Shown here: one piece after another, positions 1 to 64,000 of the stretch
Numbering within the stretch: the stretch's first letter is position 1
How the letters are laid out: each line of letters opens with the position of its first letter
Assembly: GCF_900156105.1 (NCBI RefSeq)
Contig: NZ_FTMS01000011.1
Location: 62,001-126,000 of the forward strand
Direction of reading: 5' to 3'
DNA length: 64,000 nt
Source: Alkalispirochaeta americana
GTDB lineage: Bacteria > Spirochaetota > Spirochaetia > DSM-27196 > Alkalispirochaetaceae
Translations under genes and position numbers: made by a program
Notes under the pieces: generated by a model
Told to the model about the DNA's origin: nothing
Seen by the model: the letters and a program-made list of their open reading frames with translations, nothing else
The model's database searches: none

Positions 1-50
1 AGATTTCAGGCTCCCTCTAACGATAAGACCGAACTGTGAAAATCGCAAGA

Positions 51-80
51 GAAAAAAAGGGCTGTCCTCGCGGACAGCCC
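51..80 (-). terminator. Rho-independent terminator of the betaine transporter operon
   Basis: On the minus strand a perfect 9-bp stem (GGGCTGTCC/GGACAGCCC) with a GCGA tetraloop is followed directly by seven T residues. It lies 24 bases past the stop codon of the binding-protein gene, so it ends the three-gene operon. Confidence 0.9.
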
Positions 81-103
81 CATCAGATTCCCCGTCAGGG
101 TTC

Positions 104-1015
104 TTAGATCTGCAACCCTTCGGGAAGCATGCTGTTGATCAGATCGGTATTGTCCGCAACAATCTGTGCAGCGGCATCTTCAGGATTCATTCCTTCATCG
201 GTCATGACCATCACAGGGCTGATCAGATCATCCTCCACGGAGATCCAGTCAAAGGTTGTGAGGAACTCGTAGACCAGGGGAAGATCGTCCTTGAGACCAA
301 GCCGTCCGATCGCGTTGATCGTCTCGGTCCCGCCGTAGATCCCTGCGGGATCTTCCAGGATCTTGAGATCAAACCGGGCAAACTTGATATGGGGAGCCCA
401 ACCGGTGACAACGATGGGCTCGTTGTTCCTGATCGCATCCTGAAGAGCGGACATCATGGTAGCGTCGCTTCCCTCGAGGAGGTCGAAGGCTCCCAAGCCG
501 AGGACATCGTCGGCGATCGCATCCTCTGTGGCCTGCATCATACCGGCACCGGGATCGATCCCCACAATCTTGTTGTTGTAGGCCCCGGCGTTTGCAACAA
601 GCTCTTCCACAGTGTTCTCTTCCACGTAGGAGGGAACAACCAGTCCAAGCATGGCGTTATTGTAGGTTACACCCAGATCCTCCACCTGATCGGTGAACTG
701 ACCTTCGGGTCCGTAGAACATCTGGTGCGTCACGGGCAACCATGCCGCCACGTGGAAATCGGAATCCCCCGTAGCCACGGACTGCCACATTGCCGCGTTG
801 GCTACGCTGCGAATCGTCACATCGTATCCCGCACGATCAAGGATCTCTCCAACCACGTGGGTGATGGCAACTTCGCGATCCCATTCCACGTAGGCGATGT
901 TGACAGGGCCACCGACACCGTCAACCGCTTTTTCTTTTGAACCACCTGCCATAGCAAGGGACGCAACCATCGCAATCATCAACACGCTCAAGAGAGCTTT
1001 TTTCGTAAACCTCAT
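104..1015 (-). CDS. Glycine betaine/proline betaine ABC transporter, substrate-binding protein
   Basis: The 303-aa product is an OpuAC/ProX-type binding protein for the uptake of compatible solutes such as glycine betaine. Residues 1 to about 24 form a signal peptide ending LAMAGGSKEKA. There is no lipobox cysteine, so it is probably released by signal peptidase I into the periplasm. The rest is one ligand-binding fold containing the stretch AAWLPVTHQMFYGPEG, as expected of quaternary-amine binders. ATG at 1015 is preferred over the TTG one codon earlier because AAGGAGG stands 7 nt upstream. It is the last gene of the ATPase-permease-binding protein operon. It is separated from the permease gene by a strong stem-loop and followed by a terminator. 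The exact ligand (betaine, proline betaine or choline) cannot be told from sequence. Confidence 0.9.
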   Translation of the reverse strand: MRFTKKALLSVLMIAMVASLAMAGGSKEKAVDGVGGPVNIAYVEWDREVAITHVVGEILDRAGYDVTIRSVANAAMWQSVATGDSDFHVAAWLPVTHQMFYGPEGQFTDQVEDLGVTYNNAMLGLVVPSYVEENTVEELVANAGAYNNKIVGIDPGAGMMQATEDAIADDVLGLGAFDLLEGSDATMMSALQDAIRNNEPIVVTGWAPHIKFARFDLKILEDPAGIYGGTETINAIGRLGLKDDLPLVYEFLTTFDWISVEDDLISPVMVMTDEGMNPEDAAAQIVADNTDLINSMLPEGLQI

Positions 1016-1050
1016 CAATATTCCTCCTTGAAAGGTTTGTTTTCATGCTA

Positions 1051-1075
1051 GCCGGACCAGGGGTTCCGGTCCGGC
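1051..1075 (-). repeat. Intercistronic stem-loop between permease and binding-protein genes
   Basis: GCCGGACC at 1051-1058 pairs with GGTCCGGC at 1068-1075 around a 9-nt loop. No T-tract follows on the minus strand, so it is not a typical terminator. In this position such hairpins often protect the downstream binding-protein message or mark an RNA processing site. That role is inferred. Confidence 0.6.
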
Positions 1076-1130
1076 GGCTATCATACAGAGCCCGCAGGCG
1101 GCTCACTATCACCGTATCTTCCAGTGCTCC

Positions 1131-1970
1131 CTACTGCTCCCGCTTCTGCGAAGCAATACTGGCACTCATTCGATCCAGAATCATCGCTATAATTACCACA
1201 GCCACACCAGCTTCAAAGCCCTGTCCAGGTCGGAGTCGCTGGATAGCCCTCCAGACCTCGCTTCCGAGCCCCCCGGCCCCAATCATGGCGGCGATAACAA
1301 CCATGGAGAGAGCGAGCATGATCGTCTGGTTTACCCCGGCCATAATGGTGGGCAACGCCAAAGGCATCTGCACCTTGAAGAGCTTCTGACGAGTTGTACT
1401 TCCAAAGGCGTCAGAAGCCTCGATCAACTCCTTGTCGATCTGTCGTATTCCCAGAGCTGTCAGGCGAATCGTGGGAGGGATGGAAAAGATCACCGTGGCA
1501 AAAACCGCCGATGTCTGGCCCAGTCCGAAAAAGGGGATCGCCGGGATCAGGTATACGAAGGCCGGCATGGTCTGCATGAAGTCAAGAATCGGCTTTATGA
1601 TCGAGTAAAAAGTGTCGTTCAAGGCAGCCAGTATTCCCAAAGGCAGGCCCATGGCTACAGCGATTGCCGTGGCCACCACCACCAGGGCGATTGTGGCAAG
1701 CGTCGGCGACCAGAGCCCGATGTTCCAGATAAAGAGCAACCCCAGGGAGGTAAAAATTGCAAGCTTTCGCCCCGTGAGCTTCCATGCGAGAGCAGCAAAG
1801 AGCGCTATCAGGATCAACGGAGGGAAAAGTCCCAGGAGATCTTCCAGAGAATTGATTCCAGCCTGAACCACCGTGGAAAAGGCCCGGGTGGCCCAGGAGA
1901 ATGTTGTGGTCATCCAGTCCAGAGCCGCCTCAACACCGGCTCCCAGAGGAATTCGGGGTATATTAGTCAT
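1131..1970 (-). CDS. Glycine betaine ABC transporter, permease
   Basis: The 279-aa inner-membrane protein is of the ProW/OpuAB type, with about six hydrophobic segments. Its cytoplasmic coupling loop is recognisable as EASDAFGSTTRQKLFKVQMP, the site that docks with the ATPase. ATG at 1970 is chosen because AAGGAGG lies about 6 nt upstream and the frame overlaps the ATPase stop codon by 8 nt, a usual coupling geometry. An upstream in-frame start at 2018 would add 16 residues and lie deeper inside the ATPase gene. The protein forms the transport channel with the ATPase encoded just upstream and receives ligand from the binding protein encoded downstream. Confidence 0.9.
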   Translation of the reverse strand: MTNIPRIPLGAGVEAALDWMTTTFSWATRAFSTVVQAGINSLEDLLGLFPPLILIALFAALAWKLTGRKLAIFTSLGLLFIWNIGLWSPTLATIALVVVATAIAVAMGLPLGILAALNDTFYSIIKPILDFMQTMPAFVYLIPAIPFFGLGQTSAVFATVIFSIPPTIRLTALGIRQIDKELIEASDAFGSTTRQKLFKVQMPLALPTIMAGVNQTIMLALSMVVIAAMIGAGGLGSEVWRAIQRLRPGQGFEAGVAVVIIAMILDRMSASIASQKREQ

Positions 1971-3171
1971 TGTTGCCTCCTTGCTCGGCCAGCGCCGCCA
2001 GGATGGCACCCCGGACAATCACACCTTTCAGGATATTTTTCTCGTCCACCACAGCAACGGGATTTTTTCCGCCAGCCATGGGGAAAATTTCCCGAAGCGG
2101 CGTATCCGGGAGAACCGTGGGAATCTCTTCCCGGTCCACCACGTGATCGAGCCACTTTTCTTCTTTTTTCAGCGCCTCGGCGGCACGCTCGGCACTCACG
2201 TGCCCCACAAGTTCATGATTCTGTCGAACAACAAAGATGCCAGAAATGTTGGCATCGCGCATTTTATGCAACGCCGTTCGGGGTCCATCCTTTACAAAAG
2301 CTACGGGGCGAGCCTTTTTCATCACATCCTGAGCAGTGAGCACTTTTGTGATATCCACGTTCTCTACAAACTTGGCCACATACTCGTTTGCCGGGCTGGA
2401 GAGGATCTCTTCGGGGGTACCTATCTGAACAACTTCCCCGTCCTTCATAAGGACAATCCGGTCTCCCATCTTGAGAGCCTCATCAAGATCATGGGTAATG
2501 AAGAGAATCGTCTTCTTTACCTCGCTTTCCAGCGCAAGAAGCTCATCCTGCATGTCAGTACGGATCAACGGATCCAGAGCACTGAAGGCCTCGTCCATGA
2601 GGAGCACGTCCGGCTCAACCGCCAGAGCCCGGGCCAAACCGACCCGCTGTTTCATGCCGCCGCTCAGCTTGTCCGGGTAATAGTCTTCCCAGCCTTCCAG
2701 CCCCACCGATGCAAGAGCTGTCCGGGCTTTCTCGGCACGGACTTCCGGAGATACACCCTGAATATCCAGGCCAAACTCGACGTTCTGTTGAACGGTTCGG
2801 TGCGGCAAAAGGGCAAAGCTCTGGAAAACCATACCGAACTTCTTTCGGCGCAATTCCCGAAGTTCGTCGGCCTCCATGATGGTGACGTCCTGGTCATCCA
2901 CAAAGATCTTTCCATAGGAGGGTTCGTGAATGCGATTCACGCACCGGAGCAACGTTGACTTTCCACTGCCGGAAAGCCCCATCACGACCAGGGTCTCTCC
3001 CTCGTAGATATCAAAGGATGCATCGGCCACGCCAATGGCGCACCCTGTTTTTTTCAGGATCTCGTCCTTGCTTTTTCCCTTGAGTAGCATCTGACGGGCA
3101 CGGTCCTGCTGTCTTCCGAAGATCTTGTAAAGACCCTCAATTCGTATTTTTACTCGTCTATTTTCTTCCAT
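1963..3171 (-). CDS. Glycine betaine ABC transporter, ATP-binding protein with CBS domains
   Basis: The product is a 402-aa ProV/OpuAA-type ATPase. Walker A GLSGSGKST lies near residues 66-74. The signature LSGGMKQRVGLARAL and Walker B DVLLMDEAFSALD follow, then tandem CBS domains from about 275 to the end, which in this family sense ionic strength or osmotic state. Length fits ProV (about 400 aa). ATG at 3171 has AGGA 5 nt upstream; the ATG two codons earlier (3177) is the alternative. It is first in the operon, behind a promoter of the TTTACA-N18-TATCAT form in an AT-rich divergent region, so osmotic control is likely at both transcription and protein levels. Confidence 0.92.
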   Translation of the reverse strand: MEENRRVKIRIEGLYKIFGRQQDRARQMLLKGKSKDEILKKTGCAIGVADASFDIYEGETLVVMGLSGSGKSTLLRCVNRIHEPSYGKIFVDDQDVTIMEADELRELRRKKFGMVFQSFALLPHRTVQQNVEFGLDIQGVSPEVRAEKARTALASVGLEGWEDYYPDKLSGGMKQRVGLARALAVEPDVLLMDEAFSALDPLIRTDMQDELLALESEVKKTILFITHDLDEALKMGDRIVLMKDGEVVQIGTPEEILSSPANEYVAKFVENVDITKVLTAQDVMKKARPVAFVKDGPRTALHKMRDANISGIFVVRQNHELVGHVSAERAAEALKKEEKWLDHVVDREEIPTVLPDTPLREIFPMAGGKNPVAVVDEKNILKGVIVRGAILAALAEQGGNND

Positions 3172-3199
3172 AACCATCCTGTTTTTCTCATCGATAATT

Positions 3200-3229
3200 A
3201 TGATACTAATATTTGCTGTACGATGTAAA
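3200..3229 (-). promoter_or_regulatory. Promoter of the betaine transporter operon
   Basis: On the minus strand TTTACA (3229-3224), an 18-nt spacer and TATCAT (3205-3200) form a sigma-70-like promoter with 5/6 matches in each box. Transcription would start near 3193, giving a leader of about 20 nt with an AGGA ribosome site before the ATPase gene. Confidence 0.6.
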
Positions 3230-3243
3230 CCGATTCTATCAGT

Positions 3244-3323
3244 TTATTCGGCGTTATTCGTCGCCAAAGAGCTATAATAATTGAGTAATTATATTCATTT
3301 TAATCGTTAACTAATTTTATTCG
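3244..3323. repeat. Three TTATTCG direct repeats in the betaine/thrH divergent region
   Basis: TTATTCG occurs at 3244-3250, 3254-3260 and 3317-3323. The first two are 10 nt apart and the third 63 nt further, so all three can face the same side of the helix. They lie just upstream of the betaine promoter in a region clearly richer in A and T than the genes. A binding site for a regulator of the betaine operon is a reasonable guess. The region 3172-3459 holds no gene that I can support. Confidence 0.4.
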
Positions 3324-3459
3324 CCCGAAAGGGGAAAAACTATCGTCGGGATCGAAAGGCAAATCATTCCAGAACGAACAATTACTGGTCGTATCTTTTT
3401 CTTAAGAACCAGGGAAACAGGAATTGTGGCGCCACCCCGGTATGTGCTATGAAAGGGCC

Positions 3460-4053
3460 ATGCGAGTTATCTGCCTTGATCTGGAAGGGGTACTGGTTCC
3501 CGAAATATGGCTGAACGTTGCCAAAACAGCGGGTGTAGAGGAACTGAACATCACAACCCGGGACATACCGGACTATCACGAGCTCATGAGAACCCGTCTG
3601 GAGATCCTGGAACGCCATCGTATCGGCCTTCCCCACATCACGGACGTCATCGCCTCCATGGAACCCTTGCCGGGGGCGGCGGCGTTCCTTGAATCCCTGC
3701 GGGCAGAAACCCAGGTAATCATCCTCTCCGATACCTTTGAAGAGTTCGCCTCACCGCTGATGCGCCAGCTCCAGTGGCCCACGCTTTTCTGCAACAGCCT
3801 GAAGGTTACCCCCGAGGGACGAATCACGGACTACAGATTGCGCCAGGAAGACGGAAAACGACAGGCTGTACAGGCGTTCAAGGCCATGAACCTCCAGGTG
3901 GTCGCCGCCGGAGACTCCTGGAACGATCTCAACATGATTCTCGAAGCCCACCGGGGAGCCTTTTTCTGCCCCCCCTCATCGATGCAGGAGGCTCACCCCT
4001 CGGTGCCGGTCTGCACCAATTACGAGTCCCTGAAGGATTTTCTCCTGCAGTGA
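3460..4053 (+). CDS. thrH: ThrH-type phosphoserine phosphatase / homoserine phosphotransferase
   Basis: The 197-aa HAD-superfamily protein matches the Pseudomonas ThrH pattern over its length: LDLEGVLVPEIW at the N-terminus (nucleophile Asp7, with Glu9 where most HAD phosphatases have Asp), TTRDIPDY, VIILSDTFEEFA, MRQL, and AAGDSWNDLNMI for the Mg-binding acid loop. ThrH dephosphorylates phosphoserine and can move phosphate to homoserine, linking serine and threonine synthesis. ATG at 3460 is chosen because it starts exactly where ThrH proteins start and AAAGGG lies just before it; TTG at 3424 and ATG at 3442 are open alternatives. It lies alone on the plus strand, 78 nt before the hybrid kinase gene. 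Which activity dominates cannot be read from sequence. Confidence 0.88.
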   Translation: MRVICLDLEGVLVPEIWLNVAKTAGVEELNITTRDIPDYHELMRTRLEILERHRIGLPHITDVIASMEPLPGAAAFLESLRAETQVIILSDTFEEFASPLMRQLQWPTLFCNSLKVTPEGRITDYRLRQEDGKRQAVQAFKAMNLQVVAAGDSWNDLNMILEAHRGAFFCPPSSMQEAHPSVPVCTNYESLKDFLLQ

Positions 4054-4092
4054 TCCCCCGACGCAGGCCTCACGAGCCGGGCCGTGTCCGGT

Positions 4093-4122
4093 CTGGCAGA
4101 TCAGCATCAATCATACTATAAT
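4093..4122 (+). promoter_or_regulatory. Promoter of the hybrid kinase gene, close to its start codon
   Basis: A perfect TATAAT (4117-4122) lies only 9 nt before ATG 4132, with CTGGCA (4/6) 18 nt upstream at 4093-4098. The predicted transcript would carry a leader of only two or three bases. Confidence 0.5.
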
Positions 4123-4131
4123 CATCGGAAG

Positions 4132-5745
4132 ATGAAGAGCCAAACCTCCTCCAGCGAACGCGCCTCCTGCCGGGATCTGCCGGAGGAGGACCTTTTTCTC
4201 CGACTCCCCCTGGCAGCGATCCTTCTGAACTCAACGGGGACAATTGTCCGGGCAAACCAGGCAGGAACGACCCTTTTACAAGCCGACGAGCGCAGCCTTC
4301 CCGGCACACCCTTTACCCGTTTTCTCCCTGGGGAATACCATCAACCCTTCAGGGACCACCTGGAAACGGTTCTGCAACAGGAGAAACAGCAATCGATCGA
4401 AGTGGCTCTTCGGACAGTACAGGGAACGACAAGTCTGATCCGCCTCGAGAGCAGGCCGCTCCCGGGAGAACACCCCTTCTGCCTTACCGCGCTTCAGGAT
4501 ATCACCGGCCGCAAACACCTGGAGGACGATCTCATTATCGCCCGGGAGCGTGCAGTTGAGGCCAACGACGCAAAAAGCGCTTTTCTGGCAAGCATGAGTC
4601 ACGAGATCCGGACCCCCCTGGGGGGAATTATTGCTACGGCGGAACTCCTGCTCCAGACAGACCTCTCGCCGGAGCAACAGGAATACGCAGAAACCCTGCA
4701 CGCCTCGTCCCGATCGCTCCTGGCAGTGGTGGAGGATCTTCTTGACCTCACCAGGGTCGAGGGGAACAACCTCCTGCTGAAAGACGCTCCCTTCAACCTC
4801 TCCCACCTCGTCTCGGCGGTGGAACACCTCTTCCACCCCGTGACAACCCGCAAGGACATAACCTTCACCGTGACCCTGGCCGAATCGATCCCCCCCTTCC
4901 TCCGCGGCGATCAAAACAGACTGCGCCACATCCTGGTGAATCTGGTAAGCAACGCCATCACCTACACCAGGGCCGGTTCAATTTCATTAGATGTAACCGA
5001 GAAACCTCTTGCCGATTACCTCCGGGAAATCACCTTTGAAGTATCCGATGCAGCCAGAAAGGTCGATCGATCCGAGGAGCAGCTTCTGAGAAGCGCCCTG
5101 AAAGAAACGGGGAGAGAGCATCCGCGCTTTGACCCTCAGGTTCAGGGGTTGGCCATCGCACGAAAACTGGCAAAACTCATGGGGGGACAGATCTACTTCG
5201 AAACACCTCCCCGGGAAGGGTTGAGATTTTTCCTCACCCTTCCCCTGGAGATCGCCTGTAGCGACGAGCCTCCCTCATCCCAGGGTGCGGCCGGGCCAGA
5301 TACCAAGGGAGCGCCTGGCTCCAAAGATAGTTCCGGGTGTGACTTAAAGCAGGGACAGGTTCGGCGGATTCTTGTTGCCGAAGACAACGAGACCAACAGT
5401 CTGGTTCTTCGGACTATCCTTGAAAAGGCGGGGTTCGCGGTTCGGGCAGTCCGCGACGGCCTGGAAGCCCTGGAAGCGCTGGCGGAGGAGTCCTTCGATC
5501 TGGTCCTGATGGACATTTCGATGCCCCGCATGGATGGCATCACTGCCACAGGAAAAATCCGGCAACGCCACGGCCGGACAGGAAATTTTCCCGAAGATCT
5601 TCCGGTAGTCGCTATCACAGCCCACTCCCAGGAGGGAGACCGGGAAAGCTTTCTTGCTGCGGGAATGAACGATTATATACGCAAACCCTTTATGCAGGAG
5701 ACCGTTCTGGATGTTATCCGGCGGAATCTGCTCCACCGGAGCTGA
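4132..5745 (+). CDS. PAS-HisKA-HATPase-receiver hybrid sensor protein with degenerate ATP-binding motifs
   Basis: The 537-aa soluble protein has a PAS-like sensor (about 20-130), a dimerisation/phosphoacceptor domain with [11 protein letters not shown] (His157), a HATPase fold (about 250-385) and a C-terminal receiver (about 415-535) with acceptor Asp461 (VLMDISMP) and the conserved lysine in DYIRKPF. The N-box [14 protein letters not shown] is good. However, the G1 box, normally DTGxGI, reads DAARKV (from residue 306), and the G2 glycines are reduced to QGLAIARKL. So ATP binding is doubtful while the phosphorelay residues His157 and Asp461 are kept. It may act as a phosphotransfer relay or scaffold fed by another kinase. 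ATG 4132 is chosen because TATAAT sits 9 nt upstream; a GTG at 4084 is the alternative. No DNA-binding partner gene is adjacent. Confidence 0.85.
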
Positions 5746-5786
5746 CCGGATCAGAGCGAACCGGACTCGCCCGCAGAATCCCGGGG

Positions 5787-6569
5787 TTAACCTTCGGGAG
5801 CCCGATCCCGGATCTGCAGAGCCACCCGGTAGTAATCGATCGCACCGGAACTCCGAAGGCTGTGCTGGAAGATCGTCTGGCCTGCTCCGGGCGCCTCGGC
5901 AAGCTCCCGGTTCAGGTGAACGGGTTTAAGGACCAGCTCCCGGCCCAACCGGTTGCGGATATCTTCCAAAAGCGCCCCTCCCCCCAGAACCGAGGTATCC
6001 ACGAAGGTGGGGATGATCCCCCGAACCTCCAGGTCGGGGTTGTAATGCTTCTGAATCTGCTCGGTGAGTTCGATAATCTCGATCATTCCCTCCATCGCCA
6101 GGAACTGGGCCTGCATGGGGATGTAGGCCTCCCGCCCCGCGATGAGAGCCCCCAGCGTCAGCAGCTGCGTTGTGGGGGGCGTATCAAAAATGGTGAACTC
6201 GAAGGAATCCATGGCCGGACTCAAGCGATCCCTCATCCAGAACCGGGCCTCCCGAAGATTGGAGTGGCGCCGTTCGAAATCGGCAAGCCGCCGCGACGAG
6301 GGAATAACGGCCAGGCGGGGGATATAGGTGGGCTGAAGGGTTTCCTCGAACGAGGAACGGCTCTCCACGAGGGTGCTCAAGTCCGCCTTCAGCCCGGCCT
6401 GGGCTATCCCCAGCGACATGGTTGCGTGAGCCTGGGGGTCCGTGTCGACCACCAGCACCCGATGCCCCATATGTGCAAGAGCTGCGGCGATATTCACGCT
6501 GGTTGTGGTCTTTCCGCAGCCTCCCTTGCGGTTTGTGAAAACCAGCCGCCGCGGGGCTAAAGCTGTCAT
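5787..6569 (-). CDS. Orphan ParA-family ATPase
   Basis: The 260-aa ParA/Soj/MinD-class ATPase has a deviant Walker A, RKGGCGKTTTS, with signature Lys15 and P-loop Lys20 (Cys18 replaces the usual Val). The Walker A' segment is VVDTDPQAHATMSLG and Walker B is FTIFDTPPTTQ. Such proteins form ATP-dependent dimers that position DNA, protein clusters or membrane complexes. No parB gene and no parS-like palindrome are visible, so chromosome segregation is unlikely to be its only job. ATG 6569 overlaps the stop codon of the upstream gene as ATGA, and GGGGAGGAG precedes it, so it is translationally coupled to the cyclic-nucleotide-binding protein, its probable partner. Upstream in-frame residues to 6713 lie inside that gene and are not used. 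Confidence 0.88.
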   Translation of the reverse strand: MTALAPRRLVFTNRKGGCGKTTTSVNIAAALAHMGHRVLVVDTDPQAHATMSLGIAQAGLKADLSTLVESRSSFEETLQPTYIPRLAVIPSSRRLADFERRHSNLREARFWMRDRLSPAMDSFEFTIFDTPPTTQLLTLGALIAGREAYIPMQAQFLAMEGMIEIIELTEQIQKHYNPDLEVRGIIPTFVDTSVLGGGALLEDIRNRLGRELVLKPVHLNRELAEAPGAGQTIFQHSLRSSGAIDYYRVALQIRDRAPEG

Positions 6570-8599
6570 AGGGCTCCTCCCCCGAGAATATTGTTCAGAA
6601 TTGTTCGGGTGATTGCGTAGAGGGGAGGGACTCCCTCGTGGGGCGCCAGCGGTGCCGTGAGGCCCCCATGAGCCCGAAGCGGTATATCGGAAACGTAATA
6701 GAGAAAGGAACACCTCACATCCCGGGGAATAACCCCCAACTCGCGAGATTCCAGAATTTCCCGATAATAATGGGTTCCTTCCATTTCCATCCCCACCACA
6801 TCCCAGATTTCCCGATAAAAGGAGAGCATCTGCCTGTTCTGAAGCAAGGTTCCCTCCACGGTCAGCATGGGGCCGCTGTGAACGGCGAAGGTTTTTGCCA
6901 GAATCGCTTCAAGCTCTTTTTGGCTCCCCGGCAAGGGCTGAAACTGATCAGTCTGCTGCTCAATAAACGCCGAGGGACACAGGAGGTCCCCTCGTTCTCC
7001 TGCAAGCGCTCCGGCCTTTCCCAGAAAACTGATACTCCGGATGTTCGCCCCGAAGAGGGTCAGCAGGTTTCTGATCACGTACTCCGCCTGGTGCCCGAAG
7101 GCATAATCGATGTTTACCACCAGGTCGCGACAGCCGCCTGGAACAGGGAGGAGGTCTTCGTCGTAGGCCTCACCCCTGAGTTGCTCCAGGTCGATCACCT
7201 GCACCTGGATTCCTGTACTTGCCGTCTGGTCAAGCCAGTGCTGTCCCCCGGCGAGTGCACGCTTTCGCGCAATCTCTGCCTCCCGGGGAAAGACAGCAAA
7301 ATAATCCCGGGCCAAGGCATAGACCTGGTCAGCCTGGTGGCGCCAGGCCCCCTCCAATGCAGCGTGCTGCTCCTGCCTCCCCCACTGAAGGATAGCGCTT
7401 TGGTGCTCGGGAAACCAGGGATTCAGACAATTTGTTACGGAGTGGGTATTGCTGCTCACAATGTGAACCCCTCGCTCGGAAGACAGGTCCGTGGGATCGC
7501 ACCCGATGAGCTCCCTCGTTACCCGAGCCACCTGGCTGATCCAGTACTCGCCTCGGCGCATATTGTAGTTTCGCCGCTGCCGCCGCACATCAATGCCGAT
7601 CATCTCCCGATGCCTGAGAATTTCGTAGAGCCTCTGAGGCGTATCGGCAGGCCAAATGCTTCTGATCCCCGCCATTTCCCGGGTGCTGAAGGGCATGGTC
7701 CTGAGAAAATCCTCCTCATCCCCTCCTTCCCCGGATGACAGGAACCGCTGGAGCCGGGGTGCTGCCTGATCCCGGGCCAGACGCTCCCGGATTTTTTGTG
7801 CCTCCACCGCATAGAGGCAGAGGCAACTTACCAGGTCGATCAGATCGGAGCGGCCGTTTCGCAGAAGCACCATGTTTTTGCCCGGCATCATCTCCCAGAC
7901 ATCACGCCGCCGCGCTGCCGTAGCGATAACGGGAAAAAGCGTTTCCGGCTCATCGAAGGCGTGGGGAAACTCATCCACCAGGAGAAAGGCGAAGGTCCGG
8001 GTGACGTTTTCGGGAAGGCGTCGCAGGGCGTAGTGAAAGGCCGCCGTGTCCAGGCGGTGAGGATCGGTCACCCTCGGATGAATCGCCGGATGAAGCGAGC
8101 GGTAGAGGGGCAGGAGTCCCTCGATATTGATATAACCCTCGTCTGCTTCCTTGAGAAGCCGGCCCGTGAAGCGGTCAAAACCCGAGAATATCCCCTGGTT
8201 ATCTCTCAGGATCGTCCCGAACCCCTGGGAGCAGGCGGGAGATTCCCGAAGAAGTTCTCGAAATCGCTGCCCCGGGATCCAGAAAAGAAGGCCCTCACCC
8301 CGGGCGCGGGCGCCAAAAAGCCGGGGCTCGCAAAAGATGGCTTCCCATTCTCCAAAATAGTGGAAGGGCTTCACCACTGTGACAAGCTGGTCATCTCCGC
8401 GCCGGGGGTCCAGAATTTCAACCTCCCCCCGGGCGATCAGGAAAACACGATCATCCTCATCACCGCGGAGAAAGACTGTCTCACCCTCGGCAACGTTCCG
8501 GGGTTGAAGATTCTGCGCCAACCTGTCCCTCTGATGGCCACGCAAGAACCGGAAGGGATGCACCCTCAAAAGAAGATCCTGAACTATTTGATCCTTCAC
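6566..8599 (-). CDS. Cyclic-nucleotide-binding protein with nucleoside-phosphorylase-like C-terminal domain
   Basis: The product is about 677 aa and has no signal peptide. Residues 1-130 form a cyclic-nucleotide-binding fold. The phosphate-binding cassette reads FGEWEAIFCEPR, with GE and PR seven residues apart as in true cNMP binders, although the residues after PR differ from consensus. The middle (about 150-460) I cannot assign firmly; it may be a spirochaete-enriched family of unknown function. The last 200 residues carry motifs like purine nucleoside phosphorylases/nucleosidases: SFLGKAGALAGERGDLLCPS, VGMEMEGTHYY and YYVSDIPL. GTG at 8599 is preferred because the preceding 98-nt gap contains a hairpin and no ribosome site fits the upstream TTG at 8683, but the start is uncertain. 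It is coupled to ParA by an ATGA overlap. The substrate is unknown. Confidence 0.7.
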   Translation of the reverse strand: MKDQIVQDLLLRVHPFRFLRGHQRDRLAQNLQPRNVAEGETVFLRGDEDDRVFLIARGEVEILDPRRGDDQLVTVVKPFHYFGEWEAIFCEPRLFGARARGEGLLFWIPGQRFRELLRESPACSQGFGTILRDNQGIFSGFDRFTGRLLKEADEGYINIEGLLPLYRSLHPAIHPRVTDPHRLDTAAFHYALRRLPENVTRTFAFLLVDEFPHAFDEPETLFPVIATAARRRDVWEMMPGKNMVLLRNGRSDLIDLVSCLCLYAVEAQKIRERLARDQAAPRLQRFLSSGEGGDEEDFLRTMPFSTREMAGIRSIWPADTPQRLYEILRHREMIGIDVRRQRRNYNMRRGEYWISQVARVTRELIGCDPTDLSSERGVHIVSSNTHSVTNCLNPWFPEHQSAILQWGRQEQHAALEGAWRHQADQVYALARDYFAVFPREAEIARKRALAGGQHWLDQTASTGIQVQVIDLEQLRGEAYDEDLLPVPGGCRDLVVNIDYAFGHQAEYVIRNLLTLFGANIRSISFLGKAGALAGERGDLLCPSAFIEQQTDQFQPLPGSQKELEAILAKTFAVHSGPMLTVEGTLLQNRQMLSFYREIWDVVGMEMEGTHYYREILESRELGVIPRDVRCSFLYYVSDIPLRAHGGLTAPLAPHEGVPPLYAITRTILNNILGGGAL

Positions 8600-8659
8600 C
8601 GCTCCATGGTAGCACGTCGGCAAGCCTTGGCGGAAGAGAAATGAGCCCCCACCCGGAAG

Positions 8660-8678
8660 GAGCTCCCCGAAGGAGCTC
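8660..8678 (-). repeat. Short stem-loop between two genes of the pheT-downstream cluster
   Basis: GAGCTCC (8660-8666) pairs with GGAGCTC (8672-8678) around five bases. It lies between the stop of the unrecognised 319-aa gene and the probable start of the cyclic-nucleotide-binding gene. No T-tract follows, so processing or attenuation is more likely than full termination. Confidence 0.4.
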
Positions 8679-8697
8679 TCCAAAGGAACACAAAAAC

Positions 8698-9657
8698 CTA
8701 GCGAAGATACCCGGGCACCAGCGCCTGGGCCCGAACCCGCTCCAGGAGCCTGTAGGCGTCACCGTAGGAAAATCCCTCGGCCAGATCAAAAAGGTGGTGA
8801 TCCCCGGGCAACCCCTCCCCAAAGTTGAAGGTGCACACAGGATGCTCCAGAACTCCCTGTATGCCGTCAAGGGAAAGCCCCTGGTCAAGAAGAAATCGGG
8901 CAAAGGACGAGTCTTCCAACACCGCAGGAGAACCGTCGGGCCGCAGAAGATAATCCCGGGTATCGGCTAGCTGCTCGAAGGGGCTTCGCGAGATGTGGAC
9001 GGTACGAGCAATAGGGGAGGTTTTCCGAAGGATTCCCCGCTCGATCAAGGCCCGTTTCATCTGGTGGGCTATTTCAAAGAAATGGGGATACCCCAGGCGC
9101 GTCCGAAAGGCCATGACGGCGATATCGGTGGAAGCCGTATTCTTGTGAAGCAGGGCGGGAATATCATAATTTACGATGTAATCATCGCCATGCCGCTTTA
9201 TCACCTGACCGGCGATATGGACAATGTCCCTCTCTTTCACCCAAAGGGAGAAGAGCTCTTCCGGAGACCAGTGATACCGCTGAAGCGCAGAGAAGGCTCC
9301 GAGAACCCGCCCTTCGGGAAAGGGCTCACCGTAGAAGTCCCCGAACTGCCGCCGCATGTCGCCGGTGAAAAACCGGCCTCCGTGAACGGCAAAGAAGAGA
9401 CGCAACGAATAATGGCGCTCCACAATGGCGTTGTTCACGATATAACTGCCGGGGAAATTGGCCAGGTAGATAAACTGCAACCCCTGGCGGTACTCCCGGC
9501 AATGCTGGATCACCGAGAGTATCGTGCTCTCCACAAGGACCCCGTTGGATTCCGGCCGAAGGTATAGAAAGATATCCAACACCTCCGGGTCCGGCTCTGG
9601 CCCTGGATAGGGCAAGAGAAGCTGAGGCTTATGCAGAACCTCCGGTTTTGCCGACAT
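8698..9657 (-). CDS. Unrecognised conserved-looking protein downstream of pheT
   Basis: I do not recognise this 319-aa protein. It lacks a signal peptide or membrane segment and has no clear nucleotide-binding motif. It is rich in aromatic residues, with stretches such as NFPGSYIVNNAIVERHYSLR, DIVHIAGQVIKRHGDD and RLGYPHFFEIAHQMKRAL, and looks like one globular alpha/beta protein. ATG 9657 lies 29 nt inside the end of pheT, with GGAGGGG 12 nt upstream, so it is co-transcribed with pheST. Its codon use is like its neighbours, arguing against a recent import. The next genes encode the cyclic-nucleotide-binding protein and ParA. A shared role with them is inferred from position only. Confidence 0.75.
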   Translation of the reverse strand: MSAKPEVLHKPQLLLPYPGPEPDPEVLDIFLYLRPESNGVLVESTILSVIQHCREYRQGLQFIYLANFPGSYIVNNAIVERHYSLRLFFAVHGGRFFTGDMRRQFGDFYGEPFPEGRVLGAFSALQRYHWSPEELFSLWVKERDIVHIAGQVIKRHGDDYIVNYDIPALLHKNTASTDIAVMAFRTRLGYPHFFEIAHQMKRALIERGILRKTSPIARTVHISRSPFEQLADTRDYLLRPDGSPAVLEDSSFARFLLDQGLSLDGIQGVLEHPVCTFNFGEGLPGDHHLFDLAEGFSYGDAYRLLERVRAQALVPGYLR

Positions 9658-11380
9658 GATCCAACAACCCCTCCAGGTTGATCTCCCCGGCCGTGCAGGG
9701 CATCTGGATACCCCAGGCGTCGAGCACCCGGGGATGAAGCTCTCCGAAGACTCCCACAGCCTGGTCCGTTCCCTGAAGCACGATCTCAGCCGCCCGCCCC
9801 GGAATAAACCGGGAGTCCCGGCACTCCCGCAGGGAATACTCGTGCCCCATGTAGTACAGTATAGCTGAGACGCGAGAATTTACCAGATTAAAGCCGGCGC
9901 CCCGATCGGCCGTGAGAAACCCCAGGTTTGTCAGAGTTCTCGTTCCCGTGGGATCCGGCTCATACTGTTCCGCAACCTTGCCAACCTCGAAGACGTTGTG
10001 GGGATAGACCGCATTGGCGCTCACGCTCTCTGCCTGGAGCAACGAGGCGATCACCGAGGGCCGTACAAAGGCGTAGTTCTCGCTCATGGGGTTATCCACC
10101 TGGACGGTGTGAGCAAAGGCCTGGTCCCACTCGTCCCTGGGGTAGAGTTTTTCTATGTAATCTTTTCCCGATCCCAGGTAGTTGAAGACCATTTCCTGGA
10201 ACCCCAGCCCCACCAGGAGCGTTTTCAGGCGCCGGCTATATTCTTCCAGGGGCGTCAGTCGGCCCATGGTAAAATCCCGGGGCATCCGGGGCGAGAAGAA
10301 ATCCATGCCGCAGCCAATCATTACGTCCTCCACCACATCCACGGGGTGAAGAAAATCGTTCCGGTACTGGGGCACACGAATTTCCACCGATCCTTCGGCG
10401 ATCGAAGCCTCAATGCCCATGCGCCCCAGGGCCTGGAGGATCTCCTTTTCCTGGAGATCCACCCCGAGAAGGGCTGATATCTGGGCTATCGGAGCGCTTT
10501 GAGAAACCTGGAAGTAATAGGGAACGGTGAAAGAGCGACCGTAGGGTGTCTCCCAGGGATATTCCACGGCCACCGGTTCCACGGTGTACCCCAGGTCAGC
10601 GGCATCACAGGCGACGATGGACGCTGCGTGAAGAAGCGAATCCAGGTCCGTTCCGGTGAGCTCCACAAAGAGGCTGCTGTCTCCCTCCTGAACCGCTCCC
10701 AGGTGGGCACTGTTGATAACGGGAGGAAAGCTGAGAATCTCCCCCTTGTCGTCTTCAAGAAGGGGAAAAAGGGGGAGGTCTTCCACGATGTGCGCGTATT
10801 CCTGTCCCTTGGGGTGTTTCCGGAGAATCTCTCGGAGAGAGAGGGCCTGCTCCATCTGGAGCGGAACAAAGCGGGTCGTTTCGGGATCAGCCCCCCGGTA
10901 GTGCACGGGATAGGTGATCAGATCGGAGCGGTACAGCCCCATGGCAATGGACTTTCGCTTGCGCCCGTAGTTCCAGGTGAGCTTCTCCTGGGTCTGGATC
11001 AGGTCCTTCAGAACGGCTTCATTGACGGGGTCTCCGGTCATGACGAAGCCCACAACCCAGGGACGGATCTCCCGGACCGAGGAGTCCACCACTATTTTTC
11101 GTCCGGCGCTCTCCCGACTCGTCCCGGAATCGGAAAAGAAGGGATAGTCGGGATGATTCCCGCCCTGGTGTATCCGCAGTTGTCGTGCGAGTCCCGCCGT
11201 GGACCAGAGATCGGGCCGGTTGGTGTCGTTCAACTCGACCTTCATGATTCCCGTTTCGTCGGCAGACTCGTCCAGCTCTGCTTTTGCGCAGGGGAAAATC
11301 TCCTCCAGCTGTTCGTCTGTCAGGGGCCCCGACCCGATCAGTTCGATCAGGGCATCCCGGTATACTTCTATTTTCGGCAT
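9629..11380 (-). CDS. pheT: Phenylalanyl-tRNA synthetase beta subunit, archaeal/eukaryal type
   Basis: The 583-aa protein is the beta subunit of the tetrameric enzyme that charges tRNA-Phe. Typical bacterial PheT has about 800 aa, with an N-terminal tRNA-binding domain and a C-terminal anticodon-binding domain. This protein begins directly MPKIEVYRDALIELIG and ends soon after the synthetase-like core, the compact form of archaea and eukaryotes. B3/B4 and B5 regions are visible around ELNDTNRPDLWS and DVVEDVMIGCGMDFF. It starts 25 nt after pheS, and AGAGGGA precedes the ATG. Spirochaete PheRS of archaeal type is established in Borrelia and Treponema; this fits that pattern. The downstream unknown gene overlaps its end by 29 nt. 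Confidence 0.93.
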   Translation of the reverse strand: MPKIEVYRDALIELIGSGPLTDEQLEEIFPCAKAELDESADETGIMKVELNDTNRPDLWSTAGLARQLRIHQGGNHPDYPFFSDSGTSRESAGRKIVVDSSVREIRPWVVGFVMTGDPVNEAVLKDLIQTQEKLTWNYGRKRKSIAMGLYRSDLITYPVHYRGADPETTRFVPLQMEQALSLREILRKHPKGQEYAHIVEDLPLFPLLEDDKGEILSFPPVINSAHLGAVQEGDSSLFVELTGTDLDSLLHAASIVACDAADLGYTVEPVAVEYPWETPYGRSFTVPYYFQVSQSAPIAQISALLGVDLQEKEILQALGRMGIEASIAEGSVEIRVPQYRNDFLHPVDVVEDVMIGCGMDFFSPRMPRDFTMGRLTPLEEYSRRLKTLLVGLGFQEMVFNYLGSGKDYIEKLYPRDEWDQAFAHTVQVDNPMSENYAFVRPSVIASLLQAESVSANAVYPHNVFEVGKVAEQYEPDPTGTRTLTNLGFLTADRGAGFNLVNSRVSAILYYMGHEYSLRECRDSRFIPGRAAEIVLQGTDQAVGVFGELHPRVLDAWGIQMPCTAGEINLEGLLDHVGKTGGSA

Positions 11381-11405
11381 AGCTTATGTCCCTCTGGCTC
11401 CCGGC

Positions 11406-12950
11406 TCAACCCTGACGGCGGCGAAGCCGGACGTTTTCGATATCGGAGCTGAAGAGCTCCCGCAGATCATTCAGACCCAGGTGCATCAGCGCCATCCGGT
11501 CTATTCCAAGACCCCAGGCAAGAACCGGAACCTCCACTCCCATGGGCTTGGTCACTTCGGGACGGAAAATTCCGGCCCCCCCCAGCTCGAACCAGCCCAG
11601 ACGGGGATGCTTGATATGGACCTCCACGGAGGGCTCGGTAAAGGGAAAATAACCCGGCACGTAGCGGACCTCGGTTGCTCCGGCCAGCTCCTCGGCGAAC
11701 ATTTTCAGAAGCCCCAAAAGGTTCCGCAGGTTTACATCCTCGCCCAGGACAATTCCCTCGGTCTGGTAAAAGTCCGAGAGGTGTGTGGCGTCTACCTGGT
11801 CATAGCGGAAGCAACGGAGGATTCCGAAGTATTTCCCCGGTATCTCGGCGTTCCGCAGAGATTTTGCCGACATCACCGTTCCCTGGCTGCGGAGAATCAG
11901 GCGCCGGGTGAAGTCCCGGTCGAACTGGTAGCCCCAGCCCCGGCTTCCTGTATTGCCACCCTTCTCGTGGACCTCGGCAATCCGCGAGAGGTAGGGTTCC
12001 TCAATCTCCCGGGCATGGCGGGGATTTTTTACGTAGTACACGTCGTGAATGTCCCGAGCGCTGTGGAACTGGGGCATAAAAAGAGCGTCGGAGTTCCAGA
12101 ACTCGGTCTCAACTACGGGACCGTCGAACTCGCTAAACCCCAGGGAAACGAGCTTGTCCTTTACCGAGTCCAGATATTCAGCGTAGGGGTTGCGCCGCCC
12201 CGGAAGGAGTCTGCTTGTCGGGGCATCCACCCCGTACTCCCGGAAGGTCTTTCCCTGCCATGAGCCGTCCCGGAGCATCTCCGGCGTGACCTGGCCGATC
12301 TCCTCGCCCGTGATGCCCCGCTCCTGGAGAGCGCTGCGGACCTGGGCTCCGGTTTCGGAGAGTTCGTACGATACCGACTCCCGCTCGATGATTTTGAACA
12401 TGGCCGTGGCAGCGCCTCGTTTACGGGCGTGCCGGGCGATTTCTTTCTGGTCCTGGGCCGAAAGATGATTGTGCTCCAGCGGCGCCTGCGCCGCACGATC
12501 CAGAAGTTGCCTGATCGCCCGGTCCGGCTCTGCCGAGGGATTTTCCAGGCACACCCGCTTCTCCCCGTCCATGGACAGAACACCCGCCTTGGATAACTGC
12601 CCGTAGGACGAACCGGCATCGCGGTTTTCTACTCCTGCGGCAGCAGCAAGTTCAGGGAGGGTAAGAGGGCCTTTTTCCGCAAGAACCCGCACCATTCGTT
12701 CCACGGGAGTTCCCTTTGCGGCGTAATCAGCTCCGAGATCGGTCCGCTCGTAGAAGATATCGGTCCGTCGCTGGCTTTCGTGAAGAAAACCTTTGGCCTC
12801 GAGCCAACTCAGAGCTTGATTACACTGTCCAAGGACCAGACCGAGATCCACCTGCATACGAGGAGCGTCAAAAATAGCGCCACCTTCGTAGAAAAGAAGG
12901 GTCTTCACCTCCAAAGGGTGAAGATTCTTGAGCGTTGCATCCGAAACCAT
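11406..12950 (-). CDS. pheS: Phenylalanyl-tRNA synthetase alpha subunit, archaeal/eukaryal type
   Basis: The 514-aa catalytic subunit is far longer than the bacterial PheS (about 340 aa). It has N-terminal winged-helix-like segments (residues 1 to about 170, including PEVKTLLF-like and LTLPELAAAAGV stretches) as in archaeal and eukaryal enzymes. Class II motifs follow: motif 2 around GVMSAKSLRN/GKYFGILRCFRYDQ, and motif 3 near GLGIDRMALMHLGLNDLRE. It adenylates phenylalanine and charges tRNA-Phe with PheT. ATG 12950 is preferred because a perfect TATAAT ends 7 nt before it and no ribosome site is visible; ATG 12959 overlaps that hexamer and would add three residues. It follows the TPR gene by about 40 nt, so read-through from upstream is also possible. 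Confidence 0.93.
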   Translation of the reverse strand: MVSDATLKNLHPLEVKTLLFYEGGAIFDAPRMQVDLGLVLGQCNQALSWLEAKGFLHESQRRTDIFYERTDLGADYAAKGTPVERMVRVLAEKGPLTLPELAAAAGVENRDAGSSYGQLSKAGVLSMDGEKRVCLENPSAEPDRAIRQLLDRAAQAPLEHNHLSAQDQKEIARHARKRGAATAMFKIIERESVSYELSETGAQVRSALQERGITGEEIGQVTPEMLRDGSWQGKTFREYGVDAPTSRLLPGRRNPYAEYLDSVKDKLVSLGFSEFDGPVVETEFWNSDALFMPQFHSARDIHDVYYVKNPRHAREIEEPYLSRIAEVHEKGGNTGSRGWGYQFDRDFTRRLILRSQGTVMSAKSLRNAEIPGKYFGILRCFRYDQVDATHLSDFYQTEGIVLGEDVNLRNLLGLLKMFAEELAGATEVRYVPGYFPFTEPSVEVHIKHPRLGWFELGGAGIFRPEVTKPMGVEVPVLAWGLGIDRMALMHLGLNDLRELFSSDIENVRLRRRQG

Positions 12951-12957
12951 GAGGGGC

Positions 12958-12963
12958 ATTATA
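12958..12963 (-). promoter_or_regulatory. -10 element of pheS placed for a leaderless start
   Basis: TATAAT on the minus strand ends exactly 7 nt before ATG 12950, so transcription would begin at or next to the start codon. No convincing -35 hexamer is seen at 16-18 nt, which lowers confidence. Confidence 0.45.
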
Positions 12964-12992
12964 GACAGAAGTGGGAGAACGTGCGAGGGGTC

Positions 12993-15913
<2,921 letters not shown>

Positions 15914-15914
<1 letters not shown>

Positions 15915-17467
15915 CACTCACCCTCTCTTCCTGCACGCACCTCTAGTTCCCGCGACAACGGCCCGGCCTGACCGTAGCGATCATAGCTCTCCAGAGCAAA
16001 GACGTAGGGAACATCCGGCTCCAGACCAAGAAGGGTAATCGCATGGTCCGTTCCCGCCTGCACAGGGCTCACCAGGCCTGCCGCTCCCGTGTAGGAACGG
16101 GGCCGCTCGCCAAAGTAGATCCGATACCCCGCAAGATCCTGGTGCTGCACGGGACTCCATTCAAGGCGCACTCCCCCCGGGACAGGGGTTCCCCGAATCA
16201 CACGGGGAGGAGCCGGAGGAGCAACGCGATCAAACCGAATACGAACTTCCTGCAGACGGGGACTCTCCTCCCGGGCTGCATCGGCCAGAAAATCGTAGCG
16301 AAGCTGCAGATAACGGCCCCGTTCGTCTCCCTTGATCATACCCGATGCCGGCAGAGGATTCCACTCCGCATCGAGAGACTCCGAAGTATTTCTGCTTACC
16401 ACCAGGTCAGCCAGGCGGTAATATCCCCGAATCTCGGTGTTTCCGGGAGTCTGCACTCTGGATTCCACGGCGAGAAGGCGTGCGCCGCTCCCTCCGAGAT
16501 TCATGGGTTCCGTGATCAAACGTCCGGGAGACCCGGTATAACGCGAAAGGTGTGGTCCCGTCGTGGACGAACGAGAGATCCGAAACTCATCAAGAGCTCC
16601 CTCGAAGCCGCGACCCAGGATGATTCCATCGCCCGTATCATGACCGAAATAGAGAGAGAACGACCCCGGCTCCTCGCGACCGCTTTCGCTCAAATACGTG
16701 ATATCCTCCGGAATCTCATCGACCAGGTACGCCAACTGCCCCGTCTTTGCATCGTAGCGAAGCTGATGGTGTTGCCATATCCGGGGCACAAGCCCCCTCC
16801 GTGCCGAAAGCCGCACCTCTTCAAGAGGCTCCAGCCCATTCTGACCGGCCCGGATCGCCACGTGGGAGAATATCCAATGGAGCCTCCGATCAGAGATCTC
16901 CAGGCGGATCGTCTGAAGCACAGGATCCCGCCCCTCCAGAAGCGCTCCCTGCCATCGAAAAAGCGTTGCTCCCTGGGTTATGCGGTTGGGATAAAGCCAG
17001 AAATCGATTGAGAAGCTTCCCGGCTGCTGTCGCGGGGCGAAGAGGGCCTCCGGTCCCGGGTAAAACACCAGTTCACCCGTTCCATCAAAACCCGCAGCAG
17101 CGCTTCCTCTGCGACGGGGAGTCTGGACCAGGCGCACACCTTTTTCCGAAACATGGTAGTTGCCGGCCTGATCTTCCAGGGTATTGTGGAAACCAGCCTG
17201 AAGATCCACCTCGTGGAGCATCGGCAGGGCCCCCTCGGCCAGGACGATCTCGTTACCTCCCTCCCAGCCAGGGACAAACCGGAGGTTCGAGAGGCTGGCA
17301 GCCCGATCCCACCCGGCGCGTCCTCCCAGAAGGATCATCTCTCCCGGAGTATCTGCCCCAAGCCCTCGGGCAGGAAAGATCAGGAGAGCCAGGCACCACA
17401 GGAGAAGGTAGTGTCTCCATCCCGAATTCGTATGTGTTCCCCCCAGCGACATGACACGAGCACCCAT
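15914..17467 (-). CDS. Secreted LamG-like / fibronectin type III protein
   Basis: The 517-aa exported protein has an N-terminal signal segment (HYLLLWCLALLIFPARGLGA, cleaved after about residue 38). A concanavalin/LamG-like jelly-roll domain covers about 110-320 (FSIDFWLYPNRITQGATLF, GFEGALDEFRISRSS), then a beta-rich part. A C-terminal FN3 domain covers about 415-515 (APPAPPRVIRGTPVPGGVRL, LEPDVPYVFALESYDRYG). Such modules bind sugars or proteins outside the cytoplasm. No catalytic motif is seen. Its stop codon overlaps the start of the TPR gene. ATG 17467 or ATG 17452 may be used; neither has a good ribosome site. It starts only 25 nt from the divergent uvrC. Confidence 0.8.
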
Positions 17468-17492
17468 AATTCCGTACTATCTTATCGGCATT

Positions 17493-19292
17493 ATGAAGGA
17501 TGATCTGAAAAATACCGTGAATAACTTTCCTGCCTCACCGGGCGTGTACCTGATGAAGGACTCCCAGGAGCGAATTATCTACGTGGGAAAGGCCAAGAAT
17601 CTCCGGGCCCGGGTTCGCTCCTATTTTCTGAAGGATAACCCCATCAAGACAAAGGTGCTCATGTCTCACGTGACAGTAATTGACTACATCGTCACGGGGA
17701 ACGAGTACGAGGCGCTCCTCCTGGAGAACAACCTGATAAAGCGCCACAGCCCTCGCTACAACATCAACCTGAAGGACGGAAAGAGCTATCCCGTTATCAG
17801 AATCACCGCCGATCCCTTTCCTCGAGTCTTTCAGACCCGGACAATAATCCAGGACGGCTCCCGCTACTTCGGACCCTACCCCGGAGTCAGCCGGTTGGAA
17901 AGCTACCTGGAATTGATAGAAAAACTATATCCCCTGAGAAAATGCCGTTCATCATCGCTGAAAAAGCGGGAGCAGCCCTGCCTGTACCATCACATCGGAC
18001 GATGCGCTGCAGTCTGCGCGGGGAAAACATCCCGAGACGAATACCTGCGGCGAGTGGAAAAGATCGAATCCCTGCTCTCGGGAAAGACCGAGGCACTCCG
18101 CCGGGAGATCACTGAAAAAATGACTGCAGCAGGAGCCTCTCTCCAGTTCGAAAAAGCCGCGGAATACCGGGACATCCTGGCGGCGCTGGATCAGATGGAA
18201 TCGGAGCAGCGGATTGTCGACTTCGACCCGGAAGTCCGCGACTATATCGGCTACGCCACGGGGGAGACCTTCTCGGCCTTCGTTGTCTTTCAAATGCGCC
18301 AGGGAAACCTCCTGGGCAGCACCACCTTTCACGGCGAGCTCCCCGGATCGGAAGAAGAAAACCTGGTGGAGTTCGTGCTCCAGTTTTACAGTTCCACCAG
18401 CAGAGCCCCGCAAAAGCTCTATACATCGGCCTCACTGGGAGATGTAGCCCCCCTGAAGCGTTTTTTCCAGGAAGAGCTTTCCACAGAAGTCGATATCAGC
18501 CCGCCCGGATCAACCCGGGACGCTGCCATCCTGCGGCTCTGCACAGAAAATGCCCGACAGGAACTGGAGCGACTCCAGCGAGCCCGTGGCGATCTGCCTG
18601 CACTGGAAGAACTGGCCCGGCTGCTTCACCTCCCGGCCCCGCCTCTGCGCATCGAAGGTTTCGATATCGCCCAGGTGGGAGGGCACCATACCGTAGCTTC
18701 CCTGGTAAGCTTCTCCCGGGGCGTCCCCGACAAGAGCCAGTATAAGCGGTTCCGCATCAAATCACTCCCCGACGGAGCCATCGACGACTTCGGAGCCATG
18801 AGAGAAGTCCTGGCCCGCCGCTACAGCCGTGTGAAAAACGAGAAGCTTCCCAAGCCGGACCTGATTCTGATCGACGGAGGCAAGGGACAGGTCAGCGCAG
18901 CCCGGGGAATTCTCCTGGCCCTGGAGCTGCCTATCCCCATCGTGGGCCTGGCGAAACGGGAGGAGGAAATCTTCCTGGACGACACGAAAGAGCCCCTGCG
19001 GCTGCCCGAGGGAACACCAGCCCTGCGCCTTCTCCAGCACGTACGTGACGAGGCACACCGCTTTGCCACCACCTACCGGGGATCGCTCCAGAAAAAAGAC
19101 GCCCTCACCTCCCTGCTTCAGGCCGTGCCGGGGATCGGGCCCCGGCGGGCAGCACGGATCATGAAAGCCTTTCCCCGGGAGGAAAGCCTCCTGGAGACAC
19201 CCCTGGATATCATCGCCAAAAGCACCGGCATATCGGAGGATCTGGCCCGGGAGATTCAGAACCACCTGCGTAAATCCCGGGAAGGTTCCTGA
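17493..19292 (+). CDS. uvrC: Excinuclease ABC subunit C
   Basis: The 599-aa nuclease makes both incisions in nucleotide excision repair with UvrA and UvrB. It shows a GIY-YIG domain (PASPGVYLMKD and RIIYVGKAKNLRARVRSYF in the first 60 residues), a UVR motif near 200-235 for UvrB contact, the RNase-H-like nuclease (IEGFDIAQVGGHHTVASLVS, LILIDGGKGQ) and a helix-hairpin-helix end (LQAVPGIGPRRAARIMKAF). Length is normal. ATG 17493 matches the family start; TTG/ATG codons upstream lie in the divergent gene. There is no clear ribosome site, and TACTAT lies 12 nt before the ATG with ATGACA 18 nt further up, hinting at a very short leader. I see no LexA-type palindrome in the 25-nt gap. Confidence 0.96.
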   Translation: MKDDLKNTVNNFPASPGVYLMKDSQERIIYVGKAKNLRARVRSYFLKDNPIKTKVLMSHVTVIDYIVTGNEYEALLLENNLIKRHSPRYNINLKDGKSYPVIRITADPFPRVFQTRTIIQDGSRYFGPYPGVSRLESYLELIEKLYPLRKCRSSSLKKREQPCLYHHIGRCAAVCAGKTSRDEYLRRVEKIESLLSGKTEALRREITEKMTAAGASLQFEKAAEYRDILAALDQMESEQRIVDFDPEVRDYIGYATGETFSAFVVFQMRQGNLLGSTTFHGELPGSEEENLVEFVLQFYSSTSRAPQKLYTSASLGDVAPLKRFFQEELSTEVDISPPGSTRDAAILRLCTENARQELERLQRARGDLPALEELARLLHLPAPPLRIEGFDIAQVGGHHTVASLVSFSRGVPDKSQYKRFRIKSLPDGAIDDFGAMREVLARRYSRVKNEKLPKPDLILIDGGKGQVSAARGILLALELPIPIVGLAKREEEIFLDDTKEPLRLPEGTPALRLLQHVRDEAHRFATTYRGSLQKKDALTSLLQAVPGIGPRRAARIMKAFPREESLLETPLDIIAKSTGISEDLAREIQNHLRKSREGS

Positions 19293-19293
19293 A

Positions 19294-20349
19294 TCAGACT
19301 CCTCTGAAACCGGACGCCCCGGGAAACTCCCAGGGCCGCCGGGCAAAAGGAGCCGCCACATTCCAGCGGCCCTTCCTGCTGATCACACTATAGAGATACT
19401 GCTGCACTATTCCTCCGTGAAGCGTGGCAGGAACAGAGCGGAGAAGCGCATCGGTATCACCCGTGAGAACGCGGAGAGCCCTGCAGTCTTCGAGAGAATA
19501 GCGGGATATTCCCCCCAGGAGACTTTTCTGGAGCCGTTTTCCCGCGATTCGTTGCCCCGATCGCCGGGCCTGTTCCTCAAAGAGCTTTCCCTGGGGAACT
19601 CCCCCGGCACGCAAGGTCTGGAGAGAAAAGAGCCGATCCACCTGCCAGGCAATCCCCAACACAACCTGGACCGCATCCATCGTCATCAGAAGCTTCACGG
19701 CAATATCCAGTGCGTGGTCCAGATCCTCGGCAAGAATTGCATCAAAGAGGGTAAAGATACTCTCTTCCCTTGCATGATAGATGTACTGATCCACATGCTC
19801 CAGAGTGATCTGCTTCCCGAAAAAGGCCATGAGCCGGTCCGCTTCCTGTCGAAGATCAAGTGTGTTATTTTCCACCAGCTCCAGGAGAAGCTCCAGCGCC
19901 TCGGGATCGATTCGGGCATCGTGGCGCCTGAAATACCCCGAGAGCCAGCCCTTTTTCTGGCTCTCGAACATTTCCCAAAAGATTTTGGTGTGGCGGCTAC
20001 CCACAGCATCCTTCACGTCTTTATGAAGGGAAACCTCGGAGCTCTCCAGGAGGAGCACCGATGTTTTCGAAGGATTTTCTGCGTAGCGGACCAGGGGAAG
20101 GATATCCTCCTTCCGCTTGAGCTGCTCCACTGCCCGGTACCTCACCAGCGAAGCTGATCCAAAGAGGGAGCCGTTCTGAAGGATGTCCACCACCCGATCG
20201 GGGGGAGTCTCAAAAGCGTAGAAGGAGTGCTCCTCCAGATCCTGACCATAGGCGTTCCGCAAAGCTCCCCGCAACTCCAGGAAGGCAGCCTGCTTCTCAC
20301 CCTCCTCAGGTCCCAGATGAAGCAACAGGGAAGGAAAGGACTGGGCCAT
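19294..20349 (-). CDS. holA: DNA polymerase III delta subunit
   Basis: The 351-aa protein fits HolA, the clamp-loader subunit that opens the beta clamp. Evidence is length, overall pattern (N-terminal AAA-like fold with degenerate nucleotide site, LHLGPEEGEK, TPPDRVVDILQNGSLFGSASL, VRYAENPSKTSVLLLESSEV) and the C-terminal helical collar (LEHVDQYIYHAREESIFTLF, AGKRLQKSLLGGISRYSLED). It is the last gene of the 12-gene minus-strand block, 6 nt after lexA, and its stop codon is one base from that of uvrC on the other strand. Confidence 0.85.
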   Translation of the reverse strand: MAQSFPSLLLHLGPEEGEKQAAFLELRGALRNAYGQDLEEHSFYAFETPPDRVVDILQNGSLFGSASLVRYRAVEQLKRKEDILPLVRYAENPSKTSVLLLESSEVSLHKDVKDAVGSRHTKIFWEMFESQKKGWLSGYFRRHDARIDPEALELLLELVENNTLDLRQEADRLMAFFGKQITLEHVDQYIYHAREESIFTLFDAILAEDLDHALDIAVKLLMTMDAVQVVLGIAWQVDRLFSLQTLRAGGVPQGKLFEEQARRSGQRIAGKRLQKSLLGGISRYSLEDCRALRVLTGDTDALLRSVPATLHGGIVQQYLYSVISRKGRWNVAAPFARRPWEFPGASGFRGV

Positions 20350-20355
20350 AGGATT

Positions 20356-20967
20356 TTACCCGTAACTCCGGAGAAGATGCGCCAACGTTCCCAGGATGCG
20401 AACTTCCCGCGTATAGATCGGTGCATAGGCGGGGTTTTCTGCCTTGAGCTGAACCCGGCTTTGCTCCCGGTAGAAGCGCTTCAGCGTAACAGCCTCATCG
20501 ACCAGGGCCACCACAATTTGTCCGTTCTCTGCTACCGGGGTACTGACAATTACCGCGATATCTCCCTCAAGAATTCCGGCCCCTGCCATGCTGTCGCCCC
20601 GGACCCGAAGAGCAAAGTAATCCTGGTCCCGCAGGAGGGATTCCGGGACATCGATGGTCCCATCGTAATGCTCCTCGGAGAGGACGGGTGCCCCCGCCGC
20701 AACCGTTCCAATAATCGGAACCTTCCGGGGAGCGGGTTCGTCTCCGACAGGATCCTCATGATGGAGGATCTCGATGGCCCGGGAGCGGTGGGCGTTGCAG
20801 CGAATCATGGATTTTCGCTCCAGGGCTTTCACGTGGCCGTGCGCTGCCTTCACGGAGATCCCGAAGTGTTCTGAGAGATCCCGAATCGCGGGGGGATACT
20901 TCTTCTCCCGGATAAAATCCTGGATCGCCTCAAAGACTTCCTGCTGCCGTGGCGTGATGGATTTCAT
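20356..20967 (-). CDS. lexA: SOS repressor LexA
   Basis: The 203-aa repressor has an N-terminal winged-helix DNA-binding domain (TPRQQEVFEAIQDFIREKKY, with recognition helix near AAHGHVKALERK) and a C-terminal S24 autoprotease. The cleavage site is Ala-Gly in GTVAAGAPVL, the nucleophile Ser in RGDSMAGAGI, and the general base Lys in DEAVTLKRFY. RecA-stimulated self-cleavage turns on DNA repair genes. Its ATG overlaps the stop codon of ntrX (ATGA), so it is translationally coupled and has no promoter region of its own next to it. That is unusual for a gene that is normally autoregulated through its own operator. Confidence 0.95.
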   Translation of the reverse strand: MKSITPRQQEVFEAIQDFIREKKYPPAIRDLSEHFGISVKAAHGHVKALERKSMIRCNAHRSRAIEILHHEDPVGDEPAPRKVPIIGTVAAGAPVLSEEHYDGTIDVPESLLRDQDYFALRVRGDSMAGAGILEGDIAVIVSTPVAENGQIVVALVDEAVTLKRFYREQSRVQLKAENPAYAPIYTREVRILGTLAHLLRSYG

Positions 20968-22358
20968 CGTTCTACCTCAATACCAAGTTTCTTGATTTTG
21001 CCGTGCAAACTGCCGGGATATATCCCCAAGGCCTGGGCGGTGCGGGAAATATTGTTATTGTGAGCACGCAACTTGGCTTGCAAAAAATCCCGCTCAAAAC
21101 AATCCCGAGCCTCGGAGAGGCCCATATCCAGATAATCAGCCAGGGCAGACCCTTTTTCGGAACCATCCTCCGGAACCTGCCCGGGAGCCGCCCCCCCCAG
21201 AAATCGCCGGGCCTCTTCCCGAGTCAGCGAAGTACCAGCAGCCATGATGCTAACCCGTTCGGCAAAGTTCTTCAACTCTCGCACATTCCCCGGCCAGGAA
21301 TGAGCACACAACTCCTCCATCGCCTGGGGTTCACAGACCAGGCACCGCTCCTGTCCCCGTTCCCGCGCACAATCCTCCAGGAAGCGATTCAGGAGAATCG
21401 GAATATCCTCCCTGCGTTCACGCAAGGAGGGCATACGAAGAGGAACCACATTTAACCGGAAAAAAAGATCTTCCCGAAAGGTTCCGCTCTGAATCTCCCG
21501 GGAAATGTCTTTATTTGTGGCTGCGATAATCCGGACATCCACAGCGATCGTCTCCTCGCCGCCCACCCGTTGCAAACGCATTTCCTGAATGACACGAAGA
21601 ACCTTCGCCTGGGCACCAGCGGACATATCGGCAACTTCATCAAGAAAGAGCGTTCCCCCATGGGCATGCTCAAACTTCCCCCGCCGTGCCGCATGAGCGC
21701 CGGTGAAGGCACCCTTTTCGTGGCCAAAGAGCTCCGTCTCGATCAGCGTCTCCGGGAGGGCTGCGCAGTTTACTGCAACAAAGGGCTGATCGCGGCGGGT
21801 GCTTGCGCCATGGATTTCCCGGGCGGCCAGCTCCTTGCCGGTGCCGTTCTCCCCGATAATCAGGACACGGGCATCGCTCTCCCCGATCTGACGAATGACT
21901 TCCCGCACCTCCTTCAGGGCCGAACTCACCCCCACAAGGCGGGAGCGGGCGGAGGCAGGGCTATAGTTGCGAAGCATCTCGTTTTCCCGCCGAAGATCCT
22001 TCATTTCCAGCGCCAGCCGGACCACTCTGGTAATCCGATCAAGGCTGAGGGGTTTTTCTATAAAGTCGAAGGCTCCGCGTTTTACGGCCTTCACCGCCAT
22101 GTCGATCGAACCGTGACCGCTTATGATAACCACGGGGATTTCCGCATCATGGGAGCGAATATCGTTAAGCACATCCAGGCCACCCCGTTCCGGAAGCCAC
22201 ACATCCAGGACTACACAGTCCACCAGATCCTCTTTCAGCACACCCATCCCGGACAGCCCATCCTGGGCGACTAATACCCGATATCCCTCATCGGAAAGAA
22301 TATCCGAGAGTATCTGGCGAATGCCTTCCTCGTCATCAATAACAAGAATCGTTTTCAT
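20964..22358 (-). CDS. NtrX-like sigma-54-dependent response regulator
   Basis: The 464-aa protein has a receiver (Asp8, Asp9 and acceptor Asp52 in VVLDVWLPE, Lys in FDFIEKPLSL), an AAA+ sigma-54 interaction domain (Walker A IGENGTGKE, GAFTGA loop, Walker B GGTLFLDEVADM, arginine-finger region) and a Fis-type helix-turn-helix at the end (NNISRTAQALGIYPGSLHGK). It activates promoters read by RpoN, encoded four genes upstream in the same block. The start ATG shares one base with the stop of the NtrY-like kinase gene (TAATG), so the pair is coupled. Overall pattern is closest to NtrX among NtrC-family regulators. The trigger could be nitrogen, redox or envelope state. Confidence 0.9.
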   Translation of the reverse strand: MKTILVIDDEEGIRQILSDILSDEGYRVLVAQDGLSGMGVLKEDLVDCVVLDVWLPERGGLDVLNDIRSHDAEIPVVIISGHGSIDMAVKAVKRGAFDFIEKPLSLDRITRVVRLALEMKDLRRENEMLRNYSPASARSRLVGVSSALKEVREVIRQIGESDARVLIIGENGTGKELAAREIHGASTRRDQPFVAVNCAALPETLIETELFGHEKGAFTGAHAARRGKFEHAHGGTLFLDEVADMSAGAQAKVLRVIQEMRLQRVGGEETIAVDVRIIAATNKDISREIQSGTFREDLFFRLNVVPLRMPSLRERREDIPILLNRFLEDCARERGQERCLVCEPQAMEELCAHSWPGNVRELKNFAERVSIMAAGTSLTREEARRFLGGAAPGQVPEDGSEKGSALADYLDMGLSEARDCFERDFLQAKLRAHNNNISRTAQALGIYPGSLHGKIKKLGIEVER

Positions 22359-24262
22359 TATGCCTTTGCCTCTTGATGCCGGTCATGCCGATCATGCCGG
22401 TCCAGGGGAAGATCGATGATAAACACCGTGCCGGAACCGGGAGTACTTTCGCAGGAAATCCGGCCTCGGTGATCAAAAATAATCCGCTCCACGATGGCAA
22501 GCCCCAGACCGGTACCATCACGCTTGCCCGTTACGTAGGGGACAAAAATCGATTCCTCCAGATCGGGAGCAATCCCTGGTCCGTTATCCTCAACCCGAAA
22601 ACGACAGTATTCATGCCCCGATTTTCGCACCACATCGGTGTGAAAGCGTACCAGAACCCCCTTGGGCGCTGCCTCGGCGGCGTTGGTAACCAGGTTCACA
22701 ATCACCTGCCGCATCAGTCCTGGGTCCAGAGGCAAAACCAGGCCCGGATCCAACCCGTCAATATCGATCTCTACGCGAGGATCTGCCTGGAAAACACTGA
22801 CAGCCTCTCGAACAAGTTCTTTCAGAGGAACCAGCGAAAATGCGGGGAGAGGCAGCCGGGCAAAGGAGCGAAACTCGTTCAGGAGCGCCGAGAGGGTATC
22901 GACCTCTCTCAGGATGGTATCAACCGTTCTTTCCAGAACTTCGGGAAAATCCGGGGAGCCGGTCTGATGCTTTCTTCGCAGGCGCTCTGTCGCCAGCCGG
23001 ATGGGAGTAAGAGGATTCTTGACCTCGTGAGCCAGGCGTTGTGCTATTTCCTGCCAGGCCTGGACCTTTTCGGCCTGGGCCATCCGTCGTTGCGCCCGAT
23101 CAAGATCAGTCACCATATTGTTGAAGGAAATTACCAACAACCCCAAATCATCCGAGGGACGGCCCAGAATCCGCACCGAATAATCGCCCTCTGCTACACT
23201 CCGGGTGGCCTCCTCAAGGGACTCGATGGGGCGAATGATACGATCGGCAAGGAAAAAGCTGGTCAGCACTGCCATAAGCATAATCGGCACAAAGAACGAG
23301 CCGTAGACCAGCCCCGCAAAGATACCAAAGAAGGGCCTGATGTCCCGCAGCCCCTGAAAGAACCCCATCACCCGGGCCATATCCCGGGTGGTTTGCCCAA
23401 AACCGGGAGGAAGGCTCGTGGTTATTGCTGCCCGCCCCGCCCAGGGATGATCCAGGGGAAGATCGAGCCTCAACAGCTCTTCCGTTCCCTGGTGGATCGT
23501 ACGCACCGCCGAGGGCTCTCCGGATCCGATCACGCCCAGGAGACCTGGAGAATAAAAACGCCCCTGGCGAAGATCTTCCCGACCCAGAAAGAACCAGTCC
23601 CGACCTGTTTTATCGAAGATCTGTACCGCTGCCAGCGTGGGCAACCGCCCCTGCAGAGCCTTCCAGAGAGCTCCTTCCTCCGGAGGAGACTCGCCGGGAA
23701 CCAGAAGATCTTCCAGATCCTCCAGCGTTGCGAGATGCTTCAGGTCCTGAACATGGCGATCATGATACTCCAGAACAAGGGCAAGGCCGTCCGAGAGAGC
23801 ATCATCGGTACCGATATGAAAGAGAAGCTCCTGGGCCGAGGAGAGGAAGTTAACCGACAGCACCCCCTGGGGAATCGCCGAGAGCCCCACCACCACAAGG
23901 AAACATACCGAGAGCCTGCTCTTGAGCATGCTCCCCGCAACTCCCCGGCGCCGATCCCGAAGGAGCCGGAGCAGGTTCAGCGCCACAATTCCCAGGAGAA
24001 CCACCGAGACGATCATTCCCAGAAGGGCAAAAAAAGCAGCGAGCCTGATCTGAAACCGTTCAGGACCCCGGCCAAGCTCCCGGGAGAGAAGAACCGCCAG
24101 CACCACCACGGTGATATAGAGGGTTCCCAGGCTCAGCACCGCCGTAAGGGATGCCGAGGTTGTTCTCTGAACTCGCCGGGAGGGGGCTTTTCTCTTTTTA
24201 CTCCTCAAATCCGCTTTCAAAAAGCTGAACCAGCTGTTCCACCGCTTCCTCCTCATCGTCAC
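22358..24262 (-). CDS. NtrY-like membrane sensor histidine kinase
   Basis: The 634-aa kinase has two N-terminal membrane segments (about 38-62 and 72-98), a third near 115-135, an extracytoplasmic sensor region to about 290, another membrane segment (about 300-325), HAMP (IRPIESLEEATRSVAEGDY), a PAS-like linker, HisKA with RLAHEVKNPLTPIRL and a complete HATPase (VEDNGPGIAPD, GTGLGLAIVERI). It phosphorylates the coupled NtrX-like regulator. The start at 24262 (or ATG 24256) overlaps the end of ptsH by about 60 nt, a long overlap; TTG codons further in are possible. The C-terminus ends in DRHDRHDRHQ, encoded by 9-bp repeats, a possible metal-binding tail. Confidence 0.88.
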   Translation of the reverse strand: MTMRRKRWNSWFSFLKADLRSKKRKAPSRRVQRTTSASLTAVLSLGTLYITVVVLAVLLSRELGRGPERFQIRLAAFFALLGMIVSVVLLGIVALNLLRLLRDRRRGVAGSMLKSRLSVCFLVVVGLSAIPQGVLSVNFLSSAQELLFHIGTDDALSDGLALVLEYHDRHVQDLKHLATLEDLEDLLVPGESPPEEGALWKALQGRLPTLAAVQIFDKTGRDWFFLGREDLRQGRFYSPGLLGVIGSGEPSAVRTIHQGTEELLRLDLPLDHPWAGRAAITTSLPPGFGQTTRDMARVMGFFQGLRDIRPFFGIFAGLVYGSFFVPIMLMAVLTSFFLADRIIRPIESLEEATRSVAEGDYSVRILGRPSDDLGLLVISFNNMVTDLDRAQRRMAQAEKVQAWQEIAQRLAHEVKNPLTPIRLATERLRRKHQTGSPDFPEVLERTVDTILREVDTLSALLNEFRSFARLPLPAFSLVPLKELVREAVSVFQADPRVEIDIDGLDPGLVLPLDPGLMRQVIVNLVTNAAEAAPKGVLVRFHTDVVRKSGHEYCRFRVEDNGPGIAPDLEESIFVPYVTGKRDGTGLGLAIVERIIFDHRGRISCESTPGSGTVFIIDLPLDRHDRHDRHQEAKA

Positions 24263-24461
24263 CGTCGGCCTTGATCCGGATCATGGCCTGATACCCCGCG
24301 CCCAAGGTTATGATCCCCATAATCGACTTGGCGTTTATCGTTTCATGCTCTGTGGCAAACTCGATATGCGATGAAAATCGGGCAGCAGCCTGCACAATCA
24401 TTGCGGCGGGTCGTGCGTGGATTCCCGCACGGTTTCGTACCACCACATCCTTCTCCGTCAT
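24198..24461 (-). CDS. ptsH: Phosphocarrier protein HPr
   Basis: The 87-aa protein is a full-length HPr. His15 in NRAGIHARPAA is the phosphorylation site used by enzyme I, and Ser46 in NAKSIMGI is the site used by HPr kinase. GAGG stands 9 nt before ATG 24461. The gene lies 14 nt downstream of hprK. No enzyme I or sugar-specific PTS gene is in the window, so here HPr may serve mainly as a regulator, reporting carbon and energy state to its neighbours (hprK, sigma-54, NtrYX). Confidence 0.95.
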   Translation of the reverse strand: MTEKDVVVRNRAGIHARPAAMIVQAAARFSSHIEFATEHETINAKSIMGIITLGAGYQAMIRIKADGDDEEEAVEQLVQLFESGFEE

Positions 24462-24475
24462 AGTGCGTTACCTCG

Positions 24476-25456
24476 CTAAATACCTTTTTTCTGCAAGTAT
24501 GCCTTGCGCGCGTTTTCGCTATCGAGCCAACGCATCACATTCTGGTTAAACTCGCGGGCAGAATAATACCCCATTTTCTTAAGACGTTCATTCATTGCCG
24601 CTGTTTCAATGATAATCGGGATATTTCTGCCGGGTTTAACAGGAACTTCTATGTAGGGAGTTGCCACTCCCAGGATTTCGTAGCTCTGCTCATCAGCTCC
24701 AATCCGGTCGTATTCTTTGGACGCATCCCACGCTTCAAGACGGCAGATAAGCTGAATCTGTTTTTTGTCCCTGATCGACCCCACTCCGGAGAGGTGGGCG
24801 ATGTTGATAATTCCCAGGCCCCGAATCTCCATATGGTGACCCAGGGCCGGATTTGCCCCCTGCCCCATGAGGATGTTCCCCGCTACGCGACGAATCTCCA
24901 CGGCATCGTCCGCCACAAGCCGGTGCCCCCGCTCGATCAGCTCCAGAGCGGCCTCACTCTTGCCAACTCCGCTCTCTCCCAGAAGCAGCATTCCTATTCC
25001 GAAGACTTCCACCAGGGTGGCGTGAATCGTCTTTCGGGCAGCAAAGACATTCCCCAGAGCCCGAATCAGCCGCATGGTGAACTCACTGGTATCAAGGTTC
25101 GTCTGGAGAAGGGGGCATCCACTGATCTCGGCCAGCCTGGCAAAAGAGGGAGTAGGCTCAAGACCATGCGTAAAGAGACAACAGGGAATGCTGCTCTGGA
25201 AAAGCCGCTCCACCGATTCAAGAGTTTCCTGCTGCTCCAGGCGCTCCAGATAGGCCTGTTCTCCACGACCAAAAATCTGTATCCGCTGGGCTCCAAAGAG
25301 ATCGAAAAACCCGCTCAGGGCAAGACCAGGCCGATTCAGCTCTGGTGTCTCGATGCGGCGCAACAAACCGCTACGCCCACCGATGCACACCAGCCCGAGA
25401 TCGTTATTTTCCTTCAGATCGAGATCAAGCAGATCCAAAACGGTAAACTGTTCCAT
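24476..25456 (-). CDS. hprK: HPr kinase/phosphorylase
   Basis: The 326-aa bifunctional enzyme adds phosphate to HPr Ser46 and removes it, according to ATP, Pi and metabolite levels. It shows an N-terminal regulatory domain (1-130), Walker A LLLGESGVGKSEAALEL, the capping motif RLVADDAVEIRR, and the family signature EIRGLGIINIAHLSGVGSIR. Length is typical (about 310-330). It lies between hpf and ptsH with 10- and 14-nt gaps, as part of the rpoN block. Confidence 0.95.
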   Translation of the reverse strand: MEQFTVLDLLDLDLKENNDLGLVCIGGRSGLLRRIETPELNRPGLALSGFFDLFGAQRIQIFGRGEQAYLERLEQQETLESVERLFQSSIPCCLFTHGLEPTPSFARLAEISGCPLLQTNLDTSEFTMRLIRALGNVFAARKTIHATLVEVFGIGMLLLGESGVGKSEAALELIERGHRLVADDAVEIRRVAGNILMGQGANPALGHHMEIRGLGIINIAHLSGVGSIRDKKQIQLICRLEAWDASKEYDRIGADEQSYEILGVATPYIEVPVKPGRNIPIIIETAAMNERLKKMGYYSAREFNQNVMRWLDSENARKAYLQKKGI

Positions 25457-25466
25457 AGCAATGGGA

Positions 25467-25766
25467 TCAGGCCTTATGCTCCTGAACCTTTTCTACTTCC
25501 TTCCGGACTTTCATATCAACCTTGTCCACCAGCTCGTGTATGCCCTGGTTGAGATCGTAGGTTTTCGTTTTCACGACGGCCCGCAGCCCCCACCGGAAAT
25601 GAATCTTTGCTTCTATCTCGAACTGGTGATCTTTTTCCCTGGTGAGGGTAAAGTCCAGATCCACGATCTTGTCGGTGGCAAAATCGATTTTCTGTAGTCG
25701 CTCTTCCAGAAACTCTCGTGTAGATTCACTTGCATCGAAATGTACCGATTTAATCGTAATGTTCAT
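25467..25766 (-). CDS. hpf: Ribosome hibernation promoting factor (short form)
   Basis: The 99-aa protein belongs to the HPF/YfiA family (NITIKSVHFDASESTREFLE, KIHFRWGLRAVVKTKTYDLN). It binds the 30S subunit where mRNA and tRNA sit and stores ribosomes in an inactive state in starvation. It is the short form, lacking the C-terminal dimerisation domain of long HPF. ATG 25766 is chosen over the TTG before it because CGGAGG lies 7 nt upstream. It follows rpoN by 22 nt, as in proteobacteria. Confidence 0.93.
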   Translation of the reverse strand: MNITIKSVHFDASESTREFLEERLQKIDFATDKIVDLDFTLTREKDHQFEIEAKIHFRWGLRAVVKTKTYDLNQGIHELVDKVDMKVRKEVEKVQEHKA

Positions 25767-25788
25767 CAATAAACCTCCGGTTCGTTTG

Positions 25789-27153
25789 TCATCGCTCGTA
25801 GGACGAGCTGATTTTCAGTTCGCTGCGATATTTTGCAACGGTCCTGCGGGCAATCTTGATCCCCCGCTGAGCCAGGAGATCCGCAAGCTTCTGGTCCGAA
25901 AACCGCTTGCCCTGCGAATCCTGCTCTTCCAGAATCTCCCGAATGATCTCCTTTACGCCCTCCTTGCTGTATTGCGCGCCGCCAGGCCCCGCACCGGCTA
26001 CACGATTCGAGAAGAAATGCTTCAACTCGAAAATTCCCCATTCAGTCTGAATATACTTTCCGTTCGTGATCCGGGAAACTGTGGATTCGCTCACGTTCAG
26101 CTCGAAGGCGATATCCTTGAGCGTGAGAGGAACCAGATGCTTTTTGCCCTTCAGGAAGAAGTCCCGCTGAAACTCCAGGATCGCCCGGGCTACCCGGAGC
26201 AGCGTCTCGTTGCGCTGCTGGATACCCTGAATAAACCACTGAGCCTCACGAACACCGCGGCCAGCGAACTTTCGGGCCTCCCGGTTGTCCCCCGTTGCCA
26301 CCCGGGAAAAGAACGGGTTTACACCAAGAACCGGGATTTGCTCGTCATTCAGCACCAGGAGGAACTGCCCCTCCTCCCGTTTCAACAGCAGGTCGGGAAT
26401 CACGTAACCAGCGGCGTCAGAGGAGAACATGCGCCCCGGATAGGGCGTGAGCGATCGAAGCGCCTCCAGAGCTTCTTGAACCTCTTCCAGAGAGATAGCC
26501 AAAGCTTGGGCGACCTCATGATGATGGCCTCGCTCGAGTTTTTCCAGATGATTCCCAACGATCTCCTGGAGTTTTGGCGGGGGATCTACCATGAGACCCG
26601 CCTGAACCAGGAGTGATTCCCGAAAATCGGCAGTACAGCACCCCACAGGTTCAAAAGTCCTGATGGTATCCATGAGGGGCTTGAGCAGAGGCCGGTCATC
26701 GTCGGAGACGAGCAGGTCCGGCGGCTCCTGGTGGAAGCCATTGTCATCGAGGTTGAGAATCAGCAACTCCCCCACCCGGAACTCTCTCTCGGAAATGGGT
26801 TGAAGCCGCAGTTGCCACAGAAGATGCTCATGAAGCGATTCGGGCCGGGAGAGGGCGCCCTCCAGGAAATTTCGTTTTCCCTCCTCATCCCCCTGAAACG
26901 AGGCCCCTGGGGAATACCCGGGATCTGAGGAGTTTTCGAAATAATCGTAGTCATCGCCGGAATCGTCCCGTTCGTTCAGCGAAAGTGAAGGAGCCTCCGA
27001 GACCAGTTCCAGGGCAGGATTTGTCTCCAGCTCCTCCTGAACGCGGAGCTGCAGCTCCTGCAGGGGGAGTGTCATGAGCTGGATACTTTGCAGGAGCTGC
27101 GGGGTGAGCCGCATTTCCTGCCGCTGTGATAACGCAGGTTTCTGGAACTGCAT
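25789..27153 (-). CDS. rpoN: RNA polymerase sigma-54 factor
   Basis: The 454-aa protein has the glutamine-rich activator-interacting region I (QKPALSQRQEMRLTPQLLQS), an acidic linker, the core-binding domain, and the DNA-binding end with the RpoN box ARRTVAKYR. It directs RNA polymerase to -24/-12 promoters and needs an AAA+ activator; one (NtrX-like) is in the same block. ATG 27153 is preferred. TTGACA-N17-CATTAT places transcription start right at it, and upstream candidates (ATG 27162, TTG 27189) overlap these promoter boxes. The protein begins MQFQKPALSQ, a natural start for the family. Confidence 0.94.
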   Translation of the reverse strand: MQFQKPALSQRQEMRLTPQLLQSIQLMTLPLQELQLRVQEELETNPALELVSEAPSLSLNERDDSGDDYDYFENSSDPGYSPGASFQGDEEGKRNFLEGALSRPESLHEHLLWQLRLQPISEREFRVGELLILNLDDNGFHQEPPDLLVSDDDRPLLKPLMDTIRTFEPVGCCTADFRESLLVQAGLMVDPPPKLQEIVGNHLEKLERGHHHEVAQALAISLEEVQEALEALRSLTPYPGRMFSSDAAGYVIPDLLLKREEGQFLLVLNDEQIPVLGVNPFFSRVATGDNREARKFAGRGVREAQWFIQGIQQRNETLLRVARAILEFQRDFFLKGKKHLVPLTLKDIAFELNVSESTVSRITNGKYIQTEWGIFELKHFFSNRVAGAGPGGAQYSKEGVKEIIREILEEQDSQGKRFSDQKLADLLAQRGIKIARRTVAKYRSELKISSSYER

Positions 27154-27160
27154 ACTACTC

Positions 27161-27189
27161 ATAATGCGAGAGGCTGTCTCCTTTGTCAA
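27161..27189 (-). promoter_or_regulatory. Promoter of rpoN giving a leaderless message
   Basis: Minus strand: perfect TTGACA (27189-27184), 17-nt spacer, CATTAT (27166-27161; 4/6), then 7 nt to ATG 27153. No ribosome site is usable for that ATG. The geometry is the same as at pheS and at the HAD gene near 50.3 kb. Confidence 0.5.
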
Positions 27190-27214
27190 TTTTTTCGGGA
27201 TGCACCCGTCACAT

Positions 27215-27239
27215 TATCACCAGCCGGGTATCACCAGCC
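27215..27239 (-). repeat. Tandem direct repeat upstream of the rpoN promoter
   Basis: GGCTGGTGATA occurs twice on the minus strand (27239-27229 and 27225-27215), separated by CCC, 26-50 nt upstream of the rpoN -35 box. The first copy continues into TGATACCCGG, which also occurs twice upstream of the carotenoid operon. A regulator site is likely but unproven. Confidence 0.45.
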
Positions 27240-27257
27240 AAGGCTCTTCCGGTGGTT

Positions 27258-27989
27258 TTACCGCTGGTAATCGTCTCCCAGATAAATCCGCCGCGCCGTC
27301 TCATCGGCCTCGATCTCTTCCCTTGTTCCGGCTACTACAATTTCTCCGCAATTTATCAGGTAGGAATAGCCGGAAATCTCCAGGGTGTCCCGCTCATTGT
27401 GATCGGTAATGAGGATACCGATCCCCTGACGGGCCAGGTGCAAACAGATGCTTTTGATTTCATAGCGCGCTCTGGGATCTATTCCGGCGAAGGGCTCGTC
27501 CAGAAGCAGGAATTTCGGCTCGATCGCCAGAGCCCGGGCAATTTCGGTGCGCCGCCGCTCACCACCGGAAAGGGTGTAAGCCTTCTGCCGCCGAAGCCCG
27601 ATGACGCCCAGCTCATCCAGAAGCTGATCTGCACGAAACAGCCGTTCCTTCCGGGAAAGATCCCGTCGGAGTTCCAGGACAGCCAGGAGATTCTGCTCAA
27701 CCGTAAGTTTTCGGAAGATCGACGGCTCCTGAGGCAGATAGGATATTCCCGCCAGAGCCCGACGAAACATGGGAAGGCGGGTGATCTCCCGGCTTCCCAG
27801 GTAGACCTGGCCGGCCGTGGCAGAGATAAACCCTACTACCATATAGAAAAGAGTGGTCTTTCCCGCCCCGTTGGGTCCCAGAAGACTCACCACCTGCCCC
27901 GTCTCCATGGAGAAATCAACCCCCCGGACAACTTCCTTGCGGCCGAAGCGCTTTCGCAACCCCGAGACGCTCAGGGTGGTCCCACTCAT
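27258..27989 (-). CDS. lptB: Lipopolysaccharide export ABC ATPase LptB
   Basis: The 243-aa ATPase has Walker A GPNGAGKTT, signature LSGGERRRTEIARALA, Walker B FLLLDEPFAGIDP and the LptB-typical ending of the switch region (DHNERDTLEISGYSYLINCG). It powers extraction of LPS or another glycolipid from the inner membrane with LptF/LptG, whose genes are not in the window. Its ATG overlaps the LptA-like stop codon (ATGA). It lies directly before rpoN, as in proteobacteria. Confidence 0.93.
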   Translation of the reverse strand: MSGTTLSVSGLRKRFGRKEVVRGVDFSMETGQVVSLLGPNGAGKTTLFYMVVGFISATAGQVYLGSREITRLPMFRRALAGISYLPQEPSIFRKLTVEQNLLAVLELRRDLSRKERLFRADQLLDELGVIGLRRQKAYTLSGGERRRTEIARALAIEPKFLLLDEPFAGIDPRARYEIKSICLHLARQGIGILITDHNERDTLEISGYSYLINCGEIVVAGTREEIEADETARRIYLGDDYQR

Positions 27990-28675
27990 TCCACCTCCTC
28001 CCGGGGAGCCGTCTCTTCCAGGAAGACCGACCCTTCCACCTGTCCCTGGAGCTCAATCTCATCGGTGGCAAGATTCATGATAATCCGCGTTGCCCGGTAT
28101 TCATCGCCCTTCCAGAAGACCCGGGGAAAACCCGAGAGCTCCAGAACTTCTTCCTGCCGACGATAACGAAGAAACTGGGACCGGGCGGTGAGATCTTCCC
28201 GAAGCACCCGCACCGACATCTGGAGAATAAGAAGATCACCCCCACGGCGGGTCTCGAGAAATCCTCCTTTCACAATCAGATCGTTGATCTCGTCGTCCAC
28301 AACAACCTGCCCGGAGGCTCTGAAGTTTTCCGTCTCCCGATCGAACCAGACCGTATCGGCGGTGATGGAGAAACCCCGTTCCCCATCAAGGACACGAACG
28401 TTCTTTCGCGTCTCGGCATAGCGAAAGTCGGGGCCGTACAACTCGATTTCGTCAGCCAGAAGGATAACCGCGGCGCTCTCCACGCGGGCATTTCCGCGCA
28501 AAACCGTTCGTTCCCGCCCTTCGGCAAGAATAATTTCGGTCTCATCTCCGGAAAACCGGAATGAATCGGCCCCGGCGAGGCAGGGAGGAAGAACAAGGAG
28601 AAGAAACCCCGCGAAGACCCCGAGGGGCCGCCCCTTCAGTAACTCCCAGGCTCGGCCCCACCAAAAAGTTCTCAC
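27986..28675 (-). CDS. lptA: LptA/OstA-like periplasmic LPS-bridge protein
   Basis: The 229-aa exported protein has a signal peptide (VFAGFLLLVLPPCLAGADS, cleavage near residue 35) and a repetitive beta-strand pattern typical of OstA/LptA (LRGNARVESAAVILLADEIE, TADTVWFDRETENFRASGQV). Such proteins form the bridge that carries LPS across the periplasm. It overlaps lptC upstream and lptB downstream by 4 nt each, so the three are tightly coupled. Confidence 0.85.
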   Translation of the reverse strand: MRTFWWGRAWELLKGRPLGVFAGFLLLVLPPCLAGADSFRFSGDETEIILAEGRERTVLRGNARVESAAVILLADEIELYGPDFRYAETRKNVRVLDGERGFSITADTVWFDRETENFRASGQVVVDDEINDLIVKGGFLETRRGGDLLILQMSVRVLREDLTARSQFLRYRRQEEVLELSGFPRVFWKGDEYRATRIIMNLATDEIELQGQVEGSVFLEETAPREEVE

Positions 28676-29247
28676 TGAGAGGTCTCCTCCGCTGAAAAGC
28701 GCCCCGAGACATCCCGGGAGAAGAGTATCCTGTTCTCACGCCCCTTCAAGCGAAACCCTGTCCCCTCCACAGCCGAACCGTCATCGCGGAGCAGCAGGAC
28801 CTTTCCGTCGGGAGGCCCTGCCAGAAGACGCTCCGCCTGATCCCAGGAAAGGCTCTCGCTCTCCAGCTCGGCACCCTCCAGAAGTGAATGAAACCGGACC
28901 GTTCCGGTGAGTTCGATGTTCTCGGAATCCAGAAAAAACACGCCCCGGTCGGCATCCCCCTCCAGGCGCAAGACCCCGTCAGGACCGTACTCCCGGAAAG
29001 AAAGCCCCTCAAAGGTCTGGATACGCTTGTCCCGGTAGGTGGCAATCCGATCCACCGTCAGTTCAACCCGGTAATCCCGCTCCACCACCATGCGGGCCTT
29101 CAGAACCTCTACCTGGGGGATCTCCCGCGCTTCACCTGCCGAAGTTCCTGCTGCAGCGTTATCGGGCGAACACCCGCTTCCCGCAAGCAGAAAGGCCGTC
29201 ACCAGGAATGCCGACGGTAATGCCGAAAACATCGTCGGCACAATCAT
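28672..29247 (-). CDS. lptC: LptC-like lipoprotein
   Basis: The 191-aa protein has a lipoprotein-type signal with lipobox LLAGSGC (Cys26), unlike E. coli LptC, which is held by an uncleaved helix. The rest is a beta-rich LptC/OstA-family domain (LTVDRIATYRDKRIQTFEGL, RVNFHSLL-like strands). It would take LPS from LptBFG and pass it to LptA. AGGAG lies 6 nt before ATG 29247. It begins 9 nt after pyrG and overlaps lptA by 4 nt. The LptC call rests on position plus the beta pattern. Confidence 0.8.
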   Translation of the reverse strand: MIVPTMFSALPSAFLVTAFLLAGSGCSPDNAAAGTSAGEAREIPQVEVLKARMVVERDYRVELTVDRIATYRDKRIQTFEGLSFREYGPDGVLRLEGDADRGVFFLDSENIELTGTVRFHSLLEGAELESESLSWDQAERLLAGPPDGKVLLLRDDGSAVEGTGFRLKGRENRILFSRDVSGRFSAEETSQ

Positions 29248-29256
29248 CCATCGCTC

Positions 29257-30936
29257 CTAGGATTGATCGGACGTTTCAGATGTTTCCGATTGAACCGGGG
29301 CCTCGGACCGGACCGGACCGGACAGACGCTCTTTCTGATACGCCCCGACAGCCCCGAGAAAGCTGCGAAACAGGGGGTGAGCCTCAACGGGTTTGGAGAT
29401 AAACTCCGGGTGAAACTGAACACCCAGTCCCCAGGGATGGCCCCGCCACTCCACCGATTCCACCAGCGAGAAATCTTCCGTGACTGCTCCCGTGACAAGG
29501 CCCGCCTCGTCCAGGCGCTGCCGATACAGGTTGGAGACCTCGTAGCGGTGGCGATGCCGTTCGTGAATAATATCCTTTTCGTATACGCTGCGGATCAGGG
29601 TATCGGGCAAAAGACGGGACACGCTTAACCCGAGGCGCATGGTCCCGCCGTAGTTCTTCACGTCCACCTGCTCTTCCAGAAGGCTCACAACGGGATGTTC
29701 GCAGTCAGGAACAAACTCGGTACTGTCGGCACTCTCATACCCCAGAACGGACCGGGCGTACTCGATCACCATGATCTGCATACCCAGGCAGATCCCGAAG
29801 TAGGGAATCTTTTGCTCCCGGGCATAGCGCGCAACAGCCACCATGCCTTCAACGCCGCGCCCGCCAAATCCACCGGGAACGAGGATACCGTCGACATCTG
29901 CAAAGGCTTCTTTGAGCCCACGGGGAGAACGATCAAGCCGTTCTGAATCGACCTTCACCAGCTCCACCCGCAGGTCCTGAGCTACTGCTCCGTGAATGAT
30001 CGCCTCGTCCACGGACTTGTAGGTATCGCTCAGCTCGATATATTTTCCCACCACGGCAATCCGCACCAGCCGATCCGCACCAGTCACCACGGAGACCACA
30101 TGTTCCCATTCCGAGAGATCCTCGGAAGGAACCTCCATGCCCAACCGTTCCAGACAGATCCGGTCAAGCCCCTGCTGATGATACATGAGGGGAATCTCGT
30201 AAAGCGACCGTTTTACATCGTAGGCGGAGATAACACTGTCGTGATCAACATTGGTAAAGAGCGCGATCTTTCGACGCTCATCATCGGGCAGCTCCAGAGG
30301 AGCCCGGCAGAGAAGAACATCGGGCTGAATACCGATTTCCCGCAGTTCCTTCACGGAATGCTGGGTTGGTTTCGTCTTGAGTTCACCGTTGGCAACCACC
30401 GGGATCAGCGTCAGGTGAACCGAGAGGACGTTTTTCTTGCCCAGCTCGTGCATCATCTGCCGTACCGCCTCCAGGAAGGGAAAGGATTCGATATCCCCCA
30501 CAGTCCCCCCTACCTCGACGATGGTCAGATCCACTCCGGGCTCGTCGCCTACCTGGCGGATGCGCTGCTTGATCCTGTCAGTGATATGAGGAATTACCTG
30601 GACGGTTCGTCCCAGATAACGGCCCTCCCGTTCGCGCTGGATTACTTCCTGGTAAATCTGTCCCGTGGTAATAGAGTTTGCCCGGGAGAGGGTGGACTTG
30701 GTAAAGCGTGCATAGTTGCCGAGATCCAGATCGGTCTCGGCCCCGTCGTCGGTGACATAGACCTCGCCGTGCTGATAGGGACTCATGGTCCCGGCATCAA
30801 CATTGATGTACGGATCAACTTTGATCATCCGGATTGTGAGACCGCGACTTTCCAGAAGGCTTCCAAGGGACGCTGCGGCGACGCCCTTCCCCAGACTCGA
30901 ACAGACACCACCGGTTACGAAAATATACTTGTTCAT
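29257..30936 (-). CDS. pyrG: CTP synthase
   Basis: The 559-aa enzyme converts UTP to CTP with ATP and glutamine. The N-terminal synthetase domain begins KYIFVTGGVCSSLGKGVAAA and contains KVDPYINVDAGTMSPYQHGE. The C-terminal glutamine amidotransferase domain has the nucleophile Cys in FGICLGMQIMVIEYA and His/Glu near VQFHPEF. Length is slightly above the usual 530-550 because of a charged tail. It heads the 12-gene block ending with holA. ATG 30936 has no close ribosome site; AATAAT lies 10 nt upstream. Confidence 0.97.
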   Translation of the reverse strand: MNKYIFVTGGVCSSLGKGVAAASLGSLLESRGLTIRMIKVDPYINVDAGTMSPYQHGEVYVTDDGAETDLDLGNYARFTKSTLSRANSITTGQIYQEVIQREREGRYLGRTVQVIPHITDRIKQRIRQVGDEPGVDLTIVEVGGTVGDIESFPFLEAVRQMMHELGKKNVLSVHLTLIPVVANGELKTKPTQHSVKELREIGIQPDVLLCRAPLELPDDERRKIALFTNVDHDSVISAYDVKRSLYEIPLMYHQQGLDRICLERLGMEVPSEDLSEWEHVVSVVTGADRLVRIAVVGKYIELSDTYKSVDEAIIHGAVAQDLRVELVKVDSERLDRSPRGLKEAFADVDGILVPGGFGGRGVEGMVAVARYAREQKIPYFGICLGMQIMVIEYARSVLGYESADSTEFVPDCEHPVVSLLEEQVDVKNYGGTMRLGLSVSRLLPDTLIRSVYEKDIIHERHRHRYEVSNLYRQRLDEAGLVTGAVTEDFSLVESVEWRGHPWGLGVQFHPEFISKPVEAHPLFRSFLGAVGAYQKERLSGPVRSEAPVQSETSETSDQS

Positions 30937-30946
30937 CGGGGTTCAC

Positions 30947-30975
30947 ATTATTACCTCGTGGGGGTGGAATAGCAA
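30947..30975 (-). promoter_or_regulatory. Possible promoter of pyrG and the 12-gene block
   Basis: Minus strand: TTGCTA (30975-30970; 4/6), 17-nt spacer, AATAAT (30952-30947; 5/6), then 10 nt to the pyrG ATG. The leader would be only three or four bases. Confidence 0.4.
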
Positions 30976-31083
30976 CCCCGGGAGCGATTCCTTTTCCCAA
31001 TCTCCGATCTTTCTGCACTGTTCCCTATCAACTGGAGATCGATTTTGGAGGGCAAAAAAAAGTATGCGCAGAAATCGCTGGAT

Positions 31084-31113
31084 TTGACAGGCGTTATGTG
31101 CAAGAATTATTCT
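31084..31113 (+). promoter_or_regulatory. Possible promoter of the cheR-cheB-lipB genes
   Basis: A perfect TTGACA (31084-31089), 18-nt spacer and TATTCT (31108-31113; 4/6) precede cheR by 29 nt. No flagellar sigma-28 pattern is visible here. Confidence 0.4.
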
Positions 31114-31142
31114 TGACTAGCACATGAGGCGGTGAGGAAATT

Positions 31143-31958
31143 ATGTCTGAATTTTTAAGCGATGCCGATTTCACGCGCTTTCGGGATTTAATATATAACG
31201 AAAGCGGTATCCATTTCTCGGAATCAAACCGCACCATTCTGGAGAGCCGCCTCAAGGAGCGGCTCAAGGCGGAGAAAATCGAAACCGTGGGGCAATATTT
31301 CTCCCATGTTCGGTCTGACCAGGAGGAGCTGAAGGTATTGCTCGACGCGGTGACAACGAACCTCACCCGGTTCTTCCGCAACGCCGCTCATTGGCAAACC
31401 TTCGAGAACTACGTTCTACCCGATCTGGTAAAGTACAAACGCGAGAAAGGCGACCGAAAGTTCCGGGTCTGGAGCGCAGGGTGCTCCACCGGAGAGGAGC
31501 CCTACACCATTGCCATGCAGCTTCTTGATCTGCTTCCTCCAGGGTTCGATATCGAGATTCTCGCCTCTGACCTCAGTCTCAAGTCGGTCCTCACGGGCCA
31601 GCAGGGCTTTTATCCCGACAGTCGCGTTACGGGGATCCCCGAAAAACCCCTGGCCAAGTACTTCGACAAGAAGGACGGCGGCTATCAGGTAAAGGATTCC
31701 ATCAAAAAGCTGGTCACCTTCGATTACCACAATCTGAAGCACGACAGCGGCAAACGGAATCTTGATGTGGTGTTCTGCCGAAATGTTCTTATCTATTTTG
31801 ACGAACCTGCCCAGAAGGTTGTGGTAGATCGGTTCTGGAACGCCATGGCGAATCACTCTTTTCTTTTCATAGGCCACAGCGAGTCCCTTTTTGGAATGAA
31901 GACACAGTTTTCATTTCTCAAGACGGATTGGGCTTGTATCTATGCAAAAGATGTGTAA
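31143..31958 (+). CDS. cheR: Chemotaxis protein methyltransferase CheR
   Basis: The 271-aa enzyme methylates glutamates of chemoreceptors using S-adenosylmethionine. It has the N-terminal helical domain (FRDLIYNESGIHFSESNRTI) and the SAM-binding fold with VWSAGCSTGEEPYTIAMQLL and DVVFCRNVLIYFD. Length is normal. GAGG lies 5 nt before ATG 31143. cheB follows after 34 nt, giving the matched methylation/demethylation pair for adaptation in a motile spirochaete. Confidence 0.96.
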   Translation: MSEFLSDADFTRFRDLIYNESGIHFSESNRTILESRLKERLKAEKIETVGQYFSHVRSDQEELKVLLDAVTTNLTRFFRNAAHWQTFENYVLPDLVKYKREKGDRKFRVWSAGCSTGEEPYTIAMQLLDLLPPGFDIEILASDLSLKSVLTGQQGFYPDSRVTGIPEKPLAKYFDKKDGGYQVKDSIKKLVTFDYHNLKHDSGKRNLDVVFCRNVLIYFDEPAQKVVVDRFWNAMANHSFLFIGHSESLFGMKTQFSFLKTDWACIYAKDV

Positions 31959-31992
31959 TAGCACCCCGGGTACTACTTCCAGGAGAGATTAG

Positions 31993-33165
31993 GTGAACAA
32001 AGAAAAAAAGATCAGTGTTCTGGTCGTCGACGATTCTGCCCTGATGAGAAACCTCGTGAGCAGAATCATTGAGAGCGCCCCGGAACTGGCCGTGGCCGCA
32101 ACAGCCATGAACGGCGAGTTCGCTCTGCAAAAGATCCCCCGTCTGAAACCGGATGTAATTGTCCTGGATCTGGAGATGCCCAAGATGAACGGGATCGAGT
32201 TTCTCCAGGCCCGGCGCGACCAGGGAATCGACATTCCCGTCATTATTCTCTCCTCCATTGCCCAGAAGGGAGCCCGCATCACCATGGAGGCTCTCTCCCT
32301 GGGAGCCAGCGACTTTATCCCCAAACCCTCAGGGGCGGTCTCCCACGACCTCCACGTGGTGGGCGATCAGCTTATCACCATGATTCGAGCCTATGGGGGA
32401 GAATATCTCCGCAGCCGTGGCGAGACGCCTCCCGAGCCGCCCCAGGACTATGCCACCAGGGTACCCCGCCACGAGGAAGTACCACCCCAGGAAACGGCCG
32501 GGCCTGGAGCCGCTCCGGTATCCCCGACGGAGAAACCCTGGTCGGCCCAAAAACCCGCAAAAAAATCCCCCCAGGCACGGCCGGGCACGCTGGAAGTGAT
32601 CGTCCTGGGAATTTCCACGGGAGGGCCCAACGCCCTGCGTCGGGTCTTTGCCGATCTGGAGGAAGATATCGGAGTCCCAATCTTGGTGGTGCAGCACATG
32701 CCACCGGGGTTCACCACCGAGTTTGCCGCAAGCTTGAACCGGATCTGCCCCCTGGAGGTTCTGGAGGCCTCCGATGGCGACGTGATAAAACCGGGCCGGG
32801 TCCTGATCGCCCCGGGCAACTACCATATGGAGGTGAATCGCCGCCCCCTGGCCGCCACAATATCCCTGCACCAGGGCGACCCCTGCAACGGTCACCGTCC
32901 CTCGGCAGGGCTCCTCTTCAAGTCGGTGGCGCGGGCCTACGGCAATCAGGCCATGGCGATTCTGATGACCGGCATGGGCCGGGATGGAGCCTGGGAGATA
33001 GGTGAAATCTACGAAGCCGGAGGAATGACGATCGGCCAGGACGAGCAGTCCAGCATTGTCTACGGTATGCCCCGCGTGGCCTGGGAAAACGGCTATATCC
33101 ACCGACAGGTCTCTCTGGACAATATGGCCGAGACGATCAACGCCATGGCCAGGAGCTTGCGCTAA
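31993..33165 (+). CDS. cheB: Chemotaxis protein-glutamate methylesterase CheB
   Basis: The 390-aa response regulator-esterase removes methyl groups from chemoreceptors. Its receiver has Asp13, Asp14 and acceptor Asp59 (VIVLDLEMPKMNG). After a proline-rich linker (about 140-195) comes the esterase with Ser (GISTGGPNA), His (VQHMPPGFTTEFA) and Asp (TGMGRDGA) of the catalytic triad. The start is GTG 31993 with AGGAGA upstream. The linker is longer than in enteric CheB, accounting for the extra length (E. coli CheB is about 350 aa). Confidence 0.96.
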   Translation: MNKEKKISVLVVDDSALMRNLVSRIIESAPELAVAATAMNGEFALQKIPRLKPDVIVLDLEMPKMNGIEFLQARRDQGIDIPVIILSSIAQKGARITMEALSLGASDFIPKPSGAVSHDLHVVGDQLITMIRAYGGEYLRSRGETPPEPPQDYATRVPRHEEVPPQETAGPGAAPVSPTEKPWSAQKPAKKSPQARPGTLEVIVLGISTGGPNALRRVFADLEEDIGVPILVVQHMPPGFTTEFAASLNRICPLEVLEASDGDVIKPGRVLIAPGNYHMEVNRRPLAATISLHQGDPCNGHRPSAGLLFKSVARAYGNQAMAILMTGMGRDGAWEIGEIYEAGGMTIGQDEQSSIVYGMPRVAWENGYIHRQVSLDNMAETINAMARSLR

Positions 33166-33167
33166 CG

Positions 33168-33875
33168 GTGCGGGGTTCTCTTGGACAGGGAGCACCCCTG
33201 GAAGTGCGGGATCTTGGTCTGGTTTCTTACAAAGAGGCCCTGGCGCTTCAATACGAACTGGTGCGCCAACGCCAGCAGGGGGAGATCCCCGATACGTTAC
33301 TCCTTCTTGAGCACCCTCCCGTGATTACCCTGGGGAGAAGCGCTGCCGAGAGTGACATTCTGGCACCCCCGGAGGTTCTCGACGCAGCAGGTGCCACAAT
33401 TGAACGTATCGAGCGGGGTGGCGAGACCACCTACCACGGCCCCGGGCAGTTGGTGGGATACCTCATCGTGGATCTTCGCCAGCACCTGCGTAGCCTCAAG
33501 CGCTACGTTCATCTTCTGGAAGAGGCCTTTATCCTGCTCCTGGAGGAGCACTACCTGATCAAGGCCGGGCGTGACCCCGAGCATCGTGGCGTATGGGTGG
33601 ACAACAAAAAGATCACGGCCCTGGGTGTGGCTGTCCAGCAACGGGTTACCTTCCACGGCTTTGCCTTCAACGTGAACACCGATCTCTCCCATTTTTCCTG
33701 GATCATTCCCTGCGGAATCTCCGACAGGGGGCAGACATCGCTTCAGGAACTAACAGGAGCACCCACTGATATGCAGCGGATCAAGGACGAGATATCACGA
33801 ATCCTGGCGGAACTCTTCGGGTTTGAACGAATCCTCCTGAAGGGAGAGACCTCCACCCCCGGTAAGCACCGGTAG
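33168..33875 (+). CDS. lipB: Octanoyltransferase LipB
   Basis: The 235-aa enzyme moves octanoyl from acyl carrier protein to lipoyl domains, the first step of lipoate synthesis. Motifs: ERGGETTYHGPGQLVGYLI, KITALGVAVQQRVTFHGFA (active Lys) and SWIIPCGISDRGQTSL (active Cys). GTG 33168 lies two bases after the cheB stop, so it is read with cheR-cheB, an unusual partner. Its 3' end overlaps the convergent RseC-like gene by 81 nt. Confidence 0.94.
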   Translation: MRGSLGQGAPLEVRDLGLVSYKEALALQYELVRQRQQGEIPDTLLLLEHPPVITLGRSAAESDILAPPEVLDAAGATIERIERGGETTYHGPGQLVGYLIVDLRQHLRSLKRYVHLLEEAFILLLEEHYLIKAGRDPEHRGVWVDNKKITALGVAVQQRVTFHGFAFNVNTDLSHFSWIIPCGISDRGQTSLQELTGAPTDMQRIKDEISRILAELFGFERILLKGETSTPGKHR

Positions 33876-34226
33876 GTCCTCCCGTCGGGAACCGCGAGCT
33901 ACAGCCAGCCCCAGGACAGCGAGACCGGCCAGAAAAGCGCACCAGGGCCCCCCGGGGAGAAATCTCCCCCAAAGGATTCCTGCTGCCAGGGGAGCTCCCG
34001 GAAACCGGAGGAGCCCGCGCACGAAGGCACTCCGGGGTGCGAGGAACCAGACCATTTCTCCGGGACGGGGATCAGGCATATCTTCGGGCACAGCCACCCG
34101 CAGAAGCCGGTGCCTGGCGCTGCACCGGCTCCCCCCGCAGGCACGACACCCTTCCTTTCGGGGCAGGACCAGCGCCTCCCGATCATCCGGGTTCCAACGC
34201 ATTACCCGTCCCCAATGGTGTTTCAC
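33795..34226 (-). CDS. RseC/MucC-like membrane protein
   Basis: The 143-aa protein fits the RseC/MucC family (SoxR-reducing-system-like). The N-terminal cysteine motif CRACGGSRC is followed by CSARH-like residues, then two membrane segments (about 70-90 and 93-115) and a short tail. Such proteins are linked to Rnf-type electron transfer or envelope-stress control. GTG 34226 overlaps the stop of the upstream phosphoesterase-like gene as GTGA; a GTG five codons earlier is possible. Its last 81 nt run antisense to lipB. No rnf or rpoE gene is adjacent, so its role here is open. Confidence 0.7.
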   Translation of the reverse strand: MKHHWGRVMRWNPDDREALVLPRKEGCRACGGSRCSARHRLLRVAVPEDMPDPRPGEMVWFLAPRSAFVRGLLRFPGAPLAAGILWGRFLPGGPWCAFLAGLAVLGLAVARGSRREDLPVLTGGGGLSLQEDSFKPEEFRQDS

Positions 34227-35068
34227 GCCGGAGACTGGCACGGAATCTGAAGCGCCTCAAAACTCAGGAGGTATCCCGTGGCGGAGTCCACTTCCAGTAG
34301 CACCCCCTGGAGCTGAAGATCCTCCCAGGACTCCTCGGACTTTGCCGACAACCGGGAGAGGTATTTTTTGATCTCCGGCCCCGGAGCAAAGCCGCCGACG
34401 CTGCTCCGGCTCCCCGTACGACCCGCATCGCATATAACGGCAGTACCCGAAGGCATTACCTGGGCATCGGCCGTCTGAACCCGCTGGCCGCTGCCAATCA
34501 CAGCGGTGACCATGCCATCGGCGTGATGGAACATGGTGTATTTCTCCGCCGTGGTGGTGGCATGGAAATCAAGAATGATTGCGCAGGCTCTCTTGCGCAA
34601 TCGCTCAACCAGGGAAGAGAGCATGGTATAGGGATTGCTCCCGTGGATTCGATCGAACCCCGATTGCCCCAGGAGACTGATAACAGCCACGCGCTCCAAA
34701 AGACCTCCCTCCTCTGATTCCTCTTCCTCGGGCAGCTCAGTCTCGCCGGGGCTGATCGTATAGTGCCGCCAGCCCCGCCCGGGGGTATCAGGACAGAGAT
34801 TTGCCGGCCGCAGTATCCAGGGGGCCTGGCCGATGTGTTCGGTCATGTCCTTCTTGAAAAAAAGCTGGTCTCCTCCGGTTATCACATCGACACCCATCTT
34901 CTTCATCGTGATGGAGTGGTTCTTTCCGAGACCAAACCCACCGGTAACGCTATCGCCGTTGGCGATCACCAAATCTATATTCCGATCTCGCTTCATCGCC
35001 GGCAGGGTGGTCTTCAGGCAATGCAGCCCGGGTTTCCCCACAATCTCCGCCACATACAGTATCTTCAT
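34223..35068 (-). CDS. YmdB-family phosphoesterase-like protein with lost metal ligands
   Basis: The 281-aa protein aligns by eye with YmdB (2',3'-cyclic-nucleotide phosphodiesterase family) from end to end: ILYVAEIVGKPG, DLVIANGDSVTGGFG, GVDVITGGDQLFF, LRPANLCPDTPGRGW, AIILDFHATTTAEKY, RVQTADAQVMPSGTAVICDA. Of the usual metal ligands only the His of DFHA is kept. Asp8 is Glu, Glu-Asn of NGEN is Asp-Ser, Asn of GNH is Asp, and the GTHTH pair reads GSGQR. So it is probably not a normal di-metal phosphodiesterase; it may bind a nucleotide or act as a scaffold. It is coupled to the RseC-like gene by a 4-nt overlap. Confidence 0.82.
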   Translation of the reverse strand: MKILYVAEIVGKPGLHCLKTTLPAMKRDRNIDLVIANGDSVTGGFGLGKNHSITMKKMGVDVITGGDQLFFKKDMTEHIGQAPWILRPANLCPDTPGRGWRHYTISPGETELPEEEESEEGGLLERVAVISLLGQSGFDRIHGSNPYTMLSSLVERLRKRACAIILDFHATTTAEKYTMFHHADGMVTAVIGSGQRVQTADAQVMPSGTAVICDAGRTGSRSSVGGFAPGPEIKKYLSRLSAKSEESWEDLQLQGVLLEVDSATGYLLSFEALQIPCQSPA

Positions 35069-35163
35069 AGGGCGCTATCCTACTGGCCCGCAGGAACCTC
35101 GTCCACCCTGAGGCAACACCCCGGGAAGTGCAGACATGGCGGTGGTGCGAAAACAGACCATCT

Positions 35164-35197
35164 GTGGTATACTCAAATAGATCATTATGTATACACA
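35164..35197 (+). promoter_or_regulatory. -10 box and GTATAC inverted-repeat operator of the sugar regulator gene
   Basis: TGTGGTATAC (35163-35172) and GTATACACA (35189-35197) form an inverted repeat with one extra base in the left arm. TATACT at 35168-35173 is a good -10 box 13 nt before ATG 35187, and the right arm covers the start codon. A repressor bound here would block its own transcription. Autoregulation by the encoded GntR/LacI-type protein is inferred. The -35 region is weak. Confidence 0.5.
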
Positions 35198-36305
35198 AAA
35201 TAAGCCAAAACATCAGCAAATCTATGACAATCTCCTGGAAGAGATCACCCGGGGCGTCTTCCCTCCGGGCGCGCAGCTTCCGACGGAGCGGGAACTGGTG
35301 GAGCGGTACCAGGTATCGCGGCCAACTGTGGCCAAAGCTCTGACAAGGCTTCAGCAGGAGGGGTTTATCAGCCGCCGCGCCGGTTCAGGGAGTTTTGTAA
35401 GTCTCCTCTCGCGAATGGACACGGAGAAGAACAGCAAGGCCAGATATTTTGGACTCCTGATCCCCAAATTGGGCGTGACAGAGATCTTTGAGCCAATCTG
35501 CGGACGAATCGCCCAGCTTTCACGACTCCATGACTTTCATCTGCTCTGGGGAGACTCCTCAGCCCACGGGACCGAGACGATCGCTTCGGATTTCGAGGAG
35601 GTCTGTCTGCGCTACATTGACCAGGGAGTGGACGGTCTCTTTTTTGTCCCCCTGGAACTGGTCCCCTCCCGGGAGGAGACCAACGCCCGCATCGTCCAGC
35701 ACCTGGAACAATCCCGTATCCCCGTGGTGATGCTCGACAGCGACTACCTCCCCTTTCCCCGGAGAAGTCCTTTCGATCTGGTAGGGATCGACAATACCCG
35801 GGCAGGCTACATGGCAGCGTTGCACTATCTTGACCAGGGAGCCCGGCGGATCGACTTTCTCTACCGCGAGAAGTCAGCCTATACCGTGGACGAACGCCTC
35901 CAGGGGGTACGCCTTGCCCTGGCCGAGCGGGGGATATCCATGCCAGACCGGTGGGTCCACATCGGAGAGCCCCAGGAGGACTCCTTTACACAGACCCTGA
36001 TAGAAAGCGGTGCCCGGAACATGATCTGTGCCAACGACGCCACAGCGATTGCCCTGATGCATACGGCATACCGAATGAAACTGGAAATCCCCCGGGACCT
36101 GCGAATTATCGGTTTTGACAACGTCAAATACTCTGAATATGCACGCATTCCCCTGACAACCCTGCGCCAGCCCTGCGCGTCTCTGGGCGAACTCGCCGTG
36201 GAGACGATGCTTCTGCGGCTCCAGAATCCTCGTCGGGCACCAACCAAAATATGCGCAGAACCGGAGTTCCTGATACGGGACTCTTCCATCATACCTTCAG
36301 CGTAA
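35187..36305 (+). CDS. GntR-type DNA-binding / LacI-type sugar-binding transcriptional regulator
   Basis: The 372-aa regulator joins a GntR winged helix (residues 8-75: QIYDNLLEEITRGVFPPGAQ, LVERYQVSRPTVAKALTRL) to a LacI/periplasmic-binding-like effector domain (about 83-370: GLLIPKLGVTEIFEPICGRI, DLVGIDNTRAGYMAALHYL, IIGFDNVKYSEYARIPLTT). This is the AraR architecture, with a sugar as inducer. It ends 50 nt from the xylulokinase operon, which it probably represses; xylose, xylulose or arabinose-like inducers are candidates. ATG 35187 has no ribosome site and lies 13 nt after a -10 box, inside a likely operator. Confidence 0.9.
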   Translation: MYTQNKPKHQQIYDNLLEEITRGVFPPGAQLPTERELVERYQVSRPTVAKALTRLQQEGFISRRAGSGSFVSLLSRMDTEKNSKARYFGLLIPKLGVTEIFEPICGRIAQLSRLHDFHLLWGDSSAHGTETIASDFEEVCLRYIDQGVDGLFFVPLELVPSREETNARIVQHLEQSRIPVVMLDSDYLPFPRRSPFDLVGIDNTRAGYMAALHYLDQGARRIDFLYREKSAYTVDERLQGVRLALAERGISMPDRWVHIGEPQEDSFTQTLIESGARNMICANDATAIALMHTAYRMKLEIPRDLRIIGFDNVKYSEYARIPLTTLRQPCASLGELAVETMLLRLQNPRRAPTKICAEPEFLIRDSSIIPSA

Positions 36306-36310
36306 CCTAT

Positions 36311-36348
36311 CCCCGCCCCGGGGCGGGGCTTTCCGGGGATATTCCCCG
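36311..36348. terminator. Bidirectional hairpins between regulator and xylulokinase genes
   Basis: Two stems lie in the 50-nt convergent gap: CCCCGCCCC/GGGGCGGGG (36311-36328) and CGGGGA/TCCCCG (36334-36348) with a 3-nt loop. T-tracts are short (CTTTCC), so termination may be partial, but position and stability suit both converging transcripts. Confidence 0.55.
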
Positions 36349-36355
36349 AAACCGG

Positions 36356-37885
36356 TCAGCTTCCGGGGTGCCACTCCGGGGCTATCCTCTTTCCGGCCTC
36401 ACGACGCTCCCGCAGCCAGTCGGTCCTGGACAATCGGGGATACACAACTCGTTCAGGTTTGATGGCAAGCACCCGAACCCCCTCCTCAAGGGATGAATAA
36501 CACCCTGCGGCGACCCCTCCCAGAAGCGCGGCACCACGGGCGGTGGAGTTCATCTCGGACAAGACCGTCAGGGGCTCTCCCAGGGAATCGCAAAGAAGCT
36601 GCACATAGGCTTCGGAACGGGTTCCTCCTCCCCCCAAGCGCACCCGACCCTCACCGGAAAAGTCCCCGGATGGTTCGAAAACAATCTCTCGAACCTTGGC
36701 AAGCGCCCCGGTGAGGCTGAAGACAACCCCCTCCAGGGCCGCATACAGCAGATCCTCCCGAGAGGTGCTCTGACGAAGGAAACGCCAGCTCCCCGTTGCC
36801 TCGGGAGCCATCACGGGAGAACGCTCTCCTGTCAAATACGGAACAAAGAAGGGGAGCGATGCGACATCGTGCCCCCCGCGGCCAGCCTGCACGGTTCTTG
36901 CAGCCTCTTCAAGCTCCAGCCAGGAAGCTCCCAACACCCCTTGCACCCAGGCCAGGGCAGAACCGGCGTTCTGCACGCTTCCCTGAACAAGCCAGTCCCG
37001 GTGGTGACAAAAAAGGTTGAGCCCCTCAGGAATGGTCCGGGGGCATCTTGCCAGGGGAGATGAGATCTGCCCTCCTGTCCCCAGCATCATCTGGATAACT
37101 CCAGGGCTGATCATCCCCGTAGCCAACGCTGCGGCTTGCTGATCCCCACACCCCTGCGCAACGGGAACAGGCCGATTCACTCCGAAAGCGGAAAAGAGCT
37201 CCTCCCGCAAGGCCCCTCCCTGAACCCAGCTATCCTGCAGAGGAGGCAGAATATCACCGGAAAATCCAAAGAGCTCCTGCAAATTTTCAAGCCACACCCG
37301 GCCAGGAACATCAAAGAGCAATGTCGCCGAAGCATCGGTAGGATCCGACGCCAGGTGACCAGTCAGGCGGAAGCGAATGTAGTCTTTGGCTGTCAGCAGA
37401 ACCGACGCCCGGGAAAAGACCTCTGGCTCGGTTCTCGCGAGCCACAAGAGAGGGAGCGCCGTAAGTCCCGGAGCAGGAGCGTTCATGACACGCTGCTCCA
37501 TCCCGTGGCGCTCAAGCGTCCCGAGGACCTCCGGCACCAGTGCTTTTGCCCGTGAATCCATCCAGGTCACGGCGGGCCGAAGGACCTGGTGGTTTTTGTC
37601 GAGGAGAACAAAGGAATGCATCTGTCCGGTAACACCGATCCCTTTAATCTCGAGGGCCCGGCCAGAGCGTCCGGCACCATCGCGGGCCTTGTGAAGAGCT
37701 TCTCCGAGCGCCTCCAACGTCCCCTTCCACCATGCCTCGGGATCCTGTTCGGCCCATCCCGGTCGGGGAGAAACCGTAACGTAGGAGGCCTGTCCTTCTC
37801 CCAGGACTCCGCGGTCCTCCTGGAGAACACAGACCTTCACACTGGAGGTACCGATGTCGATACCGATGAGAATACTATCTGTCAT
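36356..37885 (-). CDS. xylB: Xylulokinase
   Basis: The 509-aa FGGY-family sugar kinase has IGIDIGTSSVKVCVL at the N-terminus, GVTGQMHSFVLLDKNH (XylB proteins have GQMHG), TWMDSRAKALVPEV, and the ATP-side motifs QGCGDQQAAALATGM, MMLGTGGQISS and RLGGGGTRSEAYVQLL. It phosphorylates D-xylulose, or a close ketopentose, for the pentose phosphate pathway. It is the last gene of the sugar ABC operon, 9 nt after the second permease. No xylose isomerase gene is nearby, so a polyol or xylulose may be the real substrate imported. Confidence 0.85.
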   Translation of the reverse strand: MTDSILIGIDIGTSSVKVCVLQEDRGVLGEGQASYVTVSPRPGWAEQDPEAWWKGTLEALGEALHKARDGAGRSGRALEIKGIGVTGQMHSFVLLDKNHQVLRPAVTWMDSRAKALVPEVLGTLERHGMEQRVMNAPAPGLTALPLLWLARTEPEVFSRASVLLTAKDYIRFRLTGHLASDPTDASATLLFDVPGRVWLENLQELFGFSGDILPPLQDSWVQGGALREELFSAFGVNRPVPVAQGCGDQQAAALATGMISPGVIQMMLGTGGQISSPLARCPRTIPEGLNLFCHHRDWLVQGSVQNAGSALAWVQGVLGASWLELEEAARTVQAGRGGHDVASLPFFVPYLTGERSPVMAPEATGSWRFLRQSTSREDLLYAALEGVVFSLTGALAKVREIVFEPSGDFSGEGRVRLGGGGTRSEAYVQLLCDSLGEPLTVLSEMNSTARGAALLGGVAAGCYSSLEEGVRVLAIKPERVVYPRLSRTDWLRERREAGKRIAPEWHPGS

Positions 37886-37894
37886 GTTTTCTCG

Positions 37895-38764
37895 TTACCC
37901 TTTCACAGCACCCTGGGTGAGGCCGCTCACAATATACCGGTTTGCCACAAGAGCAAAGAGAATAATGGGAATAATGATAAGGCTTCCATAGGCGGCAACG
38001 ACGCCATACTGGGCGCCCACATCAACCCCGCCGACAAATCGAGTGATACCCACCGTCAGGGGCTGGGTATTGCGGCCCGCCAGAAAGAACGCAAAAAGGA
38101 ACTCGTTATACGAGATGATGAGTGCCAGAATGGCCGATGCGTTCAGCCCCGGAAGAACCATGGGGAGAGAGACCCGCCAGAACGTCTGAAAGGGTGTACA
38201 GCCATCGATTACTGCCGCTTCTTCCACCTCCAGGGGTATTCCCGAAAAGAACCCCAGCATGAGCCACACGATCATGGGCATCTGCATTGCCAGATGGGCC
38301 AGGATAACACCCGTAAGCGTTCCCGATATACCCATCTGCCGGAAAAGCATGAACATGGGCATAGCCAAAACAACGTAGGGAAGAAACCGCGTGCTCAGAA
38401 CGGAAAAAACCACAATATTTTTTTGCCGAATTGAGGGGAGCCGGGTAATTCCGTACGCCATGGGTGTACAAACAACCAGGACCACCACCAGGGCACTCAG
38501 GGAAATTATCATACTATTGCGCAGATAGAGGAAAAAGTTTCCTCCCCGCAGGGCTCGGCTGTAATTCTCCAGTGTCATTCCCTGGAACGAAAGGATCTCG
38601 GGAACCGTCTGAAAAAGATTTGTCGGTTTCAACGAGGCCATCACGAGAATCAGGATCGGGACCACGCAGACAGCAAGCCAGCCAAGAAGAATAACCAGCC
38701 GTCCCCCGTAGGAAAGTCGTCGACGCAAGCGGTAATTCTTTATTTTCGTTTGTACTTCACCCAT
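37895..38764 (-). CDS. Sugar ABC transporter permease (MalG/UgpE type)
   Basis: The 289-aa inner-membrane protein has six hydrophobic segments and the EAA coupling loop as EEAAVIDGCTPFQTFWRVSL. The ending VANRYIVSGLTQGAVKG is typical of the carbohydrate-uptake 1 family. It pairs with the permease encoded three bases upstream to form the channel for a mono- or oligosaccharide, probably a pentose or polyol given xylB. Confidence 0.9.
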   Translation of the reverse strand: MGEVQTKIKNYRLRRRLSYGGRLVILLGWLAVCVVPILILVMASLKPTNLFQTVPEILSFQGMTLENYSRALRGGNFFLYLRNSMIISLSALVVVLVVCTPMAYGITRLPSIRQKNIVVFSVLSTRFLPYVVLAMPMFMLFRQMGISGTLTGVILAHLAMQMPMIVWLMLGFFSGIPLEVEEAAVIDGCTPFQTFWRVSLPMVLPGLNASAILALIISYNEFLFAFFLAGRNTQPLTVGITRFVGGVDVGAQYGVVAAYGSLIIIPIILFALVANRYIVSGLTQGAVKG

Positions 38765-38767
38765 AGT

Positions 38768-39658
38768 TTACTCGCTCATTGCTCCAAGTTTTCCGATCTT
38801 TACTGCTGCAATAGTAATAACCGAGACAATTACCAGCATGGTCACCGACACAGCGTTGGCCATGCCCATGTTCCCCTGGGTAACGCCCAGTCGGTACACC
38901 AGAATGCTCAACACCTCGGTGGAGCGACCAGGGCCGCCTCCAGTGAGCCCGTAGATTACATCAAACTCCCTGAAAGCCGAGGTGAGAATGATCAGCGAGA
39001 CAAAGCCCAGGTGAAACCGGATCATGGGATACTTGATGCGGAACCAGAGCGTGAGGAAGGATGCCCCGTCTACTTCGGCCGACTCGACGATCTCATCAGG
39101 GATCGTTGCCAGGGCTGCATAGAAAATCAGGAGCGCCAAAGGAGCCATGCGCCAGCCGTTGGTGATCACCGTGGCGGTCATGGCGTGGTCCATACTGGTG
39201 AGCCACCTCACCCGTTCCAGACCGACTGTCTCAAGAAGAAAGTTGACCAGGCCATAACTCGTCTGCCATACGTAGAGCCTTCCCAGTATTCCTGTTACGA
39301 CCTGGGTTGTTACAAAGGGAATCAGAAAAAAAGCCATGAAAAATCTGGCCAAGGCTGTTCCCCGGATACCCCGGCTGCTCATTACGCTCGCTATAAACAA
39401 CCCGAACCCTACAGCAAGAAGGGTGCTCCCCAGGGTAAAATGGACGGTTGCTACAATGGATCGCATAAAGAGGTGATCGCCAAAAAGTTGGGCAAAATTA
39501 TCCAGCCCGACAAAGACCCCGTCGCCAAGCCGTCTCATGGTTACGGCGTGAAAACTGTGATAAATCGCCTGAAAGATGGGATACCCCAGCGTGATCAGAC
39601 CCAGCGCCGCCCCGGGGAAAATGAAATACCAGGGGCGGAAATATCGTTGTGTTGCCAT
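38768..39658 (-). CDS. Sugar ABC transporter permease (MalF/UgpA type)
   Basis: The 296-aa protein has six membrane segments and the EAA loop ESAEVDGASFLTLWFRIKYP. The N-terminus YFRPWYFIFPGAALGLITLG is typical of MalF/UgpA-type subunits. AGGAG lies 6 nt before ATG 39658. It follows the binding-protein gene after a 116-nt gap that contains a 10-bp stem-loop. No ATPase gene is in the operon; a shared MsiK/UgpC-like ATPase elsewhere is expected. Confidence 0.9.
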   Translation of the reverse strand: MATQRYFRPWYFIFPGAALGLITLGYPIFQAIYHSFHAVTMRRLGDGVFVGLDNFAQLFGDHLFMRSIVATVHFTLGSTLLAVGFGLFIASVMSSRGIRGTALARFFMAFFLIPFVTTQVVTGILGRLYVWQTSYGLVNFLLETVGLERVRWLTSMDHAMTATVITNGWRMAPLALLIFYAALATIPDEIVESAEVDGASFLTLWFRIKYPMIRFHLGFVSLIILTSAFREFDVIYGLTGGGPGRSTEVLSILVYRLGVTQGNMGMANAVSVTMLVIVSVITIAAVKIGKLGAMSE

Positions 39659-39727
39659 TCACGGCTCCTGCAGGGGCCTTCCTGGAGGAAATATTTCTCC
39701 GGGAAAGCCCCGTGAATACTCGACACT

Positions 39728-39752
39728 TTCAGCCGACGCGGGGTCGGCTGAA
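39728..39752 (-). repeat. Intercistronic stem-loop after the sugar-binding-protein gene
   Basis: TTCAGCCGAC (39728-39737) and GTCGGCTGAA (39743-39752) form a perfect 10-bp stem with a 5-nt loop. No T-tract follows on the minus strand. Standing between the binding-protein and permease genes, it could protect the upstream message and keep the binding protein in excess. Confidence 0.6.
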
Positions 39753-39774
39753 CCATCTCATTCCTGGTCGTTCC

Positions 39775-41160
39775 TTACTTCAGATATCCTTCACGCCGGA
39801 AGACGTTGTTCATATTCTGAATCAACCGTTGCTGAGCCGCCTGGGGTGACTCAACACCAAAGAAAACATCCGCCGCAAACTGGCCCACCGGGGTGTACAT
39901 AACCTCTCCCCACTCTGCAATCGGCTGCCGGGGAAAGGCATGCTTCATCTGTTCCTGAAAGACCGGCAGAAACTCGGCATAGAAAGGCCGGGATTCCAGG
40001 ATCTCCGGATTCTCGAACTGCTCGTTCAGAGCGAACATGGCGGTCATTCTGGTGAACTCCACGGCGTTCTCTACCAGGAGCCAGTGCAGGAAATCATAGG
40101 CGTGGTCCTGGTTCGGTGTATCAAAGACAAGAACACCGCCGCCGCCCAGAAAAGACCGCCCCACGGAAAGATTTTTCCGGTTTCCCGGCCACTGGGGCAA
40201 TACCGCGTACCCCACATTCCCCTCGGAAGCACCGCTCTCGGCGGTCATCACTCCCTCGGGCCAGAGTTCTGCCATGGCAAGACGTCCGCTGGCAAAAAAA
40301 TCAAGGTGTTCCAGGAAATTCCACGCCAGGGCATCTTCGGGAAAGGTCTCTCCCACAAGCCGAGTCCAGTACTCTACCCCCTCCAGCAAGATAGGGTCGT
40401 CCAGATCGGTTCGAAACTGATCGTCGAACCCGTCGAGGCCCAGGGATTTCACGATTGCCAGAAAGGCTCTCGCCATTCCTCCCGGCTCGCTGATCGAGGC
40501 GGAGTAGCCGTAGAGATCGTTCCGAAGGGTTGTCCCTGCCACGGTTTCCCCGGCGGGCCTGGTAAAAAAGGAAGCTACCTGATAGAGCTCCTCCCAGGTG
40601 GCGGGCGGCTCCAGATCGCGGCCGTATTTCTGGCGGAAGGCTTCCCGTTCCTGGGGGTGCTCAAACCAGTCGGTCCGGTAGGCCATGATGGGTGACTGGG
40701 GGTTTCGCGCCAAGGCGATGATCTCACCGGGACGCAGCATTTCGTTTACCATATGAGACTGGATAACCGCCTCAGGGTAATGTTTGTAGGGATCAAAGCC
40801 GTGGCGAGCCATGTGGGGAGCCAGATCGGCCACGTGCTCGTAAAAATAACCGAACCATCCGGGGCTGTGGTATCCAATATCCCACTCCCCGTCGGGGGCA
40901 TCCATCTGAAATCGCTGCCACACCTGATCGGGAGGCAGGACCTCCATCTCTATACGAATACCCGTTTTCTCTTCGTAGAGGGGAATGAAATAGTCCTCCA
41001 TGGGTGCCACGTGGGGTCCCGGGTGTTCTCCGATTCTGATTGTGATCTGGTCGGTCCCTTTTTCTGAGGACCCGCCCGCAAAAAGGACAGTCGGGATCAA
41101 CAGAAATGCCACAACTCCTGCAACAGCTAACAATCGTGTTTCTTGGCGCTTTGCGTACAA
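39775..41160 (-). CDS. Sugar ABC transporter, extracellular solute-binding protein
   Basis: The 461-aa family-1 binding protein has a signal peptide (LLAVAGVVAFLLIPTVLFAG, cleaved near GGSSEKG) and no lipobox Cys. The body shows EWDIGYHSPGWFGYFYE, PATWEELYQVASFFTR and GRLAMAELWPEGVM patterns of carbohydrate binders. TTG 41160 is taken as start: AAAGGAGGG lies 6 nt upstream and the reading gives a normal signal peptide. An upstream ATG at 41202 would place the ribosome site and likely transcription start inside the gene. It is the first and probably most expressed gene of the operon with two permeases and xylB. Confidence 0.88.
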   Translation of the reverse strand: MYAKRQETRLLAVAGVVAFLLIPTVLFAGGSSEKGTDQITIRIGEHPGPHVAPMEDYFIPLYEEKTGIRIEMEVLPPDQVWQRFQMDAPDGEWDIGYHSPGWFGYFYEHVADLAPHMARHGFDPYKHYPEAVIQSHMVNEMLRPGEIIALARNPQSPIMAYRTDWFEHPQEREAFRQKYGRDLEPPATWEELYQVASFFTRPAGETVAGTTLRNDLYGYSASISEPGGMARAFLAIVKSLGLDGFDDQFRTDLDDPILLEGVEYWTRLVGETFPEDALAWNFLEHLDFFASGRLAMAELWPEGVMTAESGASEGNVGYAVLPQWPGNRKNLSVGRSFLGGGGVLVFDTPNQDHAYDFLHWLLVENAVEFTRMTAMFALNEQFENPEILESRPFYAEFLPVFQEQMKHAFPRQPIAEWGEVMYTPVGQFAADVFFGVESPQAAQQRLIQNMNNVFRREGYLK

Positions 41161-41192
41161 AACAGCCCTCCTTTGGAAATGTTCTGTCTTTA

Positions 41193-41220
41193 ATGATAGC
41201 ATATCCGGAAATCCTGTCAA
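41193..41220 (-). promoter_or_regulatory. Promoter of the sugar ABC transporter operon
   Basis: Minus strand: perfect TTGACA (41220-41215), 16-nt spacer, TATCAT (41198-41193; 5/6). Transcription would start near 41186, about 25 nt before the TTG start codon with its AAAGGAGGG site. Confidence 0.75.
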
Positions 41221-41226
41221 TGTATT

Positions 41227-41246
41227 AACCTTGTCATTTCAAGGTT
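41227..41246. promoter_or_regulatory. Inverted repeat just upstream of the sugar operon promoter
   Basis: AACCTTG-N6-CAAGGTT is a perfect inverted repeat beginning 6 nt upstream of the -35 box, the usual place for an activator site. Ten bases further up, on the minus strand, ATGTATATACCAAAAC (about 41274-41259) resembles the right arm of the regulator operator (ATGTATACACAAAA). Either could be a regulator site. Confidence 0.5.
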
Positions 41247-41390
41247 TTTCCTGTTTTGGTATATACATATTCAGATGAATCTGGTTCGATCTGCCGACCT
41301 CATCCCGGAACGGGCCAAGAAATGCCGTTACGTCTTGCCGAAAGAAGGAATCATTCCTATTATTTCGTCTTTGTGTGAAAGGCGGGATGT

Positions 41391-42431
41391 GTGGAGTGGT
41401 ATCACCTGCAGAAAAAGTCCTTTGAAGGTGTGAAGGCTCAAATTTTCAAGATTGTCCTCGTCTTTGCCGGCCTGGCCTTTTCCTTTGCCACCTTGGCCAA
41501 CACCATCAACGGAAGACCCGCCGTTAACATATGGCTCCCCTTGCTCGCCGCAGGCCTTCATGGACTTCTGTTTTTCATCTATACTAGGGAACGGTCTTCT
41601 CATTCCCGCACCGCTATCACGCGAATCTACATGGCAGGCCTTGCCTGGGTGTACCTTCCTCTGGCATGGCTGACCTCACCGGGATCGTACAGCGCAATGC
41701 CCTACTATGCCCTTGCTTTCATTGTTATCATGGCCTGCCTGACCCTTAAATCCTGGGAATATGTCTTTGCCGTGTCATCGCTGATGATCACGATCCTGCT
41801 CTTTCACTATGAGGTTCTTCATCCCGGGCAGTTTTCTCTCTATTCGCCTCCAAAAGAGCGGGCTCTCGATTTATCCATCCATTTCTTCGTGGCCTCCACG
41901 ATAATGATTATTTCCCTCTACATGATTAATCGCTCTTTCAGGCACGAGAATCAGCGCATGTACGACGCAGCCACCACCGACCCGCACACGGGATTATATA
42001 ACCGGCGATTTTTTTACGATGCAATTTCTCATCAGCACCTCCATACCTTTTGCCTTGTATTGATGGACCTGAACAACTTCAAGAGAATTAATGATATCCA
42101 CGGCCACCCTGTGGGCGATGAGGTTTTGCTTGCTTTTTCCCGCATTTTGAAATTGTCCTGCCGAGAAGAAGATTTAGCTATCCGCTACGGAGGAGATGAG
42201 TTTATCCTGCTATTGCACCACACCACCCTTTCCCAGGCAAGAGCACTGGAATCTCGTATTCGTCACGATTTCCGGGAGCTGGAAGAGACATATAAACATG
42301 AAGAACTATCCATCTCCTTCGGCTACGCCACGCATCTTGACGGCTCCATTGATGAGATTATTCTGAAGGCGGACCAGCACCTCTACCAGAGAAAGCCGAA
42401 AAAATTTCTCCAGGAATCCCTTCCCCGTTAA
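41391..42431 (+). CDS. Membrane-bound diguanylate cyclase
   Basis: The 346-aa protein has about five to six N-terminal membrane helices (residues 15-185) and a C-terminal GGDEF domain (DAATTDPHTGLYNRRFF, LVLMDLNNFKRINDIHGHPV, RYGGDEF). The active-site motif is intact. The inhibitory site RxxD is present as REED five residues before GGDEF, so c-di-GMP made here should inhibit the enzyme. It makes c-di-GMP from GTP at the inner membrane in reply to an unknown signal. GTG 41391 has AAAGG 8 nt upstream. Its stop codon interlocks with that of the convergent carotenoid gene. Confidence 0.92.
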   Translation: MEWYHLQKKSFEGVKAQIFKIVLVFAGLAFSFATLANTINGRPAVNIWLPLLAAGLHGLLFFIYTRERSSHSRTAITRIYMAGLAWVYLPLAWLTSPGSYSAMPYYALAFIVIMACLTLKSWEYVFAVSSLMITILLFHYEVLHPGQFSLYSPPKERALDLSIHFFVASTIMIISLYMINRSFRHENQRMYDAATTDPHTGLYNRRFFYDAISHQHLHTFCLVLMDLNNFKRINDIHGHPVGDEVLLAFSRILKLSCREEDLAIRYGGDEFILLLHHTTLSQARALESRIRHDFRELEETYKHEELSISFGYATHLDGSIDEIILKADQHLYQRKPKKFLQESLPR

Positions 42432-43105
42432 CCGCCACCAGCGAAGATCTGCAGTACCAGAAAAAAGAACGCCTGGGCTCCCAAATGAAGCAGGGGAAGC
42501 CGGGTTTTGATCCTGACAGGGCCGACAAAATAGAAGAATCCTGCCACCAGGGCAATCAAGAACCAGGCGACATAGTTTTGCAAGGGAATCTCGCCGCCTG
42601 CCCAGGACCAGTAGCCCAGAGCTATCGCCACGGGCTCCATGAGGTAATCAAAGGCGGTGGCCAACGCGGCGGCGATCAGAACCTTCACCCCCCAGGGCAG
42701 CGTCCAGCCCTGAACCAGCCTGATCGCCCCCAGACAGACCAGAACCCAGTTAAAACCAATCAGGGGAGGGACTCCAAAGACAGGAACCCCCATACCCCGA
42801 CCATACTGGTAACCTCCAAAGACCAGCCCCGTATGGACTCCCAGGACCTCCAGCAGATAGGTCAGTAGAAACGTTCCCACAGCCCAGAACCAGACGTAGC
42901 GACGCCCCCCGGCTACAAGAGGAAGAAGGGATACTACACCGAGAGTCAGGAGGAACCAGGGTGTCATGGCCAGCATGATTTCCCGGGTGGGACCAAAGAG
43001 GTGCCCCAGAGCCCCCACACTATAAAGGATAAAAAAAACTGCCCCCACCCTGCGCCACCGGGAATCCAGAACAGCCACGGCGGCATGAAACGTATCTCTC
43101 TTCAT
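42428..43105 (-). CDS. Carotenoid 1,2-hydratase-like membrane protein (CruF family)
   Basis: The 225-aa membrane protein has about seven hydrophobic helices and the pattern of the CruF/DUF422 family (GVHTGLVFGGYQYG, PPLIGFNWVLVCLGAI, FDYLMEPVAIALGYWSW). CruF adds water across the terminal double bond of acyclic carotenoid ends, giving a tertiary hydroxyl. ATG 43105 is chosen because AAGGAGG lies 5 nt upstream; the longer frame to 43177 overlaps the desaturase gene. It is the last gene of the carotenoid operon. Confidence 0.85.
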   Translation of the reverse strand: MKRDTFHAAVAVLDSRWRRVGAVFFILYSVGALGHLFGPTREIMLAMTPWFLLTLGVVSLLPLVAGGRRYVWFWAVGTFLLTYLLEVLGVHTGLVFGGYQYGRGMGVPVFGVPPLIGFNWVLVCLGAIRLVQGWTLPWGVKVLIAAALATAFDYLMEPVAIALGYWSWAGGEIPLQNYVAWFLIALVAGFFYFVGPVRIKTRLPLLHLGAQAFFFLVLQIFAGGG

Positions 43106-43160
43106 GAAACCTCCTTGCATTCTTGTTTTGTCTCGGGCATTCATTCCTTCCCGGGAACGC

Positions 43161-44648
43161 TCACCAACTCCTCTCAAGCTCTTTCACGGCTAAACGCCCC
43201 GAGAGAACCACCAGGGGCATCCCTCCACCGGGATGGGCCGATCCACCGCAAAAATACAGATGACGATGGAGAGGGCTCTTGTTGGGGTGTCGCAAAAAGG
43301 CAGATTTCCAGTGGTTTGAACTGGGACCATAGAGGGCCCCCCGATAACTCCCGGTCAAATCTTCGATCATGGGTGGGGTCAGCCAGGACTCTTCCTGAAT
43401 GTACCGGCCGATATCCCGATCGAGGCGCCTTTCCAGGGAAGCAATAACCCTCTCTCTCACAGAAGGGACCAGATCATTCCAATCCTGATCGCCCCGGGGA
43501 GGTGCGTTCATCAGGACAAACCAGTTTTCCGACCCTTCGGGAGCATCGCTTTTCACGTACTTCGCAGTGATGTTGACATAAATGGTGGGATCATCCGGCA
43601 CCTCTCCCGCTTGAAAGATGCTGCGGAACTCGCCCGGATAATCAGCGCCGAAGAAGATATTGTGCAGCCCCATTTGGGGATAGGTGTTTTGCACACCCCA
43701 GTAAAAAACCAGTGCCGAGGAACTGAGCCTGGAGTCTTCAACGTTGTATCGGCGGGCATCGCGGGGAGTTCCCAAAAGATCGTGGCACCCGTGAGGATCG
43801 ATATTCGAAAAGAGAACGTCTGCCTCGAAGGACCCGCGAGAGGTCTCGGCGATCCAGAGGTCCCGCTCTTTCACGGGGGGCGAAAGATGTTCTGCGGCAC
43901 AGGAATAATAAAATTCAACACCCATTTCCCGGGCTCGTTTCTCCATGGCCAGGGGGATGGAGTAGATTCCTCCCTCGGGAGCCCAGGCCCCCAGGCCGTA
44001 TTCCACGTGAGCAATCAGGGCCAGAGTCCCCGGGGCCTCGTAGGGATTCGATCCGTTGTAGGTGGCGTAGCGATCAAAAAACTGCCGGGCCCGGCTATCC
44101 CTGAAAAAGGCCTGATGCACCTCATGGAGCGTTCTCGATGTATCCAGTTTGAGAATTTTGAACAGCTGAGGCCAGAGACGGGGGCGGCGCCAGAAAGAGC
44201 GGGGATTCAGGGTCTCGTAGAGGAAGAGTGGAGTACTGGCTTCGTAGATTTTCCGGGAGTGCCTCAGGTAGGCAAAGATCTCCTCCGGCCGGGCGATACC
44301 GGCCCTGGAAAAAGAATCGGCCAGCTTCTCCGCCGACGAGTAGGATCGCAAGGTGCTCCCGTCGGGCCAAAAATAGCGGGTGATCTCTTCCAGGTGCTGC
44401 ACCCGGAAATAATCTTCCCGTTCCACCCCTGTCCGGGCAAAGAGCTCATCGAAAACGGGCAGGAGCGTCAGCAGGCTGGGGCCTGTGTCGAAGCGGTACG
44501 CCCCCAGGCGCTCCGTGAAGGCCTTCCCCCCGGGGCCGCTTCTCTGATCAAGGACCTGCACCCTCCAGCCCCGGCTGGCAAGCTCCAATGCTGCCGAAAG
44601 CCCTCCAAGCCCGGCGCCGATAACCAGAGCCGTTCCCGCTTTTTTCAT
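43161..44648 (-). CDS. Carotenoid desaturase (CrtI/CrtD family)
   Basis: The 495-aa flavoprotein has the N-terminal FAD motif ALVIGAGLGGLSAALELASR and C-terminal family signature around YFCGGSAHPGGGMPLVVLSG. It belongs with phytoene desaturases and hydroxycarotenoid 3,4-desaturases. The stretch YATYNGSNPYEAPGTLALIA is shared by both. Being next to a CruF-like hydratase, it may be CrtD-like; as the only desaturase here, it may instead make lycopene from phytoene. ATG 44648 overlaps the cyclase stop codon as ATGA. An ATG three codons earlier is possible. Confidence 0.88.
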   Translation of the reverse strand: MKKAGTALVIGAGLGGLSAALELASRGWRVQVLDQRSGPGGKAFTERLGAYRFDTGPSLLTLLPVFDELFARTGVEREDYFRVQHLEEITRYFWPDGSTLRSYSSAEKLADSFSRAGIARPEEIFAYLRHSRKIYEASTPLFLYETLNPRSFWRRPRLWPQLFKILKLDTSRTLHEVHQAFFRDSRARQFFDRYATYNGSNPYEAPGTLALIAHVEYGLGAWAPEGGIYSIPLAMEKRAREMGVEFYYSCAAEHLSPPVKERDLWIAETSRGSFEADVLFSNIDPHGCHDLLGTPRDARRYNVEDSRLSSSALVFYWGVQNTYPQMGLHNIFFGADYPGEFRSIFQAGEVPDDPTIYVNITAKYVKSDAPEGSENWFVLMNAPPRGDQDWNDLVPSVRERVIASLERRLDRDIGRYIQEESWLTPPMIEDLTGSYRGALYGPSSNHWKSAFLRHPNKSPLHRHLYFCGGSAHPGGGMPLVVLSGRLAVKELERSW

Positions 44649-45328
44649 TGTAGCCATGGCAGACCGCCCCGCAGGGTGAGATGAATCACCAGACTCAACC
44701 CCAGGAGGGAAAAGTTATAAAAAAAGTCCTCCAGGGGAATGGTTCCAGCCTTGAGTCCCCATATCTGCCGGGGGTTATACCAGATCGTGGGCAGAGCCGT
44801 GTAGAGCCCGTTAAACACCAGGAAGGCCAGAAAACTCAGAAACAAAAAGATCCAGAATGCCCGGGTTGCCAGAAGGTCGGGAACCAGAAGGAGCTGGACA
44901 AGAAAAAAGAGGACCAGCGAGAGCATCACCAGCCGGGTATATCCCTGGTCCCGGTATTTCCAGGCTGTCAGACCCGATATCAGGACAAGGACAGCACTCA
45001 ACCAGAGGGGCCACTGAAACCAGAGCGAATCACCGAAATAGGCCACCACAACCTCATAGATGAATAAACACGCGTAGGGGACTGCGAAAAAAAAGAGGAC
45101 TTCTCCCAGGGGCAATCCCCAGACCCGTAGCGTGCCGGTATACTTGGGGTTGAAGGTCCAGTGGCCGCGGCGGGTAACCCCTATGTCCCAGATGGTATAT
45201 AAACCACCCACAAGAAAGCAGGCAGCCAGCACACCCGGCCAGTATTGATAGAAGGCAACCTTGCTATCGAAACTCAAGGCCAGGGGCCCCGCGAGAATAA
45301 CCAGGGAAATCACGGTATAGCTATCCAC
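44645..45328 (-). CDS. Fused heterodimer-type lycopene cyclase (CrtYcd)
   Basis: The 227-aa membrane protein contains two copies of the lycopene-cyclase domain found as separate CrtYc and CrtYd subunits in actinobacteria. The first copy has GHWTFNPKYTGTLRVWGLPL and PLGEVLFFFAVPY, the second TIWYNPRQIWGLKAGTIPLE and PLEDFFYNFSLL. The PxE motifs hold the catalytic Glu/Asp. It would form beta-ionone rings on lycopene or a monocyclic product. Six or seven hydrophobic helices are visible. It lies between crtB and the desaturase. Confidence 0.9.
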   Translation of the reverse strand: MDSYTVISLVILAGPLALSFDSKVAFYQYWPGVLAACFLVGGLYTIWDIGVTRRGHWTFNPKYTGTLRVWGLPLGEVLFFFAVPYACLFIYEVVVAYFGDSLWFQWPLWLSAVLVLISGLTAWKYRDQGYTRLVMLSLVLFFLVQLLLVPDLLATRAFWIFLFLSFLAFLVFNGLYTALPTIWYNPRQIWGLKAGTIPLEDFFYNFSLLGLSLVIHLTLRGGLPWLQ

Positions 45329-45340
45329 AGCAATCTCCTT

Positions 45341-46231
45341 TCAGGCCTCTTTCATTTCTTCTGCCACAGGTCGCTGGCCTTGCACTTCCCGGTGAAAGAG
45401 AAGTTTCACGCTATTACAGGCAATGGCCAGGAGTATACGCAACCGGGAGGGTTTTACTTTTCCCTGGTAGACCCGAAAGGGGTTGTCCATAATCCGACGA
45501 GCTGTCCAGTTATACATATCCGAGGCCGTTTTGATGGGAATTAAAACTCTTCTGGTCAAATAGCGATATCCCCTTTCGCCCTCTTTCTGCCAGGCCCGGT
45601 ACAGACGGGATTGATCCCGGATAAAGGAGACGAACTCCTCCGGGTGAGCCCGGGCCTCGTCTCTGGTCAGGCCCGGCAGGGGACTCTCGCCCAGAGGGAG
45701 ATATCGCCGTCCCAGAGAAAGGTCCTCATCGATGTCCCGGATGAAATTAATGTACTGCATGGAACGTCCCAAAGCACGGGCACCGTCGTGGGCCGACCGG
45801 GGCAGGTCCAGTATTGCCGCCATAAACAATCCTATCACCTCGGCAGAGCCATAGATGTATTCCAGCACCTCTTCAATCCGGTCGTATTTATGACGGGTCA
45901 GATCCCACGCCATGGACTGAAGAAAGGCCTCGGCCCAGGAGGGATCAAAATTCTTGCGGCGGGCTAATTCGATAAAGCCGTCGATAATGGGATCGCCCGA
46001 TAGAGCATCCGGACCGGCAGCCCAGGTTTCACGGTAGCGCTGACAGAACCTGTAAAACCCGTCAGCATCCTGAGGGACAGCATCCACAAAGTTGTCAGCC
46101 ACCCGGACAAAACCATAGAGCAGGAAAACATCCTTCTTCACCGATTCCGGAAAGAAGAGGCTCGCGGTGTAGTAGGTTTTGCTCCCCGCTCTGAAAACCC
46201 GGGCGTACAGTTCCTGATGTTCACGGATCAT
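45341..46231 (-). CDS. crtB: Phytoene synthase
   Basis: The 296-aa enzyme joins two geranylgeranyl diphosphates to phytoene. It shows SKTYYTASLFFP, the first aspartate-rich motif in RVADNFVDAV, and the second in MQYINFIRDIDEDLSLGRRY followed by YLPLGE. Length is typical. Its ATG overlaps the stop codon of the upstream TPR-like gene (ATGA). The geranylgeranyl diphosphate synthase gene is not in the window. Confidence 0.95.
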   Translation of the reverse strand: MIREHQELYARVFRAGSKTYYTASLFFPESVKKDVFLLYGFVRVADNFVDAVPQDADGFYRFCQRYRETWAAGPDALSGDPIIDGFIELARRKNFDPSWAEAFLQSMAWDLTRHKYDRIEEVLEYIYGSAEVIGLFMAAILDLPRSAHDGARALGRSMQYINFIRDIDEDLSLGRRYLPLGESPLPGLTRDEARAHPEEFVSFIRDQSRLYRAWQKEGERGYRYLTRRVLIPIKTASDMYNWTARRIMDNPFRVYQGKVKPSRLRILLAIACNSVKLLFHREVQGQRPVAEEMKEA

Positions 46232-46995
46232 GGTGATTCCCCCTGACAGTTCCCTGCAGCAAGGGCAGGCAGCAGCTTCTCCCGGACCCAGTTCAGGTCC
46301 GGCTCAATGGTCAAAACCGTTTCAAGGACAGCAACCCCCTCCCCGATTTCTCCGATATGGCATAAACTTCTGGCCAGCCCAACCAGACTATTCAGGTAGA
46401 GCCATTTCTCACGAATCTTCAGATCCTCCTCAAATAGCCGCACCGCTTCCCGATAGGAATCGCGGGCACCTTCCTTGCTTCCTCCAAACAGGGCAGGTCT
46501 GTGAAAGAGCGCGTTGGCCCGCTCCAGCCATGCCAGGGGCTCCCGAGGATCCAGTTCCAGGGCATGATCGAGGGCTCGGGAACTTTCAGGGCCGAGCCGA
46601 AGCGCCTCAAGAGGCCGCAGGAGGATATGGAATCCCTTAATGCCCCCCCGGAGAGCCCAGGCGCGCGCATCCCCTTCGCTGTGGTGCATCAGGAGTTCCA
46701 GCTCCCGGCGAGCCCTGGAAAGGTGAGCCCGGGCCACGGTCTTCTCGCCCCGCTCCAGGGCGCTTCCTGTGTAGCCGTATCGCGCCAGCAGAAGGCTGTA
46801 GAGGTCTTCTGTCCGGGACCAGGCTGCGTATAATTGCTCGTACTGCTCGATGGTTTCGGCCCAGAGGGTGACGTTTCCCTCCACATAGGAACGGTATACC
46901 CGGTGGTGCAGACCGGTGGCTCCCTCCGAGGGATCAGCCCGGACCGTGAACGAGAAAAGGCACACTGACCAGAACACGAACACAGCCTTCGTCAT
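46228..46995 (-). CDS. Exported TPR-like protein heading the carotenoid operon
   Basis: The 255-aa protein has a signal peptide (KAVFVFWSVCLFSFTVRADP) and helix-pair repeats resembling tetratricopeptides (RAHLSRARRELELLMHHSEG, LDHALELDPREPLAWLERAN, VAVLETVLTIEPDLNWVREK). ATG 46995 has AGGAG 8 nt upstream; the ATG at 47031 lies inside a probable -10 box. I know of no defined role for it in carotenoid synthesis; it may help place enzymes or carry pigment at the membrane. It is coupled to crtB by 4 nt overlap. Confidence 0.75.
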   Translation of the reverse strand: MTKAVFVFWSVCLFSFTVRADPSEGATGLHHRVYRSYVEGNVTLWAETIEQYEQLYAAWSRTEDLYSLLLARYGYTGSALERGEKTVARAHLSRARRELELLMHHSEGDARAWALRGGIKGFHILLRPLEALRLGPESSRALDHALELDPREPLAWLERANALFHRPALFGGSKEGARDSYREAVRLFEEDLKIREKWLYLNSLVGLARSLCHIGEIGEGVAVLETVLTIEPDLNWVREKLLPALAAGNCQGESP

Positions 46996-47026
46996 GACGC
47001 CCGCTCCTGAAGGGATTTCCCTGAAG

Positions 47027-47053
47027 ATCATAATTCACCACGACCGATGTCAA
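47027..47053 (-). promoter_or_regulatory. Promoter of the carotenoid operon
   Basis: Minus strand: perfect TTGACA (47053-47048), a short 15-nt spacer, TATGAT (47032-47027; 5/6). Start of transcription near 47020 leaves a 25-nt leader with AGGAG before ATG 46995. The short spacer suggests a weak or activator-dependent promoter. Confidence 0.45.
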
Positions 47054-47068
47054 CAAATTTCCGATCCA

Positions 47069-47098
47069 TTCCGGGTATCATCGGTCTTCCGGGTATCA
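47069..47098 (-). repeat. Tandem TGATACCCGGAA repeats upstream of the carotenoid promoter
   Basis: TGATACCCGGAA occurs twice on the minus strand (47098-47087 and 47080-47069), 18 nt apart, 16-45 nt upstream of the -35 box; the first copy overlaps the ilvD stop codon. The core TGATACCCGG also occurs upstream of rpoN. Confidence 0.5.
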
Positions 47099-48787
47099 AC
47101 TTGTAACGGCCCCCGTGGCAGCGCTGCTGCAAAGGCGGGCAAACTTGGCCAGAGCCCCCCGATGATAGCCTGTCTCCCGGGGAGTCCAGTCCGCCCGGCG
47201 ACTCTCCAGTTCCTTCTCCTCCAGGTGCACCGTGAGTTCCTTTGTTGCCGTACTGATGGTGATGAGGTCTCCGTCCCGGACAAGTCCGACAGGACCTCCT
47301 GCCTGCGCTTCCGGCGCCACATGACCTACCACCATGCCGTGACTTCCGCCGGAAAATCTGCCATCCGTTATAAGAGCAACCTTCTTGCTGAGCCCCGCCC
47401 CAGCTATCGCCGCCGTGGGAGAGAGCATTTCCCGCATTCCCGGACCTCCCTTGGGGCCTTCGTAGCGGATCACCACCACATCTCCGGCAACTACCCGGTC
47501 CTGGAGAATCGCCTCCAGGGCCTCCTCCTCGTTGTTGAATACCCGGGCGGGGCCGGTGTGACTGAACTCGTTGAGTCCGCAGGTTTTCACGACGGCTCCT
47601 TCGGGGGCCAGATTTCCCTTGAGTATGGCCACTGGTCCCCGGGGTTGCTCGGGATCGGCAAAACTCCGCACCACCTCCTGCCCCTCCAGCCGTACCTGGA
47701 CCCTGGAGAGGTTTTCTGCCAGGGTTTTGCCGGTAACGGTCATGCAATCACCGTGCAAGAGCCCCTCGTCCAGGAGCATGCGCATTACCATCTGCACCCC
47801 CCCCACCTTGTACAAGTCTATCATCACGTAGCGTCCCGCCGGCTTCATGTTCGTCACGATGGGGGTTGAATCGTAGAAATGATTGAAATCGTCGATCGAA
47901 AGCTCCACGTCAACCTCCCGGGCCAGGGCGAGCAGGTGCAACACTGCATTGGTGGAACCTCCCAGGGCCATCACAAGGCGTATGGCGTTCTCGAAAGCCC
48001 GGCGGGTCATGATATCCCGGGGAAGAAGATCCTCCCTGAGACAGTTCATCAGGGCGTCGGCGCTGGCCTCCATAACCCACTGCCGATGCTCGCTCACGGC
48101 AGGGACGGAGGCGCTCCCGGGAATGCTCATGCCGATAGCCTCCATGGCCGAAGCCATGGTATTCGCCGTGTACATTCCGCCGCAGGCCCCCGCGCCGGGA
48201 CAGGCTGCTTTTTCAATGAGCAACCGCTCCTCGTCGGTGATCGCTCCCGCGCTGCAGGCTCCTACCGCCTCGAAGGCGCTCACGATATCTACGGGTTCTC
48301 CCCGGTGAATCCCCGGAGCGATGGATCCGCCGTAGACAAAGACAGAGGGAACGTTCATGCGGGCCATTCCCATGACCGTTCCCGGAATTGTCTTATCGCA
48401 GCCCCCTATGCCCAGAAGACCGTCCATCTGGTGTCCCCGGGCCGAGAGTTCTATCACATCGGCGATCACTTCCCGGGAAACCAGGGAGGATTTCATTCCT
48501 TCGTGACCCATGGCCTCTCCATCGGTGACCACAAAGGTGTGAAAGGTAAGGGGCATTGATCCAGACTCCTTGAGCCTGGACCGGGAATAGCGGGCAATTT
48601 GATCCAGGTGCATATTACAGGGGCTGACGTCACTGTCGGCGCTGGCAATTCCCACGATCGGCTTGGTAAAATCATCGTCCTCAAACCCCACGGCCCGGAG
48701 CATTGCCCGGTTTGCCGTGCGTTCTACCCCTTGAGTCATGGCTCTCGACTTTTTGTTTAGTATTTTTGTCATGTTTTTGTCTGGCAT
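47096..48787 (-). CDS. ilvD: Dihydroxy-acid dehydratase
   Basis: The 563-aa iron-sulfur enzyme makes 2-oxo acids in valine, leucine and isoleucine synthesis. Cluster cysteines are seen in [26 protein letters not shown] and [16 protein letters not shown]. The C-terminal signature [16 protein letters not shown] is present. ATG 48787 has GGAAGGAG about 7 nt upstream. It is a lone gene here; ilvC and ilvBN are not adjacent. It shares a 148-nt divergent region with hsp20. Confidence 0.96.
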
Positions 48788-48935
48788 GTTTTCTCCTTCC
48801 GCGAGGAAAAGGTACTACCATCGTTTCCCCGGGAACAGCATTTTGCACTATATTAGATGAGTACGGTGCCGAAAGGGCCGTTGGTGCGGGTCCGCAGGAC
48901 CGCCCCATTACTCAAACCACCAGGGAGGTGATGAC

Positions 48936-49430
48936 ATGCACAACAGGGACTATCTGGATCTGGGACAGCTTTTCGATCACATTTTCGAAGCCACCGAGGA
49001 GTTCGCCAATACCTTTGGGGATCTTGGCTTCGATTTCCGGAAATCGGCAGAGCATCGCAACTATTATTCTCTGTACTCGTTTCCCCCGGCGAACATCTAC
49101 ATGATGCCCGACAAAACCATCGTCTTTGAATTTGCCCTGGCAGGATACCGGGATACCCAGGTTTCCCTGGAGTTCTCCGGCGACTACATGGTGCTCAGTG
49201 CCGCTGAACCCGAGGCATGCGCCAACGCGGACCAGGTTATCTTTTTTCACCGACGGCTCAAACTCAAGGAGATCCCACCCCAGAAGTACTACGTTCCCGA
49301 AGACAAGTTTGACCGGGAACAGGCCAAGGCGGTCTTCCGCAACGGCATTCTCAAGGTAACAGTCCCCTCCCGGGAAGAAGTGAGAAACCCTGGGGGAATG
49401 AAGATCAAGATCGTCAGCGACGAGGACTAA
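48936..49430 (+). CDS. Small heat shock protein (Hsp20/alpha-crystallin family)
   Basis: The 164-aa chaperone holds unfolding proteins. The alpha-crystallin domain runs from about 48 to 150, with the family motif NGILKVTVPSREE and the strand pattern VFEFALAGYRDTQVSLEFSG. A C-terminal IxI-like tail appears as KIKIV. GGGAGGTGATGAC precedes ATG 48936. In the leader GGTCC/GGACC can pair, but I cannot show a thermosensor. Its TAA interlocks with the TAG of the convergent DUF2797 gene. Confidence 0.92.
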   Translation: MHNRDYLDLGQLFDHIFEATEEFANTFGDLGFDFRKSAEHRNYYSLYSFPPANIYMMPDKTIVFEFALAGYRDTQVSLEFSGDYMVLSAAEPEACANADQVIFFHRRLKLKEIPPQKYYVPEDKFDREQAKAVFRNGILKVTVPSREEVRNPGGMKIKIVSDED

Positions 49431-50290
49431 CCGCCAAGAACCGAGATCCGAAGGCGAAACCCGCTGTGGCGCCGTACATTCAGGACGGCGCCTCCTTCAA
49501 AGATCAGGTACTGCCCCCGGATTCCCTGAAGAATGCTCTCTACCAGGGGAGTTTTTGCCAGGTTCACTGACTTGACCTTCTCCGGCGGGGCAATCACAGG
49601 ATAGGAGATCGTCAGCGGCTCAGCCTGGCCGGGTTGCACCAGATATTCCGTTAGCTCCGGCTCACAGTCAGCCAAAAGCTCCCGTACCCGTTGCAGTTCC
49701 ACTGCCAGATCCACGGGATCAGCCGGTGTCTCGTCTTTCAGCATACGCTGCCAGGCAGTCCGGTCTGTATAGAGCGCTTTCATGGCCACCTCGATCCGCC
49801 CCGCCAGCTGGCGGTAGGGAACGCGGGCGATCACCACCGCCCAGGAGGCTCCCTGGTCTATCCAGCGCACAGGAACCTGGGTCAGTCGGGTGACCCCTAC
49901 CTTCAGGGCGCTGGACCGGGCAAAGTAGACGGCGTGGGGCTGGTTGTGATGGTCTTCTTCCCACTGAACGTCCCGGCCGCGCCCCAGGTGAGCCTCACAC
50001 AGTTCCGGTTTCACGATACACTCGGCCGCCTCGGGGGCGTTGCGAAAACAGGGGTAGCAGAATCCCTCGCCAAAAACTTTTTTGAGAGCGGTCCCGCAGC
50101 GAACACAGGCGTACTCACCCCGGTGCTCCAACCGCAGGGGTTTGCCCAGAAAGGTGCTGATGGGAAGAGTCCGAACCGCCGCCGGAGAGGTGCCAACCCC
50201 CGACCGGGGATCTTCAAGCCGCATTTCGTAAGCCACCTGGCCACTCTCAATCCGGACAGGCATCTTTACTGCTATTCCCGTTGCTTCCAT
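49427..50290 (-). CDS. DUF2797 family protein with zinc ribbon
   Basis: The 287-aa protein has a four-cysteine zinc ribbon (CVRCG and CYPCF, about residues 60-85) and DUF2797-family stretches HAVYFARSSALKVGVTRLTQ, RWIDQGASWAVVIARVPYRQ and GIRGQYLIFEGGAVLNVRRH. A nucleic-acid-related role is plausible, but function is unknown. ATG 50290 is used because longer frames run antisense to the HAD gene. It starts 45 nt from the divergent HAD gene. Confidence 0.85.
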   Translation of the reverse strand: MEATGIAVKMPVRIESGQVAYEMRLEDPRSGVGTSPAAVRTLPISTFLGKPLRLEHRGEYACVRCGTALKKVFGEGFCYPCFRNAPEAAECIVKPELCEAHLGRGRDVQWEEDHHNQPHAVYFARSSALKVGVTRLTQVPVRWIDQGASWAVVIARVPYRQLAGRIEVAMKALYTDRTAWQRMLKDETPADPVDLAVELQRVRELLADCEPELTEYLVQPGQAEPLTISYPVIAPPEKVKSVNLAKTPLVESILQGIRGQYLIFEGGAVLNVRRHSGFRLRISVLGG

Positions 50291-50299
50291 GGCCCTATC

Positions 50300-50328
50300 T
50301 TGCACCGACCGGGAGGGGCGCGTACAGT
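50300..50328 (+). promoter_or_regulatory. Possible promoter of the HAD gene giving a leaderless message
   Basis: TTGCAC (50300-50305), 17-nt spacer and TACAGT (50323-50328; 4/6) lie exactly 7 nt before ATG 50336. A GGGAGGGG stretch is too far (17 nt) to serve as ribosome site. Confidence 0.35.
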
Positions 50329-50335
50329 ACGTGCC

Positions 50336-51148
50336 ATGTATAGATTGATCGCAACAGACATTGATGACACCCTTCTGGCCCCGGACGGTTCCTTTCCCGA
50401 GGTTAATCGGCTTGCTCTGGCGCGCTTGCACCGCCAGGGTGTGGCGGTGGTTCTCAGCTCGGGCAGAGCCACCGTAAGCATGAGGCCCTTCGCCGAGAAA
50501 ATTGGCCCCGCCGACGATACGGAGTATCTCATTTCCTTCAACGGGGCCCGGGTGAGTACCGTGAAGTCCGACACCGTTCTGTTTCAGCATCTTCTGTCTC
50601 AGGAGGCGGTGAGAATCGTCATGGAGTACGCCCGGAAGGAATCCCTTCTCGTTCACGGGTACCGGGACGAGTCCTTTCTGACTGAACAGGACCATCCCCG
50701 CAGCGCTCGCTACGCCCGGGATACGGGAATGAACTGCCTGCAGACACCCGATATGGCAGCAGACCTTCCCCTGGGTTCACCCAAACTGCTTGTTATCGGA
50801 GATCCCCGGGAATTGCCGCGCCACAGGGACGAGTTGATAAAACGCTCCCGGGGCCTCTTCGACGGAGTCTTCTCAAAGCCGGAATACCTGGAAATCATGG
50901 CCCCCGGGGTGAGTAAGGGCAAGGCCCTGCACGAACTGGCGGGGCACCTGAAAATTCCCCTGGAGGAAACCATTGCTCTGGGGGACAGCCTGAACGATCT
51001 GGAGATGATCGCCACAGCGGGGCTGGGGATCGCCGTGGCCAACGCCCGGGACGAGCTGAAAGGTGTGGCCGATCTGGTGCTGGCCCAGACCGCATCCGAA
51101 GGGGCTGTCGCAGAGGTGGCGCGCCGTTTTTGGAGCATCACCGCTTGA
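50336..51148 (+). CDS. Cof-type HAD-IIB family phosphatase
   Basis: The 270-aa hydrolase has motif I ATDIDDTLLAPDG, motif II VVLSSGRA, a C2B cap in the middle, motif III Lys in VSKGKALHEL, and motif IV GDSLNDLEMIATAGLGIAVA. Such enzymes dephosphorylate sugar phosphates, FMN or similar small molecules; the substrate cannot be told from sequence. The upstream in-frame extension back to 49691 lies opposite the DUF2797 gene and is not coding. Its stop codon overlaps the -35 box of the tRNA-Leu promoter. Confidence 0.92.
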   Translation: MYRLIATDIDDTLLAPDGSFPEVNRLALARLHRQGVAVVLSSGRATVSMRPFAEKIGPADDTEYLISFNGARVSTVKSDTVLFQHLLSQEAVRIVMEYARKESLLVHGYRDESFLTEQDHPRSARYARDTGMNCLQTPDMAADLPLGSPKLLVIGDPRELPRHRDELIKRSRGLFDGVFSKPEYLEIMAPGVSKGKALHELAGHLKIPLEETIALGDSLNDLEMIATAGLGIAVANARDELKGVADLVLAQTASEGAVAEVARRFWSITA

Positions 51149-51173
51149 CACAAGAGGCCCCTGTCGCTACCAT
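51145..51173 (+). promoter_or_regulatory. Promoter of tRNA-Leu
   Basis: Perfect TTGACA (51145-51150), 17-nt spacer, TACCAT (51168-51173; 4/6), 14 nt before the mature tRNA 5' end. The -35 box includes the TGA stop of the HAD gene. Confidence 0.75.
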
Positions 51174-51187
51174 GTTCCACGGTTGTT

Positions 51188-51271
51188 GCCCGAGTGGCGG
51201 AACTGGTAGACGCGCTAGGTTCAGGGTCTAGTGTCCTTACGGACGTGGAGGTTCAAGTCCTCTCTCGGGCA
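51188..51271 (+). tRNA. tRNA-Leu (anticodon CAG)
   Basis: The 84-nt class II tRNA has acceptor stem GCCCGAG/CTCGGGC, a D arm with GGTAGA, anticodon stem CTAGG/TCTAG with loop TTCAGGG (anticodon CAG, reading CUG), a long variable arm GTCC-TTAC-GGAC, and T arm GGAGG-TTCAAGT-CCTCT. The discriminator is A (51271); CCA is not encoded (ACA follows), so it must be added after transcription. It has its own promoter and terminator. Confidence 0.97.
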
Positions 51272-51276
51272 CAAAA

Positions 51277-51316
51277 GGCCGTCGGTCATTGCAGACCGGC
51301 GGCCTTTTTGTTTTTT
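51277..51316 (+). terminator. Rho-independent terminator of tRNA-Leu
   Basis: GGCCGTCGGTC (51277-51287) pairs with GACCGGCGGCC (51294-51304), one G-U pair, 6-nt loop, followed by TTTTTG and TTTTTT. It begins 5 nt past the mature tRNA end. Confidence 0.93.
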
Positions 51317-51412
51317 CTGGCCTTTGCATTTTCTGCCCTTCCGCTCCCCGCCCGGACCAGATCCCGCAGATTTCCCCGAAAAAATCCGGCCAGTCTTGAA
51401 CCCCGGCATCCC

Positions 51413-54400
51413 ATGAACTACCCTTTCTGTACCGTGGACACCACAACGTTGCATGGGCCGAAAGTAACCGTCAGCACCTCGTTCCTGCGGGACAGGGCGT
51501 TGTTATTGCTGGCAGGACAGGCTTTTTTTACAGGACTCTCCTTCGGGTTGCTCTTCAACGTGGCCTATACCCTGCTGGTGGTGGAGTTTGGTTCCGCCGG
51601 CCTGAGAACCGTCTATGTTCTGGTGGGGGTGACCGTTCCCTTCTTCACGATCGGTTTCAACGCGCTGGAAGGGAAACTCCATCTAGCCAGGACATCCCTG
51701 ATCGTCACGGCCCTTTTCACGGTTCTTTTTTTCCTGGCCTATTTTGCCTTGCTCTTCCTGAACCTTTCCTGGGTCATCTACGCCCTTATGGTGATGAATA
51801 CCATGGGAACTCTCTACCTGATGATGCTGCGGGGATCCCAGGCGGTGGAGATCTACGATGCCAGAACGATAAAAAACCGCTACCCCAAGATTACCGGCGG
51901 GGAGATACTCGCCGTGGTTCTTGCCGGTATCATGGTGGGCCCCCTGACAACTCTCACGGGCTCCCTGGAACGGCTCCTGATTGTGGGAGGGGTCTCCATG
52001 ACAGGTGCGTTCCTGATGGTTTTGATGGTTGTCGGTGAGTACATCGGCCCGGCAGAGGCCCGGCACCACGCCCATCGTCACGAACAGAGCCGGCGCAAAA
52101 GCGATCACGGGGTCCGGGCCTTCCTGGCAATTCTGGGAAAACGCTATACCCTGCTGGTTTTTGGATACCAGATGATCACCTCCATGATCTCCCTGCTGGT
52201 GCAATATATTGTGTACTCCCAGGCGCAGCGCTTCTTTTTGACCCAGTCCGAGATGAGTCAGTTCATTGGTCTGGCAAAATCTGGGACAACCGCTGTGAGC
52301 TTCCTCTTTCTCAGTTTTGCAGCGGGGCGCCTGTTGATACGCTTTGGTATGCCCCTGGGCCTGGCGGGAAGCCCTGCGGGAGTATCAGTAATGCTTGTGG
52401 CTGCTCTGGTAGCAGGCCTGGTCGAGGGAACTCCCGGCAGATGGTTTTTTATCCTGGTAGTGGTCTCCCAGTTTGTCGACTACGCAATGTATTCCGGTTT
52501 CGTAAAAACCTCTATCCAAAGCGCCTTCCAGCCGTTGCCTCCAAAAGAACGGGATATCGTTCATACCTTTGCCCAGGGGATCGGAATTCCCGTCAGTTAC
52601 GGCCTGGCGGGGCTGTTGCTTGTCTCCTTCGCCCGGATGACGCGCTACACCCCAACCGTGGCGGCCTACCTCACACTGATAGTGACGGGCCTCTGCGGAG
52701 TGGTGGGATTCTTTCTCTACCGGGCCTATAGTGCCCAGCTCCGCAAGACCCTCAGCCGGCGGAACATTGGCGAGATGGAACTCAATCTGGAAGACGCATC
52801 CACAATGCAGGTTGTGGACCGGCTTCTTGAAGCGCAAGACCCCTGGATCCTTCGTAGCGGTCTGGACCTTCTGGAGAAGGCGGCCCACCCCTCATATACC
52901 GATAGAATCCGGGACCTGCTGGAACGCCCTTTGCAGACAGAAGCCCGGAGGGATCTGCTGGAGCGGATAGAACGGGCGAAACCAGCCTGGGGAAAGGATG
53001 CCGCGGAGCGGGCGGTTCTGCAATCGGACGATACGTCCCTCCGCTCTGCAGGAATCAGGGCGCTCTGCGCCACCGTGGATGAGCCGGCCAGTTCTGTGTC
53101 GGAATATCTCGAGAGCCCCTCTCCGGAGATCAGAAGCGCCGCCGTAAGCGGATTATTCCTCTACGGAGGAATTAATGGAATCCTTCAGGCTGGAAACGTC
53201 TTCAACTCCATGCTTGGTAGCTCTGATATCCAGGAGCGGGTCGAAGCGGCAAGCATACTGGAACGAACAGGAATCAGAAATTTCTACCATCCCCTGATAG
53301 GTCTGCTGAAAGACCCCTCGGAGAGCGTGGTTACGGCATCTCTCAAGGCAGCTGGCATGGTCTGCCACCCGGCACTGATCCCGGAAGTGCTTCCCTGGAT
53401 TGATCCGGTAAGCACCCGGGCCGAAGCCATCTCCGCTTTGGTCAGGTTTGAGGGAGACCTTCTTCCCTGGTTAAAGAGGTGTCTCGAGGGGGATCCGGAA
53501 ATTCCTTTCCCTCGATCGATCAGAATGATCCGCCTCTGCGCCCGGATTTCCGATCCTCGGGTGGGAACGCTTCTCGAAGAGGCCCTCATGACCCGGAGCA
53601 ACGGCGAGATGGCGGCAACGGTTCAAAGCGCTCTCTCGCAACGGGGCTACCGGGCCGTATCACCGGAGACAAGAAAAAGAGTTCTGGAACGGATTCTGGA
53701 AAACTCGGAAAAGGCAGCCCGGATTCTTGTGGCAACCCATCTGCTTGAAGCCCTGCACCAGGAGATCAGACCTCTCATATCTGCGCTTCAGGACCAGTAC
53801 CGGCGACAGGAGGACCGGATTTTCACCCTCTGCACCCTGCTGTACAATCCCGACGAGATCATGGGAGCCCGGGGAAAAATAATGGAGGGCACGGCAAAAC
53901 AGAAAGCCCTGGCAAGTGAGATGCTCGATGTGCTCCTGGAGCCCGAGATCAAGCGTCATGTGATTGCCGTGATCGAAAATACAGAAACCGGGGATATCCC
54001 GCTACTCCGCGAGCTCTTTGGTTTATCCGTCATTGACGGGCACGGGCAGATACAAGAAATCCTGACCCAAAACGATCTTTGGCCGGAACAATGGTTGCGC
54101 ACCTGCGCCGAGTACGCGGCTGCCGTGACGGGAATAGCCGGTCACACCCTGGAGGAATCTATGCTGACCACAATTGAACGGGTGATGACCCTGAAAGCTG
54201 CCGATATATTCTCCACCATTCCCGATGCAGTACTGGCACATATCGCTTCTATCGGAGAGGACGTGGACGCTCCGCCAAAGGAAACTTTTATAAAAAAAGG
54301 CGAGATGGGCGACTGCATGTACATCATTCGGGAGGGACGGGTTTCGGTCCACGATGAGACCAGGAGCTTCGCCGAACTCGGGCCGGGTCAGGTGGTGGGA

Positions 54401-54577
54401 GAGATGGCCGTCCTCGATCCAGAGCCACGGTCCGCCTCGGTAACAGCCCTGGAGGAGACAAGTCTGCTCAAGATAGAGAAAGACGCCTTTGACTCGGTTA
54501 TGGCCGATCACCCCGGGATTGCCCGGGGCGTTATTCATGTCCTCTGCAACAGGCTGCGGAACAGTCTGAAAAAGTAG
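51413..54577 (+). CDS. Nucleotide-transporter-like membrane protein with HEAT repeats and cyclic-nucleotide-binding domain
   Basis: The 1054-aa protein has about twelve membrane helices in residues 20-440, resembling the ATP:ADP translocase (Npt) branch of the major facilitator superfamily (VDYAMYSGFVKTSIQSAFQP, PLPPKERDIVHTFAQGIGIP). Residues about 460-900 are alpha-helical HEAT-like repeats (EIRSAAVSGLFLYGGI, QERVEAASILERTGI). Residues about 930-1050 are a cyclic-nucleotide-binding domain with an intact cassette, GEMAVLDPEPRSASV. So transport or sensing at the membrane may be gated by cAMP or cGMP. ATG 51413 has no ribosome site; the frame upstream runs through the tRNA and terminator and is not coding. 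GTG 51434 is an alternative start. Confidence 0.82.
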   Translation: MNYPFCTVDTTTLHGPKVTVSTSFLRDRALLLLAGQAFFTGLSFGLLFNVAYTLLVVEFGSAGLRTVYVLVGVTVPFFTIGFNALEGKLHLARTSLIVTALFTVLFFLAYFALLFLNLSWVIYALMVMNTMGTLYLMMLRGSQAVEIYDARTIKNRYPKITGGEILAVVLAGIMVGPLTTLTGSLERLLIVGGVSMTGAFLMVLMVVGEYIGPAEARHHAHRHEQSRRKSDHGVRAFLAILGKRYTLLVFGYQMITSMISLLVQYIVYSQAQRFFLTQSEMSQFIGLAKSGTTAVSFLFLSFAAGRLLIRFGMPLGLAGSPAGVSVMLVAALVAGLVEGTPGRWFFILVVVSQFVDYAMYSGFVKTSIQSAFQPLPPKERDIVHTFAQGIGIPVSYGLAGLLLVSFARMTRYTPTVAAYLTLIVTGLCGVVGFFLYRAYSAQLRKTLSRRNIGEMELNLEDASTMQVVDRLLEAQDPWILRSGLDLLEKAAHPSYTDRIRDLLERPLQTEARRDLLERIERAKPAWGKDAAERAVLQSDDTSLRSAGIRALCATVDEPASSVSEYLESPSPEIRSAAVSGLFLYGGINGILQAGNVFNSMLGSSDIQERVEAASILERTGIRNFYHPLIGLLKDPSESVVTASLKAAGMVCHPALIPEVLPWIDPVSTRAEAISALVRFEGDLLPWLKRCLEGDPEIPFPRSIRMIRLCARISDPRVGTLLEEALMTRSNGEMAATVQSALSQRGYRAVSPETRKRVLERILENSEKAARILVATHLLEALHQEIRPLISALQDQYRRQEDRIFTLCTLLYNPDEIMGARGKIMEGTAKQKALASEMLDVLLEPEIKRHVIAVIENTETGDIPLLRELFGLSVIDGHGQIQEILTQNDLWPEQWLRTCAEYAAAVTGIAGHTLEESMLTTIERVMTLKAADIFSTIPDAVLAHIASIGEDVDAPPKETFIKKGEMGDCMYIIREGRVSVHDETRSFAELGPGQVVGEMAVLDPEPRSASVTALEETSLLKIEKDAFDSVMADHPGIARGVIHVLCNRLRNSLKK

Positions 54578-54583
54578 ACCCCC

Positions 54584-55060
54584 TTATTTTGGTGGATACT
54601 GCCGGGACCGGTCCATCGCCTTCTCTATCGTCTCGTACCCGGTACAACGACAGATGTTTGACTGAAGCCAGACCTGGCGCTCGATCCCGGGAGCGACTCC
54701 GGGCCATCGGCGGAGAAAGGCATCACCGTTGACGATAAATCCTGAGGTGCAATAGCCGCACTGAAAGCCCTCGGCCTGTTCGAAAGCCCTCTGAACCGGA
54801 GTCCCCTGCAGCCCCTCGATGGTGGTAATCGCCGTTCCTGCTACATCCACTGTCAGGGTGTAGCAGGACTTGATGGGAACTCCCGCAACCTGAACGGTGC
54901 AGGCACCGCAATCACCGTTCTCACACCCCCGTTTTGTCCCGGTGAGCCCCAGACCGCGGCGTAACGTGTGCAGGAGCGTGTCTCCGGGTCGAACCGCAAC
55001 CTTACGATTCTCGCCGTTTATCAGAAGCACCAGTTCCGTCAATCCCTGGAAAATTTTCAT
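54584..55060 (-). CDS. Molybdenum hydroxylase, [2Fe-2S] small subunit (CoxS/XdhC type)
   Basis: The 158-aa protein carries two [2Fe-2S] clusters passing electrons between molybdenum and FAD. The plant-ferredoxin-like motif is CENGDCGAC plus a later Cys (KSCYTL), and the C-terminal four-helix motif is FQCGYCTSGFIVN with NICRCTGY. Length is typical. It is third in the operon, after the large and medium subunits; more often the small subunit gene stands earlier. Confidence 0.94.
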   Translation of the reverse strand: MKIFQGLTELVLLINGENRKVAVRPGDTLLHTLRRGLGLTGTKRGCENGDCGACTVQVAGVPIKSCYTLTVDVAGTAITTIEGLQGTPVQRAFEQAEGFQCGYCTSGFIVNGDAFLRRWPGVAPGIERQVWLQSNICRCTGYETIEKAMDRSRQYPPK

Positions 55061-55097
55061 CAGAAACGCTCCTTAAAATCTTCACGGTAATCTTGCA

Positions 55098-56058
<961 letters not shown>

Positions 56059-56072
<14 letters not shown>

Positions 56073-58452
56073 CTGCTTCGCTACCTTTCAGAAGTCCCCA
56101 GAGATACTCCGGGGTCAGGGGCAAGCGGTCCACCTGTCTTCCCACGGCCCGGGACAGGGCCGACGAAATCGCGCCGGGGACACCAATAATCCCCTGTTCT
56201 CCCAACCCCCGGGCACCAAAGGGACCGTCCCCTTGGGGTGTTTCCACAAAATCCACCACATACTGCGGGTGCTCACCAAAACGAAGCGCTTTGTAATCCC
56301 GCAGCGTTCCGTTTATCACCCGTTCCCGCTGATCAAAGCGAAAAGACTCGCGGGTTGCGTAGCCTATACCCATGGCCATGGCGCCAACCACCTGGCCCCG
56401 GGCAATCACAGGGTTTATTACCCGCCCCACATCCATGGAACAGACGCTTTTCAGCACCCGAAAGGTGCCATCGCGGAGATCAACTTCAACCTCCACCCCC
56501 AAAGCGCCCAGGGTCCACTCCAGACCAGGCCGGCCCGCCCCCGTCTCGGGATCAATATGGCTCAAATGACGAGCGATATACTTTCCCCGACCGATAACAG
56601 GACCGCCGATAGCGTTTCCGTTGGGGTAGACGTAGCCCAGAACCACCTCCGCAAGAGGCAATCCCTGGGAGGGATCATCCCGCAGGAAAACACGCCCCCC
56701 CCGAACCTCGAGATCCTCCTCGGGAGCCCGCAGGGGTGCCGAAGCAACGCGCTTGATCTGGCCCACAGCATCTTCCACCGCTGCCAGAACAGCACGCCCC
56801 ACCATGAAGAGGGTGCGGCTCGCTGCACTGGTCCAGTCGTGGGGCCCCCGGTCGGTCATCACCTCCCGAACGACATGGACCATGTGGAGGTCCATGCCCA
56901 AAGCCTCGGCAGTAATCTGGGCAAGACCGGTATGGATTCCCTGGCCCATCTCCACAGCCCCGGTGATGACGTTTATCGAGCCATCTTCGTTGAAGGTCAC
57001 CATCGCCCCGGCATCGGTAAAGGTAGGGATAGCCGGAGCCTTCCAGTAGCAGGAAACTCCCCGGGCCCGAACCAGATGCTCCTTGAGCATCTCCCGGTTC
57101 AGCCCTGACCTGTCCAAGGTCTGCTCCGGGGACGGGGAGACCTCGCACTGCCACCCGATATGCCGGACCACCCGATCAAGACATTCCCGAAGATTCCCCG
57201 TGTTGGCATCCAGCTTGTCCTGGGCAGGCGTGGTATCGCCCTGCCGAACAGCATTCTTCCGCCTCAGCTCTACCGGATCCATCTTCAACCGTTCCGCCAG
57301 CAGGTCCAGGGCACGTTCCACGGCAAAACTCAGCTCGATATGACCAAAGCCGCGAAAGGCCGTGGCGAAGGGATGGTTTGTATACACGCAGTAACTGTCG
57401 GTAGCCACATGGGGAATTGCGTAGGGGCCGGTAGAGGCGTACGCAGCAGCCCGGCTGACATTTACGGCGTAGTCGGCGTAACCGCCGGAATCAAAGAGGA
57501 ACTCGATCTCTGCGGCCAGGAGGCGTCCGTCCTCCCGGGCTCCCAGTTTTACCGTTGCTTCAAGGCCGGGCCCACCCGGCGAAGCTGTCATATCCTGCTC
57601 CCGGGAGTTCATCACCCGGACAGGCCGACCATCCATCTCCCGGGAAAGCAGATAGGCCAGGGGTTCGAGCTGGATCCCTGCCTTGCCGCCAAAACCGCCT
57701 CCCACCTCGGCAACTTCTATGACAATTTTCCCCGGAGGAATGCCAAAAACCCTGCTCATGATGCCTCGCACACCATAGGGGCTCTGGGTGGAGGTGCGTA
57801 TCACCACCGTCCCATCGGCTTGTATCCGCGCCAGCGCTACCCGGGGTTCCATTGCAAGATGATCCCGGGGAGGAAAGCTGAAACAGCCCTGAACCACCAC
57901 CTCGGCCTGAGCCAGAACAGCGGCGGCATCACCCTTGCGTATCCGGGAGTGATGGGCGATGTTTGTACCCGGCCGGGGAAAGATCGCAGGAATATGGATA
58001 TATTCATCCAGAGCAGGATGAAGCAAAACTGTTTCGGGCTGGAGAGACTGACGAAGGGTCGCCACCACGGGCAACTCCTCGCAGGTCACCCGTATTAACG
58101 CGGCTGCTTGCCGGGCCGTGGCTTCGTCGTCTGCCACAACCGCTGCCAGGGGCTCCCCGGAGTATCGCACCCTCTCCACAGCCAAAGCGGGTTTGTCTCC
58201 CAGGTAGAGCCCCAGGCGCTGGGGGAAATCGCGCCCCGTAAAAACGCCTCGTACTCCGGGCAAGGCCCTGGCCCGGGCCGTATCAATTGAGGAAATTCTT
58301 GCGTGGGAAGAGGTGCTGTTCACCACCGCAGCGTAGAGCATACCCGGAATACAATGATCATCGGTGTACCGGGTTCTGCCCGTGGTCTTGTCCCGAGCGT
58401 CCCTCCGGGGAACAGGCGTCCCAAGAAATCCCTTCGAGCTGTCCTTCGCCAT
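56059..58452 (-). CDS. Molybdenum hydroxylase, molybdopterin-binding large subunit (xanthine dehydrogenase family)
   Basis: The 797-aa catalytic subunit has the a/b hammerhead domain (GTPVPRRDARDKTTGRTRYT) and molybdopterin-binding motifs EVGGGFGGKAG, AFRGFGHIELSFAVE, GAVEMGQGIHTGLAQI and the catalytic Glu in GARGLGEQGIIGVPGA. The family oxidises purines, nicotinate or aldehydes; the AFRGFG form resembles xanthine dehydrogenases, but the substrate is uncertain. GGGAGG lies 6 nt before ATG 58452. It is the first gene of the operon, behind a strong promoter. No MobA-like insertion chaperone gene is nearby. Confidence 0.92.
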
Positions 58453-58474
58453 AATGCACCTCCCCGGTCACAGA

Positions 58475-58504
58475 ATTATACAACCCTGTTTTTGATCCTG
58501 ACAA
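58475..58504 (-). promoter_or_regulatory. Promoter of the molybdenum hydroxylase operon
   Basis: Minus strand: TTGTCA (58504-58499; 5/6), 18-nt spacer, perfect TATAAT (58480-58475). Transcription would start near 58468, giving a 16-nt leader that contains GGGAGG. Confidence 0.75.
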
Positions 58505-58585
58505 CGAAGATCGGACCAAAGAGGCCAGGTCAGTTCATGAAGTCCCTCAGGACCCCGGGGGCTCCCCAATATCCCTCGGACTCAC

Positions 58586-59887
58586 TCACTCCCGAGGAAT
58601 ACCGAGGAGATCGCGCAACGAGGGAGTCAGAAACGTTCCCTGGGGATCCATCTTCTGGCGGAGATCAAGAAAATCCTGCCACCGGGGATAAATCGCGGAA
58701 AAATCATCCCCCCTCATGGCATGCCGCTTGGCCCAGTGCGGGCGCCCGCCGTAGCGGCGGAAGATCTCTTCCACGACCCCAAAGGCAGCGTAGCTATCAG
58801 CAGCCTCGGGGATGCGGCACACACACCCCACAGTGACGCAATCTCTCTCGAAGGCGTAGCTCAGCCAGGTCCGATCGGCCTTGAGAAACCGCACATCCAT
58901 GGGGATATGGACAAAAGCGGGATTGCTGCGATCCTGCAGGGCAGCACTGAGCTCGTCAAAAAGTGCATCGAACCGGTCCAGCGCCACAGTCCACTCGGCA
59001 AGTTCCAGCGTGGACCCTCGGGATTTTGTCACCGTGGCCTCGTAGAGCGTACCAAAAGATCGTTGGGTATGGCTAAAAAAGAGCCCCTTCAGAATGCGGT
59101 TTGCTGTCACCGTAAAAGAGGGGTGCTTCACGGTCCTTCCGTAGAGCCGGGCCGAGACCGCCCGGCGGTGCTTGATCCACCAGGGTTTTCCGGGCCCTGC
59201 CAGGGGCTCCCGGGCGTAATCTCCGGTAATAAGATAGCCGTAACCGGTATGAGGCAAGGAGAGTATCCGCAGAAAGGGGTGCTTTTCCAGGAGACTGCTG
59301 TACCGCTCGCGCCAGACCGTATCCTTTACGGGCCGTTCCGTCACGGCCAGCCGAAACCCGGGGTCGCACCGCAGGGTGATGGTGGAGAACACCCCCAGCA
59401 CCCCCAGAGAGAGCCGCAAGGCGGGCATCTCGGGATCGTCCTCATGGAACTCCCGGACCTCGCCCCGGGCAGTAACAACCCGACAGGCCACCATGTGATC
59501 ACCAAGGAGGCGTCCCGTGCCGGCCGTGCCGTGGGTCCCTGTGGCAATCGCTCCGGCCAGGGTGACTGTGTCGATATCGGGCAGAGCCGAGAGGCTCCAC
59601 CCCTGGCGATCGATCTCCCGCAGAAGAACTCCCAGACGAACCCCGGCCTGGGCCGTAATCTCCCGTTTCTCCGGGTCGATCCGCAGAATCTCGCCGTACC
59701 GGTCAAAGGAGATGAGCTCCTCGGCACCAGCGGCGATATCAGCAGAGGACTGCTTGTTTCCGTAGGGGCGAATATTCCGGGCCGCTCCCACCGCCCGGGC
59801 AAGATCCTCCTCCGTGGAGGGCTCATGAAGCTTTTCGTACCTGTGTCGTATATTCCCGTTCCAGCTGACCCATTTTTCATCGCTCAT
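58586..59887 (-). CDS. FAD-linked oxidoreductase, aldonolactone/alditol oxidase family
   Basis: The 433-aa protein has an N-terminal PCMH-type FAD domain (about 15-180), with VTLAGAIATGTHGTAGTGRL around the flavin, and a C-terminal D-arabinono-lactone-oxidase-type domain ending with the HWAKRH motif (GGRPHWAKRHAM) and MDPQGTFLTPSLRDLLG. Family members oxidise sugar lactones or alditols with oxygen or another acceptor. The His of GTHG may carry flavin. AGGAG lies about 12 nt before ATG 59887. Substrate unknown. Confidence 0.88.
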   Translation of the reverse strand: MSDEKWVSWNGNIRHRYEKLHEPSTEEDLARAVGAARNIRPYGNKQSSADIAAGAEELISFDRYGEILRIDPEKREITAQAGVRLGVLLREIDRQGWSLSALPDIDTVTLAGAIATGTHGTAGTGRLLGDHMVACRVVTARGEVREFHEDDPEMPALRLSLGVLGVFSTITLRCDPGFRLAVTERPVKDTVWRERYSSLLEKHPFLRILSLPHTGYGYLITGDYAREPLAGPGKPWWIKHRRAVSARLYGRTVKHPSFTVTANRILKGLFFSHTQRSFGTLYEATVTKSRGSTLELAEWTVALDRFDALFDELSAALQDRSNPAFVHIPMDVRFLKADRTWLSYAFERDCVTVGCVCRIPEAADSYAAFGVVEEIFRRYGGRPHWAKRHAMRGDDFSAIYPRWQDFLDLRQKMDPQGTFLTPSLRDLLGIPRE

Positions 59888-59939
59888 ATCTTTGCACCAC
59901 TCCTGGAGAAACGATTCTCATTCCCGACCCCCGCAACCG

Positions 59940-59979
59940 CCTGTCGTGACAGGTAATCCCGGACTGCCCCAGTCCGGGA
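59940..59979. repeat. Tandem stem-loops between femAB-like and flavoprotein genes
   Basis: TCCCGGACTG (59957-59966) and CAGTCCGGGA (59970-59979) form a perfect 10-bp stem with a CCC loop; next to it CCTGTCGTGACAGG (59940-59953) is a smaller palindrome. No T-tract follows on either strand. The palindrome resembles the GCCGGACC/GGTCCGGC stem near 1.05 kb. Confidence 0.6.
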
Positions 59980-60018
59980 CGACCGGTCAAACATACTGAC
60001 GTATTTCTGAAAGGGCTA

Positions 60019-61110
60019 TCAACGGCGGTGAAATCCCTGTTGATGAAACTCCTGCGAGAGAAACGCAGCGTAACGATCCTGATCCAGAGGATAATCCCAG
60101 CACCCCAGAGAGTGATAGAGTGTTCCGCCAAAACCCGTCTTGAAGCGGTAGAGACCGTGCATGGGGTGCTCCGGATCGGGCCGGGGCGCTACGCCGAACA
60201 TATCGTACTGGCTACACCCCCTCGTCCGGGCAATGTTCATCGCTTCCCACTGAAGCGCATAGGTCGCCATGACCTTGCGCTGATTCCCCGCCGATGCGCC
60301 ATACAGGTAGGACGCGCGGTTTCCCGACAAGACCAGAAACATCGCCGCCAGAGGAATTTCTTCAAGAGAAGCCACCAGCAAAAGAACCTCTGTTGATGTG
60401 CCCTCGGCCCTGGCCGCCAGAACCGCCCGAAAATACTCGATATCATGAAGAACAAGACCGTTTCGATCGGCCGTTTCGGTGTAAAGCTGGTACCAAGTCT
60501 CCAGAAAATCCATCCCCAGGCATGTTACCTCGACACCCCTTCTCTGCGAGAGGCCGATATTATAGCGGGTTTTTGGCTTCATCTGCGCCAGCAACCCCTC
60601 GGGCTCGTGCCGAAGATCCAGATATATGGTATTTGAAGGCAGAATATTTGTTGGTGCCTTCTTCAGGTTCCAGGAGCATGTATTAAAGTTAAACCGCAAC
60701 TCCTGCATCTTTGCCTGGGGTGGACCAAGCCAGTGCCCCTCCTGGTCATAGAAATCGGCATCCTTTGCCCAAAAAGACTCCCAACACAGATCGTAGCGGA
60801 GGCAGAAGCAATTCCGGGGAAGAAACTCCCGAAGGCACTCCGAAAGCTCCTCCAGAAACGGCCCTTGATCTGCTTCATCAGGCTCAATCTCGGGACCGTA
60901 GGGGACATAGGCGATGCAGGAGGAACGATCTACCTGCTGCAAGACAACCAGAACATCGGCCATCGGCCCATTCCAGCTCCCCGCACGGAAATCAAGGGCC
61001 AGAGAGCGCACGCCCAGAGACCCTTTCAGGGAAGACCAGAATGCCGTTTGTTGCACGATGGGAGTGGAGAAGAGCTCTTCAGGGTATTTCGGACGAAGAC
61101 TTGTAATCAT
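60019..61110 (-). CDS. FemAB/FemX-like peptidoglycan bridge aminoacyltransferase
   Basis: The 363-aa protein has the double-GNAT fold pattern of FemX/MurM proteins: STPIVQQTAFWSSLKG, DVLVVLQQVDRSSCIAYVPY, FNTCSWNLKKAPTNILPSNT, LLAQMKPKTRYNIGLSQRRG, YLYGASAGNQRKVMATYALQ and LYRFKTGFGGTL. These enzymes add amino acids from aminoacyl-tRNA to the lipid II peptide, making cross-bridges. ATG 61110 has no ribosome site but lies 15 nt after a good promoter; a TTG at 61182 would place that promoter inside the gene. Specific amino acid unknown. Confidence 0.87.
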   Translation of the reverse strand: MITSLRPKYPEELFSTPIVQQTAFWSSLKGSLGVRSLALDFRAGSWNGPMADVLVVLQQVDRSSCIAYVPYGPEIEPDEADQGPFLEELSECLREFLPRNCFCLRYDLCWESFWAKDADFYDQEGHWLGPPQAKMQELRFNFNTCSWNLKKAPTNILPSNTIYLDLRHEPEGLLAQMKPKTRYNIGLSQRRGVEVTCLGMDFLETWYQLYTETADRNGLVLHDIEYFRAVLAARAEGTSTEVLLLVASLEEIPLAAMFLVLSGNRASYLYGASAGNQRKVMATYALQWEAMNIARTRGCSQYDMFGVAPRPDPEHPMHGLYRFKTGFGGTLYHSLGCWDYPLDQDRYAAFLSQEFHQQGFHRR

Positions 61111-61125
61111 GGCTAAAGGTCGGGG

Positions 61126-61154
61126 ATCATAGTAAACTCTGCCTCCGGTGGCAA
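61126..61154 (-). promoter_or_regulatory. Promoter of the femAB-like gene
   Basis: Minus strand: TTGCCA (61154-61149; 5/6), 17-nt spacer, TATGAT (61131-61126; 5/6), then 15 nt to ATG 61110. The leader would be about 8 nt and holds no ribosome site. Confidence 0.6.
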
Positions 61155-61207
61155 GGGCCTGGAGACACGCATCAGAGCGCAAATCATCTGACCGTCAGGG
61201 AGAAACC

Positions 61208-62860
61208 ATGGGAAAACCCTACAGAATGGTCCTGGTCGACGACGAGGACGAAATCCGTAGCAGAATTGCCTCACACATCTCGCCCGAAAGCGGCTTTACC
61301 GTGGCAGGAACAGCAGGAAACGGCTACGACGCGCTGGAACTTATCGAGCAACTCGCCCCTGACGTGGTTCTCACGGATATCAAGATGCCCTACATCGACG
61401 GAATCGAACTGGCATCGATCCTGCGCCGTGATTATCCCGCCATCAGGATAGGCTTTATCTCGGGCTATAACGATTTCGATTACGCCCGCCAGGCCGTACA
61501 GCTCCAGGTCCGCAGCTATCTCATGAAACCCCTCACCCGGGAAGACATCCTCGCCTTCCTGGGAGAGCTCAAAACCGAGCTGGACCAGGAGTTTGCAAGC
61601 CGTTACAGCCAGGAAACAATGCAGCGACAGTACCAGGAGAGCCTGCCCCTCCTGGCAGAAAAGGCCCTGGCAGAACTGCTCACATCGCCCCGGACAGAAC
61701 AGGCCCTGATCACCCAAAGCCTTCAGCAATACGGCGTGGATCTGGACGATACAAACTACGCCGTGGCCCTGATCAGGATCGAACGATCGGAAGAACACTG
61801 GGATATCCTGGAGTTCGAGAAGGCAAAACTGGGAGTCCGGAACAACATCAGCCATAACTTGGACGTCCACGAGATAGATCACTATTCCTGTTCCTTTCAG
61901 GAGGATCTCGTCTTCCTTCTCAAGGAGAACCGCACCGCCTTTCTCCAGGAAATTGACGCGATCCTCTACCAGACGATTCGAAAGGTTGAACATTTTCTCT
62001 CGATCCGAATCTTCCTCGGCCTCAGTCGGCTCACAAGCGGCTACAGCCAGCTCCGGGGCGCCTACAATGAGGCGGCCCGGGCCTACAGCACCGGACGAAT
62101 GCACAATCTGAGCCTGGTCATGTACTCGCCCCAGGCCGATTCCCCGACTCCGGCCCAACCGCTCCTGCTCCCGGAGGAGGAACAACAGGAACTGCAGCAG
62201 GCCTTCCGCTTTGGCGACACCCGAAAAATCGAGGCCGCCTTCACAGGACTTCGCGATCGCGTAGCAACCCTTCGTCGGGACCAGACACCCCACCGGCTGG
62301 GGGCATCCTTTCACGCTCCCCCGAAGGACATACTCCTGGTGCGGTTTCTCATGTTGGGAATCACCCACACCCTGATCGACTATGCCCGGACCGTTGACGT
62401 GGACATCCGGACCGTAGCACCCGAGGACATTCTTGAAACTCTCCTGCGGATGCAAAGCTTTGAGGAATACCTCCAGTGGGTAAAAAGAACCGCGGAATCG
62501 ATCCGGCAAAAGAGCCAGAGCAGTCGCCTCGACAGCGGCGAAGAACTGCTGGCTCACGTGATCACCTACCTGAAACAGAACTTTTCCGACAACCAGATGA
62601 CCATGCAAACCGTCTGCGCCGCCTGCGGGATCAGCATCTCCTATCTGAGCCAGCTCTTCCGAAAATACCAGGCCACTACCTTCGTCCGATACCTGACAAA
62701 ACTCCGCATGGAGCACGCCCGGGAACAACTGCTCCTCTCGGGAAGCAGGGTTGTGGAAGTCGCCGAAGCCTGCGGCTACCGCGACATCTATTACTTCAGC
62801 CACTGTTTCAAGCGGCATACCGGGCTTCCGCCCAAGGCGTACCGTGAAAAAAACCTCTAG
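61208..62860 (+). CDS. YesN-like response regulator with AraC-type DNA-binding domain
   Basis: The 550-aa protein has a receiver (MVLVDDEDEIRSRIAS, acceptor Asp in VVLTDIKMPYIDGIELA, Lys in RSYLMKPLTRED), a long helical middle (about 130-440), and a C-terminal AraC/XylS double helix-turn-helix (CAACGISISYLSQLFRKYQA, VVEVAEACGYRDIYYFSHCF, RHTGLPPKAYR). It should be phosphorylated by the YesM-like kinase encoded next. GGGAG lies 5 nt before ATG 61208. Such pairs usually control sugar ABC transporter genes, here probably beyond the window end. Confidence 0.92.
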   Translation: MGKPYRMVLVDDEDEIRSRIASHISPESGFTVAGTAGNGYDALELIEQLAPDVVLTDIKMPYIDGIELASILRRDYPAIRIGFISGYNDFDYARQAVQLQVRSYLMKPLTREDILAFLGELKTELDQEFASRYSQETMQRQYQESLPLLAEKALAELLTSPRTEQALITQSLQQYGVDLDDTNYAVALIRIERSEEHWDILEFEKAKLGVRNNISHNLDVHEIDHYSCSFQEDLVFLLKENRTAFLQEIDAILYQTIRKVEHFLSIRIFLGLSRLTSGYSQLRGAYNEAARAYSTGRMHNLSLVMYSPQADSPTPAQPLLLPEEEQQELQQAFRFGDTRKIEAAFTGLRDRVATLRRDQTPHRLGASFHAPPKDILLVRFLMLGITHTLIDYARTVDVDIRTVAPEDILETLLRMQSFEEYLQWVKRTAESIRQKSQSSRLDSGEELLAHVITYLKQNFSDNQMTMQTVCAACGISISYLSQLFRKYQATTFVRYLTKLRMEHAREQLLLSGSRVVEVAEACGYRDIYYFSHCFKRHTGLPPKAYREKNL

Positions 62861-64000
62861 CCTCCCCCGGAAGCGTCCATGGAAGCATCCCTGGAAAGGC
62901 CCCTGGAGCATCGGCCACAAGATACTCGCCGCCACGGTCCTGATCGTCACGGTGGTGCTCTGCTTTTCCAGCGCCGCCTACTTCTTCTATTTTTCCCGGA
63001 CCACGGAGAAACTCATCGATCGGCAATCCCGGGAAATCACCAAACAGATTGTTTTCAACTACGACCGCTACATCAGCAGCGTCATCGAAACGGCGAACTT
63101 TCTTCATCTGACCGTCACGAACCGGGATGTGGATCGGGAACTCCCCCAGATACAGGAAATATTCTCCCTGAACTCGCAAATCAAGAGAGACCTGGCCTCG
63201 ATCTTTCTCTTCGATGATCAGGGGCGCCCCCTGGCAGGCGATGTTCCGACCCTGGAACCCCAGGCGGTTCGCCAGACCCCCTGGTTTCATCGGGCCCGCA
63301 CCTACCCCGATATTTTCCACTTCTCCCTGGGCCAGAGCCTGAACGCTGCGACCCCCCGGGCCGAGGAAGTGATCACCGTGGTGCAGCAGGTTCAGTACCT
63401 GAACCAGGGGTCTCTGGCCGAAGGGCTCCTGGTGTTGGAGCTCAACACAAATGTAATAAAGGACCTGGCCCGAAAAACCAACCTGGGAGAGTTCGGCCAC
63501 CTTCTCATCCTGGATAACCAGGGCTCCCTTGTATATACCTCATCCTGGGGCATCCACTCCGAGGGAAGCTACCGCTACAGCCGGAATCGCTACCTGGGGG
63601 TCCACCGAAAACGGATCAGGGGCATCGATTTCTACATTAACGTGAACAGTCTCTACCAAACCCGATGGCGCATCGTGACCGTCCTGAACGTAGACGTGGT
63701 CACCCAGACTCAAAACCATCTTGTGGTGGCAATCGTTCTGATCTTTCTGGGCTCTCTGGGGATAACGGCCATGATCGCCGGATTTCTCTCCTTCAGAATA
63801 TCAAAACCGATCCACGAACTAAAACGAATCATGGCACGGATTGAAAGGGGAGACCTCTCGACGCCCATAGCGATCGAGGGCCAGAGGGAAATCGTCGAGC
63901 TTTCCCGGTCCTTCAGGCGCATGGTCGATCGAATCAGATCGCTCATGGACAAACTGGTGGAAGAACAAAAAGAAAAACGCAAGACAGCTCTCCGGGCGCT
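62844..64000 (+). CDS. YesM-like sensor histidine kinase, partial (cut by window end)
   Basis: The frame is open from GTG 62844 to the last base (385 codons, no stop), overlapping the regulator gene by 17 nt. A membrane helix (ILAATVLIVTVVLCFSSAAY) is followed by an extracytoplasmic sensor domain of about 230 residues (Cache-like), a second helix (VVAIVLIFLGSLGITAMIAG), and a HAMP domain (RISKPIHELKRIMARIERGD). The sequence ends just before the expected His_kinase motif (usually ALQxQINPHFL); the last residues EKRKTALRA are the usual lead-in. It pairs with the YesN-like regulator. Confidence 0.85.
   Translation, partial: MKKTSSLPRKRPWKHPWKGPWSIGHKILAATVLIVTVVLCFSSAAYFFYFSRTTEKLIDRQSREITKQIVFNYDRYISSVIETANFLHLTVTNRDVDRELPQIQEIFSLNSQIKRDLASIFLFDDQGRPLAGDVPTLEPQAVRQTPWFHRARTYPDIFHFSLGQSLNAATPRAEEVITVVQQVQYLNQGSLAEGLLVLELNTNVIKDLARKTNLGEFGHLLILDNQGSLVYTSSWGIHSEGSYRYSRNRYLGVHRKRIRGIDFYINVNSLYQTRWRIVTVLNVDVVTQTQNHLVVAIVLIFLGSLGITAMIAGFLSFRISKPIHELKRIMARIERGDLSTPIAIEGQREIVELSRSFRRMVDRIRSLMDKLVEEQKEKRKTALRA

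Follow-up and report, generated by a model that had tools for sequence, protein, structure and literature searches.

A predicted cyclic-nucleotide-binding protein with a nucleosidase-like domain and a linked ParA of chemotaxis lineage downstream of pheST in Alkalispirochaeta americana

We analysed a 64,000-nucleotide stretch of the A. americana genome (the window) and found, downstream of pheS and pheT, a unit of three genes whose central product, P0002, joins a cyclic-nucleotide-binding (CNB) domain to a region probably descended from the nucleoside phosphorylases, and whose last product, P0003, is a ParA-type ATPase. What is established at this locus is the domain content, the homology, the conservation of motifs, the synteny and the lineage of the ParA. 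We give roughly even chances to a reading in which P0002 is a cyclic-nucleotide-controlled N-glycosidase or phosphorylase and the ParA positions P0002 assemblies in the window's family.

According to the list of open reading frames, all the genes concerned are encoded on the minus strand, where pheS (12959–11406) is followed by pheT (9629–11380), P0001 (319 aa; 8698–9657), P0002 (677 aa; 6566–8599) and P0003 (260 aa; 5787–6569); the three frames singled out by the preliminary description, and all the motifs that it quoted, are present in the sequence on this strand. P0001, a conserved protein without a family, starts inside its co-directional upstream neighbour pheT, which it overlaps by 29 bp. 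P0002 begins with a GTG at 8599, 98 bp past P0001; an alternative TTG at 8683 would give a product of 705 aa. We considered whether this 98-bp gap holds a terminator or an RNA structure, and rejected the idea. The reported overlap between the ParA start and the preceding stop codon can be read directly as ATGA (6566–6569, minus strand; 4 bp) behind GGGAGGAG. P0001, P0002 and P0003 are all under purifying selection, with dN/dS values of 0.05–0.16 against two relatives. Beyond pheS lies a TPR gene with a 60-bp tandem repeat in 4.9 copies (window 13611–13902), which encodes a proline/glutamate-rich repeat.

Of 345 Spirochaetota sampled, 22 have DUF6909, the Pfam family that covers most of P0002, and so do 35 of the 46 genomes of the order; for P0001 the counts are 24 and 42, respectively. 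Among the 33 order genomes having both genes, 26 carry them side by side on one strand, six (all of one family) carry them apart, and one is undecided. pheT adjoins P0001 in relatives too, including several genomes without DUF6909 at that place. P0001, P0002 and ParA occur together only in the window's family, where P0002 was found in 8/8 genomes, each with a ParA at its gene, and the 4-bp overlap recurs in all seven members in which it could be checked. As far as contigs show, ParA is not at the locus in the other 27 order genomes with DUF6909, and is therefore not needed for the core function. The suggestion that three linked genes would recur in relatives thus stood for the P0001–DUF6909 pair across the order, and for the whole unit within the window's family, but not for ParA beyond it. 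We conclude from gene content that P0001 and DUF6909 are the stable pair and that ParA is a family-level addition.

The N-terminal sensor proposed for P0002 is borne out, at the level of prediction, by a cNMP_binding match (PF00027, E 4e-13; 49.5 bits against a cut-off of 27.5) over residues 34–119 (8243–8500, minus strand), for which the top PDB matches are PKA regulatory subunits. Within this domain, the phosphate-binding cassette FGEWEAIFCEPR occupies residues 82–93. A glutamate and an arginine of the cassette are ligand contacts in the CNB family; among 16 CNB-bearing homologues, Glu84 is kept in all and Arg93 in 15. An Encapsulin-2B match of P0002 in NCBIfam covers the CNB part only and was rejected. 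The cNMP-regulated acetyltransferase Pat of mycobacteria likewise carries an N-terminal CNB domain before its catalytic domain and gives a weak NCBIfam match, again to the CNB part only; the catalytic part of P0002, however, is nucleosidase-like and not an acetyltransferase. It had been noted that no nucleotide cyclase is near, which is correct for the neighbourhood but not for the genome: class III cyclases number at least six there, and the gene for one of them lies on the window's own contig, roughly 20 kb beyond the window. A cyclic-nucleotide ligand is plausible for P0002 because of these enzymes. Other spirochaetes, and a Bacteroidota plasmid, encode DUF6909 proteins that are free of the CNB domain; the sensor is therefore either an addition to the core or a loss from it. 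At three loci (L053, L056 and L060), a CNB-free DUF6909 gene is immediately preceded, on its own strand, by a gene for a CHASE2-class III cyclase, a neighbourhood that we left out as evidence of a link since it is confined to one genus (g132).

The remainder of P0002 (residues 160–672; 6584–8122, minus strand) matches PF21850 (DUF6909) with 397 bits (E 1e-118, cut-off 27), and its C-terminal part (residues 455–672; 6584–7237, minus strand) is the domain that the preliminary description had likened to phosphorylases. In the Pfam scan, up to an E of 1, P0002 itself had no match to PF01048; its NCBIfam match to the phosphorylase HpnG was weak (0.071, far below the cut-off), and neither P0002 nor eight homologues matched the AMP nucleosidase NCBIfam. 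Seven of 25 DUF6909 members matched PF01048 at E 0.01 or better, one of them over the curated cut-off (8.6e-6, 25.8 bits against 25.1, the best orthologue match), and four DUF6909 genes formed the weak tail of an unbiased PF01048 search of 31 genomes. A profile built from MTAN, DeoD-type and AMP nucleosidase sequences and run over 6063 open reading frames, decoys included, placed DUF6909 genes amid the true phosphorylases and just below them. Essentially everything in its first 46 rows is a phosphorylase or a DUF6909 gene, and no clear third family shows up; these rows include a reading frame near a DUF6909 locus (L081, E 1.8e-17), presumed to be another phosphorylase. Profile–profile alignment lined up GKAG, RGD, the TVEGT segment, EMEG and SD with phosphorylase motifs, at a probability of only 19%, and single-sequence phosphorylase templates were too weak in hhalign.

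EMEG lies at residues 605–608 of P0002 and SD at 637–638, and EME and SD are invariant in 25/25 DUF6909 members. In the phosphorylase superfamily, EME holds the ribose-binding glutamate and SD the base-protonating aspartate. The first strand and loop of the phosphorylase fold may lie around SSNTHS (residues 382–387). P0002 thus shares with the PF01048 superfamily (PNP, MTAN and AMP nucleosidase) an ordered series of glycine loop, GD, EME and SD, but lies beyond family detection and has roughly 300 additional residues as well as the CNB domain. The PF01048 matches of orthologues and the aligned, invariant motifs give good support, at the level of sequence comparison, for the homology of DUF6909 to phosphorylases; DUF6909 would be a branch of the nucleoside phosphorylase/nucleosidase superfamily that has diverged strongly. 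A nucleosidase or phosphorylase activity of P0002 is likely. AlphaFold2 models of P0002 and P0001, each built from four closely related rows, were poor (pLDDT 45–47), with the phosphorylase-like region of P0002 mostly below 50; the closest named relative, Alkalispirochaeta alkalica DSM 8900, has a P0002 that is 88% identical.

P0002 might instead be a nucleoside-binding sensor or scaffold that has lost cleavage, in keeping with its distance from every family whose catalysis is known. We regard this as unlikely, given that the Glu-Met-Glu and Ser-Asp motifs have stayed invariant in the 25 members down to 22% identity, in CNB-bearing and CNB-free forms alike. A search of our library found nothing relevant on DUF6909 or on a fusion of CNB and nucleosidase domains. 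Several neighbours of DUF6909 genes in relatives were also noted. In one genome (G304), a gene for an adenosine-specific kinase (PF04008; L075:10874-11368) lies between pheT and DUF6909, a hint of purine nucleosides that counts in favour of our reading of P0002. In several relatives (L064:3389-4009, L067:5848-6468, L072–L074, L076 and others), but not in the window, DUF6909 has a DUF1707/LiaF-like gene upstream in divergent orientation, and the divergent neighbour in another genome (G103) is a RelA/SpoT gene (L077:10013-12046).

P0001, described earlier as unrecognised, indeed has no match in Pfam, NCBIfam or the PDB; P0001 profiles gave chance-level results only against the PDB, and no relationship between P0001 and DUF6909 was detected. 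Nineteen diverse homologues share 21 invariant residues, among them Arg34, Glu43, Asn67, Lys154, Asn163, Arg185, His221 and Asp232, a set that looks enzyme-like. In two genomes of another family, a ParA of a different branch comes directly after P0001, and DUF6909 is absent (L149:8535-9566 and L151:7144-7890). This independent pairing would fit a reading in which ParA has P0001, rather than P0002, as its adaptor or cargo. The ParAs concerned are distant from P0003 (23–31% identity), ParA-like genes are numerous enough for the pairing to be due to chance, and the tight coupling in the window's family is to P0002; we consider P0001 an improbable adaptor or cargo.

P0003 is a Soj-like ATPase by sequence (AAA_31, E 7e-42; P-loop KGGCGKTT), as in ParABS (Soj/Spo0J) systems, but there is no ParB at its locus. 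The observation that no ParB is near was sound: the genome has its own, separate ParA–ParB pair on another contig (G000:C4), with ParB directly behind ParA. In our tree, P0003 groups with its orthologues (100/100), and this group is nested in a clade of 17 members (97/100) that stands apart from the chromosomal ParAs. Seven of the nine non-DUF6909 members of the larger clade adjoin cheA, several with a similar style of overlap, which places P0003 in a lineage otherwise linked to chemotaxis operons. In other bacteria, ParAs of the chemotaxis type are responsible for placing chemotaxis clusters (PMC10241942, PMC5706961). In lacking a ParB and in its kinship to che-operon proteins, P0003 is comparable in type to PpfA of Rhodobacter and ParC of Vibrio. 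Unlike with those proteins, no che gene is found at the P0003 locus, where the neighbours are P0002, the linked gene, and a hybrid kinase.

P0003 might serve chemotaxis arrays in trans, or hitchhike in the operon, with no tie to P0002. Its nearest relatives are ParAs of chemotaxis operons, the window's family has several CheAs yet only one ParA of the 17-member clade, the one beside P0002, and pairs of P0001 and DUF6909 without ParA exist elsewhere. Against this, the 4-bp coupling to P0002 is strict over a range of 59–94% ParA identity. ParA-linked CheAs at six loci (L144, L187, L189, L190, L193 and L194) also share an N-terminal LGxxFxxLIDEKE-like motif, which at a guess could be the contact for ParA, and the motif was found at 0/12 CheA loci sampled from the window's family, an argument whose first step is itself that guess. 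Its absence from the sampled CheAs suggests, without proof, that ParA changed partner. Neither P0001 nor P0002 showed a recognisable motif for contact with ParA. Overall, we think service in trans or hitchhiking rather unlikely, and favour P0002 as the partner of P0003; ParA-type genes are commonly encoded near their own cargo.

Nucleoside phosphorylase and cNMP-binding domains both occur in conflict systems (PMC7159879), and the CNB part of P0002 weakly matches PycTIR in PADLOC (0.0048). P0002 could on these grounds be a Pycsar-like defence effector that degrades nucleosides on infection. Unlike in Pycsar, no cyclase and effector share one locus, no cyclase being found among the locus neighbours, and PADLOC returned only generic CNB and ParA matches, none of them specific. 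The pheST neighbourhood is moreover stable and looks vertically inherited, with DUF6909 in three-quarters of the order's genomes (35/46). The earlier preference for housekeeping over defence is upheld by pheST synteny across the order and by the lack of a specific PADLOC match. A defence role for the locus is unlikely on the genomic evidence, and we hold the effector reading to be very improbable.

In our preferred reading, catalysis, ligand regulation and positioning would work as follows. The N-terminal domain would bind cAMP or cGMP from the cell's own cyclases, and binding would switch the nucleosidase-type DUF6909 domain on or off. P0002 would then cleave nucleosides or nucleotides and so tune the purine nucleoside/nucleotide pool, with P0001 as an older partner that takes part in this. 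Within the window's family, the operon would have taken over a ParA of the lineage that positions chemotaxis arrays, and P0003 would most likely spread or position P0002 assemblies, with or without P0001, over the nucleoid. That a ParA recruited from chemotaxis distributes clusters of a cyclic-nucleotide-gated nucleosidase is a proposal that we make only tentatively.

The analysis suggests a function, cNMP-regulated cleavage of nucleosides or nucleotides, for a Pfam family without a known one, and makes P0002 a candidate target of cAMP or cGMP in spirochaetes. If the proposal is true, second-messenger control and ParA positioning would be joined on one soluble metabolic enzyme, and P0003 would be a cargo-positioning ParA that has switched its cargo.
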